From: Clostridiales bacterium | GTDB lineage: Bacteria; Bacillota; Limnochordia; Darwinibacteriales; B1SED10-159 | DNA: 42,805 nucleotides | Reading direction: 5' to 3' | Assembly: GCA_003551965.1 (NCBI GenBank) | Contig: PUOC01000063.1 | Location: 1-42,805, forward strand | Shown here: positions 1 to 42,805 of the stretch, one piece after another | How the letters are laid out: each line of letters begins with the position of its first letter | How positions within the stretch are numbered: the stretch's first letter is position 1 | Position numbers and translations under genes: made by a program | Notes under the pieces: generated by a model | Seen by the model: the letters and a program-made list of their open reading frames with translations, nothing else | The model's database searches: none | Told to the model about the DNA's origin: nothing

Positions 1-320
1 CCGGCATATCCGCCATAACAGCTGTCCACCTCTTTGCCGTCGACAAAGACATCCATTTGCCCGGTGAAACCGTAGAAAACCAGATTGAGGCGCTCTTTTT
101 CCGCGGTAAATTCCGTGCTGTACCAAGCGACCCCTTCATAGTGATAAAGTTCCAGTTCCGTGTTCCAACAGCTGGGTACCAATATTCGGCGGTGGTCAGC
201 GGGGAAATACTCGTACCACTTCTCCTCCACCCCCTGGGTCTGCGGATCCGTTTTGAACTTCCAAAATCCATCCAAACTGCGTACGTTCCGCTTACGGTGA
301 CGGCAAAACAATCGATTCAC
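1..320 (-). CDS. Glycoside hydrolase family 2 protein, N-terminal fragment (cut by window edge)
   Basis: The reverse strand is open from a GTG at 320 to the left edge, giving 106 residues of an N-terminus. An AGGGGG ribosome binding site lies about 8 bases before the GTG. The translation has the pattern of the GH2 sugar-binding (jelly-roll) domain: DGFWKF near residue 18, VPSCWN near residue 49, YEGVAWY near residue 61 and FYGFTGQMDVFVDGKEV near residue 85. GH2 enzymes are retaining beta-glycosidases (beta-galactosidase, beta-glucuronidase, beta-mannosidase). The catalytic TIM barrel lies outside the window, so the substrate cannot be told. No signal peptide is seen, so the enzyme is probably cytoplasmic and acts on imported oligosaccharides. 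The family call is firm; the specificity is unknown. Confidence 0.85.
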   Translation of the reverse strand, partial: MNRLFCRHRKRNVRSLDGFWKFKTDPQTQGVEEKWYEYFPADHRRILVPSCWNTELELYHYEGVAWYSTEFTAEKERLNLVFYGFTGQMDVFVDGKEVDSCYGGYA

Positions 321-1105
321 ATCGGCTTCCCCCTATCCTGTCGCTGTCAGCAGCATGCACGGCCATCGATGCTATTCTTCTTTTACGTCCTGCTTTTTTC
401 CTGTCCCCATGCTATGGCAAACGGCTGCCTGTCTCATCTCCTATAAATTTGTTTCGGCGCGGTTATGACGGGTTTGTCTCTGGTGCCCAAGCACATCGAG
501 CACCGAAGCAGACGGGTTCCAAACGTTCCTTGCGGGGATGCCAGGACGCAGCTGCCATCCCTCTATTGGGGCGAATGGAGACAGGAGGAAATCGCCAAAA
601 CAAAATGAATCTATGCAAACCGGGTAGTTTCTGTACTCCTGCCCCATGTAGCAATGATCTAGGCGGCTGTGCCCAAAGAGCTACCCTATAAGCCCAGCAG
701 CAGGCAAAGCAAACGAAGGCGTCCGCTATCTTTCCGGAGTTTGAGGACCTAGCTGGGTTTAAACCTAGCACGCCTGCTGCATAGACTTGTCCCAACGAAA
801 AGAGCTGATCCGCCGAGTCGAAAAAACCCCTTCACATGGCGTTTCGCACTCTAGCATTAACCACCGCTGCGTCTGGGCGAAACAGACGTGCTAGAAGGTA
901 TTGATAGGGCTGTCTCTAGAGCGACAGTGAGCAGGCGCTATCCTGCAACATGGAGTGGTGCGGCTCTACGGTGCAGTTTGTCGGAACCGAAGAGATCAAC
1001 ACCTTCCTTGAATCCCGTGGCTTTTTGCCCCAGGGCGCGGCTGCATGGATTTGCAGGAGAAAGGGTCAAATCACTAAACCTTTTCACGAACCCCGGTAGA
1101 GAGGC
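321..1105. other. Gene-free stretch of about 780 bases
   Basis: No reading frame here has both a plausible start with ribosome binding site and protein-like composition. Positions 965-1075 on the plus strand read as an open, protein-like frame (VQFVGTEEINTFLESRGF...) without a start, which may be the tail of a lost gene. The promoter of the GH2 gene should lie at the left end, but no clear -35/-10 pair was found. Confidence 0.4.
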
Positions 1106-1882
1106 ATGAAAGATGCACTATAACCCGATGGCCCGCAAGTAAAAGAGCGCTTCAAGGCCCTGTGGGAACAGGAAGTGGTGGACCGCTGCTGCATCTCCGT
1201 CACCGCCCCCAAGAACGATGGCCCGGTATCAAGACAAGAAGCTTTACGGCGCATGCAGAACAGTCATCGACTAACCTGCATGTACTGGAACGACCCGGAA
1301 CTAGTTGTGCAAGAACTGGAAACAACCTTGGCTTCCATTTTCTTTGGCGGTGAAGCGCTACCCCAGTTGTCGATGAACTTCGGCGCTTCCGGACATGCAG
1401 CTTACTTTGGTTCGCCGCGCATCATCGATGAGCGCACGCTGTGGCTGAAGGAATCCCTGCATGATTGGAGCCGGCTTTGGGGATTAGATTGGAACAGTGG
1501 GATGCTCCAGGTACAGCGCCGCTGTGCAGAATACTTCGCGCAAGCAGCCTCTGACCGGTTCTTTGTCTCGACCGTTGACAACGCCGGCAGTTTGGATGCC
1601 TTGGCCCATCTGCGCCGCAATGAGAACGCGCTAGTCGACTTAGCCGTCAACGAAGAAAACGTCCTAAAAGCACTGGATACGATTATCGACGGCTGGGATC
1701 AGGCAGATGAGTACACGTATCAGATCTTTAAAACCTGCAACGATGGCGGGGCTCTCGTCGGCTGGCTGCACATCTGGGCCGATGGTAAGTTTTCGCACCT
1801 GAAGGCGGACATTTCGGTCATGCTCTCCAATCCGATGTTTAAGAAATACCTAGTAGTCGATCATTCTTCCAAGAACACCTAG
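1106..1882 (+). pseudogene. Broken uroporphyrinogen decarboxylase-like (URO-D superfamily) gene
   Basis: From about 1142 to 1850 the translation resembles URO-D-like proteins of the type found in corrinoid methyltransferase and sugar catabolic clusters: VDRCCISVTAPK near the start, a long aromatic-rich middle, and near the end GWLHIWADGKFSHLKADISV followed by MLSNPMFKKYL, which matches the usual segment where the substrate pocket is built. The start is damaged. The ATG at 1106 meets an in-frame TAA at 1121. The ATG at 1113, which has GAGAGG 8 bases upstream, reads MHYNPMARK and then needs a one-base shift in the TAAAAG run near 1140 to join the main frame. The protein also stops after about 235 residues, well before the family's usual 320-plus, and the conserved YHLDG-type segment is missing. 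It is most likely a pseudogene; an assembly error in the A-run could explain the start but not the lost end. Confidence 0.6.
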
Positions 1883-1990
1883 AACTGCTAGCCCTAGTGC
1901 AGCACCGATGGTCGATCTGGGTACCCATGCACATGGCAGGATCACAAAAGGGCGTTCTCCGTTCATCGTGCCGATCGCCCAACCCGCGGC

Positions 1991-2743
1991 TCAATGCCGG
2001 GCGGGTTTCCTGGCAATAATGCAGCCGAAAGTAACCCAGCGGTTTTGGTCTCTTTCAATGACAACCTTATCATCACCGACTTCAGGGTCGTAAGTCACAA
2101 ACTCCTGCCACCACAGCGGACCGTCGCAGGGCTCTTTCGCCTTCAGTATCTCAAAACCAGCAGATTGCAGCAATGCTGCGGTCTTGTCCAGGGTGGAAAA
2201 ACACACCGACCAGGGCGCCGGCCGGCCGCCTTGTGTCACATAGGGATAAATTTCCTCCGGTATCGGCCGATCGCGGTGCATGGGCTCGCCCAATCCAAAA
2301 ACACCGCCGGGGCGGAGAACCCGGTAGATTTCGGCGACCCCTTCCAGATAACCCTGTTCACCGTGCATACCCCGGAGCATTTCCAGTGTTGTGGTGCAGT
2401 ACACAGCATCAAACGATTCACCGGCGAATTTGGTGTCGGGCACGCCCAGCTGCAGCGCCAGAACCCGGTCCTCCACGCCCCACTCGCGGGCATTCATCAT
2501 CAGTATGTCCGCCGCGTTCCGTCCCGGATCGATGCCGGCGATAAATGGGCCGAATTCCTTGGCCAAGAAACAGGTCTGGTAACCTCGATTGGTACCCACA
2601 TCCAATACCTTCCAGCCCGGCTGCAGGTCCATCGCATCGGCCATGTATTCCGCCAACTTCAAACCCCCCGGGCCACTGCAGTTACGGTACACAGCCGCCA
2701 AGTCGGGATACTTTGACGCCTTTTGGTATGGATATTGTGCCAC
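1991..2743 (-). CDS. Class I SAM-dependent methyltransferase
   Basis: A 250-residue soluble protein with a Rossmann-type SAM methyltransferase fold. Motif I is VLDVGTNRGYQT (residues about 46-57), the acidic end of strand 2 is AGIDPG, motif II/III is FDAVYCTTTLEML, and the post-motif is YRVLRPGGVFGLGEP, which is typical of the UbiE/Methyltransf_11 group. The start is GTG with GGAGGG 6 bases upstream. The acceptor substrate cannot be told; relatives methylate quinones, sterols, small metabolites or arsenic, but the cysteine set expected of arsenite methyltransferases is not obvious. The gene stands alone between two pseudogenes, so the context gives no help. Confidence 0.8.
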   Translation of the reverse strand: MAQYPYQKASKYPDLAAVYRNCSGPGGLKLAEYMADAMDLQPGWKVLDVGTNRGYQTCFLAKEFGPFIAGIDPGRNAADILMMNAREWGVEDRVLALQLGVPDTKFAGESFDAVYCTTTLEMLRGMHGEQGYLEGVAEIYRVLRPGGVFGLGEPMHRDRPIPEEIYPYVTQGGRPAPWSVCFSTLDKTAALLQSAGFEILKAKEPCDGPLWWQEFVTYDPEVGDDKVVIERDQNRWVTFGCIIARKPARH

Positions 2744-2784
2744 ATATTTCCCTCCTGGTCCATGTAGAGTGCTGCTTTCCTACC

Positions 2785-3235
2785 ACCATTGGCGCCGAAC
2801 GCTGGTCCCGGGCATCGCCGGCATAACCCATACGGAAGCCAGTACAGTAAGCATGGTCATGGCGAATGAGGCCGAGTAGGAACTAGCCAGTGATGACAAC
2901 CGCCTAAGAGCATGCTCCCCACACGATTCCCATATCACTAGCGTTGGTGAAGTACGCGACCGCCGTAGAACGGAACTCGCGAGACACGGTGTTGGCAACG
3001 TTGATTAGCAACATGAACACCGTCGTACCAAACCCAAAACCCAAGGAAATGCCGCTTAAGATTACCCAATGGGAGCCGGCGGCATACTCAGGAGCGCACG
3101 CAAAAACTGCGGCTTGGAAGAGAAGGGCCACGGCCAGTGCTGGCCGCGAAACTGCATCTCCAAAAACCGACGCAAGGATTTGATTGAACGTCATGAACAG
3201 CGCCGACAAGACGCTGGCCCCAGCACTTCATCCGT
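2785..3235 (-). pseudogene. Remnant of an MFS transporter (C-terminal half, frameshifted)
   Basis: On the minus strand, 3235 down to 2904 reads as continuous membrane protein (SALFMTFNQILASVFGD, then a helix through FACAPEYA, then ISLGFGFGTTVFMLLINVAN, then STAVAYFTNASDMGIVWGA), which is the pattern of the last helices of a major facilitator. The frame then hits a stop at 2904. The continuation, SSLASSYSASFAMTMLTVLASVWVMPAM, is found in another frame down to about 2810, so at least one frameshift separates them. The N-terminal six helices are not present upstream; a short hydrophobic stretch near 3300-3345 (PLSFAVLGLTVVPKT) may be a further piece. No start codon or ribosome binding site fits. 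The gene is not functional. Confidence 0.6.
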
Positions 3236-3340
3236 TCCCTGACCACTGTAACGCTCACGGGATCCAATGGCATCCAAAGCCGCAGGAGCCCATGGTTTCC
3301 GTGGTCTTGGGAACGACAGTCAGCCCAAGGACAGCGAAAC

Positions 3341-4696
3341 TCAGTGGCCGGTCACCACAGCGTTAACCCACGTTTCCAGCATGCCCATCTCTGCCGCCGC
3401 ATGGAAGACGCTGTAGCGGGGACGGTAGTCCTTGCCATACAGCAGCGAGTTCGTTAGCAGTCCTTGATCAATGCCAATGTCCGCCGCTGCCTTTGGGGCC
3501 CCGAGGCGATCGTACATGGCCATGACCTCTTCCACCGAAGGCAAAAAGGCCAACTCCCTGCGGATGCAGTCCATATTGTCTCTCAGGGTCATTAGCCGCC
3601 GCTGCTGTTCTGGCCAGGATATGAGACCGTTGCCTTCCTGCTCCAGGAGCCGCGAACCGATGTGCTGCCCATAGGCGTTCCTAACCTGTTCATTGCGTAA
3701 TTCGTCCGTCAAGCGCTCTGCTTTCACCGCCTCCAAATCAACGCGATCCATGTCGGCTGCAAGAAAGTGCTCATAGAACTGCAGAACATACCCAGTGGCC
3801 ACACCGACTGCCGTACCGTGGCTTGGGTGGTCTTCGCCGCGCTGCAGTTTCATCATTTCCCAGTAATGGCCCATGTTGTGCTCCATGGAAGCTACGGGAC
3901 GCGTGTGACCAATGACCAGCACGGTCAACCCGGCCAAAATCAGGCCTTCGATCAGGCGCTGAACACCCTCGTCCGTACCGTTTCGAATATCGTCGATAGA
4001 ACTGGTGCAGCGCTGCAGTGCTTCGTCGATCAGCTCCACACACGCGGGACAGTAGGGTTCGTCATGGACAATGCGCCCCAGAATCCAATCGGCCTTAGCG
4101 ATGTACTTGCCAATCACATCGCCGAAACCGGAAATCATCATCTCCAGTGGTGCTGTCTTCATGACGTCGATGTCACACACCAATACCTCCGGGTAGCCGG
4201 CCGGCTTATTTACCTTTTGACTGCCGTGCAGAAGTGGTGCGATCACCGAAGTATACCCATCCATGGATGCAGCTGTGCCGACGCTGACAAAGGGCTTCCC
4301 AGCACACATGGCTGTATAGCGCGCCAAATCGGTTAACGTTCCGGAACCCACCGAAACAAAGAAATCTGTATCCTTTTCCATGGTGAGCAGAACCTCTCCA
4401 ATGGCGGCTTCATTTGGATGCAGGGGCTCGTCTCGCTCTAGATAGCACAGGGTAACGTTATACCCGGCGTCTCGCAGCAGCTTTTCAGCCCTCCGGCCCG
4501 CCAGGTCGTACACCACGTTGTCGGTAATCAACACCAGGTTGTTCCCCAAGCTGCGTCTGGAAATGTACTCCGCCAGTCTGCTGAGGATGCCGTTCCCGAT
4601 ATAGATATCCATATCCGGAATTCCGTGCTCCATGCCGCAGCCGCAGTCCACCTCCGTTAACACCAGTCTTTCGCCTTCATAGCTGAAACCTGCCAA
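3341..4696 (-). CDS. araM: sn-glycerol-1-phosphate dehydrogenase family protein (AraM/EgsA-like)
   Basis: A 451-residue member of the iron-containing alcohol dehydrogenase/glycerol-1-phosphate dehydrogenase superfamily. The nucleotide-binding glycine motif is GSGTLTDLARYTA (residues 117-129), followed by SMDGYTS (144-150). Likely metal ligands are Asp193 in GFGDVIGK, His273 in ASMEHNMGHYWEM and His293 in SHGTAVGVA. In Bacillus, AraM reduces dihydroxyacetone phosphate to glycerol-1-phosphate; several relatives in sugar clusters have unproven substrates. The start is TTG at 4696, set by AAGGAGG 7 bases upstream. The C-terminal extension of about 100 residues is usual for AraM. It is a single gene, preceded by a remnant MFS on its 3' side. 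The G1P role is inferred from the family; a different polyol phosphate substrate is possible. Confidence 0.85.
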   Translation of the reverse strand: MAGFSYEGERLVLTEVDCGCGMEHGIPDMDIYIGNGILSRLAEYISRRSLGNNLVLITDNVVYDLAGRRAEKLLRDAGYNVTLCYLERDEPLHPNEAAIGEVLLTMEKDTDFFVSVGSGTLTDLARYTAMCAGKPFVSVGTAASMDGYTSVIAPLLHGSQKVNKPAGYPEVLVCDIDVMKTAPLEMMISGFGDVIGKYIAKADWILGRIVHDEPYCPACVELIDEALQRCTSSIDDIRNGTDEGVQRLIEGLILAGLTVLVIGHTRPVASMEHNMGHYWEMMKLQRGEDHPSHGTAVGVATGYVLQFYEHFLAADMDRVDLEAVKAERLTDELRNEQVRNAYGQHIGSRLLEQEGNGLISWPEQQRRLMTLRDNMDCIRRELAFLPSVEEVMAMYDRLGAPKAAADIGIDQGLLTNSLLYGKDYRPRYSVFHAAAEMGMLETWVNAVVTGH

Positions 4697-4884
4697 ATGG
4701 ATTCCTCCTTTGCCGGCCGTGCCTGGCTGGCTTTTGTTGGAACGTTTGTGCCCATTATCAGTGGTGCAGATATACGTAACTTAAACGATTCGGATGCAGA
4801 TTCCTTCCCCAACGCGGATCGTTCATCGGTGCGGCTCGCAGACCGCATTTCTGGTCTGTTTTGGGGAGCCGAGGCCTGAGCACC

Positions 4885-4940
4885 TGACCAAAAAGGGCTC
4901 TGTCCGCAAGGTGGTGTTTCAGTGCGGCAGAACCCTTTTC
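4885..4940 (-). terminator. Rho-independent terminator after the InlB-repeat gene
   Basis: Two arms pair with few interruptions: positions 4890-4908 (AAAAGGGCTCTGTCCGCA) and 4922-4939 (TGCGGCAGAACCCTTTT), around a 13-base loop. Read on the minus strand the stem ends in TTTTTGG. It lies 30 bases beyond the stop codon of the InlB-repeat gene (4971), in the right orientation. Confidence 0.75.
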
Positions 4941-4970
4941 AAGCATGCACAATATGGGCGCCCTTGTGTT

Positions 4971-7250
4971 TCATTGTTCCTGGGCATCGCCAATTACATT
5001 CAAGCGCAGCAGAACATCAAGCCTGCGGGAACCGTCGTCGGTTTCGACGGAAATGGGTATAGTGCGGTTGAATCCTTCAGCTGCGGTGAGGTCTTCGAAC
5101 GTAAGCGTGGCCCTGCCGTCGGAATCGATATTAGGATCCCAATGGGCTTCGTAGGAGATATCCTCAAAGTTTTCACCGGGCGCTTCGACCAAAGACACTG
5201 CCCAGGGAACCGTGCCGTCGTACGGCTCCCCGTCGCTGTCTTTGACCACAAACGATACCCAGCGAGATCCAAAGTCTTCCAAACGGATCTGGCCCACTTC
5301 TTGTACTATCCGGGCCAAAGTAACGTCCATATTTTGTATGTGCTGGCCCGGTCTCACGACCACAGGGTACTCCACGTGGGTTTCATAGCCATGGGCCCGG
5401 AAGGTCACTGTGTATTCACCGGGTTTCAAATTCGGCAGACGATACTCGCCCTCGTCGGCGGTTACAGTGGCCGTGGCCAAATCCTCGGTTCCGGTGCTGT
5501 CCCCTCGGTAGACAGCCAAACCCGCCCAGCGAATGCCTTCTTCGGTGGTGCCGTCGGTAATTGTGCCGCTGATGCTTCCAGGCTTCGGAGTGAGATCGAT
5601 TGGTACTGTTACATTGGCTCCTTCGACGACAAAATCGCCGTGCTTTTCTTCGTAACCGTCCAGCGAAGCCCGAAACCAATATGTGCCGCTGATCAGATCC
5701 CTGACAGCCATGCCGCCTATCCCAATGGCAACGGGTCTTCCTACCTGGCTGTCTTCATCCATGTCTTCCTCGTCGAAAATGGCCACCGAGGCGCCGGCCA
5801 ATTCCGGCGACGCTTCAAAGATCACCCCATGGGTCAGGGGCTCGTACTCGGCCGTGATCGTCATATCCTCTTCCACGGTATCCAATGCGTGATCCCAGCC
5901 GACGAAGCGGTGATCATAGCGCTGCGGATCGTCCGGCGCTTGGACGGCCTCTCCATGTTCCACCAAGCGTTCCGCCAAGACTGTACCGTCCCAGTCCTCG
6001 AAGATAACCGTGTATTCTTTAATTTCGTAGACAGCGGCAACCGTCAGATCGGCGGTGACGTCATCTAGCTCCGTGTCCCAACCCACAAAGGCATAGCCGT
6101 CCCGCTCCGGCTCAACCGGAGCCGGAGCAGCACTGCCATGATCCACTGCTTGCGTATCCAAAACTGTCCCATCATAATCTTCGAAGGTAACCGTATATTG
6201 CAGAATTTCGTATTCCGCCCGAATGGTGACGTCAGTGGTGACATCTTCGTAGTCTCCGTCCCAGGCCGTGAACTCGTAACCTTCGCGTTCAGGGACCTCC
6301 GGGAGCGACGCTGCAGCGCCGTGTTCCACTGTCTGCGCATCGATCACGGAACCATCCCAATCTTCAAAGGTCACGGTGTGCTCTTCCACTTCATACACAG
6401 CCGTCACCGTCAGATCCTCCGTAACAGAATCAAAGTCCGTGTCCCAGCCCACAAACTCATAGCCTTCCCGTTCCGGGTCTTCGGGTGCTTCCGCACCACT
6501 GCCATGATCCACAGTTTGCGTGTCCAGGACTGTCCCGTCATAGTCTTCAAAGACAACGGTGTATTGTATGACCTCATACTCGGCCTGAAGCGTAACATCC
6601 TCGGTGATGTCTTCGTACTCGCCGTCCCAACCCACGAACTCATAGCCGTCCCGTTCTGGCTCTTCAGGCAGGGATGCTGCAGCGCCGTGTTCCACAGTCT
6701 GGGTATCCAATACAGTTCCGTCATAGTCCTCGAAGGTCACCGTGTGCTCCTTCACCTCGTACTCGGCCGTCACTGTCACGTCGCCGGTAATAGAATCAAT
6801 GTCTGTATCCCAGCCGACAAACTCATAGCCTTCTCGTTCTGGTGCCTCCGGTGCCTCAGCAGCCGAACCGTGGGTGACCGTCAGGACTTCCAGGGTTTCG
6901 CCCTCCCAATCCTCAAACGAAACTTCATATTCCAGGGGTACAAACCGGGCAGTCACCGTCGCGTCTTCGCCGGGCATGGTGAAGTTGGTTTCCGGCCTGG
7001 CCGCATTACGCACCGATCCAGCCGTGGCTGACCACTGCTCAAATTCGTATCCTTCAGCGGGACTCGCGCTCAACTCGACGGTGTCACCCGATCGATGCTC
7101 GTGTTCGCCCACATCGGGGGAAATTGTCCCTTGCCCCTCCCGCTCTACGGTCAGAGTATAGGCGGGAAGAATAATGCCGAACGCGTACAGAAGCACAACA
7201 ATCACCGCAGCCAGCACCGCAGCGAACACCCATCGTCGTGAACCTGTCAT
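4971..7250 (-). CDS. Membrane-anchored surface protein with six InlB-type (Listeria-Bacteroides) repeats
   Basis: The start is the ATG at 7250, with AAGGAGG 10 bases upstream, giving 759 residues; an upstream open extension has no ribosome binding site. Residues 8-30 form one hydrophobic anchor with no cleavage site, so the bulk is exposed outside the cytoplasmic membrane. Residues 31-105 form a related repeat domain (GQGTISP...YEFEQW). Residues 106-471 are six repeats of 61 residues built on the pattern TFEDYDGTVLDTQTVEHG...PERDGYEFVGWD. Then come a PEGA-like beta domain (about 475-555), a carboxypeptidase-regulatory-like domain beginning GSISGTITDG (about 560-650) and an acidic C-terminal region. 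No LPXTG or S-layer motif is seen. The repeats alternate between two subtypes, a sign of duplication in pairs. Function is probably adhesion or surface scaffolding, by family only. The protein is very acidic. Confidence 0.8.
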   Translation of the reverse strand: MTGSRRWVFAAVLAAVIVVLLYAFGIILPAYTLTVEREGQGTISPDVGEHEHRSGDTVELSASPAEGYEFEQWSATAGSVRNAARPETNFTMPGEDATVTARFVPLEYEVSFEDWEGETLEVLTVTHGSAAEAPEAPEREGYEFVGWDTDIDSITGDVTVTAEYEVKEHTVTFEDYDGTVLDTQTVEHGAAASLPEEPERDGYEFVGWDGEYEDITEDVTLQAEYEVIQYTVVFEDYDGTVLDTQTVDHGSGAEAPEDPEREGYEFVGWDTDFDSVTEDLTVTAVYEVEEHTVTFEDWDGSVIDAQTVEHGAAASLPEVPEREGYEFTAWDGDYEDVTTDVTIRAEYEILQYTVTFEDYDGTVLDTQAVDHGSAAPAPVEPERDGYAFVGWDTELDDVTADLTVAAVYEIKEYTVIFEDWDGTVLAERLVEHGEAVQAPDDPQRYDHRFVGWDHALDTVEEDMTITAEYEPLTHGVIFEASPELAGASVAIFDEEDMDEDSQVGRPVAIGIGGMAVRDLISGTYWFRASLDGYEEKHGDFVVEGANVTVPIDLTPKPGSISGTITDGTTEEGIRWAGLAVYRGDSTGTEDLATATVTADEGEYRLPNLKPGEYTVTFRAHGYETHVEYPVVVRPGQHIQNMDVTLARIVQEVGQIRLEDFGSRWVSFVVKDSDGEPYDGTVPWAVSLVEAPGENFEDISYEAHWDPNIDSDGRATLTFEDLTAAEGFNRTIPISVETDDGSRRLDVLLRLNVIGDAQEQ

Positions 7251-8074
7251 GATACGAAGCACCTCCTTAGAATTTGGACCGTATCGGCGAGGCCAGCGCC
7301 CGTCTTCGATGCCACGTTTATGGGCCAGCCCCGACCTTACAGTGGTCTTACGAAGAAATATTCTGCACACGGCCGCTGTTTCCCTGTAAATTGCCGCCAA
7401 AACGCGCATTTATTTCTTGAATCGCACAGAGCCAGGTAGGCGCTGCAGGGGAAGCGTCCGCCGGTTGTAACCATACCCCTCATGGGGCAGCCCGTTGTGC
7501 CGCTCCGATTCTGCCGACGTCTAACCGATGGCATTGCCACCACAGCCGTACTCCTCCCGGGCATGATCCCGCTTCATATCGAATTGTTCGTACTGGAATC
7601 CGCAGTGTCACTTCCGCAGCTGCTCACAGCGGCCAAGCTGTAAGGCTGTGGCACTGTACTCCCGACGCTGCAAGCACTACTGCTGTCCAAGTTGTGCCCG
7701 GCCATCGCCGCCGGCGGGCAGTGCAGACTTTTTCTGCGCCATCGACCTAGATGTTGGGCTGGGGGCGATCGGCTGGGGAGTATGTCAAGATATCATGGGT
7801 TTCCCCTGGGTCTTTTTCTCATCGGGCCTACGTGCCTAAAACGGTGCGGTTGTGTGCCTAGCCGTATTTTCACATCCACCACCGGTCCGTCTTTGGAGAC
7901 CCGGCCGGCATGAAGGTACTGGCTATCCCCGCTGCAGCGATCCATGGGCATCGTCGGGGCCGAAGAAGATCCCGGCTGCACAATGGCGCCTCTTGTCTGC
8001 GGCTCAAGAAGGCTGCTGCACCGGTTCCTTCCAAAACAGATACCCGTGTGCCGACCAGACACTGTTCTCTGGTG
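7251..8074. other. Gene-free stretch of about 820 bases
   Basis: No credible gene was found on either strand. The minus strand from 8062 to 7793 is open, and part of it reads like protein (SQYLHAGRVSKDGPVVDVKIRL), but it has no ribosome binding site and was not recognised; it may be a relic. Positions 7773-7790 (GGGGAGTATGTCAAGATA) resemble the conserved subterminal sequence of some IS200/IS605 elements, but no transposase or TnpB relic flanks it. The promoter of the InlB-repeat gene should lie near 7270-7350. Confidence 0.35.
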
Positions 8075-8935
8075 TCAGCGAAGCGTGATGGAACCCATGG
8101 AAGTTCGGCAGTCTATGCGCCCGTCTGGTGCACCACCGCTGCCGATCGTTCCTTCCAGCAGACGCTCGGACTGCGTCCCATCTACGGGCAGGCGGCTCCG
8201 AATGGTGCCCATTTCCGTGTGTGCACGCAGTTCATATGCCCGGTCGGACCCATGGGCATCGATGGTAATGCTTCCTAGTTCCGTGGCAGCCTCTGTTTCC
8301 TCGCCAGGCGTTCCGCTGTAGCGAATACTGCCCACCGAAGACTTCAGTACGAATGCACCCGTCACTGCTGCGTCGGTCACGGTAATGGAACCCAAACGGG
8401 TTAGCAATTGGCCGCTGGGACCCCGCAAATTGGCCGCGGAAATGCTGCCGACATCGGTTTTCACCAACACGGGGCCATGCAGATCTTCCAACTTCACTTT
8501 GCCAATGGCAGCTTCAATATCGACAGCTTGCCCATGGGGTACACGCAGGTGATATGTCACCGATAGCCCTTCGTGATTTGTCAGCAGCGGTGCAGCCGCC
8601 TCAAGGTGCAGGCGGTCCGCCTTCACTTCCGCTGACAGCTCCACCCTGTCAAGCAGTTTTCTGTTGCGACCCCGGTCATGGCCGCGGACGTACCGGGTTG
8701 CACGGACGGTGATCTCCGAACTGTCTTCGCCAATAACGTGCACATGGCCGACTGGGTTTCGGATCACCACCGTGCTCACACCGGAAAACCTGTAGTGTTC
8801 GTGCTCGAACACTTCGGACCGTCCCCATACCTCCCACGGCAGTGGAACACGTTCTAAGACACGAGCGCCCGTACCGAGAAGAAGCAGCGACAGCCCGAAT
8901 AGAATCACCAAAACGCCGATTATTCTTCGTTTCAT
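8075..8935 (-). CDS. DUF4097 family beta-strand repeat protein (putative adhesin, LiaG-like)
   Basis: The start is the ATG at 8935, preceded by GGGAGG, giving 286 residues; an upstream in-frame start lacks a ribosome binding site. Residues 1-25 (MKRRIIGVLVILFGLSLLLL) are a signal anchor. The rest is a regular right-handed beta solenoid with a turn motif repeated about every 20-25 residues: VGSISAANL, LGSITVTDA, VGSIRYSG, LGSITIDA, MGTIRSRL and MGSITLR. This is the hallmark of DUF4097 (family of LiaG in the Lia cell-envelope stress operon). The protein is probably bound to the membrane with the solenoid outside. No lia regulator or PspC-like partner is next to it, so a stress role is only a suggestion. 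It is transcribed away from exoA; the two share the interval 8936-9283. Confidence 0.8.
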   Translation of the reverse strand: MKRRIIGVLVILFGLSLLLLGTGARVLERVPLPWEVWGRSEVFEHEHYRFSGVSTVVIRNPVGHVHVIGEDSSEITVRATRYVRGHDRGRNRKLLDRVELSAEVKADRLHLEAAAPLLTNHEGLSVTYHLRVPHGQAVDIEAAIGKVKLEDLHGPVLVKTDVGSISAANLRGPSGQLLTRLGSITVTDAAVTGAFVLKSSVGSIRYSGTPGEETEAATELGSITIDAHGSDRAYELRAHTEMGTIRSRLPVDGTQSERLLEGTIGSGGAPDGRIDCRTSMGSITLR

Positions 8936-9080
8936 TTTTTCCTCCCCTGTCTGCGACCCGCCTGAGCACGCCTTCATCCTCCGGCATTGTATCGCAGCGC
9001 AGACCAAAACAACACAGTCTGGGGAAGGGAATTGCCCTCCGTCCCGAGAATGAGTTCAGCCATGTGTTCGCAGTTCGCAT

Positions 9081-9176
9081 GAAGCCGGTTCAGCGCTCAA
9101 GCTTAAAGCCAGGACCGATTTTGTCAAGGAAAACAGCTGCCCATTTCTGTGCAGCGGGATTTTCATGACCGGCTTC
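9081..9176. repeat. Inverted repeat in the divergent promoter interval
   Basis: GAAGCCGGT at 9081-9089 is matched by its exact complement ACCGGCTTC at 9168-9176. It lies between the divergent DUF4097 gene and exoA. At 9 bases with 78 between the arms, chance is not excluded. Confidence 0.3.
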
Positions 9177-9283
9177 AGGGTCCTAGGGTACGGGAGCACG
9201 CTGGGTCGAGGTCCGCGTCTTCTGCAGCGTCCCGAAGACCCCGGCCGCGTTCTCGACGTATTATAGAGGAGGTCAAACCCACC

Positions 9284-10039
9284 GTGAAACTCATCTCATG
9301 GAATGTCAACGGCCTGCGGGCCTGCGTCAAAAAAGGCTTCCTGGACTATTTCCAGGAAGTCGACGGGGACATCTTCTGCGTACAGGAAACAAAACTGCAG
9401 GAAGGCCAGATTGCATTGGATCTGCCCGGTTATGAGCAGTACTGGAACTCCGCCGAAAAGAAAGGATATTCCGGTACCGCCGTCTTCACCAAGCACACTC
9501 CCGCCGCCGTCCGAAAAGGCATTGGCGTAGAGCAGCACGATCGGGAAGGGCGAACCATCACATTGGAATACGATGGTTTTTACGTCGTAAACGTCTACAC
9601 TCCCAACTCCCAGCGGGAACTGGCCCGATTGGATTATCGCATGGAATGGGAAGATGACTTCCGTGCATACCTTGAAGGCTTGAAACAGGATAAACCCGTG
9701 ATTGTGTGCGGCGATCTCAACGTCGCCCACCAAGAAATCGACCTGAAGAATCCCGACACAAACCATAGGAATGCAGGGTTCACCGACGAAGAACGCACCA
9801 AAATGTCGGCCCTCTTGGACAACGGATTTGTGGATACTTTCCGGCACTTCTATCCTGACAAGACCGATGCCTACACATGGTGGTCGTATATTACCAAGGC
9901 CCGCGAACGCAATGCAGGCTGGAGAATCGACTATTTCCTGGTTTCGAAGAATCTCAAAACACAGCTGCAGGATGCGGAAATCCACGGCCATGTTTACGGC
10001 AGTGACCACTGTCCTGTGGGCCTGCATATTGAACTATAG
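9284..10039 (+). CDS. exoA: Exodeoxyribonuclease III / AP endonuclease
   Basis: The start is the GTG at 9284, with GAGGAGG 11 bases upstream, giving 251 residues, the normal size. All motifs of the xth family are present: NVNGLRA (residues 7-13) with the metal-binding Asn, VQETKLQ with the catalytic Glu at 35, YTPNSQREL, GDLNVAH with the Asp/Asn pair, RIDYFLVS and SDHCPVGL with the final catalytic Asp-His. The enzyme cuts DNA 5' of abasic sites and has 3'-5' exonuclease activity in base excision repair, in the cytoplasm. The insertion pattern (EIDLKNPDTNHRNAGFT) is that of the ExoA group of Gram-positive bacteria. It is monocistronic. The assignment is very secure. Confidence 0.95.
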   Translation: MKLISWNVNGLRACVKKGFLDYFQEVDGDIFCVQETKLQEGQIALDLPGYEQYWNSAEKKGYSGTAVFTKHTPAAVRKGIGVEQHDREGRTITLEYDGFYVVNVYTPNSQRELARLDYRMEWEDDFRAYLEGLKQDKPVIVCGDLNVAHQEIDLKNPDTNHRNAGFTDEERTKMSALLDNGFVDTFRHFYPDKTDAYTWWSYITKARERNAGWRIDYFLVSKNLKTQLQDAEIHGHVYGSDHCPVGLHIEL

Positions 10040-10247
10040 CACGGCTCGCGCCGGACGATCATGCCATCGGCGTTCTGCCCGTCCTCATGGTTCCGAAATG
10101 CAATGAAGGAACTTTAGTCTCCGGCCGTTCAGTGCAACTTCTTCATCATCCAGCCGAACTGTTCAAAATGCATTATCTTCCATCACTCTTTTTACCAAAC
10201 GAAACCCCGCCATCCCACTGGCACAGTAGACATGCCGAGCCCACAAG

Positions 10248-10274
10248 ACAGGAGCCCCTGCATGCGGCTCCTGT
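10248..10274 (-). terminator. Hairpin downstream of tctA
   Basis: ACAGGAGCC at 10248-10256 and GGCTCCTGT at 10266-10274 form a perfect 9-base stem with a 9-base loop, about 60 bases past the tctA stop on the minus strand. The following bases (CTTGTG) are only weakly U-rich, so it may be a stability element rather than an efficient terminator. Confidence 0.45.
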
Positions 10275-10332
10275 TGCGCGCCATAGACAATCCGCGGCCT
10301 GGCTCTTGCGCCTCTTCCATCCCCGATCACAA

Positions 10333-11853
10333 TCAGCCTTCCCCCGGACCCGGCTTATTGCGGCCTCGAATAAAGAATACGACGGCTGCAATGGTAATAA
10401 CCCAGATCGTCATGGAAATGGAACTCTGGAAAAAGTAGGTCCAATCTCCCCGCGACAGGATAATCCCGCGACGCAGCGACGCTTCAAACAACGGCGCCAC
10501 CAAGTACGCTAGAATCAGCGGCCCGATCGGTATTCGATACCACATCATGAAATATCCCAGCAGTCCGGCGGCGATGGCAATGGTAATGTCAAAGGGCCGG
10601 GTACTATAGGCATAGGTTCCCAGCACCAAAACCACGGCAATGGTCGGCCATATGATAGTGGCGGGCATCTGCGCCAGTTTCGAATACACGGGGATCAAGA
10701 GCTTGCCCACCAGAAGATTGAACGGGTTTGCCAGCAGGAGCAGCAGGAACAATGTATAGATCGTCACGGTATGATCTACAATTACCCGCGGACCCAGAGG
10801 GATGCCTTCCATCATCAAGGCAGCCATGAACAGCGCCGCAATACTGCTGCCCGGTATCCCAAATGTCAGGAGCGGGATGAAGGTGGCACCGCAGGTAGCG
10901 TTGTTGCCCGCCTCTGCCGCCGCGACCCCTTCCAGGGAGCCCACGCCATAGTCCTGGTCCTTAGAAAACCGCTTGGTGGTACTATGGGCCGTATACGCGG
11001 CCAATGTAGCCCCGGGGCCCGGGAGGGCACCGAGGAAGGTTCCCAAAACCGATCCGATGGCCAGGCCGCGCCAGCAGCCAATGAACTCCCGCCACGTTAA
11101 GCTTTCCTCCTTAACCTTTTCGCGGAACTCCTTCGCCTTCTCCCCGAGACGGCCGGCCAGCTCCGGTTTTGCCAAGACCGTGTGAATTTGGTTGATGATC
11201 TCCGGCATTGCGAAGAGACCCATGAGCAACGGCACCAAGGGAATGCCGGCCTCAAGCTCGCGCAGGCCAAAGGTGAGCCGAATACTGCCGGTGATAATAT
11301 CCCGGCCGATACTTGCCAAAAAAAAGCCGATTCCCGCCGAGAGAATTCCCCGCCCTGGATCTTCTGTCGAAAAGACCACCACCAAGGAGAGGGACAGGAA
11401 ATACAGCGCGGTCAATTCAGCAGGCCCGAACCGGGGCGCAAACAGGCCAATGGGTACCGCCACGAACATCAGCACCAAATCGCTGAACATGTCACCGGTG
11501 ACAGAGGAATACAGGCCCATCAGCAGCGCCTTAATTCCTTTTCCTTTTCGCGTCAAAGCGTAGCCGTCCGTCACAGTGGCCGCAGACCCTGGAGTACCGG
11601 GAGTGCCAAAACTGATCGCGGTAATGGAACCGCCATATGTTCCGCCTTTGTATGTGCCCACCAAAAGTCCCATGGTTTGATGAAAGGGAAGAAAGAATGC
11701 CATCGGCAGTACCAGTGCCATGGGCAGATTATGGGCCAAACCGGGAATGGCACCAACAGAAACCCCGATAGCCACTCCAATGAAAATAAACAACAGCGTA
11801 TCCCACGCGAACACCACAGTGAATGCTGCTAGCATCGCTTCCATATCAAACAC
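10333..11853 (-). CDS. tctA: Tripartite tricarboxylate transporter, large membrane subunit TctA
   Basis: The start is taken as the GTG at 11853 (AAGGGG 8 bases upstream), giving 506 residues, the family's usual length. The protein has about 11-12 membrane segments arranged as two repeats, each with the TctA signature: GVSVGAIPGLAHN near residue 26 and GTFLGALPGPGATLAAY in the middle. Also typical are GTYKGGTYGGSITAISFGTPGTPG and TFGIPGSSIAALFMAALM. TctA forms the permease with TctB; the pair imports carboxylates delivered by the periplasmic TctC, driven by an ion gradient. It is the last gene of the operon (tctC2, tctC1, tctB, tctA), 96 bases after tctB. The substrate is not determined; citrate, tartrate, aromatic acids and others are known for the family. 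Confidence 0.93.
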   Translation of the reverse strand: MFDMEAMLAAFTVVFAWDTLLFIFIGVAIGVSVGAIPGLAHNLPMALVLPMAFFLPFHQTMGLLVGTYKGGTYGGSITAISFGTPGTPGSAATVTDGYALTRKGKGIKALLMGLYSSVTGDMFSDLVLMFVAVPIGLFAPRFGPAELTALYFLSLSLVVVFSTEDPGRGILSAGIGFFLASIGRDIITGSIRLTFGLRELEAGIPLVPLLMGLFAMPEIINQIHTVLAKPELAGRLGEKAKEFREKVKEESLTWREFIGCWRGLAIGSVLGTFLGALPGPGATLAAYTAHSTTKRFSKDQDYGVGSLEGVAAAEAGNNATCGATFIPLLTFGIPGSSIAALFMAALMMEGIPLGPRVIVDHTVTIYTLFLLLLLANPFNLLVGKLLIPVYSKLAQMPATIIWPTIAVVLVLGTYAYSTRPFDITIAIAAGLLGYFMMWYRIPIGPLILAYLVAPLFEASLRRGIILSRGDWTYFFQSSISMTIWVITIAAVVFFIRGRNKPGPGEG

Positions 11854-11949
11854 GCAACCATCCCCTTGCAGGCCGTACTGGCGGCCGGTATAGTACCAAA
11901 TCGTATTCTGCAACGCTTACTGCATGCGACTCCCCTTGATGCAGAGCAT

Positions 11950-12441
11950 TCAGAAGAGCAGAATCCCTGGAAGATACATCTGCAGAAATGTGATGAATAA
12001 TGCATAAAACCCTCCGGAAATGGCGGCAGCCAGCAGCACGTGTTTGCTGAAGGATACCAAAAAGCGGGACATAGGTTGCCCTGATCGGACAGTATCCCGA
12101 ATCGTAATGTACAGCCACCAGACCACCAGAAAAAGAAAGGCAGAGCTAAACACGCCTAGCCGCAGCATGATCTGGCCATAGATATAGGTGGCTGCACTGA
12201 CCCCAAACACACTCAACAGCAGCAACCTGTCCTTTTCTAGCTTGACATACTCTCGGCTCGGGGTCCGCATCTCCGTGAGGAATACCCACAGGCCCCCGAC
12301 GATAAGAAGTCCTATGGCTACACGGGGCTGGATCAGTTCATTGGACCGCAGCGGCATGCCATATGTGGCGTAAAAGCCCGCCAATCCTGCGACGCTTATC
12401 AACAGGCCAATGACACCGTTTAGTGTAATCCGCTTCTGCAT
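11950..12441 (-). CDS. tctB: Tripartite tricarboxylate transporter, small membrane subunit TctB
   Basis: A 163-residue protein with four predicted membrane helices (about 9-29, 42-60, 75-112 as a pair, 130-155) and the conserved end FITFLQMYLPG, in which F/Y-x-x-x-LxVxLPxG is the TctB signature. The start is ATG at 12441 with GGAAGGG upstream. TctB is the small permease subunit that works with TctA. Position between tctC1 and tctA agrees with the usual order C-B-A. A strong stem-loop separates it from tctC1. Confidence 0.9.
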   Translation of the reverse strand: MQKRITLNGVIGLLISVAGLAGFYATYGMPLRSNELIQPRVAIGLLIVGGLWVFLTEMRTPSREYVKLEKDRLLLLSVFGVSAATYIYGQIMLRLGVFSSAFLFLVVWWLYITIRDTVRSGQPMSRFLVSFSKHVLLAAAISGGFYALFITFLQMYLPGILLF

Positions 12442-12478
12442 CGTTTGTTCACCCTTCCCGCCGCATCATGGGCACAGA

Positions 12479-12510
12479 GTTTCCCGGGCAGCTGGAACTG
12501 CCCGGGAAAC
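12479..12510 (-). promoter_or_regulatory. Perfect intergenic stem-loop between tctC1 and tctB
   Basis: GTTTCCCGGGCAG (12479-12491) and CTGCCCGGGAAAC (12498-12510) form a perfect 13-base stem with a 6-base loop, 14 bases after the tctC1 stop. There is no U-tract on the minus strand. Such hairpins commonly protect the 3' end of binding-protein mRNA or cause partial termination, so that binding protein is made in excess over the permease. Confidence 0.7.
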
Positions 12511-12524
12511 ACCGAATTCAACCC

Positions 12525-13508
12525 TCAGTAACTGTGATACCAATCAACAAAGGCCGGGATGACGTTCTCATGCGCTTCCACTGCCTGCTGGCGTGTTTCT
12601 TCGGCGTCTAGATAACTCACCAGGATGCCTAGATCTTCCAGTCGTTCGATGGTCTTCGGATCCGTCAGGGCTTCACCGATGGCAGCGGAGAGAGGTCCCG
12701 TCACACCTTGCGGTGTGCCCTGTGGTGCCCAAAGAAACAAGACATGCAGTTCACGGGCATCGGGAAAGCCCGCTTCGGCCACATTCGGCACATCGGGAAT
12801 CATGTCTACCCGATCGACGAAAACGGATGTGTGCACGGGAAGCTTCAGCTCGTCGGCTGTATAGAGCGGATAGCTGGCCGCCACGCTCAGATGGCCGATG
12901 TCCACGTGCCCCCCAGCCAAATTCATCTGCACATCCGCGCCGCCTGCAAAAGGAACGTAGATGTAATCCACACCCGACTCATCGAAGATCAGTGCCATGG
13001 TGAAGTGCATGGAAGAAAGCTCTCCCTGTCCGCCAACCACCAACTGGCCGGGATTTTCCAAGGCCCAGTCAATGATCTCTTCCAAGGTATCCCATTCTGC
13101 CTCGCTGGACGTGGCCAGGGCAAAGGTGGCACCGCCTAAGGTAGCCACCGGCTCGAAGTCTTCCCACGTAAAGCCGACATCCCGTTTGGCCGGTTCAAAG
13201 AATAGGGTCATGGGAACGCCCCAATAGAAAATATTGGAATCGGGGCTTTGATCAGCCACCCAACCTGCTGCCTCCACGCCCACAGAACCAGGACGGTTTA
13301 CGACACTCACGTCAATACCCATTTCATTCAATCGATCAGCAAGAATTCTAGCGCCAAGATCATTGGAACCGCCGGCGGCGAAACCGACGACGAATGTAAA
13401 CTCCTCTCCCGCCAGATCAGCCCAGGGTTCATCGGCCAAAACCGGTTGCACAGCAAGGCCCAAACTCAATAGCAATACAGCCGTTAAGAGCAAAGATATT
13501 TTCTTCAT
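12525..13508 (-). CDS. tctC: Tripartite tricarboxylate transporter solute-binding protein TctC (copy 1)
   Basis: The start is the ATG at 13508 (GAGGAG 9 bases upstream), giving 327 residues. The signal peptide MKKISLLLTAVLLLSLGLAVQPVLA ends in VLA and has no lipobox Cys, so the mature protein is likely free in a periplasm. TctC/Bug family features are present: FVVGFAAGGSNDLGARILADRL near residue 42 (ligand-binding loop), VVNRPGSVGVEAAGWVA, an ALENPGQLVVGGQGELS segment and VDYIYVPFAGGADVQMNLAGGHVDIG. It captures a carboxylate and delivers it to TctAB. It is very like the gene upstream (copy 2), including SYLDAEET versus SYLDAQET near the C-terminus. The ligand is unknown. Confidence 0.93.
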   Translation of the reverse strand: MKKISLLLTAVLLLSLGLAVQPVLADEPWADLAGEEFTFVVGFAAGGSNDLGARILADRLNEMGIDVSVVNRPGSVGVEAAGWVADQSPDSNIFYWGVPMTLFFEPAKRDVGFTWEDFEPVATLGGATFALATSSEAEWDTLEEIIDWALENPGQLVVGGQGELSSMHFTMALIFDESGVDYIYVPFAGGADVQMNLAGGHVDIGHLSVAASYPLYTADELKLPVHTSVFVDRVDMIPDVPNVAEAGFPDARELHVLFLWAPQGTPQGVTGPLSAAIGEALTDPKTIERLEDLGILVSYLDAEETRQQAVEAHENVIPAFVDWYHSY

Positions 13509-13548
13509 CGAACGTCGCTCCTCTTTGCTTAGAATGATTGTTGCTTCG

Positions 13549-13561
13549 TTTACATTGTAAA
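13549..13561. promoter_or_regulatory. Palindrome upstream of tctC1 (candidate operator)
   Basis: TTTACATTGTAAA is a perfect dyad (6-base arms, one central base), 41 bases upstream of the tctC1 start, in the interval between the two tctC genes. It resembles half-site spacing used by GntR- and AraC-type regulators, but no regulator gene is adjacent. Confidence 0.4.
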
Positions 13562-13639
13562 GCACACAAAAGGGCGTAGTGTGAAAGTGCACCGCTGGAT
13601 CCCCCTTGTCATTCAGGCATGGGGTCTATGACGGTATCT

Positions 13640-14632
13640 TCAGTAGTTGCTATACCACTCAATGAACGCCGGGATGGAGTTCTCGTGGATGTCCTGGGTA
13701 AGTTCATAGGTTTCCTGGGCGTCTAGATAACTTGTCAGCACTCCTTGGTCCGCCAGACGCTCGATGACCTCTTCATCGTCTAGTGCTTCACCGATAGCCG
13801 CCGACAGAGGATCAATGACATCCGCCGGTGTTCCCTGGGGCGCCCATAGGAACATAATATGTGACTCCCTGGCATCGGGAAACCCGAACTCCGACACATT
13901 GGGCACATCGGGAGCCATATCCACACGTTCGACAAAGATCGAGGTGTGGGCCGGGATCTTCAGTTCACCAGCACTATACAGCGGATATGCTGCAGCCAAG
14001 CTCAGGTGCCCTACATCGACGTGTCCGCCCGCTAAGTTCATCTGCACATCGGCACCCCCGGCAAAGGGAACATAGATGTAGTCCACGCCGGCTTCGTCAA
14101 AAATGGAAGCGACGGTGAAGTGCGTCTGGGTCAACTCACCTTGACCGCCCACAATCAACTCACCTGGGTTTTCCAGTGCCCAGTCAATGATCTCATCCAA
14201 ACCATCCCAGGGTAAATCGGGCCTTGTCGCCAAAGCGAAGGTAGCTCCTCCCAGACTGGCCACCGGTTCAAAATCTTCCCATGTATAACCGGTATCCCGT
14301 TTAGCCGGTTCGAAAAACAACGTCATGGGGACACCCCAAAACATCGTATTGGACTCCGGCGGCATCTCTGCTACTGAGCCCGCCGCCTCCACGCCCACGG
14401 AACCCGGCTGATTAACCACCCGGACATCAATTCCGACATTGGCCAATGCATCAGCGGTGATTCGAGCCGTAAGATCCACCGAGCCTCCAGCGGCAAAACC
14501 TACAACAAATGTGAATTCCTCATCCTGCAAGTGTGCCCATGGTACATCATCGGCCCACGCTTGCCCGGCCAGCACGAAACTGACCACCAGTGCGATCAAC
14601 AACATCCGACTTGCAAAACGGCAGCTGATCAA
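13640..14632 (-). CDS. tctC: Tripartite tricarboxylate transporter solute-binding protein TctC (copy 2)
   Basis: A 330-residue paralogue of copy 1, lying 131 bases upstream on the same strand. The start is TTG at 14632, with AGAGGGG 7 bases before it; the internal ATG for MLLIALVV is a weaker alternative. The signal peptide ends AGQAWA, again with no lipobox. It shares nearly all TctC blocks with copy 1 (FVVGFAAGGS, PGSVGVEAAG, WGVPMTLFFEPAKRD, YIYVPFAGGADVQMNLAGGH). Differences lie in the ligand loop (SVDLTARITADAL against SNDLGARILADRL), so the two copies could bind different carboxylates or differ in affinity. It is first in the operon. Tandem duplication is the simplest origin. Confidence 0.92.
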   Translation of the reverse strand: MISCRFASRMLLIALVVSFVLAGQAWADDVPWAHLQDEEFTFVVGFAAGGSVDLTARITADALANVGIDVRVVNQPGSVGVEAAGSVAEMPPESNTMFWGVPMTLFFEPAKRDTGYTWEDFEPVASLGGATFALATRPDLPWDGLDEIIDWALENPGELIVGGQGELTQTHFTVASIFDEAGVDYIYVPFAGGADVQMNLAGGHVDVGHLSLAAAYPLYSAGELKIPAHTSIFVERVDMAPDVPNVSEFGFPDARESHIMFLWAPQGTPADVIDPLSAAIGEALDDEEVIERLADQGVLTSYLDAQETYELTQDIHENSIPAFIEWYSNY

Positions 14633-14988
14633 AGCAATACCCCTCTTCTAGAAATATTTCCCTGCCGAAACAGGCAGTGATTGTACTTCCTTTTCGTCGT
14701 TTTTAGTCGTTTTCCTGCGAGAAATTTGAAAGAGATCATTGCAGTTCTCCGAATTACGCTATCATTTGGCAGGTCCCTAGTCTGAAGTCTCCGGCATGGG
14801 TTCAGCATCGATCGAAAAACCGAGAGCCGCTGCTTCCGTCTGGACGCAGAACGCTCTCGGCCGTTCTTGATGGTTTTCGCTGTGGTCTTGCTGTTACGCC
14901 GCCGCTTCCTCTGCAGGATGCGCATGGCTCTGCAAACGACCTCCGTCGATCCATTGCTTCGTCCGCCCATCGGCGGTCTGAAGGCAGA
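14633..14988. other. Intergenic stretch between MFS exporter and tct operon
   Basis: No gene was found. It holds the terminator of the MFS gene (14815-14860) and, to its left, an AT-richer part (14645-14750) where the promoter of the tct operon should lie, though no clear -35/-10 pair stands out. Confidence 0.45.
14815..14860 (-). terminator. Rho-independent terminator of the MFS exporter gene
   Basis: On the minus strand CCGAGAGC (14860-14853) pairs with GCTCTCGG (14827-14820), with a partly paired interior, and is followed directly by TTTTT (14819-14815). It lies about 130 bases past the stop of the MFS gene. Confidence 0.7.
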
Positions 14989-16317
14989 CTACGCCGTGGT
15001 TTCGGCAGCCTCTGCCGCGATGGCGGGAGGGCTGGCCTCCGGGGCTGTGGCGCCGCGGCCTGCGCAAAGCGTCCGCAAAGCCGGCGATGTACCCAAAGCC
15101 GTGGCCACCACAGCCACCATGCTGCCGCAGAACAGGAAGAAGAAGTGTACCGGGATGATGTCCAAAAGCACCCCGAATAGTCCCATTCCGATGGGCGCCG
15201 CCATTTGCATCATGCTGCCAAAGAGGGCAAAAACCCGTCCGCGATAGCTGTCCGGCACTGTTTCCTGCATCATCACATTGACCTGGACATTTACCTGTAC
15301 GTTGATAAGACCCATGATAAGCATCGGAGCCAGCATGGCCAAAAGAATACCTTCACTGGAAAGCTGCGTATAGACCATGGGCAGAGCCAGCAGTCCGATG
15401 GCCATGACCGCTGCACCCTGAAGGGCTGCTCCTCCGGCGAGAATTTTGATCTTCGTCCAGCGGCTGGCTATGGCAGCTGCCAAAATGGTTCCCAACAGCA
15501 TGCCCACGGGGAAACTGCTCTGTGTGAACCCGTAGTACTGCGGCGGCATCAAGAGCACTTCCTTGCCGAAGAAAGGAAAGACAACGCCGAAGAGTGGATT
15601 GAACAGGAAATTGAGAATGAGGCCGCCGCCGATCAGAACCCGCAGTCCTTGGTTATTCCACAAATAGCCGAAGCCGCCTTTTAAGTTGTTGATGAAGTCA
15701 CCCTTCGGGTCGTCGGACACTGTCGGCGCCGGTCGTTCTGGGAAACGTATGCACATTTCACTGACCGCAGAAACCAGGTATGTGCCGCCTTTGATCAGGA
15801 AAATGCCCATATATCCGAATCCGCCGAGCAACAAAGCACCCAGAATCGGACCCAGGATGCCCGTGGCACTGTGGGAGAAGGCGTCGCGTCCATTAGCCTT
15901 CACCAGCTCCTCCCGCTTGACCAGGCCCGGGATTGTCGCCGAGATGGCAGGGCCAAAGAGTACACCGCAGAGAGACAGCAGGATGGTCGCCGCGTACAAA
16001 AGAGGCAAAGTAAGCTGACCCGCCCCGTAGACCGCCGCTAGCCCCAGCATGAGCACGCCGCGGATGATATCCATTGATACGACGATTTTTTTGCGATCCC
16101 ATGTGTCAGCCAAAACACCGCTGAAGGGTGCCAGCAGGATAGCGGGTACGGAAGCTGCCATCAAGAGAGTTCCCAAGGCTGCTCCCGAGCCGGTCAAATC
16201 CAACACCAGCCATGCCATGGCAAAATAGTGGATGCCGTCACCCAATTGGGAAACGAAACGGCCCATGAATAATAGTCCAAAATCTCGGTTGATGAATACA
16301 TTCTGCAGCAACTTCAT
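14989..16317 (-). CDS. MFS transporter (MFS_3 / drug and siderophore efflux type)
   Basis: The start is the ATG at 16317 (GAGGGAGTGAGCAGG upstream), giving 442 residues with about 12 membrane helices; the longer open frame upstream has no ribosome binding site. The N-terminus NVFINRDFGLLFMGRFVSQLGDGIHYFA and the loop ADTWDRKKIVVSMDIIRG (motif A, between helices 2 and 3) are typical of the EntS/MefA-like family, which exports macrolides, siderophores or other small molecules from the cytoplasm by proton antiport. Helix 7 onward follows a cytoplasmic loop near residue 200 (RPAPTVSDDPKGD). The C-terminus is alanine- and glutamate-rich. The gene is monocistronic with its own terminator. The substrate cannot be told. 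Confidence 0.88.
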   Translation of the reverse strand: MKLLQNVFINRDFGLLFMGRFVSQLGDGIHYFAMAWLVLDLTGSGAALGTLLMAASVPAILLAPFSGVLADTWDRKKIVVSMDIIRGVLMLGLAAVYGAGQLTLPLLYAATILLSLCGVLFGPAISATIPGLVKREELVKANGRDAFSHSATGILGPILGALLLGGFGYMGIFLIKGGTYLVSAVSEMCIRFPERPAPTVSDDPKGDFINNLKGGFGYLWNNQGLRVLIGGGLILNFLFNPLFGVVFPFFGKEVLLMPPQYYGFTQSSFPVGMLLGTILAAAIASRWTKIKILAGGAALQGAAVMAIGLLALPMVYTQLSSEGILLAMLAPMLIMGLINVQVNVQVNVMMQETVPDSYRGRVFALFGSMMQMAAPIGMGLFGVLLDIIPVHFFFLFCGSMVAVVATALGTSPALRTLCAGRGATAPEASPPAIAAEAAETTA

Positions 16318-16748
16318 CCTGCTCACTCCCTCTGTTTTCCTTGGTGCGATTTCAGTATATCCAAGAATGGCGAAACGAATAACGGCCAAGAGGCGGGAAT
16401 TACGTCCGTCCCGGGACCGATAGCACCCCGGCCAGGCACTGCCCTGTCCAGCCCAGCATGGCTGCCAACGCAAGGTCTGACGGGGCCAACCGCACTGCAA
16501 TGCTGTAACATTGCATAAATATTATGATAACCTGAAATAACATTTTGTAAATTTTTTAAAGCGAAGCAGCAGGAGTTTTGTCATGGAAATTGGAATACTA
16601 TACACGAAAGCCCGTTCAAAGAGCCCAATATTTCGACAGCTGAATGCAAGTGGTTTCATCTTTCGTCTTGCCCCGGGGCAGCAATACATCACAGACACGC
16701 TGCCGCCAACGACCCAACAGCCTATTTTGCCAACGGAGGTGTACGCCT
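16318..16748. other. Divergent regulatory interval between MFS exporter and ugp-like operon
   Basis: No gene was found. The segment 16505-16565 is strongly AT-rich against its surroundings and most likely carries the promoter of the ABC importer operon; TATGAT near 16525-16530 could serve as a -10 box, but no good -35 box is at the right distance. A 20-base dyad overlaps it (16496-16515). Confidence 0.45.
16496..16515. promoter_or_regulatory. Inverted repeat upstream of the sugar/G3P ABC operon (candidate operator)
   Basis: TGCAATG (16496-16502) and CATTGCA (16509-16515) are exact complements separated by six bases. The dyad touches the AT-rich promoter-like region ahead of the ABC importer genes. 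Dyads of this size are typical operators for LacI- or DeoR-type repressors, none of which is encoded nearby. Confidence 0.45.
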
Positions 16749-17663
16749 TTGGCCAAGACACAGAATGTCCGGCACTGGAGCCGTGGTCTGAGAACACGCG
16801 CCGATCTTGGAGCCGCAATCCTCTATCTGGCGCCGGCCGCCATCATCCTGATCACGTTTGTCTATTATCCCCTGATCCGTTCTGTATACCTCAGCTTGTA
16901 TGAAACGGACTTCTTAGCGCGCACGCTGTTCTTTACCGGGTTTGGCCAGTACCGCGATCTTCTCAGTTCACCGCGGTTTTACGACAGCCTGCGCATCACG
17001 GTCATGTTTACCATCTACACGGTTCCCCTGGCCTTAGTTGTTGCGATACCTGTGGCTCTCTTGGGAAACCTGCAGGTTCGCGGCATTACCGTCTATCGTA
17101 CGGTGTTCATCTGTACGATCGCTGTGTCCACCGCGATCGCATCGGTGGTCTGGACGTGGATGTTCGCCCCTACCACCGGCGTGATGAATGATCTCCTGCG
17201 CTTGGTCGGCATTGCTCCGCTGCGTTGGCTCCAGGATCCGAGCTGGGCGTTGATTGCGGTCTCCATTGCCACGGTATGGAAAGGACTGGGGTTAAACGTG
17301 CTGTTTCTGCTGGCCGGACTGCAGGGCGTTTCCGAGGAACTGATTGAAGCTGCTCGGATTGACGGCGCCAACAGCTGGCAGTCATTTTGGAATGTTACTC
17401 TGCCCATGCTGTCACCAACTATCTTCTTTCTACTGGTCGTCGGAACCATCGAAGCCTTTCGCTCCTTTGCCCAGATCCACATCATGACAGAGGGCGGCCC
17501 CCTTCGCTCCACTAGCATACTGGTGTATGCCATTTACCGAGACGCATTTATCAACTTCCGCTTCAGCTATGCATCGACCCAAGCCGTCACACTATTTCTC
17601 ATTATACTGGCCCTTACCCTCATTCAATTCCGGGTCATTGAAAGGCGGGTGCACTATCAATGA
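16749..17663 (+). CDS. ugpA: ABC importer permease, MalF/UgpA type
   Basis: The start is the TTG at 16749, with GGAGG 8 bases upstream, giving 304 residues, the right size for the family; an upstream in-frame ATG would add an unrelated polar extension. There are six membrane helices, starting with AAILYLAPAAIILITFVYYPLI. The EAA loop that docks on the ATPase is EAARIDGANSWQSFWNVTLPM (near residue 207). The gene overlaps the next by four bases (ATGA). By context with a UgpB-type binding protein it probably imports glycerol-3-phosphate, a glycerophosphodiester or an oligosaccharide. The ATPase is not encoded here, so a shared MsmK/UgpC-type ATPase must serve it. Confidence 0.88.
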   Translation: MAKTQNVRHWSRGLRTRADLGAAILYLAPAAIILITFVYYPLIRSVYLSLYETDFLARTLFFTGFGQYRDLLSSPRFYDSLRITVMFTIYTVPLALVVAIPVALLGNLQVRGITVYRTVFICTIAVSTAIASVVWTWMFAPTTGVMNDLLRLVGIAPLRWLQDPSWALIAVSIATVWKGLGLNVLFLLAGLQGVSEELIEAARIDGANSWQSFWNVTLPMLSPTIFFLLVVGTIEAFRSFAQIHIMTEGGPLRSTSILVYAIYRDAFINFRFSYASTQAVTLFLIILALTLIQFRVIERRVHYQ

Positions 17664-18496
17664 TCTCCTATCGACGGCAGAAAATGCTCAAAGCTATCCT
17701 GACCCAAATGCTCTTGATCGGAACATCTCTGGTTATTTTGTTTCCGTTGTATATAGCCATCAGTACCAGCCTCAAAGAACCCTCGCAGGTCTTTGCCTAT
17801 CCCTATGCCTGGCTCCCCAATCCGATTCAGTGGGACAACTATTCCTTAGTCTTTCAACTGGTGCCCCTTTGGCGCTTCCTTTTCAACAGTGTGGTACAGA
17901 GCACGATGACCACCGTGGCCACGATGATAACCGCAGCTCTGGCGGCATTTTGCTTTGTGTACATTGATTTCGTCGGCAAACGGGTCGTGTTTTTGCTGGT
18001 CCTGGCAACGATGATGGTTTCCGGAGAAGTGACTGTGATCCCAAACTATCTTCTAGTCCAGCGTTTGGGTTGGGTTGATACCTATTGGGGACTTACCGTG
18101 CCGTTTTTTGCCACGGGCTTCGGCATCTTTTTGCTGCGGCAGTTCTTCCTGCAGATCCCTCGCGAACTCTACGATGCCGCCATAGTCGATGGATGCAGCC
18201 GTTTCCGCTATCTGTTTGTAGTCATCATTCCTTTAAGCCGGGCTGCTTTGGGGACCTTGGCCGTCTACACGTATCTGTCCACGTGGAACCAGTATTTCTG
18301 GCCGCTGATTGTCACCAATCGGACTTTCATGCGCACAGTGCAGATCGGCATTGCCATGCTGCGCGATGAAGAGGGTGATGCCTGGCATACGATCATGGCC
18401 GGTGTCGTCGTGGTTACACTGCCGGCCATTGTGTTGTTCCTGGTTTTTCAGAAACAGCTGATTCGCGGCATCGTCGGCGGCGCAGTCAAAGGCTAG
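17660..18496 (+). CDS. ugpE: ABC importer permease, MalG/UgpE type
   Basis: A 278-residue protein with six membrane helices; it begins MISYRRQKMLKAILTQM with a first helix at about residues 12-33. The EAA loop is LYDAAIVDGCSRFRYLFVVIIPL (about residues 170-190), in which the usual Glu-Ala-Ala is Asp-Ala-Ala. The C-terminus FQKQLIRGIVGGAVKG matches the UgpE/MalG ending. Start is ATG inside the stop of the preceding gene, so translation is likely coupled. It forms the channel as a heterodimer with the upstream permease. Confidence 0.88.
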   Translation: MISYRRQKMLKAILTQMLLIGTSLVILFPLYIAISTSLKEPSQVFAYPYAWLPNPIQWDNYSLVFQLVPLWRFLFNSVVQSTMTTVATMITAALAAFCFVYIDFVGKRVVFLLVLATMMVSGEVTVIPNYLLVQRLGWVDTYWGLTVPFFATGFGIFLLRQFFLQIPRELYDAAIVDGCSRFRYLFVVIIPLSRAALGTLAVYTYLSTWNQYFWPLIVTNRTFMRTVQIGIAMLRDEEGDAWHTIMAGVVVVTLPAIVLFLVFQKQLIRGIVGGAVKG

Positions 18497-18581
18497 TTTG
18501 TTTACAACGCTGGGAGGTGATGGCCGCAAGGGAAGCAGAGATGTCTGAATTTGGGGATATTCCAAAAACGGAGGGATCGAA

Positions 18582-19895
18582 GTGAAAAGAACACGGCTTT
18601 TGGGAATAGCGCTGGTCACCGTTCTGCTGCTGGCTGCACTGTCCGGGGTAGGACAAGCGAGGGTCAACATTGAGTTCTGGCATGCCCTAGGAGGCCACAT
18701 CGGCCGCGATGTCTTAGTCGGGTACATTGATGAATTCAACGAATCCCAAGATGAGGTCTACGTGGAACCAATCTACCAAGGAAGCTATCTCGACGTGCTC
18801 AACCAGTATCGGCTTGCAGTGCAGGCCGGAGACACACCCAACTTGGTCCACGTCTACGAAATCGGCACACGGCTGATGATCGATTTGGACAGCACCACCC
18901 CCCTGCAGCCGTTCATCGATGAAAGCGACCTCGAGACCGATTACATGGTAGATAACGTACTGAATTACTATACCATCGATGACCAACTCTATTCGATGCC
19001 GTTCAACACCTCCAATGCCATTCTCTACTACAACAAGGATATGTTCCGCGAGGCTGGTTTGGATCCCGAGAGCCCGCCAACCACCTTCGAAGAACTGCGG
19101 GAGTATGCTGAGCTGATGACCGGAGACGGCAAGCACGGCTTCGGCAACTACAACTTCGGCTGGTACTTTGAACAGCTCATGGCCGTGCAGAATGCCGAAT
19201 ACGTCAACAACGACAATGGACGAACGGCTCCGGCCACCGAGGCTGTGTTTAACAGTGAAGCCGGCGTCCGTATCTTCCAGTGGTTTGCCGACATGATGGA
19301 AGACGGCAGCTACCTGGATACCGGCCGCGATGGAAGCGCTCTGCGAGCTGCCTTTGTGGGCGGCAATGTGGGAATGCGCATCGGTTCCACCGGGGGCTTT
19401 GCCAGCACCTATGCAGACATCGGCGATCGCTTTGAAATGGGAGCAGCCTTCCTGCCCGCACCCGAAGGTGTCGAACGGGGCGGCGTGATTATCGGGGGCG
19501 GTTCCATTTGGATGCCGAAGGATCATCCTCAGGAAAAGCTCGATGCAGCTTGGACCTTCCTGGAGCATTTGGCTTCCGTAGAAAGCACCGGTTTCTGGCA
19601 CGTGAACACCGGCTACTTCCCGGTCGACCGCCGGGCTCTGGACCTTCCCGATGTACAACAGCTCCATGAAGAGTTCCCTGCATTCCGTACGGCTATCGAC
19701 CAGCTCGAAGCCAGCCAGCAGACCTATGCCACCCAGGGCGCCGTAATCGGCATCTTCCCCGAAGCGCGGGAAGCGATTCAAGAGGCGTATGAACAGATAT
19801 TGCTCGCCGGTGTTGATCCCCAGGCGGCATTGGATGAGGCAGCTGACGAAGTCACCACGGCCATTGAACGCTACAACATGCAGATGGGCTTTTAA
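18582..19895 (+). CDS. ugpB: ABC solute-binding protein, UgpB-like
   Basis: The start is GTG at 18582 with GGAGGG 6 bases upstream, giving 437 residues. The signal peptide (to about residue 26, ending VGQA) has no lipobox cysteine, implying a free periplasmic protein. It follows E. coli UgpB closely in blocks: EFWHALGG near residue 31, YQGSYLDVLNQYR, VHVYEIGTRLMID, PFNTSNAILYYNKDMFREAG, GLDPESPPTTFEEL and IIGGGSIWMP. UgpB binds sn-glycerol-3-phosphate and glycerophosphocholine; a change to a different ligand is possible in this lineage. The binding protein comes last in the operon, 85 bases after ugpE, with its own strong ribosome binding site. Confidence 0.85.
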   Translation: MKRTRLLGIALVTVLLLAALSGVGQARVNIEFWHALGGHIGRDVLVGYIDEFNESQDEVYVEPIYQGSYLDVLNQYRLAVQAGDTPNLVHVYEIGTRLMIDLDSTTPLQPFIDESDLETDYMVDNVLNYYTIDDQLYSMPFNTSNAILYYNKDMFREAGLDPESPPTTFEELREYAELMTGDGKHGFGNYNFGWYFEQLMAVQNAEYVNNDNGRTAPATEAVFNSEAGVRIFQWFADMMEDGSYLDTGRDGSALRAAFVGGNVGMRIGSTGGFASTYADIGDRFEMGAAFLPAPEGVERGGVIIGGGSIWMPKDHPQEKLDAAWTFLEHLASVESTGFWHVNTGYFPVDRRALDLPDVQQLHEEFPAFRTAIDQLEASQQTYATQGAVIGIFPEAREAIQEAYEQILLAGVDPQAALDEAADEVTTAIERYNMQMGF

Positions 19896-19950
19896 GGCCT
19901 CCAGTCATTGAGAGCCTTTGAGCACCCAGCTTGAATCAATGCAGAATTCC

Positions 19951-19975
19951 GGGCCGCGCGCAGATGCCGCGGCCC
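19951..19975 (+). terminator. GC-rich stem-loop after ugpB
   Basis: GGGCCGCG (19951-19958) and CGCGGCCC (19968-19975) form a perfect 8-base stem with a 9-base loop, 55 bases after the ugpB stop, followed by TTCCC. The U-tract is weak, so termination is likely but not certain. Confidence 0.5.
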
Positions 19976-20184
19976 TTCCCGCGTCCGCTGACATGTCCAA
20001 GCTCTGATCGACCCGGGCAAAGAACTCGCAAACGCCGGTCGGCTTCGAGTTGGAAAAATTGCCAAATTTGATGGTATGTGCCTGTCAGGCGGCAGGTGAG
20101 AACGACCCTTGGTGTCGAAAGAGCAGACTATCTTGAGCCGAACTGCCAAGGCAAGAAGGCAGCGGCGGAAATGGGGCAGATCCT

Positions 20185-23100
20185 ATGAAATGGCACAGCA
20201 TTTTGTTGTTGATCCTCATCTTACTTGCGTCGTCGGCGGCAGGAAGCGCCGCAGAATATGCCTTCTTAGGCACCGACGATGAAGGGACCTATTACCTCTA
20301 CGGCCTGTATGCCGATGGAACCAAGCGCCGGCTGTCCCCATACCCTGTGGAGTATCATATACCGGCGTGGTCGCCTTGCGGGGATCGGCTGGCCTTTACC
20401 ACCCTCGTTGACGGCATAGGTGCCATCCACGTAGCAGACACCCAGGGCCAAACGCTGGCGATCATAGAAAGCCGGGATTTCCGTTTTCCGGTCTGGTCAC
20501 CGCAAGGAGATCGTCTGGCGTTTGTTTCCTACGACAATGATGATTACCAGGTATACGTGGCTGCGGCCGACGGAAACCATGTATTCCCGCTGACAACCGG
20601 GGATGCCATGCATATCGCCCCCACTTGGTCGCCGGATGGACGCTGGATCGCCTATCATACGGACGCGTACGGCTCCTTTGATATCGCTGTGGCCGAAGTG
20701 GACGGCGACCAGCAAAGGCAACTGACTCATACTTCGGGAGACTCCCTCTTTCCCGCCTGGTCTCCCCTGGGAGACTTGGTGGCCTTTGTAGCCGAGGAAG
20801 ACAATCTGGTTTCGCTGCGGGTCATTGATGTGGAGACACAGGAGTCACAAGATCTTGCCAAAGCCGATTACTCCGTCTTTGTTCCCCAATGGTCACCGGA
20901 TGGTTCACACATTCTGTACGAATGGGACTGGGACATTCACATGGTCGCCCTCGACGGCAGCGATCCTGTGAATCTTTCGCAGAGTTCAAATGTGGAGTTT
21001 CTCGCCCAGTGGTCCTCGGACGGACAGACCGTACTCTACACATCTTGGGGCGATCACCGCCGTGTGATAGCGCACGACCTTGACGGAACCCAAACCTATT
21101 TGACTCCAGCAGCCGAGGAATATTTCCTGGCCAGCCAAAGGCCGGATGTGACACCGATGCAGCCGGCGGCGATGGCTGATGGCGGGGTTCATTTAACCCA
21201 TCCCAGCGGCGCCGCACTCCGAGGCCCTGAACACAGCTTTCTGCACGATACCAAAGTGCAGCTAGACGTCGTGGACGCCATTCCTGCTACCCATCCCTTT
21301 GAACAGGTGAGTCCCGGTTACGAGGTCCGCGGTGTATCACGGATCAGCAGCCGCAACCCGGTAAGCGTGGATCTGCCGGCGGGTTCGGCAGGATCCGAAG
21401 CTGCGGTGCTGTTCTATTCCCTAGGCCAGTGGATCCGGATTCCGTCCGAACCGGTACGTTTAGAAGACGGCAGCCAGGGCCTGCGAGTGCAGGTGGATGG
21501 TGTTCCCTTTCCTTGGCTGCTGACCGTGGCTGCAGCACCGGACGGAGCCGGTGCCACCCAGCTAGCAGACGGCGATGACGTGTTCTCCAAGACCGCGCGT
21601 TTAGAACAACTTCGCATTACCGATCAGGCGGCCTTTTTTGAAGCTGTCGACGAACAGTCTGACGCCAGCGCAGCGAAACCGACGCTGTCTCCGCCGTGGT
21701 TGGGGAGGCTGGCCCGGCCCGCCTCCGCCGAAAGAAGCGGCGAACGCCAGGCGGCGGCACAGCTGCTAAACGCCCGTCTGATGTTTCTGCGGGCCTATGC
21801 AGACGTCCGGCGGCGAGGAGGTGAATCCTCATCCATAGCCAGCCGCCGTTATTTGGATGGACTGCACTACCTAGAGGACGCTGCTCGGACGGTGGCAGCT
21901 CTCGACAGAGATACCCAGCAGGAACGCACCTTTGCGGACACGGCCGGCCGCGACCAGAGGCTGAAGGGGTTCGAGCGAGACAACGTCTATGGCGGCACGA
22001 TGTCCCTGCGGGATATGACGGAATATAACCTAGGCATGTTTGCGCCCTGGGGATTGCGTTTAACATTGGCCATTTTGGAAGGCGAGAACCAAGCACTATT
22101 GCCGGAGTTCGACGTCAGAGTAGTACCTTTTTTCGGTCACGAACCCCATTTGGATATACCACTGCCCGGCGATTATACCGGAGCACCTGGACACCACCAA
22201 TATCTGCCTACTGTCGAATATTTCCAGCGGCAGGTCCGGGAAGCACTGCACATAGAAGCCGGATACGAACAGGTCACTGCTTGCCTGCGGCTTTACTCGC
22301 CGCGTATCTATGAGTACAGCAGTCATGAATATTACGCCATGTTCAAAAACAGCGTTGGCGGGGCCAGCTATCTCGTCGGTTTGGCGAAACTGGCTGCCGG
22401 TGCACCTGTGGCCGGAACCGGTGCCGCAGTCTATACGGGCTACTCCATTTTGGCCCCCATCATTGAACGTGCCTTTGTGGAGCCGCAGGCACGGCAGCTG
22501 GCTGAGGCAGAAGTCGCATCAATGTCGACCACACTGACAGCCTATAGTGCCGGCAAACTTTTGGGCAAAATCGTTTTGGATCCTTCCCAGGCTTCGCTGC
22601 CGGGCGCAGCACTGGACTATGCCGGCGGACTGACCGATGTGGTCATGAATTACATGATCGACCATACAGAACAGCAGGAGTTGGAACTGCTGCGCAGTCA
22701 AGGGAGTGAATTGGGTTACCGCAATGCCGGGGCTGGGTGGTTTCAGCGTGACCGCTTTTATGTTCCTCCGATGGCGTTTGTAATTAACGTCGACGGCCCG
22801 ACTACCCTGCGCCGCCAACAGGATAGTGGCTCCTACACCCTCAGCGGCCACGGCCAGTTTTCGATGTTCGTGGACTACCAAAGTGTTTCCGTAGGCAACT
22901 ACTTCAACCTCTCCGATCATTTCGTAGTCCACGAGTTCAACCGGGACACGGAGCGCCGCATCGGCAACGGCATTGTCTTCGCGGTACCGGAGGAAACCGC
23001 CACCCTGCGCCGGGATGATCTGCTGGGCATACCTGTCCATCAACCCCTTGGCTGGGGTCCCGATATCGACGATTGGGCTGCTCTGCATCACTATGATGAA

Positions 23101-24045
23101 GCTCCCTGCGGGAAACTAATCACGTTCCGTTTGGACGAAGAGATTGTGGAGCGTTGGGTGACCGCGTCCGAACACGAAACCATCGAAGAGTGGATGGCAG
23201 ATGTGTATGTCGAACTCCAGCCCCTTAATGGAGGTCCGAGCTACAGCCACCAAATCTCCGACTCGGGCCTGGTGGAAAACCGTCTGAGTCACCTCTACCA
23301 GCCGGAAGAAAGCCACGAGGGACAGCACCAGTTCGGACTGGCCATGGCCGAGACACCTCCCGACATAGCTGACCCATTTGAAAGCGTGAGCATGTATAAC
23401 CTTGGCTGGGATTCGGTGGGCCCGTTTTCAGAGTGGGTATGGTACGTCGCCCCTCCCATTCGCCCCCGCCAGCAGTTTTCCCGACGCTATTTCGTGGAAT
23501 TGATTCAAGATGATACGGTCTTGGGATCCTTTGAAGTCGACTATGACAGCCTGGCCCCGCCGGTATTCAAAGAGACCGTGGAGCCGAGCGGTTATCTTCG
23601 TGATCAGCCGGAAAGGGTACTGGCCAGCGTCACCATCCATCCGTTGTGGGAGGAGGACTATGACTTCCAGATAACGACGCCGTCTGTCGAACACTTCTCT
23701 ACACACTCCTCCTATGTCTTGGAAGTCATAGAGCCATCGCTGAGCGATCTTTCCGGCTTCACCTTTCAGTGGTCCATTGTCAGTGACAGAGGCGCAGCCA
23801 TTGCAGTCGATCCGGAACAGCAGGGTCAGCCAGTGCTGCCAATAGCTCTTCCCTTCGCTGAGGAGGATCACCCCGATTCGTCGGATCAGTCGAAAGCCAT
23901 GTCACCGTTTGATGTGGACGTTCCGCGGACAGGATACAAGATCACAGTGGCAGTGCATGAAGGCGGTGAGCACGTCATGACAGTGGAAGGAACCGCAGGT
24001 GTTCCGGGCCCCTATGTGATCCGGCCGCATCACCCGGGCAACTAG
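20185..24045 (+). CDS. Large exported protein: TolB-like PD40 propeller plus unassigned C-terminal region
   Basis: A 1286-residue protein, one of the longest in the window. Residues 1-23 are a clear signal peptide (hydrophobic LLLILILLASSA, ending GSAA). Residues about 30-310 hold six PD40 motifs spaced about 43 residues apart (AWSPCGDRLAF, VWSPQGDRLAF, TWSPDGRWIAY, AWSPLGDLVAF, QWSPDGSHILY, QWSSDGQTVLY), predicting a six-bladed propeller as in TolB. The next part (about 335-450) is beta-rich and resembles stalk domains (HPSGAALRGPEH). From about 455 to 1286 I recognise no family. This region contains a glycine/alanine-rich hydrophobic stretch near residues 720-760, which may insert in a membrane, and beta-sandwich-like segments at the C-terminus. 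No protease triad, LPXTG or anchor was found. The start ATG has only a modest GGGG upstream. No tol or pal genes are near, so a TolB role is unlikely. Confidence 0.8.
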   Translation: MKWHSILLLILILLASSAAGSAAEYAFLGTDDEGTYYLYGLYADGTKRRLSPYPVEYHIPAWSPCGDRLAFTTLVDGIGAIHVADTQGQTLAIIESRDFRFPVWSPQGDRLAFVSYDNDDYQVYVAAADGNHVFPLTTGDAMHIAPTWSPDGRWIAYHTDAYGSFDIAVAEVDGDQQRQLTHTSGDSLFPAWSPLGDLVAFVAEEDNLVSLRVIDVETQESQDLAKADYSVFVPQWSPDGSHILYEWDWDIHMVALDGSDPVNLSQSSNVEFLAQWSSDGQTVLYTSWGDHRRVIAHDLDGTQTYLTPAAEEYFLASQRPDVTPMQPAAMADGGVHLTHPSGAALRGPEHSFLHDTKVQLDVVDAIPATHPFEQVSPGYEVRGVSRISSRNPVSVDLPAGSAGSEAAVLFYSLGQWIRIPSEPVRLEDGSQGLRVQVDGVPFPWLLTVAAAPDGAGATQLADGDDVFSKTARLEQLRITDQAAFFEAVDEQSDASAAKPTLSPPWLGRLARPASAERSGERQAAAQLLNARLMFLRAYADVRRRGGESSSIASRRYLDGLHYLEDAARTVAALDRDTQQERTFADTAGRDQRLKGFERDNVYGGTMSLRDMTEYNLGMFAPWGLRLTLAILEGENQALLPEFDVRVVPFFGHEPHLDIPLPGDYTGAPGHHQYLPTVEYFQRQVREALHIEAGYEQVTACLRLYSPRIYEYSSHEYYAMFKNSVGGASYLVGLAKLAAGAPVAGTGAAVYTGYSILAPIIERAFVEPQARQLAEAEVASMSTTLTAYSAGKLLGKIVLDPSQASLPGAALDYAGGLTDVVMNYMIDHTEQQELELLRSQGSELGYRNAGAGWFQRDRFYVPPMAFVINVDGPTTLRRQQDSGSYTLSGHGQFSMFVDYQSVSVGNYFNLSDHFVVHEFNRDTERRIGNGIVFAVPEETATLRRDDLLGIPVHQPLGWGPDIDDWAALHHYDEAPCGKLITFRLDEEIVERWVTASEHETIEEWMADVYVELQPLNGGPSYSHQISDSGLVENRLSHLYQPEESHEGQHQFGLAMAETPPDIADPFESVSMYNLGWDSVGPFSEWVWYVAPPIRPRQQFSRRYFVELIQDDTVLGSFEVDYDSLAPPVFKETVEPSGYLRDQPERVLASVTIHPLWEEDYDFQITTPSVEHFSTHSSYVLEVIEPSLSDLSGFTFQWSIVSDRGAAIAVDPEQQGQPVLPIALPFAEEDHPDSSDQSKAMSPFDVDVPRTGYKITVAVHEGGEHVMTVEGTAGVPGPYVIRPHHPGN

Positions 24046-24100
24046 TTCTATTGCGTCCCTTCACCCCATGGCATTTGGAAATGGGCGTATACCCAAAGCA

Positions 24101-24135
24101 CCCGGTACAGGAAGCAGCAGGCTTTCTGTACCGGG
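24101..24135. terminator. Stem-loop between convergent genes
   Basis: CCCGGTACAGGAAGC (24101-24115) pairs with GCTTTCTGTACCGGG (24121-24135) except at one position, with a 5-base loop. It sits between the stop codons of the plus-strand PD40 gene (24045) and the minus-strand NUDIX gene (24205), and probably serves both, although neither side has a good U-tract. Confidence 0.55.
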
Positions 24136-24204
24136 CACCGATTCGCAATGCCGTGCCGGCCTGCCGCTGTCCGGGTTGGCGGAAACCGTGGCAGGATGGC
24201 TCGT

Positions 24205-24693
24205 CTACAGCGCTGTGTATATGCCCGGCGGGACACCGTCAAGGGCCGTGCGCCGGTAGTCTTCCCATATGATCCGGTGGCTTTCGACCAAACCCGACGA
24301 TACTGTTTCCGGGGCAAAGAATCCAAGGTCGAGGGATTCGTGATCGTGTATGCAGATCGTTCCGGTGAAGGCCCGGCATACATAGGCCGTTGTTACCACA
24401 TAATACGGATCGCCATTGGCGGCGACTAGGTAGTGGTTCCGTCCGGAATACACCCCCAAGAGCCACAGGGCTTCTAAGGTTATACTTGTTTCTTCTTTCA
24501 CTTCCCGCCGAACTGTTTCTTCCGTGGATTCTCCCAGCTCCATCAAGCCTCCGGGAAAAGCCCATCGGCCGAGGGGATGCTTCCGCTGCTGCAAGAGGAC
24601 ACGATCGTCTTCATCGATCACCAGAGCCACGGCTCCCACTAGGATCAGCGGCTTCTGCCCCACCAAGGCACGAATATCTTCTACGTAACCCAC
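24205..24693 (-). CDS. NUDIX hydrolase
   Basis: A 162-residue protein with start GTG at 24693 (GGGAGAGG upstream). The Nudix box is intact apart from one position: G-LMELG-E-STEETVR-REVKEETSI fits Gx5Ex7REUxEExGU, but the Gly of the final xGU is Ser. The four glutamates that bind Mg are kept. The fold start LILVGAVALVIDEDDRVLLQQR and the GRWAFPGG segment are typical. These enzymes hydrolyse nucleoside diphosphates linked to another group (damaged NTPs, ADP-ribose, sugar nucleotides). The substrate cannot be set. It stands between the PD40 gene and GH65, 235 bases from the latter; the two could share a transcript. Confidence 0.88.
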   Translation of the reverse strand: MGYVEDIRALVGQKPLILVGAVALVIDEDDRVLLQQRKHPLGRWAFPGGLMELGESTEETVRREVKEETSITLEALWLLGVYSGRNHYLVAANGDPYYVVTTAYVCRAFTGTICIHDHESLDLGFFAPETVSSGLVESHRIIWEDYRRTALDGVPPGIYTAL

Positions 24694-24928
24694 GCTAACC
24701 TCTCCCTTTGGCTGTTGCCGTCCTTTTCATGCAGACAAATCCCTTGATGGCAGCCTTCGCTGGATGGTTCTCTGTTCTGCGTCGCTCCGTCTGGGTGCTG
24801 GTCATTCCAAGGAATAGAGTGCCCCAAGGGAGCAGGGTGGCCAAAGCGCCTAAAAATGCCGCAGAGTCACTTCCAGCGGTGTTCCACTGCACAGAAGCGG
24901 AGCAACACTGGAATCTGCCCGCCATGGT

Positions 24929-27223
24929 CTACCGCTGTTCCAGCGGCAGCTCCGCTTCCTCGCCGTCAAAGACCAATGTTTGGCCGTTCACTGATAGATT
25001 CAAGGCTTCACCGGTTGGCCTTTGATTGTGCAGCCGTACCTTGTTGTCTTGGACCGTAACTTCCAGATGCTGTCCCGCGATGACAAGGTTAAAGGTCATC
25101 CCGCTCCACTCCCGGGGCAATGTCGGATTGAGGTAGAGAACATCTTCTTCAAAATGGACGCCGCCAAAGCCGTGGACAGCCATCTGCCAGGATGCACCGT
25201 TGTTGGCCGTGTGAATGCCCCCGATAAAGGTACCGCCGCTGACGGCTTCGTTGGTATTTAACAGATCGATCATCACCGCTTTGCGGAAATTTCGATAGGC
25301 CTCTTCTTTCTTGCCGATCCGGGCTGCTGCTATGGCATAGGAAGAGGGGCTTAGGGAGGAGAAGTGCAGCGTCCTCGGCTCATAATATTCGTAGTTCTTC
25401 TCCACCAGATCCTGGGAAAAGAGCATTGGATACAGCACAAACAACTGAATCAAATCCGCCTGTTTGATACACTGTGTCCATACAGCTACGCCATTGGGAT
25501 GACCGTAATACTCGTCAGGTTGGATCAGCCGTTTCGTAACGTCTTGGGCCGGCACGATGGACTCGAGGTCAAAATAACCGTCAAACTGCTCTATCAGACC
25601 GCCTTTCCCGGGTTTGGGCAGATACAGCTTCGCGTACATGTCTTGCCACAGTTCGATTTCATCGTCGGTCAGCCCGATTCGTTCCCGCACATCATGCAGT
25701 ACCGTCTCGTCCATCCACTGCAGCAGGTCTAGGGCAAAGGCCAGGGCCGCATGGGCTTGATAGTTGGTAAAGGCATTGTTGTCAACGTTTTCGTGGTATT
25801 CATCGGGTCCCTGCACACGTACGAACTCGTAGCGCTGACGCATTGGCTTATAGACGGCATGGGACGCCAAAAAGCGCGCTATTTCAAACACCATTTCGGC
25901 GCCGTACTGCTCCAGGAAATCGCTGTCCTTGGTGACATGGAAGTACTTCTTGACCGCGTAGGCGATGTCGGGAGAAATGTGGATCTGCCAGTCATTGAAA
26001 TGGTTGCGGATGTCCCGCCCGGACAGCACGTCTTTGAAAAAGAAATCGGGGCACAGCTCGTCACCGGTTTTTCCGCTGATCCAGGCATAGTAGGCTCCTT
26101 CGTAACCGAGACGCTTGGCTTTACGGCGGGCTCCGTCGAGCGTATGATAGCGGTACTCCAAAATACGGCGGGCAGCGGGCGGATTGTTGTATAAAAACAT
26201 GGGCATGTTGTATATTTCCTGATCCCAAAAAGCTGCGCCCTGGTACGCCTGACAGGATAATCCCCGGGCGCCGATGGGCAAGCTTTTGTGTACGGGTGTA
26301 GCAATGATCTGATGATAGATATTGAAGCGCATGGCCACCTGATCTACCACATTGCCGTGGATCTCCACATCATATTGGTTCCAGAGTGCCTCCCACTGCC
26401 GGCTGTGGCTTTCCTTCTCCTGTTCATAGCTGCCGAGGGCGCCGATCACCTCCATTGCCGCCTGCTTGGGATTGGAATGATCATTTGAAGAAAGAACGAC
26501 CATGTATTTGGTCAGCCGGAGCGGTTCGCCGGCGGCCAACTGTACCGCGATGGTTCGCCCAATGCACGCCTCACCGCTGAGGGCCTCTTCTTCTCCTTCA
26601 TGGCTGAGCTGGAACTTCTCCGCCACGACCACTTCATCCTGATATGTCACGGTCTCGGCCTGCACCAACAGTCCATCGGGGTGGGTTTCTGTCCGATGAT
26701 TGCCCAGGTGATCACCATTCAAACTCCACACATCCTGATCAATGCCGGTGGAGAGCACAATTTCCGCCGGCCGGTCCACTGTCAGCCGATAATCCATGGC
26801 CACCAGTTGTTTCTTATCGTAGCTGGCAAACTTCTCTTCCGTAATTGTCACCGTGACCCCGTTGTGCAAACGCTTCTTCACCGCCCGTGAAGTAAGCCCA
26901 TGGCGCAGATCTAATTGGCGCTCGAAGGAGTCAACTTCCTCGTCCATGGCAAAGGGCTCGCCATTGATGGAAGCATTGGTCCAGAGCGCATTCGGTACAG
27001 TACTCAGTTCTTCCCATTTGCCATCGGCTTTATCCCAAGTGTCTGTCACCACACAGGCTGCATAGGCATCCTTTCCGTCCTCGGCAAAGGTCCCTCGATA
27101 CCCCAGAAATCCGTTGCCGATCATGAAAGTGCTGCCCTCGTTGATGGCCTGTGCCTTCTCATAGCGATCCTTTACGATTTCCCAGCCGCTGTTGGTGAAA
27201 AGATGTTCCCCAATCGTATGCAT
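24929..27223 (-). CDS. Glycoside hydrolase family 65 disaccharide phosphorylase
   Basis: The start is the ATG at 27223 (AAAGGGG upstream), giving 764 residues, the usual length. The N-terminal beta-sandwich shows STFMIGNGFLGYRGTFAE (residues 31-48). The alpha6/alpha6 barrel carries GAAFWDQEIYNMP (329-341), TGDELCPDFFF (386-396) and QGPDEYHENVDNNAF (471-485), where Glu475 is the expected general acid. The phosphate-binding elements KQAD and HFSSLSPSSYA are present. The family cleaves alpha-linked disaccharides (maltose, trehalose, kojibiose, nigerose) with phosphate to beta-glucose-1-phosphate and glucose. The segment after TGDELCP differs from classical maltose phosphorylases and suggests a kojibiose- or nigerose-type specificity; that is a guess. 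No beta-phosphoglucomutase lies next to it, which is unusual for GH65 operons. It is cytoplasmic. Confidence 0.92.
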   Translation of the reverse strand: MHTIGEHLFTNSGWEIVKDRYEKAQAINEGSTFMIGNGFLGYRGTFAEDGKDAYAACVVTDTWDKADGKWEELSTVPNALWTNASINGEPFAMDEEVDSFERQLDLRHGLTSRAVKKRLHNGVTVTITEEKFASYDKKQLVAMDYRLTVDRPAEIVLSTGIDQDVWSLNGDHLGNHRTETHPDGLLVQAETVTYQDEVVVAEKFQLSHEGEEEALSGEACIGRTIAVQLAAGEPLRLTKYMVVLSSNDHSNPKQAAMEVIGALGSYEQEKESHSRQWEALWNQYDVEIHGNVVDQVAMRFNIYHQIIATPVHKSLPIGARGLSCQAYQGAAFWDQEIYNMPMFLYNNPPAARRILEYRYHTLDGARRKAKRLGYEGAYYAWISGKTGDELCPDFFFKDVLSGRDIRNHFNDWQIHISPDIAYAVKKYFHVTKDSDFLEQYGAEMVFEIARFLASHAVYKPMRQRYEFVRVQGPDEYHENVDNNAFTNYQAHAALAFALDLLQWMDETVLHDVRERIGLTDDEIELWQDMYAKLYLPKPGKGGLIEQFDGYFDLESIVPAQDVTKRLIQPDEYYGHPNGVAVWTQCIKQADLIQLFVLYPMLFSQDLVEKNYEYYEPRTLHFSSLSPSSYAIAAARIGKKEEAYRNFRKAVMIDLLNTNEAVSGGTFIGGIHTANNGASWQMAVHGFGGVHFEEDVLYLNPTLPREWSGMTFNLVIAGQHLEVTVQDNKVRLHNQRPTGEALNLSVNGQTLVFDGEEAELPLEQR

Positions 27224-27846
27224 GGCTATCCCCTTTCTGATCTGGTCACCCGCCAGCAGAGACCGTAGGTCTGCGGTCAAGCTGCCGAAGCGTTGACGGG
27301 CCGCGGAGCCCGTGCAACGATGTGGCACAGCTTGTAATCATTCCGGCCCCAGACCGCAGTTCGGCCTTTTACGGGGCCTCTGCTCCCAGCCCAGGGCCCT
27401 CTCTCGGGCATCAGACCCTGATTTCACTGCCCACCATGGCTTGTTTCGTCTCGAGATGGAAGGACTCCTGCAGAAACAGATGCACGAAAGGGCGCTGTCC
27501 ACTCGGGCCTCCCAGCCGCGCTCAAAACGTCCGATGGCCCATGGCCAGACGACTTCGGGCAGCACGCACTCCTTTCGGCCTGGCCCGCCTCCAATTTGAA
27601 GCTGCTGCCGGCGTCCCGGTGTAAGACAGGTGCATCCAGCATGCCCGTACCGGATTGCCACTCCGATCGGCCTTACGGGTTTTCGCTTCTGAACGCCCAG
27701 ACACGCGCGCAAGAGCCCTCCGTACTGCGAAGGACTCCTGCGAAAAGGGCAATTACTAAATGGACATCTTGGATGACAGTCGTCTTCGGTTGCCATCTGC
27801 GTTCATCATTGTCCGGTAGTCCGGCACGGCCATGGGAGGCGCGGCA
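27224..27846. other. Gene-free stretch of about 620 bases
   Basis: Neither strand shows a convincing gene. Several overlapping frames are open because the sequence is GC-rich, but all are rich in Arg, Cys and Pro and lack ribosome binding sites. The region should hold the GH65 promoter (right of 27223) and the end of the lipid operon transcript. Confidence 0.4.
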
Positions 27847-28512
27847 CTAAAAGCCCCGGATCTGCCCCCGCCAAGGGGGATTTTTGCCTGCAGTGTACTC
27901 GTCGACACCGGGTCCGCCCAGCTGTCGGAGCCGGCGGATGCCGTAGACATAGGTAAACACCAGCAGAGCCACAGTCACCGGCCAGCCCAACACGATATTG
28001 GCCCATGCCAACGCCGTGACATCGCCCCTGAGATACATGACCAGCTGTACGATCAGCCGCACAAGGAAAAACCCTGCCCAGACCACCGTAACATCGCCGT
28101 AGGCAGGCCGCACATCGTCGCGCCAAAACCATGCCAGCGGCCAGCCGCGGGTTAGATGGCTGACCCAAGCGATCAACGGACGGCCCATCACCAGACTGAT
28201 AACCGCCAAAAGCAAAACACCAGCGCTCGTAATCAACCCGGGAACAAAGTAATTCGCTGCACTGCGCGTCAAAAGCGCCAACAGTGATGCAGCGCCCGCT
28301 CCCGCCAAACCACCCAGTGCATAGTACCAAACCTGTCTCCGCAAAAGGCGGATGCCCCCAAAAACCGCCGCCAAGCCCAGGGAAGACAGAACGGCAGGCG
28401 CTAAACCAACGCTGGTGGATACAAGCGCAAACACCAGCGGCGGAAGCAGCGCATCCAGCGTTTTTCCAGACACCACGGAACGAAACTCTTCATAGAGCTC
28501 CCGCAGCTGCAT
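27847..28512 (-). CDS. DUF3159 family membrane protein
   Basis: A 221-residue polytopic protein with about six helices: two from residue 20 to 55, two from 65 to 110, and two from 140 to 190. A DUF3159-like signature is present, MGRPLIAWVSHLTRGWPLAW, followed by FLVRLIVQLVMYLRGD. DUF3159 is a family of unknown function related to intracellular septation-like (IspZ-type) membrane proteins. The start is ATG at 28512 with GAGGTGG upstream. It lies 47 bases after the DUF1475 gene and is the last gene of the DAK2-DegV operon. Its membership in a lipid-linked operon is the only hint of function. Confidence 0.7.
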   Translation of the reverse strand: MQLRELYEEFRSVVSGKTLDALLPPLVFALVSTSVGLAPAVLSSLGLAAVFGGIRLLRRQVWYYALGGLAGAGAASLLALLTRSAANYFVPGLITSAGVLLLAVISLVMGRPLIAWVSHLTRGWPLAWFWRDDVRPAYGDVTVVWAGFFLVRLIVQLVMYLRGDVTALAWANIVLGWPVTVALLVFTYVYGIRRLRQLGGPGVDEYTAGKNPPWRGQIRGF

Positions 28513-28559
28513 GACAAAACCACCTCGGTTGCAGTATCAAGACCCACAGCGGCTGCGGA

Positions 28560-28907
28560 TCATGCATTTTTTACCAGTGAATCCTTTTTGGCGCCCAAGA
28601 AAAAGGTCAGCCAATCCCCGCGACTGTAGTGCAGTGCGGCAAGAATGTAAACACTGGCGGTAAAGAAGCCGAGCACCATCATGAAGACGATCCAAACCGC
28701 CGCTGCAGCAGGATGGGCTTCCCGAAAACCGATCCAAAGGGAAAACAAAATAAACCCGACGTACAGATCCACCAGAGACACAATACCCCAAGGATTCTGC
28801 AGCAGTTCGCCGCCGTCCTGGCCAAAGTTTCCATTCACGAAACCGTTGAAAATAACCGCTGCCATGGCGATGGCACCTATCCACGCTGCAATCTTCGCAA
28901 GCCTCAA
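28560..28907 (-). CDS. DUF1475 family small membrane protein
   Basis: A 115-residue protein from a TTG at 28907, chosen because GGGAGGTG lies 6 bases upstream; the longer frame from 28922 would place the ribosome binding site inside the gene. It has four helices, with the DUF1475-like motif NPWGIVSLVDLYVGFILFSLW (residues about 38-58) and SRGDWLTFFLGAKK at the end. The function is unknown. In many proteobacteria DUF1475, DUF2177 and DUF1295 genes cluster with cyclopropane fatty acid synthase and ChrR regulators; that is from general knowledge, and neither is present here. It is fourth in a five-gene operon. Confidence 0.75.
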   Translation of the reverse strand: MRLAKIAAWIGAIAMAAVIFNGFVNGNFGQDGGELLQNPWGIVSLVDLYVGFILFSLWIGFREAHPAAAAVWIVFMMVLGFFTASVYILAALHYSRGDWLTFFLGAKKDSLVKNA

Positions 28908-28965
28908 GGCCGCACCTCCCAAACGCGCTCTGCTGCGGACGGTGGAAAATCCACCGGAATATCAC

Positions 28966-29370
28966 TCAGCCGCCGATGCGCTGCATGATAAAAAAGCTGA
29001 TTGTTGCCGTCGATGCGGCCAGAAACGAACCCCAAACCAGATCCACCAAGGTCACCAGCCATGGCCAGTCCTTCAAGGTTGCAAGGTTGGTCAGATCATA
29101 GGTACCGTAGGTCATAAGCCCGAACAGGGCGCCGACTCCCAGTGCATAAGTCCAGCTATCCCGTTGCAAAGCGGGATCAAGGACAAAAAAGAGCACGCCG
29201 CCGATAAACAGCGCATAGAAGACAATGGCTGCAGTCCAGTTCACATTGGTTTTCATAAAGCGGCCGAGCTGCTGGCGGTAGAACTTGCGCGCTGCCACAC
29301 CCAGCCAGAGGATGTCGATGACAAAAAAAACGACAAAGGCCACAACATACATAAGCAGGTAATAACCCAT
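28966..29370 (-). CDS. DUF2177 family small membrane protein
   Basis: A 134-residue protein beginning [24 protein letters not shown] at the ATG at 29370, which overlaps the stop codon of the DUF1295 gene by one base (TGATG), so translation is coupled. A longer open frame upstream overlaps DUF1295 and is not real. Four helices are predicted. DUF2177 signatures are FVIDILWLGVAARKFY, IGGVLFFVLDPAL and FGLMTYGTYDLTNLATLKDWP. The function is unknown; the strict conservation of Asp-Leu-Trp and Tyr-Asp-Leu-Thr-Asn suggests an enzyme or transporter rather than a structural protein. Confidence 0.82.
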   Translation of the reverse strand: MGYYLLMYVVAFVVFFVIDILWLGVAARKFYRQQLGRFMKTNVNWTAAIVFYALFIGGVLFFVLDPALQRDSWTYALGVGALFGLMTYGTYDLTNLATLKDWPWLVTLVDLVWGSFLAASTATISFFIMQRIGG

Positions 29371-30164
29371 CAGCCACCGTCCTTCGAATTGCGGTTTTTC
29401 TTCGGAAACCAGGGAATAAATGGACTGGTTTCCCGCGCATACTGCTGAAACTCCGGATTGTCCCGGTAGCGTTTTTCCAGCAGAGGTACCCCGGACACAA
29501 ACACCAAGAGTCCGGTGATCATGAGCGGACTGAAAATCAGGGCCCATCCGTAGGGCGCCGATGCGGCCACCAAATAAATCCCCCACCACATTACGGCTTC
29601 GCCGAAGTAGTTGGGATGCCGAGTATACCGCCACAGCCCCTGCTTCATGATGCGGCCCTTGTGGGCCGGGTCGGCCTTGAATTGTTTGAGCTGGTAATCG
29701 CCGACACTTTCAAAGACAAAACCAAAAAGCCACACCGCTGCACCAACATAATCCAGAACATGGAGGCCAGTCGGACTAGCCCAGTGCACAACCATGATCG
29801 GCAGCGCGATGATATACATCAATGTTCCCTGCAAAAGATAGACGTACACAAACGCCTTCAGTGCCGGAAAACGGCTGCCCCATTTCTTGCGCATCTGGAC
29901 ATAGCGATAGTCTTCTGGTTTCCCAAGATTGCGTTTCGCCAGGTAGTACGACAGACGTCCGCCCCAAATCACAACCAGAGCCGTAATCAGCCAAGCCCGG
30001 GCCGGACTGTCGGGAAGCCGAATCAATGAATACAGGGCAATGAGCACATATCCCAATCCCCAGCCGATGTCCACAATGGAATTGTTTTTCAGGCGCTGCC
30101 CAACGGCGAACATGATGGTGAAAAACGCCAACAGCACCAGGGCTATTTCTGCATACAGGGGCAC
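29370..30164 (-). CDS. DUF1295 / steroid 5-alpha-reductase-like membrane enzyme
   Basis: A 264-residue polytopic protein with start GTG at 30164, preceded by GAAGGG. It has about seven helices and ends in the domain shared by isoprenylcysteine methyltransferase and steroid 5-alpha-reductase: [21 protein letters not shown] followed by VMWWGIYL (residues about 188-215). The RHPNYFGE motif binds the cofactor (SAM or NADPH) in relatives. The N-terminal part [20 protein letters not shown] matches DUF1295. The likely role is methylation or reduction of a lipid within the membrane; which of these is open. It starts 18 bases after the DAK2-DegV gene and overlaps the DUF2177 gene. Confidence 0.85.
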
Positions 30165-30182
30165 TCGCTTTCATTCCCTTCG

Positions 30183-31964
30183 CTATTCGGTGATCAACGC
30201 AATGCCCGTGGAGCCGATGCCGGCACTCAAGGCCGTGATCGCTGATACGTCCATGATATACTTCGGTTCCCGGCCGGTCATTTCGGTAAAAATGCGTGCA
30301 TACTCCTGGGCTCGCTCCGGTGCGCTGGCATGGACGACACAGTAATCTGCTATGCCCTGCTGCTGGAATATGGCCTGCACAGTCTTTCGAATCAACCTGG
30401 TGTTACCTTTGGTGCTAAATGCTTTGCCGAATATGCTGCCCTTTCCCTTCTCGTCCAAGGAGACCACGGGTTTTAGGTTGAGCAGTTTGGCAGCCACCGC
30501 CAAGGTTGAGCTGATGCGCCCTGAGCGCAGCATGTACTTCAAGGTATGGACACTGACATAAATCTTCGATTTGGCAATCCACTCTTCTATCCTGGCCATG
30601 ACTTCGTCGTGGCCGCGGCCCTCGGCAATGGCTTCGGCGGCCTTGACCGCCACCAAGCCCTGGGCACCGGAATTGAGCTTTGAATCAATCACATCGATGC
30701 GGGCACCCTGTTCTTGGAAGCGTTTCGCTGCATTGACAAAGGTGCTGAAGGTTCCGCTGAGTCCCTGCGACACCGAAAGCACGATGATGGAATCATAGTG
30801 CTTGCTGAGAAAGGAAAACACCTGCTCCACCGATCTGGCATTGGGCTGGGACGAGGTCGGATACTCGTCCATGGCGTCGAGCAATGTGTAGATGGTGCCC
30901 GATGTTATGGTTAAGCGGTCAACATAGGCGCTTCCTTCCATCATGACATTCAGAGGAACCATGTGAATCTGTTGCTGATCCACGATCTTCTGGGGAATGT
31001 CAGCAATGGAGTCAGTGACTAAGGCTACCGAGGACTGGCGCCGGTGAATGACGTCGCTCTGGCGCTGCATGTCATCCACTTTCTGCTGGGTAATGGTTCC
31101 CGCCTTCCGAAGCCGCAGCATCAAGGTTTCAGGCTGATTGGTGTGCATGTGAACGCGGACCTTTGTGTCACCGCCGGCGACGATCAGCGAGTCTCCCAGG
31201 TCTTGCAAACTGTCTTTGATCGCGTCAGTGGAAAGCCCATTCCCGGTGATCAGAGCTTCCGTGCAGTATCGATGGGCGATGTCCTCATCCACGGCCGCAT
31301 AGGCTTCATCGAGATCAAATTCAAAGGCTTCGTCAGCCTCCACGGCGGCCAAGGCACGTCCGTCCTTGACGAAATTGTAGAACCCTTCAAGAAAATGGAA
31401 AAAGCCCTTTGCCCCCGAATCGACCACTGCAGCCCTTTTCAGCACCTGCAGCTTGTTGGGAGTGTCCTCAAGGGAAGTTAATGCCGTGTCCAAAGATTGG
31501 GAAAACAGCTCTTCAAAGTCCTTAGCCCGCCCATGCAAGTACGTCAGGGAATTAGCCCAATCTTCCATCAAAGTCAAAATGGTTCCTTCCGTTGGATTGG
31601 CCACGGCCTCGTAGGCATAGGGGACGGCCTTTTTCACTGCCGCTGCAAAGTCCTGCACAGATATGTCCTTGACATCTCCAATGGCCGTACTAAAACCGCG
31701 CACAAATTGCGCAAAGATGATGCCGGAATTGCCCCGGGCACCCACCAATGCCGCTTCGGAAATGGATTCCAAGGTCGCCTTCGTCGTTTCGGCAATGGTG
31801 GCTTCATCCACAATGGCCCGCATGGTGAATACAAGATTGCTGCCCGTATCGCCGTCTGCAATGGGAAAAACATTGATCCGGTTGAGCATGTCCTTCTGCT
31901 CGACTACCGCGTTAGCCCCGGCCACAAATCCATAGTACAATGCCCGTCCGTCAAGTTGTTTCAT
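30183..31964 (-). CDS. DAK2-DegV fusion, likely fatty acid kinase (FakA-FakB on one chain)
   Basis: A 593-residue protein with start ATG at 31964 (AAAGGGTG upstream). Residues 1-205 are a DAK2 kinase domain with the Mg-ATP motif DGDTGSN (37-43), GARGNSG (75-81) and VDSGAKGF (181-188). Residues 210-300 are the FakA middle domain, with the zinc ligands of FakA kept: Cys234 in YCTEALITG and His272/His274 in VHMHT. Residues 312-593 are a complete DegV (FakB) domain with VTDSIADIP, the fatty-acid-binding TSSQP and LSVSQGLSGTF motifs, and LRSGRIS. FakA phosphorylates fatty acid bound to FakB, so one chain would hold both kinase and substrate carrier, making acyl phosphate from exogenous or recycled fatty acids. 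It heads an operon of four membrane proteins. Confidence 0.9.
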   Translation of the reverse strand: MKQLDGRALYYGFVAGANAVVEQKDMLNRINVFPIADGDTGSNLVFTMRAIVDEATIAETTKATLESISEAALVGARGNSGIIFAQFVRGFSTAIGDVKDISVQDFAAAVKKAVPYAYEAVANPTEGTILTLMEDWANSLTYLHGRAKDFEELFSQSLDTALTSLEDTPNKLQVLKRAAVVDSGAKGFFHFLEGFYNFVKDGRALAAVEADEAFEFDLDEAYAAVDEDIAHRYCTEALITGNGLSTDAIKDSLQDLGDSLIVAGGDTKVRVHMHTNQPETLMLRLRKAGTITQQKVDDMQRQSDVIHRRQSSVALVTDSIADIPQKIVDQQQIHMVPLNVMMEGSAYVDRLTITSGTIYTLLDAMDEYPTSSQPNARSVEQVFSFLSKHYDSIIVLSVSQGLSGTFSTFVNAAKRFQEQGARIDVIDSKLNSGAQGLVAVKAAEAIAEGRGHDEVMARIEEWIAKSKIYVSVHTLKYMLRSGRISSTLAVAAKLLNLKPVVSLDEKGKGSIFGKAFSTKGNTRLIRKTVQAIFQQQGIADYCVVHASAPERAQEYARIFTEMTGREPKYIMDVSAITALSAGIGSTGIALITE

Positions 31965-32331
31965 TCTGGTTCACCCTTTCTTTTCGCGGCGCCTGGGGAC
32001 ACCGATAGTCCAGAATCGCTGTGGACAAAAAATAATCAATAACTATTCCTATATATAGCTTAGCCGTTGGGATGGGCATCGTCAAGCATTTTTCGAGTAA
32101 TTGCCGGCTAAACTTCTCCCGCACTCCCCGGCCCCGCGGACCCCAACGGCCGTTTGCGCGCCCTCACTGCCGAAACGGACGCTACAGACACCCGTTGGCC
32201 AACGCGCTTCCGCGATCTCTGCGCGAGGACAATGAATGCCCGTTATAATAACTTTTGGGTTCAAGGCAAAGCTTCTGTGGAACCATCTACGCTCGACGCA
32301 ATCGTTCCTTAGGCTCCACATAGGTCAGCCC
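31965..32331. other. Intergenic stretch upstream of the lipid operon
   Basis: About 370 bases without a gene. It holds the promoter of the DAK2-DegV operon and, at its right, the 3' end of the transcript of the CPBP gene; no clear terminator was found for the latter. Confidence 0.45.
32057..32085 (-). promoter_or_regulatory. Candidate sigma-A promoter of the DAK2-DegV operon
   Basis: On the minus strand TTGACG (32085-32080) is followed, after 17 bases, by TAAGCT (32062-32057), which leads into the AT-rich TATATATAGGAATA. The -35 box is good (5 of 6 to TTGACA) and the -10 box weak. The start codon is about 90 bases downstream. Confidence 0.5.
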
Positions 32332-33156
32332 TCATTCGGCTTCGGGCATGAGAACGCCGGTCACGCTTCCTTTGGGGGTGAGCATTCTTTCACGGTTGAA
32401 CAGTACGATGAGGACCGCCCCCAAGGAAAAAACGACGGTGTCCCAAGGCTGGGCATTGGGCCATATCGGGTTGTTGATCTGAAAGTGGAACAAAGCAGCA
32501 ATCAGAATACTGCCCCGGGAAGCGTTGAATATGGCAGTCATAATGACCGACAGCGCCACAACGCCTGCGAAGAACGATACGAACATCCACTCGTAGTGCG
32601 GTGTTCCCCCGATAAAAAACGCGGGCAGGTGCCACACCGCCCAGACCACGCCAATGATCAGGCTAGAAGCCAGAGGAGTCAAGCGGCGCTGCAGCAGCGG
32701 GAGGGCCACACCCCGCCAGCCAAACTCTTCCATGGGCCCTAGAACCAGCATCAAGAGCAGCGCAGGCAACACGCCGTACCATGGTTCGAAGCCAAATGGA
32801 TCGGTAATCGTACCTGCGGCCGCTGCAGCTATGTAATAAATGAGTGGAATGCCCAACACCAAGAATGACCACCACCTAGGCGACATCCTCCACAGGGTCA
32901 GGCGGCGGAGGTAGCTGCCTAGTCCATGGAAGCCGTAATAGCGGGCAACCAATATAACGGCTGCAAAAGCGGGTCCATAGACCGCCAAGACATACAGCGG
33001 ATTCGTATAGCCCATTTCACCGAAAAGGGCTGCAACCTGGTCTGCAAATAATATCATGACGGCGGCCAGTCCCCAGGTTAATCCGAAGGTAAGGCCAAGA
33101 AACGGAACCAATGTGCGTACAGTCATTTTCCTCGAAGTGTCTGCGCTTGTACTCAT
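32332..33156 (-). CDS. CPBP family intramembrane metalloprotease
   Basis: The start is the ATG at 33156 (GGGAGG upstream), giving 274 residues and about eight helices. The three CPBP (Abi, Rce1-like) motifs are present: EEFGWRG (motif 1, with the catalytic Glu-Glu and Arg), VVWAVWHLPAFF (motif 2, with the His), and ILIAALFHFQINN (motif 3, His and Asn). Members are intramembrane endopeptidases; in bacteria they are known for bacteriocin self-immunity and processing of small peptides, but most are uncharacterised. No bacteriocin or peptide gene was found beside it. The gene appears to be monocistronic. Confidence 0.88.
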   Translation of the reverse strand: MSTSADTSRKMTVRTLVPFLGLTFGLTWGLAAVMILFADQVAALFGEMGYTNPLYVLAVYGPAFAAVILVARYYGFHGLGSYLRRLTLWRMSPRWWSFLVLGIPLIYYIAAAAAGTITDPFGFEPWYGVLPALLLMLVLGPMEEFGWRGVALPLLQRRLTPLASSLIIGVVWAVWHLPAFFIGGTPHYEWMFVSFFAGVVALSVIMTAIFNASRGSILIAALFHFQINNPIWPNAQPWDTVVFSLGAVLIVLFNRERMLTPKGSVTGVLMPEAE

Positions 33157-33882
33157 ATAATTTCCTCCCATATGCACATGAAATCCACTGCCAATTAGAC
33201 ACACAAACATACCGGGCACGACAGCCGCCTTTTGCGCCCATGGTCATGCAGCTCCGGCCGACGCTCCCGCTGGGCCCACAAACATACATCATGATCGGCC
33301 AGGGCCATAGACGGGTGCCGGCACATTCCTCCCTCCGTCTGCAGTCGTATACTGTGAGAACTCTGCTAGGAACGCGTCCGGTGCCGCCGGGGCAAAGGTC
33401 ATTTTTCCCGTTCTTCTTGCAGGAGAGAGTTCCTTCATTCCCAGCAAAACTTTAACATAATTATTCACAACGCATGATTCCGAAAGCCCCGCCGCAGATC
33501 TTTGCCTGGCCCATTTTGTCACGCCATCCCCGGAAGTCCTTTCTGTGTATGGGAATGCCGACCTGCATGGACCCGAGGCCACCCCGTCCGATTTTTACCC
33601 TGACCGAGCTTCAGCCGCAGTGAAACAAAAGCCAGAACCGCCGCTGCACGGGGGCAGACGACGGCTCTGGCTTCGAAACCGCAGTGGCGCTACTTTCTCT
33701 TCGCCCCCTGAACTGTGGCAGAAATTTGTCAGCAGGGCAGCCGTGGCAGGACGAAGTTCCAAGGGATAGCGTCAGCGTCCTCCAAGAAGCGCTTCCCATT
33801 TCCGGCAGGAGGATGCATTGCCCATACCGCTGCTTCATTCACAGACACGCTTCTGCGTTGACCGGGAGCGCCGCTGACCGGT
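33157..33882. other. Gene-free stretch of about 725 bases
   Basis: No supported gene. The region contains the CPBP promoter (right of 33156, not resolved), a terminator-like hairpin at 33622-33673, and no recognisable relic. Open frames here are short, Arg/Cys/Pro-rich and without ribosome binding sites. Confidence 0.4.
33622..33673 (-). terminator. Rho-independent terminator, probably of the lipoprotein gene
   Basis: On the minus strand AAGCCAGAGCCG (33673-33662) pairs with CGGTTCTGGCTT (33640-33629), one pair being G-U, and is followed by TTGTTTC. It lies about 210 bases after the stop of the lipoprotein gene (33883), which is its only upstream gene. Confidence 0.6.
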
Positions 33883-34542
33883 TCATTGGCCGATGCGGGC
33901 TCTTAGGGCTTCATCTGGGTTTTGCATGGATAATGCTGCGAACCTCCAAGTGACAGTATTGGTTTCCCTGTCAATGTCCTCTTCGGGAGCGTTGGCTTCA
34001 ATGATGCTGCCTGGGAACGTGACGGAATAGGAAAATTCTGCATCGGCAAAGAAACCGCTCATCATCTGCCACATCATATCATCCATGGGTTCACCGTCAA
34101 GACCGGACATAGGCGGCAGTGCCCGTTCAAAAACCCAGTCCCCCGATGATTCCTGGTACCATTCGATGGTACCGAGCCGTTCGGCATCAGCATCGGTGTG
34201 CGCTTCTTTGAGTGCTTCCAAAGAATCAAAGGCTACCGCAAAGTCTTCCCATTCCCAGCCGTCCTCATCGCGGTACTGTTCCGAACGGATAATGCGAACT
34301 CCTTCGGTCTCTTCAATGCTGTCTAGAACAACACCGTCTTCTTCATCCAACTCGTCCTCCGATTCATCTGCATCGAGTTCGGCTTCCGGGAACATGTCCA
34401 TGGCCGATGTGTCCATGCCGAACAACACCGACAATTCCCCCGAGCCATCTTCGTTGAGCATCATATGCTCCCGATAGTTCATACAACCTGTGAGCAGCAG
34501 CATGACCGACATCAACAGCAGCAGAGCTCTCCATGGTTTCAT
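33883..34542 (-). CDS. LppM-like lipoprotein
   Basis: A 219-residue protein with start ATG at 34542 (AGGTAGGAAGG upstream). The signal peptide MKPWRALLLLMSVMLLLTGC carries a clear lipobox (LLTGC), so Cys20 should be lipidated and the protein tethered to a membrane. What follows, MNYREHMMLNEDGSGELSVLFGMD, resembles the start of the LppM/DUF3153 domain, a beta-rich fold of unknown function found in exported lipoproteins; relatives often have a C-terminal helix, which is missing here. Residues 55-75 are a run of Asp and Glu, making the protein very acidic. It follows a polytopic membrane gene by 198 bases on the same strand and may be cotranscribed. Confidence 0.7.
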   Translation of the reverse strand: MKPWRALLLLMSVMLLLTGCMNYREHMMLNEDGSGELSVLFGMDTSAMDMFPEAELDADESEDELDEEDGVVLDSIEETEGVRIIRSEQYRDEDGWEWEDFAVAFDSLEALKEAHTDADAERLGTIEWYQESSGDWVFERALPPMSGLDGEPMDDMMWQMMSGFFADAEFSYSVTFPGSIIEANAPEEDIDRETNTVTWRFAALSMQNPDEALRARIGQ

Positions 34543-34740
34543 ACCTTCCTACCTGCCTTTCTCTTATTTTTCAGTCCAGCCCAGACCTGGTGACGGCACT
34601 AGAAGGCAATCGGGTTCGGCGGGACCGTTTGCACCTTCCTGTATGGGGTTCGAAACGGCAGCCCGGTCATCACTGAGCACTCAGGGGCACCCAGGTATGA
34701 AGTGGCGAACGACACCGGCTGGAGCTTCACCAGGTCGGCT

Positions 34741-35547
34741 TCAGTCACGCTCCATGGTTCTTCTTGGATACACCCCCCTGCGCTGAATGGTGTACCGCTG
34801 ATCAAACCGGTCAATCATCTGCAGCGAGAAGCTTGTGCCCAATCGCTTCACCCACATGGAGCCTTCGTGGGCTGCGATGAAGAGGAAGAACAAGGCTGCA
34901 AAGACGAAATCCATGGAATGATCGGGCAGCCGAGCTTCGGCATACAGGCCGAGGTCCGTGAAGAAGGCGGCACCGAAAACCACGAGAAAAAGCGTGCTCG
35001 CAGCATACCGCAGCGTGCGCCAAGGCGCACATTGGTATGTCTTCAGAACTTCTGCCTTCTCCAACATGATATGGTCGCCGGCTTCTTCATAGATGCGCAC
35101 CGTAACAGCCAAAAGATCCGGCAGGACATACCTGCGGTAGTAGGCATAACCGAGAATATCAAATGCCATGAATAAAAACATAAAAGCAATTCGTTGGAAA
35201 ACCGTCTCTGCAAAGCTCATCATAATAAAGAGCACCATCAGGCCCGCAATGATAGCTATGATCTGGGCATTGGCCGATACCTTCCGCTGGGTCACCAACG
35301 TCATTTCGTGCAAGTTGATGTCCATGGATACACCGAACACCCAGGACAGATAGAGAACAACGATGGTGAATCTGGAAATGAGATCCGGAGGAAGGCTCTG
35401 CAGAATCGCCCCGAAAATTTCCCCTCTGGCACTGATGTACCCCACACCCAAGGCCAGCAGAGCAGCGGAAATCTGAACGATCAGGCGCCAATACCGGGCA
35501 GATGCCAGCATCAATCGCTGATCCCTATGGGCATCGATTTTATCCAA
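34741..35547 (-). CDS. Polytopic membrane protein of unknown family
   Basis: The start is taken as the TTG at 35547, because GGAGG lies 9 bases upstream; this gives 268 residues. Six hydrophobic segments are visible: near residues 20-40, 55-75, 90-115 (IIAIIAGLMVLFIMMSF), 118-140, 185-205 and 215-235. Between helices 4 and 5 is a soluble loop of about 45 residues (VRIYEEAGDHIMLEKAEVLKTYQ). The C-terminus is basic. I do not recognise the family. It is followed by the LppM-like lipoprotein gene. The ribosome binding site lies inside a palindrome. Confidence 0.75.
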   Translation of the reverse strand: MDKIDAHRDQRLMLASARYWRLIVQISAALLALGVGYISARGEIFGAILQSLPPDLISRFTIVVLYLSWVFGVSMDINLHEMTLVTQRKVSANAQIIAIIAGLMVLFIMMSFAETVFQRIAFMFLFMAFDILGYAYYRRYVLPDLLAVTVRIYEEAGDHIMLEKAEVLKTYQCAPWRTLRYAASTLFLVVFGAAFFTDLGLYAEARLPDHSMDFVFAALFFLFIAAHEGSMWVKRLGTSFSLQMIDRFDQRYTIQRRGVYPRRTMERD

Positions 35548-35548
35548 C

Positions 35549-35562
35549 GGGAGGCACCTCCC
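35549..35562 (-). promoter_or_regulatory. Palindromic ribosome binding site ahead of a TTG start
   Basis: On the minus strand GGGAGG-TG-CCTCCC ends one base before the TTG at 35547. The Shine-Dalgarno core can pair with the bases next to the start codon, which may lower translation of the polytopic protein. Confidence 0.45.
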
Positions 35563-35629
35563 CAGCAGGGTGAACCAACACTGGAACGGCAAGGCGCAAC
35601 CAAACCCGGCTACGCTGGCGCTTCAGTAT

Positions 35630-35657
35630 ATGATATATACAGCAAGGCACCGGACAA
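35630..35657 (-). promoter_or_regulatory. Candidate sigma-A promoter of the polytopic membrane gene
   Basis: On the minus strand TTGTCC (35657-35652), a 16-base spacer, then TATCAT (35635-35630). The -10 box matches 5 of 6 to TATAAT. The start codon is about 80 bases downstream. Confidence 0.5.
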
Positions 35658-36115
35658 ATCCTTTTTCTAATTTAGATTTGATGCACAATTTTCTGTGATG
35701 ATCTCCAATCTGCTCCCAAGGCCGCAAACGTGGCGTCCTTGGACTTCCTGGGACAGCCATTGGCGGTGCTGCCGGCGCAGTTCTAGAAGGCCCCGGCCCT
35801 TTGTGCCAGGGCTGCAACAAGGCATGAACCGGGGTTCCGTGCCCTGCCTTGAAACTATGACCAGACGGCCGTTGAAAGGCCGCACCATAAGCCCCCGTTT
35901 CAGAGATGGGTCAATCCGCGTTCCGATTGGCCCATCGTCTCTGGCAAGCTTTGGTCAGCAGAAATAGCGTGTCCACAGCAATCCTCCCCTGGAAAGAAGA
36001 TGTGTCGTTTATTCACCGGGCGGAGAATAGCTTCCTACTGGCTGCAAGCACGCTTATAGGAAAATCAGTGGACGACGACAGCGTTGGTTCATCATCGAAA
36101 AATGCTAACCCTCCA

Positions 36116-36149
36116 ATAATACACCAACCTGGTCAATGTCTGGTATTAT
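36116..36149. promoter_or_regulatory. Inverted repeat over the ABC exporter promoter (candidate MerR-type operator)
   Basis: ATAATAC (36116-36122) and GTATTAT (36143-36149) are exact complements separated by 20 bases. The right arm reads as a good -10 box (TATTAT) about 34 bases upstream of the ATG at 36183. No good -35 box stands at 17 bases, which would fit a promoter that needs an activator such as the MerR-type regulator at the end of the operon. Confidence 0.45.
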
Positions 36150-36182
36150 AAACAGCGAATTTGCCACACAGGAGGGGTAGCC

Positions 36183-36923
36183 ATGCTGCAAGTAAGAAAT
36201 TTGTCTGTCTCGTATGGTGCAAAGAAAGCTGTCGACCGCCTCAGTCTGCGACTGAAGCCCGGGGAGGCCTTAGGACTGCTCGGGGCCAACGGCGCCGGGA
36301 AATCCTCTGCCATCACGGGGATGCTGGGAGTTCAGCACAGCCAGTATGATGAACTAACGGTGTTTGGGAAATCACCCATTCACCATCGTAGAAACGTATT
36401 CGAAGCTGTAGGTGTTCAGTTTCAAGAAACAAACTTCCCGGATCGACTCACTGTTCAAGAAGCATGCCGCCAGTGGGCAGCGTTGTACAGAGAAACAGCG
36501 GATCTGGAAGAGCTCCTGCATTCGTTCGGACTCGCCGGCCGTGAAAGACAGGTTGTCAATTCGCTCTCGGGCGGTGAGCGGCAGCGCCTGGCGGTCCTAT
36601 TAGCCCTCATCCACAAGCCGAAGCTTGTCTTTCTCGATGAACTTACGACAGGTTTGGACACCAAGGCAAGGAAAGCACTCTGGAATAGGCTGCTGCTCAT
36701 GAAAGCGAACGGCCTCGGCATGGTGCTTACATCCCACTATATGGACGAAGTCGAGATTCTCTGTGACCGTGTTGTGATACTCCGGCAGGGGAGGACCGTG
36801 TTTCAAGGAACCGTGACGGACGCAATGCGCCGCAGTGGGAAGACATCCTTCGAAGATGCCTATTTAAAGTTCTCAGGGGAAAAGGAGGAAGATTGGAATG
36901 CGATCATTAATCACTCTAGTTAA
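36183..36923 (+). CDS. ABC-2 type exporter, ATP-binding protein
   Basis: A 246-residue ATPase with start ATG at 36183 (AGGAGGGG upstream). Walker A is GANGAGKSS (about residues 34-42), the Q-loop is VQFQETNFP, the signature is LSGGERQRL (about 119-127), Walker B is LVFLDELTTGLD (about 139-150) and the switch His is in TSHYMDE. It is the drug/antibiotic exporter type (CcmA/NodI group) that pairs with a six-helix ABC-2 permease. It overlaps that permease gene by 26 bases. The C-terminus ends in a short tail after FEDAYLKFSGE, the usual end for such ATPases. Confidence 0.92.
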   Translation: MLQVRNLSVSYGAKKAVDRLSLRLKPGEALGLLGANGAGKSSAITGMLGVQHSQYDELTVFGKSPIHHRRNVFEAVGVQFQETNFPDRLTVQEACRQWAALYRETADLEELLHSFGLAGRERQVVNSLSGGERQRLAVLLALIHKPKLVFLDELTTGLDTKARKALWNRLLLMKANGLGMVLTSHYMDEVEILCDRVVILRQGRTVFQGTVTDAMRRSGKTSFEDAYLKFSGEKEEDWNAIINHSS

Positions 36924-37632
36924 CATCGAAGGACGCCTTCTTTGGAAGGGCATGGACCTCTTCATTTTCGGGTTCTGCTTTCCGGTGCTGCTGGCCGCCC
37001 TATTTGGCTATCTGCTAAGCCACGACGCCTCTGGCGGACCTTCGGATTTTCAGCTGTCCTTTGCGGCCGTCACTACCATCGGCATTCTGGCTACCGGCGT
37101 CATGGGTTTTCCACTAACTATAGCCGATTATCGCCATCGCCGGATTCTGCAGCGATTCCAGGTCACACCGGTGCCACCGGCCTACCTGCTCGCCGCCCAG
37201 GGTCTGATTCAGCTGGCGGCTGCGGTATTGTCCTTTACGGCCGTGGCCGCAGTCTATCATGTCTGGTTCGATTTCCGACTGGATGGCTCTTGGACGCTGT
37301 TCTTGCTGGCATATGCCTTCGTCACGCTGGCCATGTACAGTCTCGGCATGCTGATCGGAAGTTTAGCACCTAATCAAAAGGCAGCCAATCTTTGGAGTTC
37401 CTTGGCCTACTTTGCGATGCTTCTGTTTTCAGGCGCGACGATTCCTTACAATATTATGCCAGAGACTCTGCAGCGGCTGATGAATGTCCTGCCGTTATCG
37501 CACGGCATCCATCTGCTGCGGCACGCCATTGCAGGGGATCCCATGATCGATGCCGCGGTTCACGCTGCGGTTTTGATTGGCTGTTTTGCTCTCGGTACAG
37601 CCGCAACGGCGAAATACTTCCGATGGAGGTAG
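36898..37632 (+). CDS. ABC-2 type exporter, permease
   Basis: A 244-residue membrane protein with six helices. The start ATG at 36898 has AAGGAGG 9 bases upstream and lies within the ATPase gene. The ABC-2 features are a first helix after a short amphipathic N-terminus, a YRHRRILQRFQVTPVPP cytoplasmic loop (residues about 79-95), and FSGATIPYNIMPETLQRLMNVLP followed by LSHGIHLLRH near the C-terminus, which is the classic ABC-2 signature. With the ATPase it forms a dimeric exporter for an unknown substrate such as a drug or peptide. The regulator follows directly after the stop codon. Confidence 0.9.
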   Translation: MRSLITLVNIEGRLLWKGMDLFIFGFCFPVLLAALFGYLLSHDASGGPSDFQLSFAAVTTIGILATGVMGFPLTIADYRHRRILQRFQVTPVPPAYLLAAQGLIQLAAAVLSFTAVAAVYHVWFDFRLDGSWTLFLLAYAFVTLAMYSLGMLIGSLAPNQKAANLWSSLAYFAMLLFSGATIPYNIMPETLQRLMNVLPLSHGIHLLRHAIAGDPMIDAAVHAAVLIGCFALGTAATAKYFRWR

Positions 37633-38391
37633 GTGGACGAGTTGTACAAGACAAAGGAAATTGCTGACCTAGTCGGCATCCATCCGAATACTGTACGAAT
37701 TTATGAGGACTGGGGATTTATCTCCCCAGTCCCTCGACAACGAAACAATTACCGCCGTTATTCCGAGCAGCACCTATTCCAGCTAAAACTGGCGCGCAGG
37801 CTCTTTCGCTGCGAGATCGTGCAGGGCAATATGCGGCACAGGGCGCGGCAGATCGTCTACGCCTCGGGCGCAAAGGACTATGAGCGGGCCCGCCGTTTGA
37901 CCGAGCAATACATAGCCCATCTGCAATGGGAATACGACCACGCTGTATCGGCGGCCAGTGCGGTCCAGCGGTGGTTGAACAAAGAGCCAGCACCATCGTC
38001 GGCCGCCCATTCCCGCAAGCAAGCGGCACAGATATTGGGCACAACACCAGAGACTATCCGCAATTGGGAACGAAATGGGCTGATCCGCATTCCCCGATCA
38101 CAAAGTGGCCACAGAGTGTATGGCAGCCCTGAACTGGAGCGCCTGCAGGTAATCCGGGCACTGCGGGCCGCCCATTACTCGCTCACTTCGATACTGCGTC
38201 TGTTGAATCGGATGGATCAGCCCCATCCGGATGCGATCAAAACCCTCAACACCCCGGCGCCTCAGGAAGAGATCCTGTCGGTTGCCGACCAACTGGTGCA
38301 TTCCCTTGCAACAGCAAAGGCCGATGCCAACGAAGTTCTGTCTATGCTGACAAGCAGCTTTCCAGAATCCGGGAATCCTGAATTTTCCTAG
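37633..38391 (+). CDS. MerR-family regulator with two DNA-binding domains
   Basis: A 252-residue protein that holds two MerR-type winged helices on one chain. The first (residues about 5-60) reads YKTKEIADLVGIHPNTVRIYE, then a wing with NNYRRYSEQHLFQLKLARRL. The second (about 127-195) reads SRKQAAQILGTTPETIRNWE, then HRVYGSPELERLQVIRALR. Between them is a helical stretch (about 75-115), possibly a dimerising coil. The start is GTG at 37633, directly after the permease stop; a TTG at 37642, nearer the usual family start, has AGGTGG at better spacing and is equally possible. It lies in one operon with the ABC-2 exporter, so it probably activates the exporter in response to its substrate. Confidence 0.85.
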   Translation: MDELYKTKEIADLVGIHPNTVRIYEDWGFISPVPRQRNNYRRYSEQHLFQLKLARRLFRCEIVQGNMRHRARQIVYASGAKDYERARRLTEQYIAHLQWEYDHAVSAASAVQRWLNKEPAPSSAAHSRKQAAQILGTTPETIRNWERNGLIRIPRSQSGHRVYGSPELERLQVIRALRAAHYSLTSILRLLNRMDQPHPDAIKTLNTPAPQEEILSVADQLVHSLATAKADANEVLSMLTSSFPESGNPEFS

Positions 38392-38528
38392 ACCGCAGTG
38401 TCTTAGAATCCACTGGCAGTTCCAGTCCGGCATCGCCGGGATGGGAGCGATCCCTGCCAGAGGATTGTCCGATTGCGGGCCCCAAGCACTGCCAACATTG
38501 GCACGGCCATGGCTGCGGGCCCAAACAC

Positions 38529-39062
38529 TCATTGCGTTTCTTCTTCGCTGAGGTCTCTGCGGAGGCGGTAGCCGAACTGGGCCTGCAGAACCAAAAGCAC
38601 GCAGGCAAGCACAATGAAGAAGTTCAATGCGGCCAGCGACCAGAGGTTGTCATAGCGGTCGTGAAAGATCAGGCCCCGGTGCATGAAGAACGCGTACGTA
38701 GAAATGGCCACACTGAACACACCAGCCATGGTAACCAACCGTCCGTCCTGGTAAAGTCCCAGGATAAACAGACCAATGTAGATCGCCAAATAGGACAGCA
38801 GACCGGGCGTAAACTCGATAAACAGAAACACGGTCAAGTGGACTCCGGCCAATGCCAGGTATTTGGTGGCCGCGACCATCCGGTTCGTATAAACTACATA
38901 CGACATAAACAATGCCAGGCCGCCGCACGCTAACAAGATGATGGCGCCAGCCAGCGGATCGCGGACACTCAATAGGTTGTTGAGGAACACCAGACCTGCG
39001 GCAATCCACAGTAATTGGACAATAAGCCGGTTTTGGCGTTTGAGCAGTGCCGTGCGCTCCAT
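38529..39062 (-). CDS. Six-helix membrane sensor domain without an output domain
   Basis: A 177-residue protein from ATG at 39062 (AGGTG 6 bases upstream; a GTG at 39071 would add three residues). Six membrane helices fill residues 14-165. The end, QAQFGYRLRRDLSEEETQ, is a short charged helix like the linker that leads into signalling domains. The topology and the N-terminal ERTALLKRQNRLIVQLLW match the 6TM sensory regions of Firmicutes methyl-accepting chemotaxis proteins and histidine kinases. A TGA follows at once, and no HAMP, kinase or chemotaxis domain is found downstream, so it is likely either a truncated receptor or a separate sensor subunit. Confidence 0.65.
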   Translation of the reverse strand: MERTALLKRQNRLIVQLLWIAAGLVFLNNLLSVRDPLAGAIILLACGGLALFMSYVVYTNRMVAATKYLALAGVHLTVFLFIEFTPGLLSYLAIYIGLFILGLYQDGRLVTMAGVFSVAISTYAFFMHRGLIFHDRYDNLWSLAALNFFIVLACVLLVLQAQFGYRLRRDLSEEETQ

Positions 39063-39198
39063 TGTCATCACCTGCCTCGTTTTGGCTTGTTAGGCACTCT
39101 GCAGCTCTGCCAGAGGATGCCGAGCACTTCCGCCGCATCGGCTTAGGCGTCCGTATGGCAGCAGGCGGCCCGCCCAGCCGAAGCACTTCACATCGACT

Positions 39199-39354
39199 GC
39201 CGCCGCCCCCGAGGAGTTCTCGCGCCGCCGGAATCGAGAACACCAGGGTGCACACGAAGGAAGATCCCGCACCGAAACTTCGGGCTGCAGTCATCTGGCC
39301 CCTTCCGATTCTGTTGATGTTCTCTGGCTCTAGGCCTTTTCCCTGCCCAAAACC
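39199..39354 (-). pseudogene. Relic of a histidine kinase ATPase domain (C-terminal end)
   Basis: The minus strand reads GFGQGKGLEPENINRIGR, GQMTAARSFGAGSS and FVCTLVFSIPA in one frame. This follows the end of the HATPase_c domain: the G2 box (GxGLGL), then a helix, then a serine/glutamate-glycine-GS-F-TL-F-P strand. The G2 box is degraded (GQGKGLEP), the frame runs on without a normal stop, and nothing upstream resembles the N or G1 boxes or a dimerisation domain. It is a short decayed piece, next to a sensor that has lost its output domain. Confidence 0.4.
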
Positions 39355-39662
39355 TTCCATGCAACAGAAAAACCAGTCCGCGACCCTCCTGCTCACCACT
39401 GCCTGGCACCGAGATGAATATCGTATCAGAATGGCCGCAGGGTCGGCCGTGGACTCCCCGCCCGATGGCTGCCAAGACAGCAGCGTGCAGAGGGCTTAGT
39501 CCCAGGGCCCAAAACACTAATCTAATAGGTCGCTCTGGATGCATAGCCTTAGTACCCTTCCATACCCCATCGCCGAACTGCACCGCCAATGCTTAACTAG
39601 CGTTCTGCAGCGGTTCAAAATGACCACCACCGGATATTGGCACGAGTACGGACAGGAGGATT

Positions 39663-39779
39663 ATGGTGTACGCGCCCCTAAGCAGCAAAAGAGCGCGCCA
39701 AAGTATGGCGTCGCCCGGAAACCACGGCATCTGCTTGTCAGCAAAGACATGGGCGCCAAGATGCAGTTCTATGAAATGA
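39663..39779 (+). CDS. Possible 38-residue leader peptide ahead of fumC
   Basis: ATG at 39663 follows GGAGG with only three bases between, and the frame (MVYAPLSSKRARQSMASPGN...) ends in a TGA at 39777 that overlaps the fumC ribosome binding site. That arrangement would couple translation. The peptide has no known relatives to my knowledge and a poor spacing, so it may be chance. Confidence 0.2.
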   Translation: MVYAPLSSKRARQSMASPGNHGICLSAKTWAPRCSSMK

Positions 39780-39789
39780 GGTGGGAGTA

Positions 39790-41154
39790 GTGAAATACCG
39801 CATTGAAGCAGACACCCTAGGAGAGTTCAAAATTCCAGAAGATAAGTATTGGGGACCGCAGACGCAGCGAAGCCTGCAGAACTTCCCGATCGGCCGCGAA
39901 ACAATACCCGATGAAGTAATTGAGGCTCTGGCGATCATCAAAAAGTCGGCAGCAATAGCTAACCGGAACCTAGGGCAGTTGGAAAATGGACTCTGCAGTG
40001 CAATCTGCCGCGCCGCCGAGGAAATACAGGAAGGCAAGCTGGCGTCGCATTTTCCATTGTCCGTTTGGCAGACGGGCAGTGGAACACAGACGAACATGAA
40101 TCTCAATGAAGTGATCGCCAACCGGTGTAACGAACTGCTTGCAGGCCCCTTGGTGCATCCAAACGATCACGTCAACAGATCACAGAGTTCCAATGATGTT
40201 TTTCCATCGGCGATACATGTAGCTGCGGTCAAAAGTATCGTTACAAGGCTGATCCCGGCCCTCCGTCGCATTAAGAATACGTTCAAACAGCTGGAAACAG
40301 ACGACGGGCATATCATCAAGATTGGCCGGACCCATCTTCAAGATGCTACCCCCATCACATGGGGCCAGGAAGTCAGTGCTTGGCACAGGATGATGGAGAA
40401 ATCGGAGTCAATGATTGTCTCTGCCGTCGAGCAATTAAAGGAGTTGGCCATTGGAGGTACCGCCGTCGGCACAGGGCTTAATGCACCGGCCGGTTTTGCA
40501 GACACCGTCGTCGACGAAATATCCCAGTCACTGGGTATTGCGTTTCGATCAGCAGAGAACAAATTCCACGCACTGACCAGCAAGGACGAACTGGTATTTG
40601 TCCATGGGGCATTGAAAGCGCTGGCAGCGGATCTCATGAAGATTGCCAATGATGTCCGATGGCTCGCCAGTGGCCCAAGAGCCGGTATCGGCGAAATCAA
40701 GATACCAGCCAACGAACCGGGAAGTTCGATCATGCCGGGGAAAGTGAACCCGACACAGTCGGAAGCGGTAACTATGGTCGTCAGCCAGGTCTTCGGGAAT
40801 GACGTTACCGTCGGATTCGCGGCCTCCCAGGGAAACTTCCAGCTGAACGTCTTTATGCCGGTCATAGCGCATAATATGATGCAGTCCATCACGCTTTTGG
40901 CCGACGCGATCACTTCCTTCAATGACAATTGCTGTATCGGCATCCAGGCCAACGTGGGCAGAATGGCGGAGAACCTGGAGAATTCACTCATGCTGGTAAC
41001 CGCTTTAAATCCCTACATTGGTTACGACAAAGCGGCGGCCATCGCCAAGCATGCGTACGCAAACAATACCACTCTGCGGGACGCCGCGGTTGCATTGGGA
41101 ATAATGTCCGGAAGTGAGTTCGACCGAATTGTGAAACCGGAAAACATGGTATAG
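39790..41154 (+). CDS. fumC: Fumarate hydratase, class II
   Basis: The start is the GTG at 39790, with AGGTGGGAG just upstream, giving 454 residues. It has all the marks of class II fumarase: WQTGSGTQTNMNLNEVIANR (near residue 93), HPNDHVNRSQSSNDVFPSAIH (near 128), GRTHLQDATPITWGQE with the catalytic His (near 180), and the superfamily signature GSSIMPGKVNPTQSE with the catalytic Ser (near 310). It converts fumarate and malate in the cytoplasm, needs no iron-sulfur cluster and acts as a tetramer. Aspartase is close in sequence, but the TGSGTQTNMN and GRTHLQDATP blocks favour fumarase. It stands alone. Confidence 0.95.
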   Translation: MKYRIEADTLGEFKIPEDKYWGPQTQRSLQNFPIGRETIPDEVIEALAIIKKSAAIANRNLGQLENGLCSAICRAAEEIQEGKLASHFPLSVWQTGSGTQTNMNLNEVIANRCNELLAGPLVHPNDHVNRSQSSNDVFPSAIHVAAVKSIVTRLIPALRRIKNTFKQLETDDGHIIKIGRTHLQDATPITWGQEVSAWHRMMEKSESMIVSAVEQLKELAIGGTAVGTGLNAPAGFADTVVDEISQSLGIAFRSAENKFHALTSKDELVFVHGALKALAADLMKIANDVRWLASGPRAGIGEIKIPANEPGSSIMPGKVNPTQSEAVTMVVSQVFGNDVTVGFAASQGNFQLNVFMPVIAHNMMQSITLLADAITSFNDNCCIGIQANVGRMAENLENSLMLVTALNPYIGYDKAAAIAKHAYANNTTLRDAAVALGIMSGSEFDRIVKPENMV

Positions 41155-41164
41155 GAGTGGATGG

Positions 41165-41278
41165 ATGCAGATAACCGCAAAACTTATGCTCGTATGGAAG
41201 AGGATTGCAGCTGGCTCTTCATGGCTGCGCCGAATGCCGCGTTTCCCCGAACTGCATCACGAGATCGTGGCACAGTGA
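41165..41278 (+). CDS. Possible 37-residue protein downstream of fumC
   Basis: ATG at 41165 lies 11 bases after the fumC stop, with AGGAG 7 bases upstream (overlapping the stop), and the frame reads MQITAKLMLVWKRIAAGSSW... to a TGA at 41276. The good ribosome binding site and closeness to fumC suggest cotranslation. The start looks amphipathic with several basic residues. No family was recognised, and a chance frame is possible. Confidence 0.35.
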   Translation: MQITAKLMLVWKRIAAGSSWLRRMPRFPELHHEIVAQ

Positions 41279-41447
41279 CCATCTTGCGCCGTCGGCAGAC
41301 AAAGCCATTGCTACGCAAGGCAGCGGCTGCCTTGACGCCGAGACCGGGTCTTCCAAGCCCGACCCTCCGGTGCACTATTCCATGTTCGTCTGCTGTGCTT
41401 GCCACCACCGAATAATGGCGCCCCTGACAGATGTTGGACACATGACA

Positions 41448-41473
41448 AGCGCCTGCTCACAGGAGCAGGCGCT
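41448..41473. terminator. Perfect stem-loop between convergent genes
   Basis: AGCGCCTGCTC (41448-41458) and GAGCAGGCGCT (41463-41473) form a perfect 11-base stem with the loop ACAG. It lies between the stop codons of fumC and the minus-strand gene at 41656 and may end transcription from both sides. The flanks are weakly T-rich (GGTTATT on plus, TTGTC on minus). Confidence 0.6.
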
Positions 41474-41655
41474 GGTTATTCCAGCACAGGCGGGCTTCAT
41501 GCAGTACTGGTTGGGCGGCGCCGGACACATGCGGCAGCACCAGGGTGAACACAGGAGGCAGTATTGGAAATCCGGAACCCGGAACATTGTACGGTTTCGA
41601 CGCCACAAAGGACAACTAGCCGCCCTTTGCGTCCCAAACGAATTCCGGGCTATGA

Positions 41656-42240
41656 TCAACCAGCCTCTTCCGCTGCCAAAATGCCATCCACGATCCGCAT
41701 CGCCCTGGCAATCAGGGGCGCGCATATGGATTCAAACAAACTTTCATAAAATGCGGCCATACCTTCTGGCGTCGTTGGATCATGCTGCAATATTTCGCCA
41801 CAAATGAGGCTTTCTTCTTGCTGCAAGAACTGCTCGGTGAATTGGGCAAACAACTGCTGTGCCTTTTCAAGGTGAACGGCACGATCATCGGTAAGAGAAC
41901 CAGCATGGAGCCCCAGAACCATGTATGAACCGCTTACCGCCCCGCAGGGGGCTGCTGCGCCGCCCATCCCGAGACCCAGTGGCAGAGCAGCATCTGTCAG
42001 CTCCTGCTCGTTCCAACCCCGGCTTTCGGCGTACCTATTGACGACGGACTGTGAACATTGCAGCCCTTTTTCCAAATGCCGCTTCTTCGCGTACTCAACA
42101 GTGGGCTCCGGAAGATCGCTTTTGTTCGGTGCCGCCACGGCCAAACGGTCGACCCAGCCCAGCCCCGACAGAGTTCCAGACACAACTGCCAGGCCTACAG
42201 CACCATGTTTGAGAAAACTTCTTCTATTTACAGTGCCCAT
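41656..42240 (-). CDS. C_GCAxxG_C_C family protein with Tat signal
   Basis: A 194-residue protein with start ATG at 42240 (GGGGAGG upstream). The N-terminus has a Tat signal, NRRSFLKHGAVGLAVVSGTLSG, with the twin arginines at residues 6-7, so the protein is folded before export. The mature part carries the family's four cysteines: CSQSV (near residue 62), CGAVSG in the glycine-rich CGAxxG motif (near 99), ICGEIL (near 147) and ICAPLI (near 174). This putative redox-active family is thought to bind a metal or cofactor; its function is not established. Members are often found next to electron-transfer genes, but none lies here. The Tat signal suggests a cofactor is loaded in the cytoplasm. Confidence 0.85.
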   Translation of the reverse strand: MGTVNRRSFLKHGAVGLAVVSGTLSGLGWVDRLAVAAPNKSDLPEPTVEYAKKRHLEKGLQCSQSVVNRYAESRGWNEQELTDAALPLGLGMGGAAAPCGAVSGSYMVLGLHAGSLTDDRAVHLEKAQQLFAQFTEQFLQQEESLICGEILQHDPTTPEGMAAFYESLFESICAPLIARAMRIVDGILAAEEAG

Positions 42241-42805
42241 AGCGAAACCTCCCCGAAAAGATATTGATTCTGCCCCGAACAGTGACGGTCAACAAAGCAC
42301 GTTTTTAAAGTCTTAATTGGAAAGATGCGACAGTGGCGATCACCTGCTTTTTTTCGTCATTCCGTTCTCAAGGAGCTTGCCGTGTACAGATGCAGCGAGT
42401 GAAACGGGAAAGCGGAACGTTTCTTCATAATCCGTTGAATCAAGTAAGTGCCGCCCGTAATGGCGATTCGTGCTTCCAAGACATCCAATAGCGGGAAAAG
42501 ACAAATAAACAAACATATCTAAGGCAATTTTACCTTATTTCCATATAAGTTACAACTAATTCTTGAAATTTATGTAAATTAGCATTGTCGGTATTGTTTG
42601 TCCATCATTTCGAAGCGCAAAGCCTTGTACAGTCAGGCAAACCGCCATGGCCTTCAGCCCATGCTTGCCAAAGCTGTACTTTGATTTGATTTTACCCATC
42701 CTGCAACCTGTAAGCTTACTATTGAGCAGCGATCTTCTACGGCCGCTGGGCGCTCCAAGAAAGTAGCCGAGGATGAAACGAAGGGAAACGGCTTGCAGCC
42801 TTATC
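42241..42805. other. AT-rich right-hand end without an intact gene
   Basis: Positions 42480-42600 are much richer in A and T than the rest of the window. The interval should contain the promoter of the Tat-exported protein gene. A weak palindrome (TAAGG-CAATTTTA-CCTTA) lies at 42520-42537. Confidence 0.4.
42556..42805 (-). CDS. Possible C-terminal end of an unidentified reading frame
   Basis: The minus strand is open from the right edge to a TAG at 42556, giving about 82 residues ending MLIYINFKN, with GRRRSLLNSKLTGCRMGKIK in the middle. It has no start in the window and was not recognised. The composition is only moderately protein-like; it may be a relic or non-coding. Confidence 0.2.
   Translation of the reverse strand, partial: IRLQAVSLRFILGYFLGAPSGRRRSLLNSKLTGCRMGKIKSKYSFGKHGLKAMAVCLTVQGFALRNDGQTIPTMLIYINFKN

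Follow-up and report, generated by a model that had tools for sequence, protein, structure and literature searches.

A one-piece fatty-acid-kinase-like fusion adjoining DUF1295 and DUF2177 membrane proteins in Bacillota suggests a stress-linked acyl-chain module

Introduction

The window analysed here, a stretch of 42,805 nucleotides from a Clostridiales bacterium (contig PUOC01000063.1), carries a gene for a fusion of DAK2 and DegV domains followed by four genes for membrane proteins of DUF families. This raises the question of whether the five genes belong together and, if so, what reaction their products might perform. A first-pass annotation had regarded them as one operon which activates fatty acids and either modifies them or moves them in the membrane.

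Organisation of the locus

The genes are arranged on the minus strand in the order fusion (30183..31964), DUF1295 (29370..30164), DUF2177 (28966..29370), DUF1475-like (28560..28907) and DUF3159 (27847..28512). This layout, including the gaps of 18, -1, 58 and 47 bases given in the first-pass annotation, was confirmed by Pfam assignments and by recomputing the gaps from the start codons. The DUF1295 gene starts with GTG at 30164, 18 bases after the fusion, and its stop codon is overlapped by one base (TGATG) by the ATG of DUF2177 at 29370; the DUF1475-like gene starts with TTG at 28907, with GGGAGG upstream, and DUF3159 with ATG at 28512. The block stands apart from its surroundings, with about 370 bases to the upstream CAAX-protease gene and about 500 bases to the next downstream gene. 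The upstream gap (31965..32331, minus strand) must hold the promoter; TTGACG...TATATAT was noticed there by eye, but neither this pair nor any other candidate at the start of the operon was called by a promoter scan.

The fusion kinase

Dak2 (6.5e-37), FakA-like_M (3.5e-20) and DegV (6.8e-62) domains were all identified by Pfam within a single ORF of 593 aa, the DegV part of which also scored above the cut-off of TIGR00762, and the PDB matches were FakA (7w7h, 8vip, 7rm7) and DegV/FakB (3fys, 4x9x) structures. The kinase residues of Staphylococcus aureus FakA are D38/D40 together with the catalytic Cys-His-His set C240, H282 and H284 (PMC9136124); their equivalents, D37/D39 (the Mg-binding Asp pair of DAK2, DGDTG), C234, H272 and H274, are kept in all 17 fusions examined. 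In one subclade, Tyr or Phe stands in place of the presumed carboxylate-binding histidine close to the C-terminal end of the DegV half. From these matches and kept residues, the gene is predicted to encode a single-chain fatty-acid kinase, in which the N and L domains of FakA are linked to a FakB domain.

The DGDTG-type DAK2 domain, the Cys-His-His middle domain and the DegV domain are shared with the FakA/FakB systems of Firmicutes (S. aureus, E. faecalis, S. pneumoniae), but in the fusion the kinase and the binding domain are on one chain, without the C-terminal FakB-docking domain between them. Indeed, FakA-like_C, which docks a separate FakB, had no Pfam match in the window fusion, and the curated FakA and YloV models scored below their cut-offs (194.7 against 975 bits and 280.8 against 396.1 bits, respectively), so by sequence the protein is a Fak-like variant and not canonical FakA. 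In a phylogenetic tree, the fusions form one clade (support 100/100) apart from 22 FakA proteins, and its members are always found beside DUF1295. Since the genomes with the module also hold ordinary FakA and separate FakBs, the fusion is probably a dedicated rather than a housekeeping kinase, that is, a second class of fatty-acid kinase.

Conservation of the module

Separation of the fusion and the DUF genes in relatives, which the first-pass annotation had named as counting against a functional tie, was not seen: in an unbiased sample of 299 genomes of the phylum, DUF1295 lies directly downstream of 8/8 full fusions, and the same adjacency was found in G413, G422, G450, G452, G002 and G003. 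Seen from the other side, 12 of the 14 strong DUF1295 matches in 398 genomes adjoin a fusion, and DUF1295 and DUF2177 co-occur in 12 of these 398 genomes (p=4e-20). In a plasmid collection, all six records with a full fusion (Listeria, Enterococcus and Acetoanaerobium) also have DUF1295 and DUF2177 beside it, in the order DUF2177-fusion-DUF1295; both DUF families are also present in Lactococcus lactis. Closer to the source genome, the five-gene order is repeated in G002 (protein identity of 74/71/71/68/62%), four of the five genes stand in order in G001, where the contig ends, and the fusion-DUF1295 pair is found in G003, which belongs to another family; this recurrence indicates gene order beyond chance. 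A search of genome contigs with a DUF1295 alignment reached the three nearest relatives only, because partial rows left one usable pattern. At larger distances, where protein identity is 35-46%, fusion and DUF1295 are still adjacent in at least nine families, and in both Bacilli and Clostridia, and their outer neighbours vary.

As judged from sequence comparison, the core of the module is the one-piece kinase fusion plus DUF1295, usually with DUF2177, across distant Gram-positive bacteria, a partnership apparently not yet described in the literature. The original view of a five-gene system found no support. DUF3159 (221 aa; Pfam match 9.8e-35) occurs at the same position only in G001 (66% identity) and G002 (62%), and is limited to the family of the source genome. 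The DUF1475-like protein has a genuine but incomplete Pfam match (3.6e-8), which scores 33.9 bits where the cut-off is 22.3 and spans positions 134-217 of 236 only. Although homologues are found at the same position in G001, G002, G315 and G349, only two genomes outside the class of the source genome have DUF1475 within the module. DUF2177 (134 aa; Pfam match 6.7e-47) is more regularly associated with the core; an AlphaFold model from a shallow alignment shows four helices with low confidence (pLDDT 60), and its profile had no match in the PDB. These three proteins are treated here as membrane accessories.

DUF1295 as a putative reductase

The DUF1295 protein (264 aa; Pfam match 2.6e-78) had initially been considered either a methylase or a reductase. 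In the PDB, its profile found no matches other than NADPH-dependent C=C reductases (7c83, 2.4e-5; 7bw1, 2e-4; 4quv; 9l5r), namely SRD5A and delta-14 sterol reductases; no ICMT structure was among them. The match is weak but consistent and covers the C-terminal half only, where the NADPH site lies. The SRD5A2 ligands of NADPH D164, N193 and E197 (PMC7815742) correspond in the alignment to D156, N185 and E189 of DUF1295; D156 and N185 are invariant across 24 aligned sequences, and E189 is E or D in all the rows listed, but the other two of the five aligned ligands are changed, with K in place of R171 and E in place of N160. The N-terminal half, in which the steroid 5-alpha and delta-14 sterol reductases read their substrate, does not align, and the catalytic, substrate-activating QEY motif of SRD5A is not placeable. 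An AlphaFold model from a shallow alignment reached a pLDDT of 52. Because the PDB matches are confined to NADPH reductases and three NADPH ligands are common to both groups, the comparison favours a reductase over a methylase, and DUF1295 is predicted to be a membrane-embedded NADPH-dependent C=C reductase.

Light and oxidative stress genes around the module

The surroundings of the module, which the first-pass annotation left out together with its occurrence in Listeria, include genes that point to light or oxidative stress. Photolyase is present in 7/12 module genomes against 21/386 others (p=2.5e-6; about 5e-4 at the family level), with no photolyase match in the remaining 5/12. Heliorhodopsin was found in 5/16 module genomes (counted within module genomes only); it adjoins DUF2177 in G345, and in G001 it lies upstream of the fusion at a distance of 2.5 kb. 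Genes of TspO, pyrimidine-dimer glycosylase and MsrA with MsrB also adjoin the module or DUF2177. Together, these neighbours suggest that the module helps cells to meet light or oxidative damage of the membrane. Many module hosts are anaerobic or sediment-dwelling, which counts against a stress role.

The Listeria genes lmo0588-lmo0591 (photolyase, DUF2177, DegV and DUF1295) represent the same core, as identified by synteny with L. innocua, although here DUF2177 comes first, photolyase is adjacent (photolyase-DUF2177-fusion-DUF1295), and DUF1475 and DUF3159 are missing. They are listed in a three-gene transcription unit, LMRG_00271-00273 (PMC6737072), and lmo0591, which by the same synteny is DUF1295, is sigma-B dependent (PMC2248587); a sigma-B consensus beyond chance was found neither upstream of the Listeria genes nor upstream of those of the window. 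The papers found on lmo0588-lmo0591 report no biochemistry.

In other phyla, DUF1295 and DUF2177 have UfaD/UfaO/CFA, ChrR and photolyase as neighbours, and in Chlamydomonas both are induced by singlet oxygen (PMC4067076). The furan fatty acid/ChrR operons of Proteobacteria and Actinobacteria (UfaD-UfaO-UfaM) resemble the module in having DUF1295, often DUF2177, and photolyase and TspO nearby, but the Bacillota module carries the kinase fusion instead. Synthesis of furan fatty acids by the module was ruled out, as DUF1365/UfaO is missing in 15/16 module genomes, including that of the window, and was found in one. A CFA synthase of the window's genome was likewise ruled out as a component, being located on another contig among unrelated genes.

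Possible function

The explanation that we prefer, to which we give an even chance, is that of a stress-linked module in which a fatty acyl chain that has been modified or oxidised is reduced, and the fatty acid is activated for use in the membrane. The DegV (FakB) half of the fusion would hold a free fatty acid, and the DAK2/FakA-M half would phosphorylate it to acyl-phosphate, an activated form able to re-enter phospholipid synthesis, while in the membrane DUF1295 would use NADPH to reduce a C=C bond of the acyl chain. Given the likely setting of light or oxidative stress, the substrate is likely an acyl chain that is unsaturated or has been modified or oxidised, and it would be reduced and returned to the membrane, possibly with reduction as the earlier of the two steps. 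The original idea of activation and modification is retained in that the kinase is tied to DUF1295 and DUF2177, probably for modifying acyl chains; movement of lipids found no support. It is tempting, if distinctly more speculative, to propose an undescribed light- and oxidant-linked lipid-repair pathway of Bacillota, in which DUF1295 would reduce damaged or modified acyl chains in the membrane and the dedicated one-piece kinase re-activate them, as a Gram-positive counterpart of the ChrR/furan fatty acid systems, heliorhodopsin-adjacent in some genomes.

Nearly as plausible as this repair pathway, though behind the preferred explanation, is ordinary membrane adaptation to fluidity, salt or cold, with DUF1295 either reducing acyl chains or methylating them with SAM, which is close to the view first taken of the locus. 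The linkage and the kinase evidence fit it equally well, and it would agree with the PEMT (29.8 against 25 bits) and ICMT (25.3 against 24 bits) Pfam models lying just above their cut-offs for DUF1295, with the module hosts that have no photolyase match and with the close relatives of the source genome, which presumably come from soda-lake sediment. However, it does not account for the photolyase enrichment and the photolyase adjacency in Listeria, nor for the TspO, MsrA/B, pyrimidine-dimer glycosylase and heliorhodopsin neighbours, and the profile search of the PDB returned reductases only.

It is rather unlikely that the fusion phosphorylates a different lipophilic carboxylic acid (such as a terpenoid, an apocarotenoid or another exogenous acid), which DUF1295 would reduce, so that the module would make or remove a small lipid-like molecule. 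FakB-type pockets accept varied hydrophobic acids, steroids are the substrates of those relatives of DUF1295 that are closest among solved structures, a tocopherol-cyclase-like gene is a neighbour in G349, and the fusion clade is deeply separate from FakA; however, in other phyla DUF1295 is linked to the fatty-acyl modification genes UfaD, DUF1365/UfaO and CFA (PMC7380195).

Under the preferred explanation, the stress-linked acyl-chain module, the two widespread membrane families DUF1295 and DUF2177 acquire a testable context, and the Gram-positive heliorhodopsin and photolyase neighbourhoods are tied to lipid chemistry. As the module occurs in tractable bacteria such as Listeria innocua, its role in membrane stress may be tested directly. 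That the genes are neighbours without any functional tie, held by recent shared ancestry or co-transfer, might be read from the partial linkage of DUF1475 and DUF3159 and from the varying gene order around the core, but is very improbable and, for the fusion-DUF1295 pair, contradicted by the adjacency kept at such low identity in both Bacilli and Clostridia.

Operon structure and conservation

The operon consists of five genes on the minus strand. The first encodes a single-chain putative fatty-acid kinase joining DAK2, FakA-like middle and DegV domains (30183-31964), followed downstream by genes of the DUF1295 (29370-30164) and DUF2177 (28966-29370) families, a short protein with a TTG start preceded by GGGAGG (28560-28907) and, finally, DUF3159 (27847-28512). 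Coordinates and Pfam domains, rechecked in the window, agree with the placing of the five genes in the first-pass annotation. The short protein is more safely named DUF1475-like, since the match to the Pfam DUF1475 model is confined to its C-terminal third. Intergenic stretches of about 370 and 500 bases separate the block from its neighbours. A CAAX/Rce1-like membrane protease (32332-33219, minus), not found as a module neighbour in relatives, is encoded directly upstream on the same strand, about 370 bases away, and a membrane protein about 3 kb upstream (34741-35592, minus) has a below-threshold Steroid_dh match (E=0.01).

A search with the whole fusion across 299 genomes of the phylum recovered full-length proteins in eight (the window's own, G202, G204, G255, G292, G315, G345 and G349), and in 8/8 the next gene downstream is DUF1295. 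An independent DUF1295 query of 398 genomes gave 14 strong matches, 12 of them adjoined by the fusion and two (G275 and G359) divergent, with 27-31% identity; G413, G422, G450 and G452 were reached through DUF matches and are a biased sample of fusions, while the 8/8 figure is unbiased. In a plasmid collection, DUF1295 and DUF2177 adjoin the fusion in all six records with a full-length copy (Listeria, Enterococcus raffinosus, Acetoanaerobium). The functional tie proposed earlier was held to be unlikely if the genes stood apart in relatives; given these adjacencies, which, like the Fisher values, count genomes as independent, the fusion-DUF1295 tie stands. In most lineages DUF2177 lies inside the operon or a few genes off, but in G292, G315, G345, G349 and G422 it has a separate location; genomes with DUF2177 and genomes with DUF1295 are almost the same set (p=4e-20). 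The DUF1475-like gene also follows DUF1295 in G315 and G349, and DUF3159 was observed only in the window's own family. Thus, the core of the module is fusion-DUF1295, with DUF2177 as a near-constant companion.

A decayed copy was observed in G410 (L119:9652-10035), where residues resembling the fusion start are joined to a DUF2177 piece in a 127-aa ORF, which suggests that the two genes were formerly adjacent. A photolyase gene is located about 4 kb away, and DUF1295 was not found in this genome.

The fusion as a putative kinase

In a tree built on the N-terminal 300 residues, a branch with 100/100 support separates all 17 fusions from 22 ordinary FakA proteins. The alignment shows that every fusion keeps the DGDTG Asp pair, the middle-domain Cys and both His, the same residues that are essential in Staphylococcus aureus FakA (PMC9136124). 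In the latter the C-terminal domain docks FakB, whereas in the fusion the DegV domain occupies that position. The fusion is an extra kinase, because the window's own genome and its relatives also carry ordinary FakA and separate FakBs; judging by its family, it would phosphorylate fatty acids. Close to the C-terminal end of DegV, the column of own H545, which presumably matches the carboxylate-binding His of FakB, holds Tyr in G202, G255 and G204 and Phe in G413; this replacement may indicate that the subclade acts on another substrate.

Predicted activity of DUF1295

The first-pass annotation regarded DUF1295 as a possible methylase or reductase. A profile of 24 members, searched against PDB, matched NADPH-dependent C=C reductases only: PbSRD5A (7c83, 2.4e-5), human SRD5A2 (7bw1, 2e-4) and two delta-14 sterol reductases, with no match to ICMT. 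DUF1295 residues D156, N185 and E189 align with D164, N193 and E197 of SRD5A2, which are its NADPH ligands (PMC7815742). Both lines point to a reductase. A methylase appears less likely, and is retained as the second option because SRD5A2 and ICMT share a fold with overlapping cofactor sites (PMC7591894) and the PEMT and ICMT models of Pfam match DUF1295 with scores slightly over the cut-off.

The analysis establishes the anatomy of the genes, their linkage, the separate clade, the conserved residues and the neighbouring genes; chemistry, substrate and a stress role of the module are inferred, and the following mechanism is proposed. The DegV half would hold a free fatty acid, probably modified or oxidised, the kinase half would convert it into an acyl-phosphate, and DUF1295, before or after this step, would reduce a double bond of the acyl chain. 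No description of the module was found in the open-access literature on DUF1295/DUF2177 and DAK2-DegV fusions, the part of the literature that was searched. The module is a variation on FakA/FakB, an already known system, and the conserved partnership is apparently undescribed.

Genomic context and possible role in light or oxidative stress

In Listeria innocua the gene order is photolyase, DUF2177, fusion, DUF1295, corresponding by synteny to lmo0588-lmo0591. The photolyase is lmo0588 (PMC9087598); lmo0591 is sigma-B dependent (PMC2248587) and included in a listing of a three-gene unit (PMC6737072). Photolyase genes are rare overall (28/398 genomes), yet seven of the 12 genomes with the module carry them (p=2.5e-6, or about 5e-4 at the family level, where the total of 140 families is approximate). 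Other genes near the module or its DUF2177 encode TspO-like proteins (G003, and by BLAST similarity only G345 and G450), pyrimidine-dimer glycosylase (G204, G345), MsrA and MsrB (G450) and a Rieske oxygenase (G413). Heliorhodopsin is present in 5/16 module genomes. In G345 it adjoins DUF2177, and in G001, of the window's own family, it lies upstream of the fusion at a distance of 2.5 kb; DUF2177 had already been recorded in a published survey as a frequent heliorhodopsin neighbour (PMC11109279).

In Actinobacteria and Proteobacteria, DUF1295/DUF2177 occur with UfaD-like, DUF1365/UfaO and CFA-type genes, in neighbourhoods that also contain ChrR, sigma factors and photolyase. Furan fatty acids are made by UfaO, within the ChrR regulon (PMC7380195), and in Chlamydomonas the singlet-oxygen induction of DUF1295, DUF2177, DUF1365 and two CFA genes requires SAK1 (PMC4067076). 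A furan-fatty-acid-like set was also observed in G349, a somewhat contaminated (6%) Bacillota bin, where a UfaD-like gene precedes a 697-aa open frame (L142, G349:C121:3446-5368) that contains DUF1365 (UfaO) together with a CFA-type methylase.

Other features of the window

An iron-containing alcohol dehydrogenase (3341-4696, minus) belongs to the Fe-ADH_2 family, which takes in glycerol-1-phosphate dehydrogenases. A protein with two MerR DNA-binding matches (37633-38391, plus) adjoins an ABC-2 type exporter (36183-37632), and an 812-aa protein (4971-7409, minus) carries many InlB-type (Flg_new) repeats and a carboxypeptidase-regulatory-like domain.
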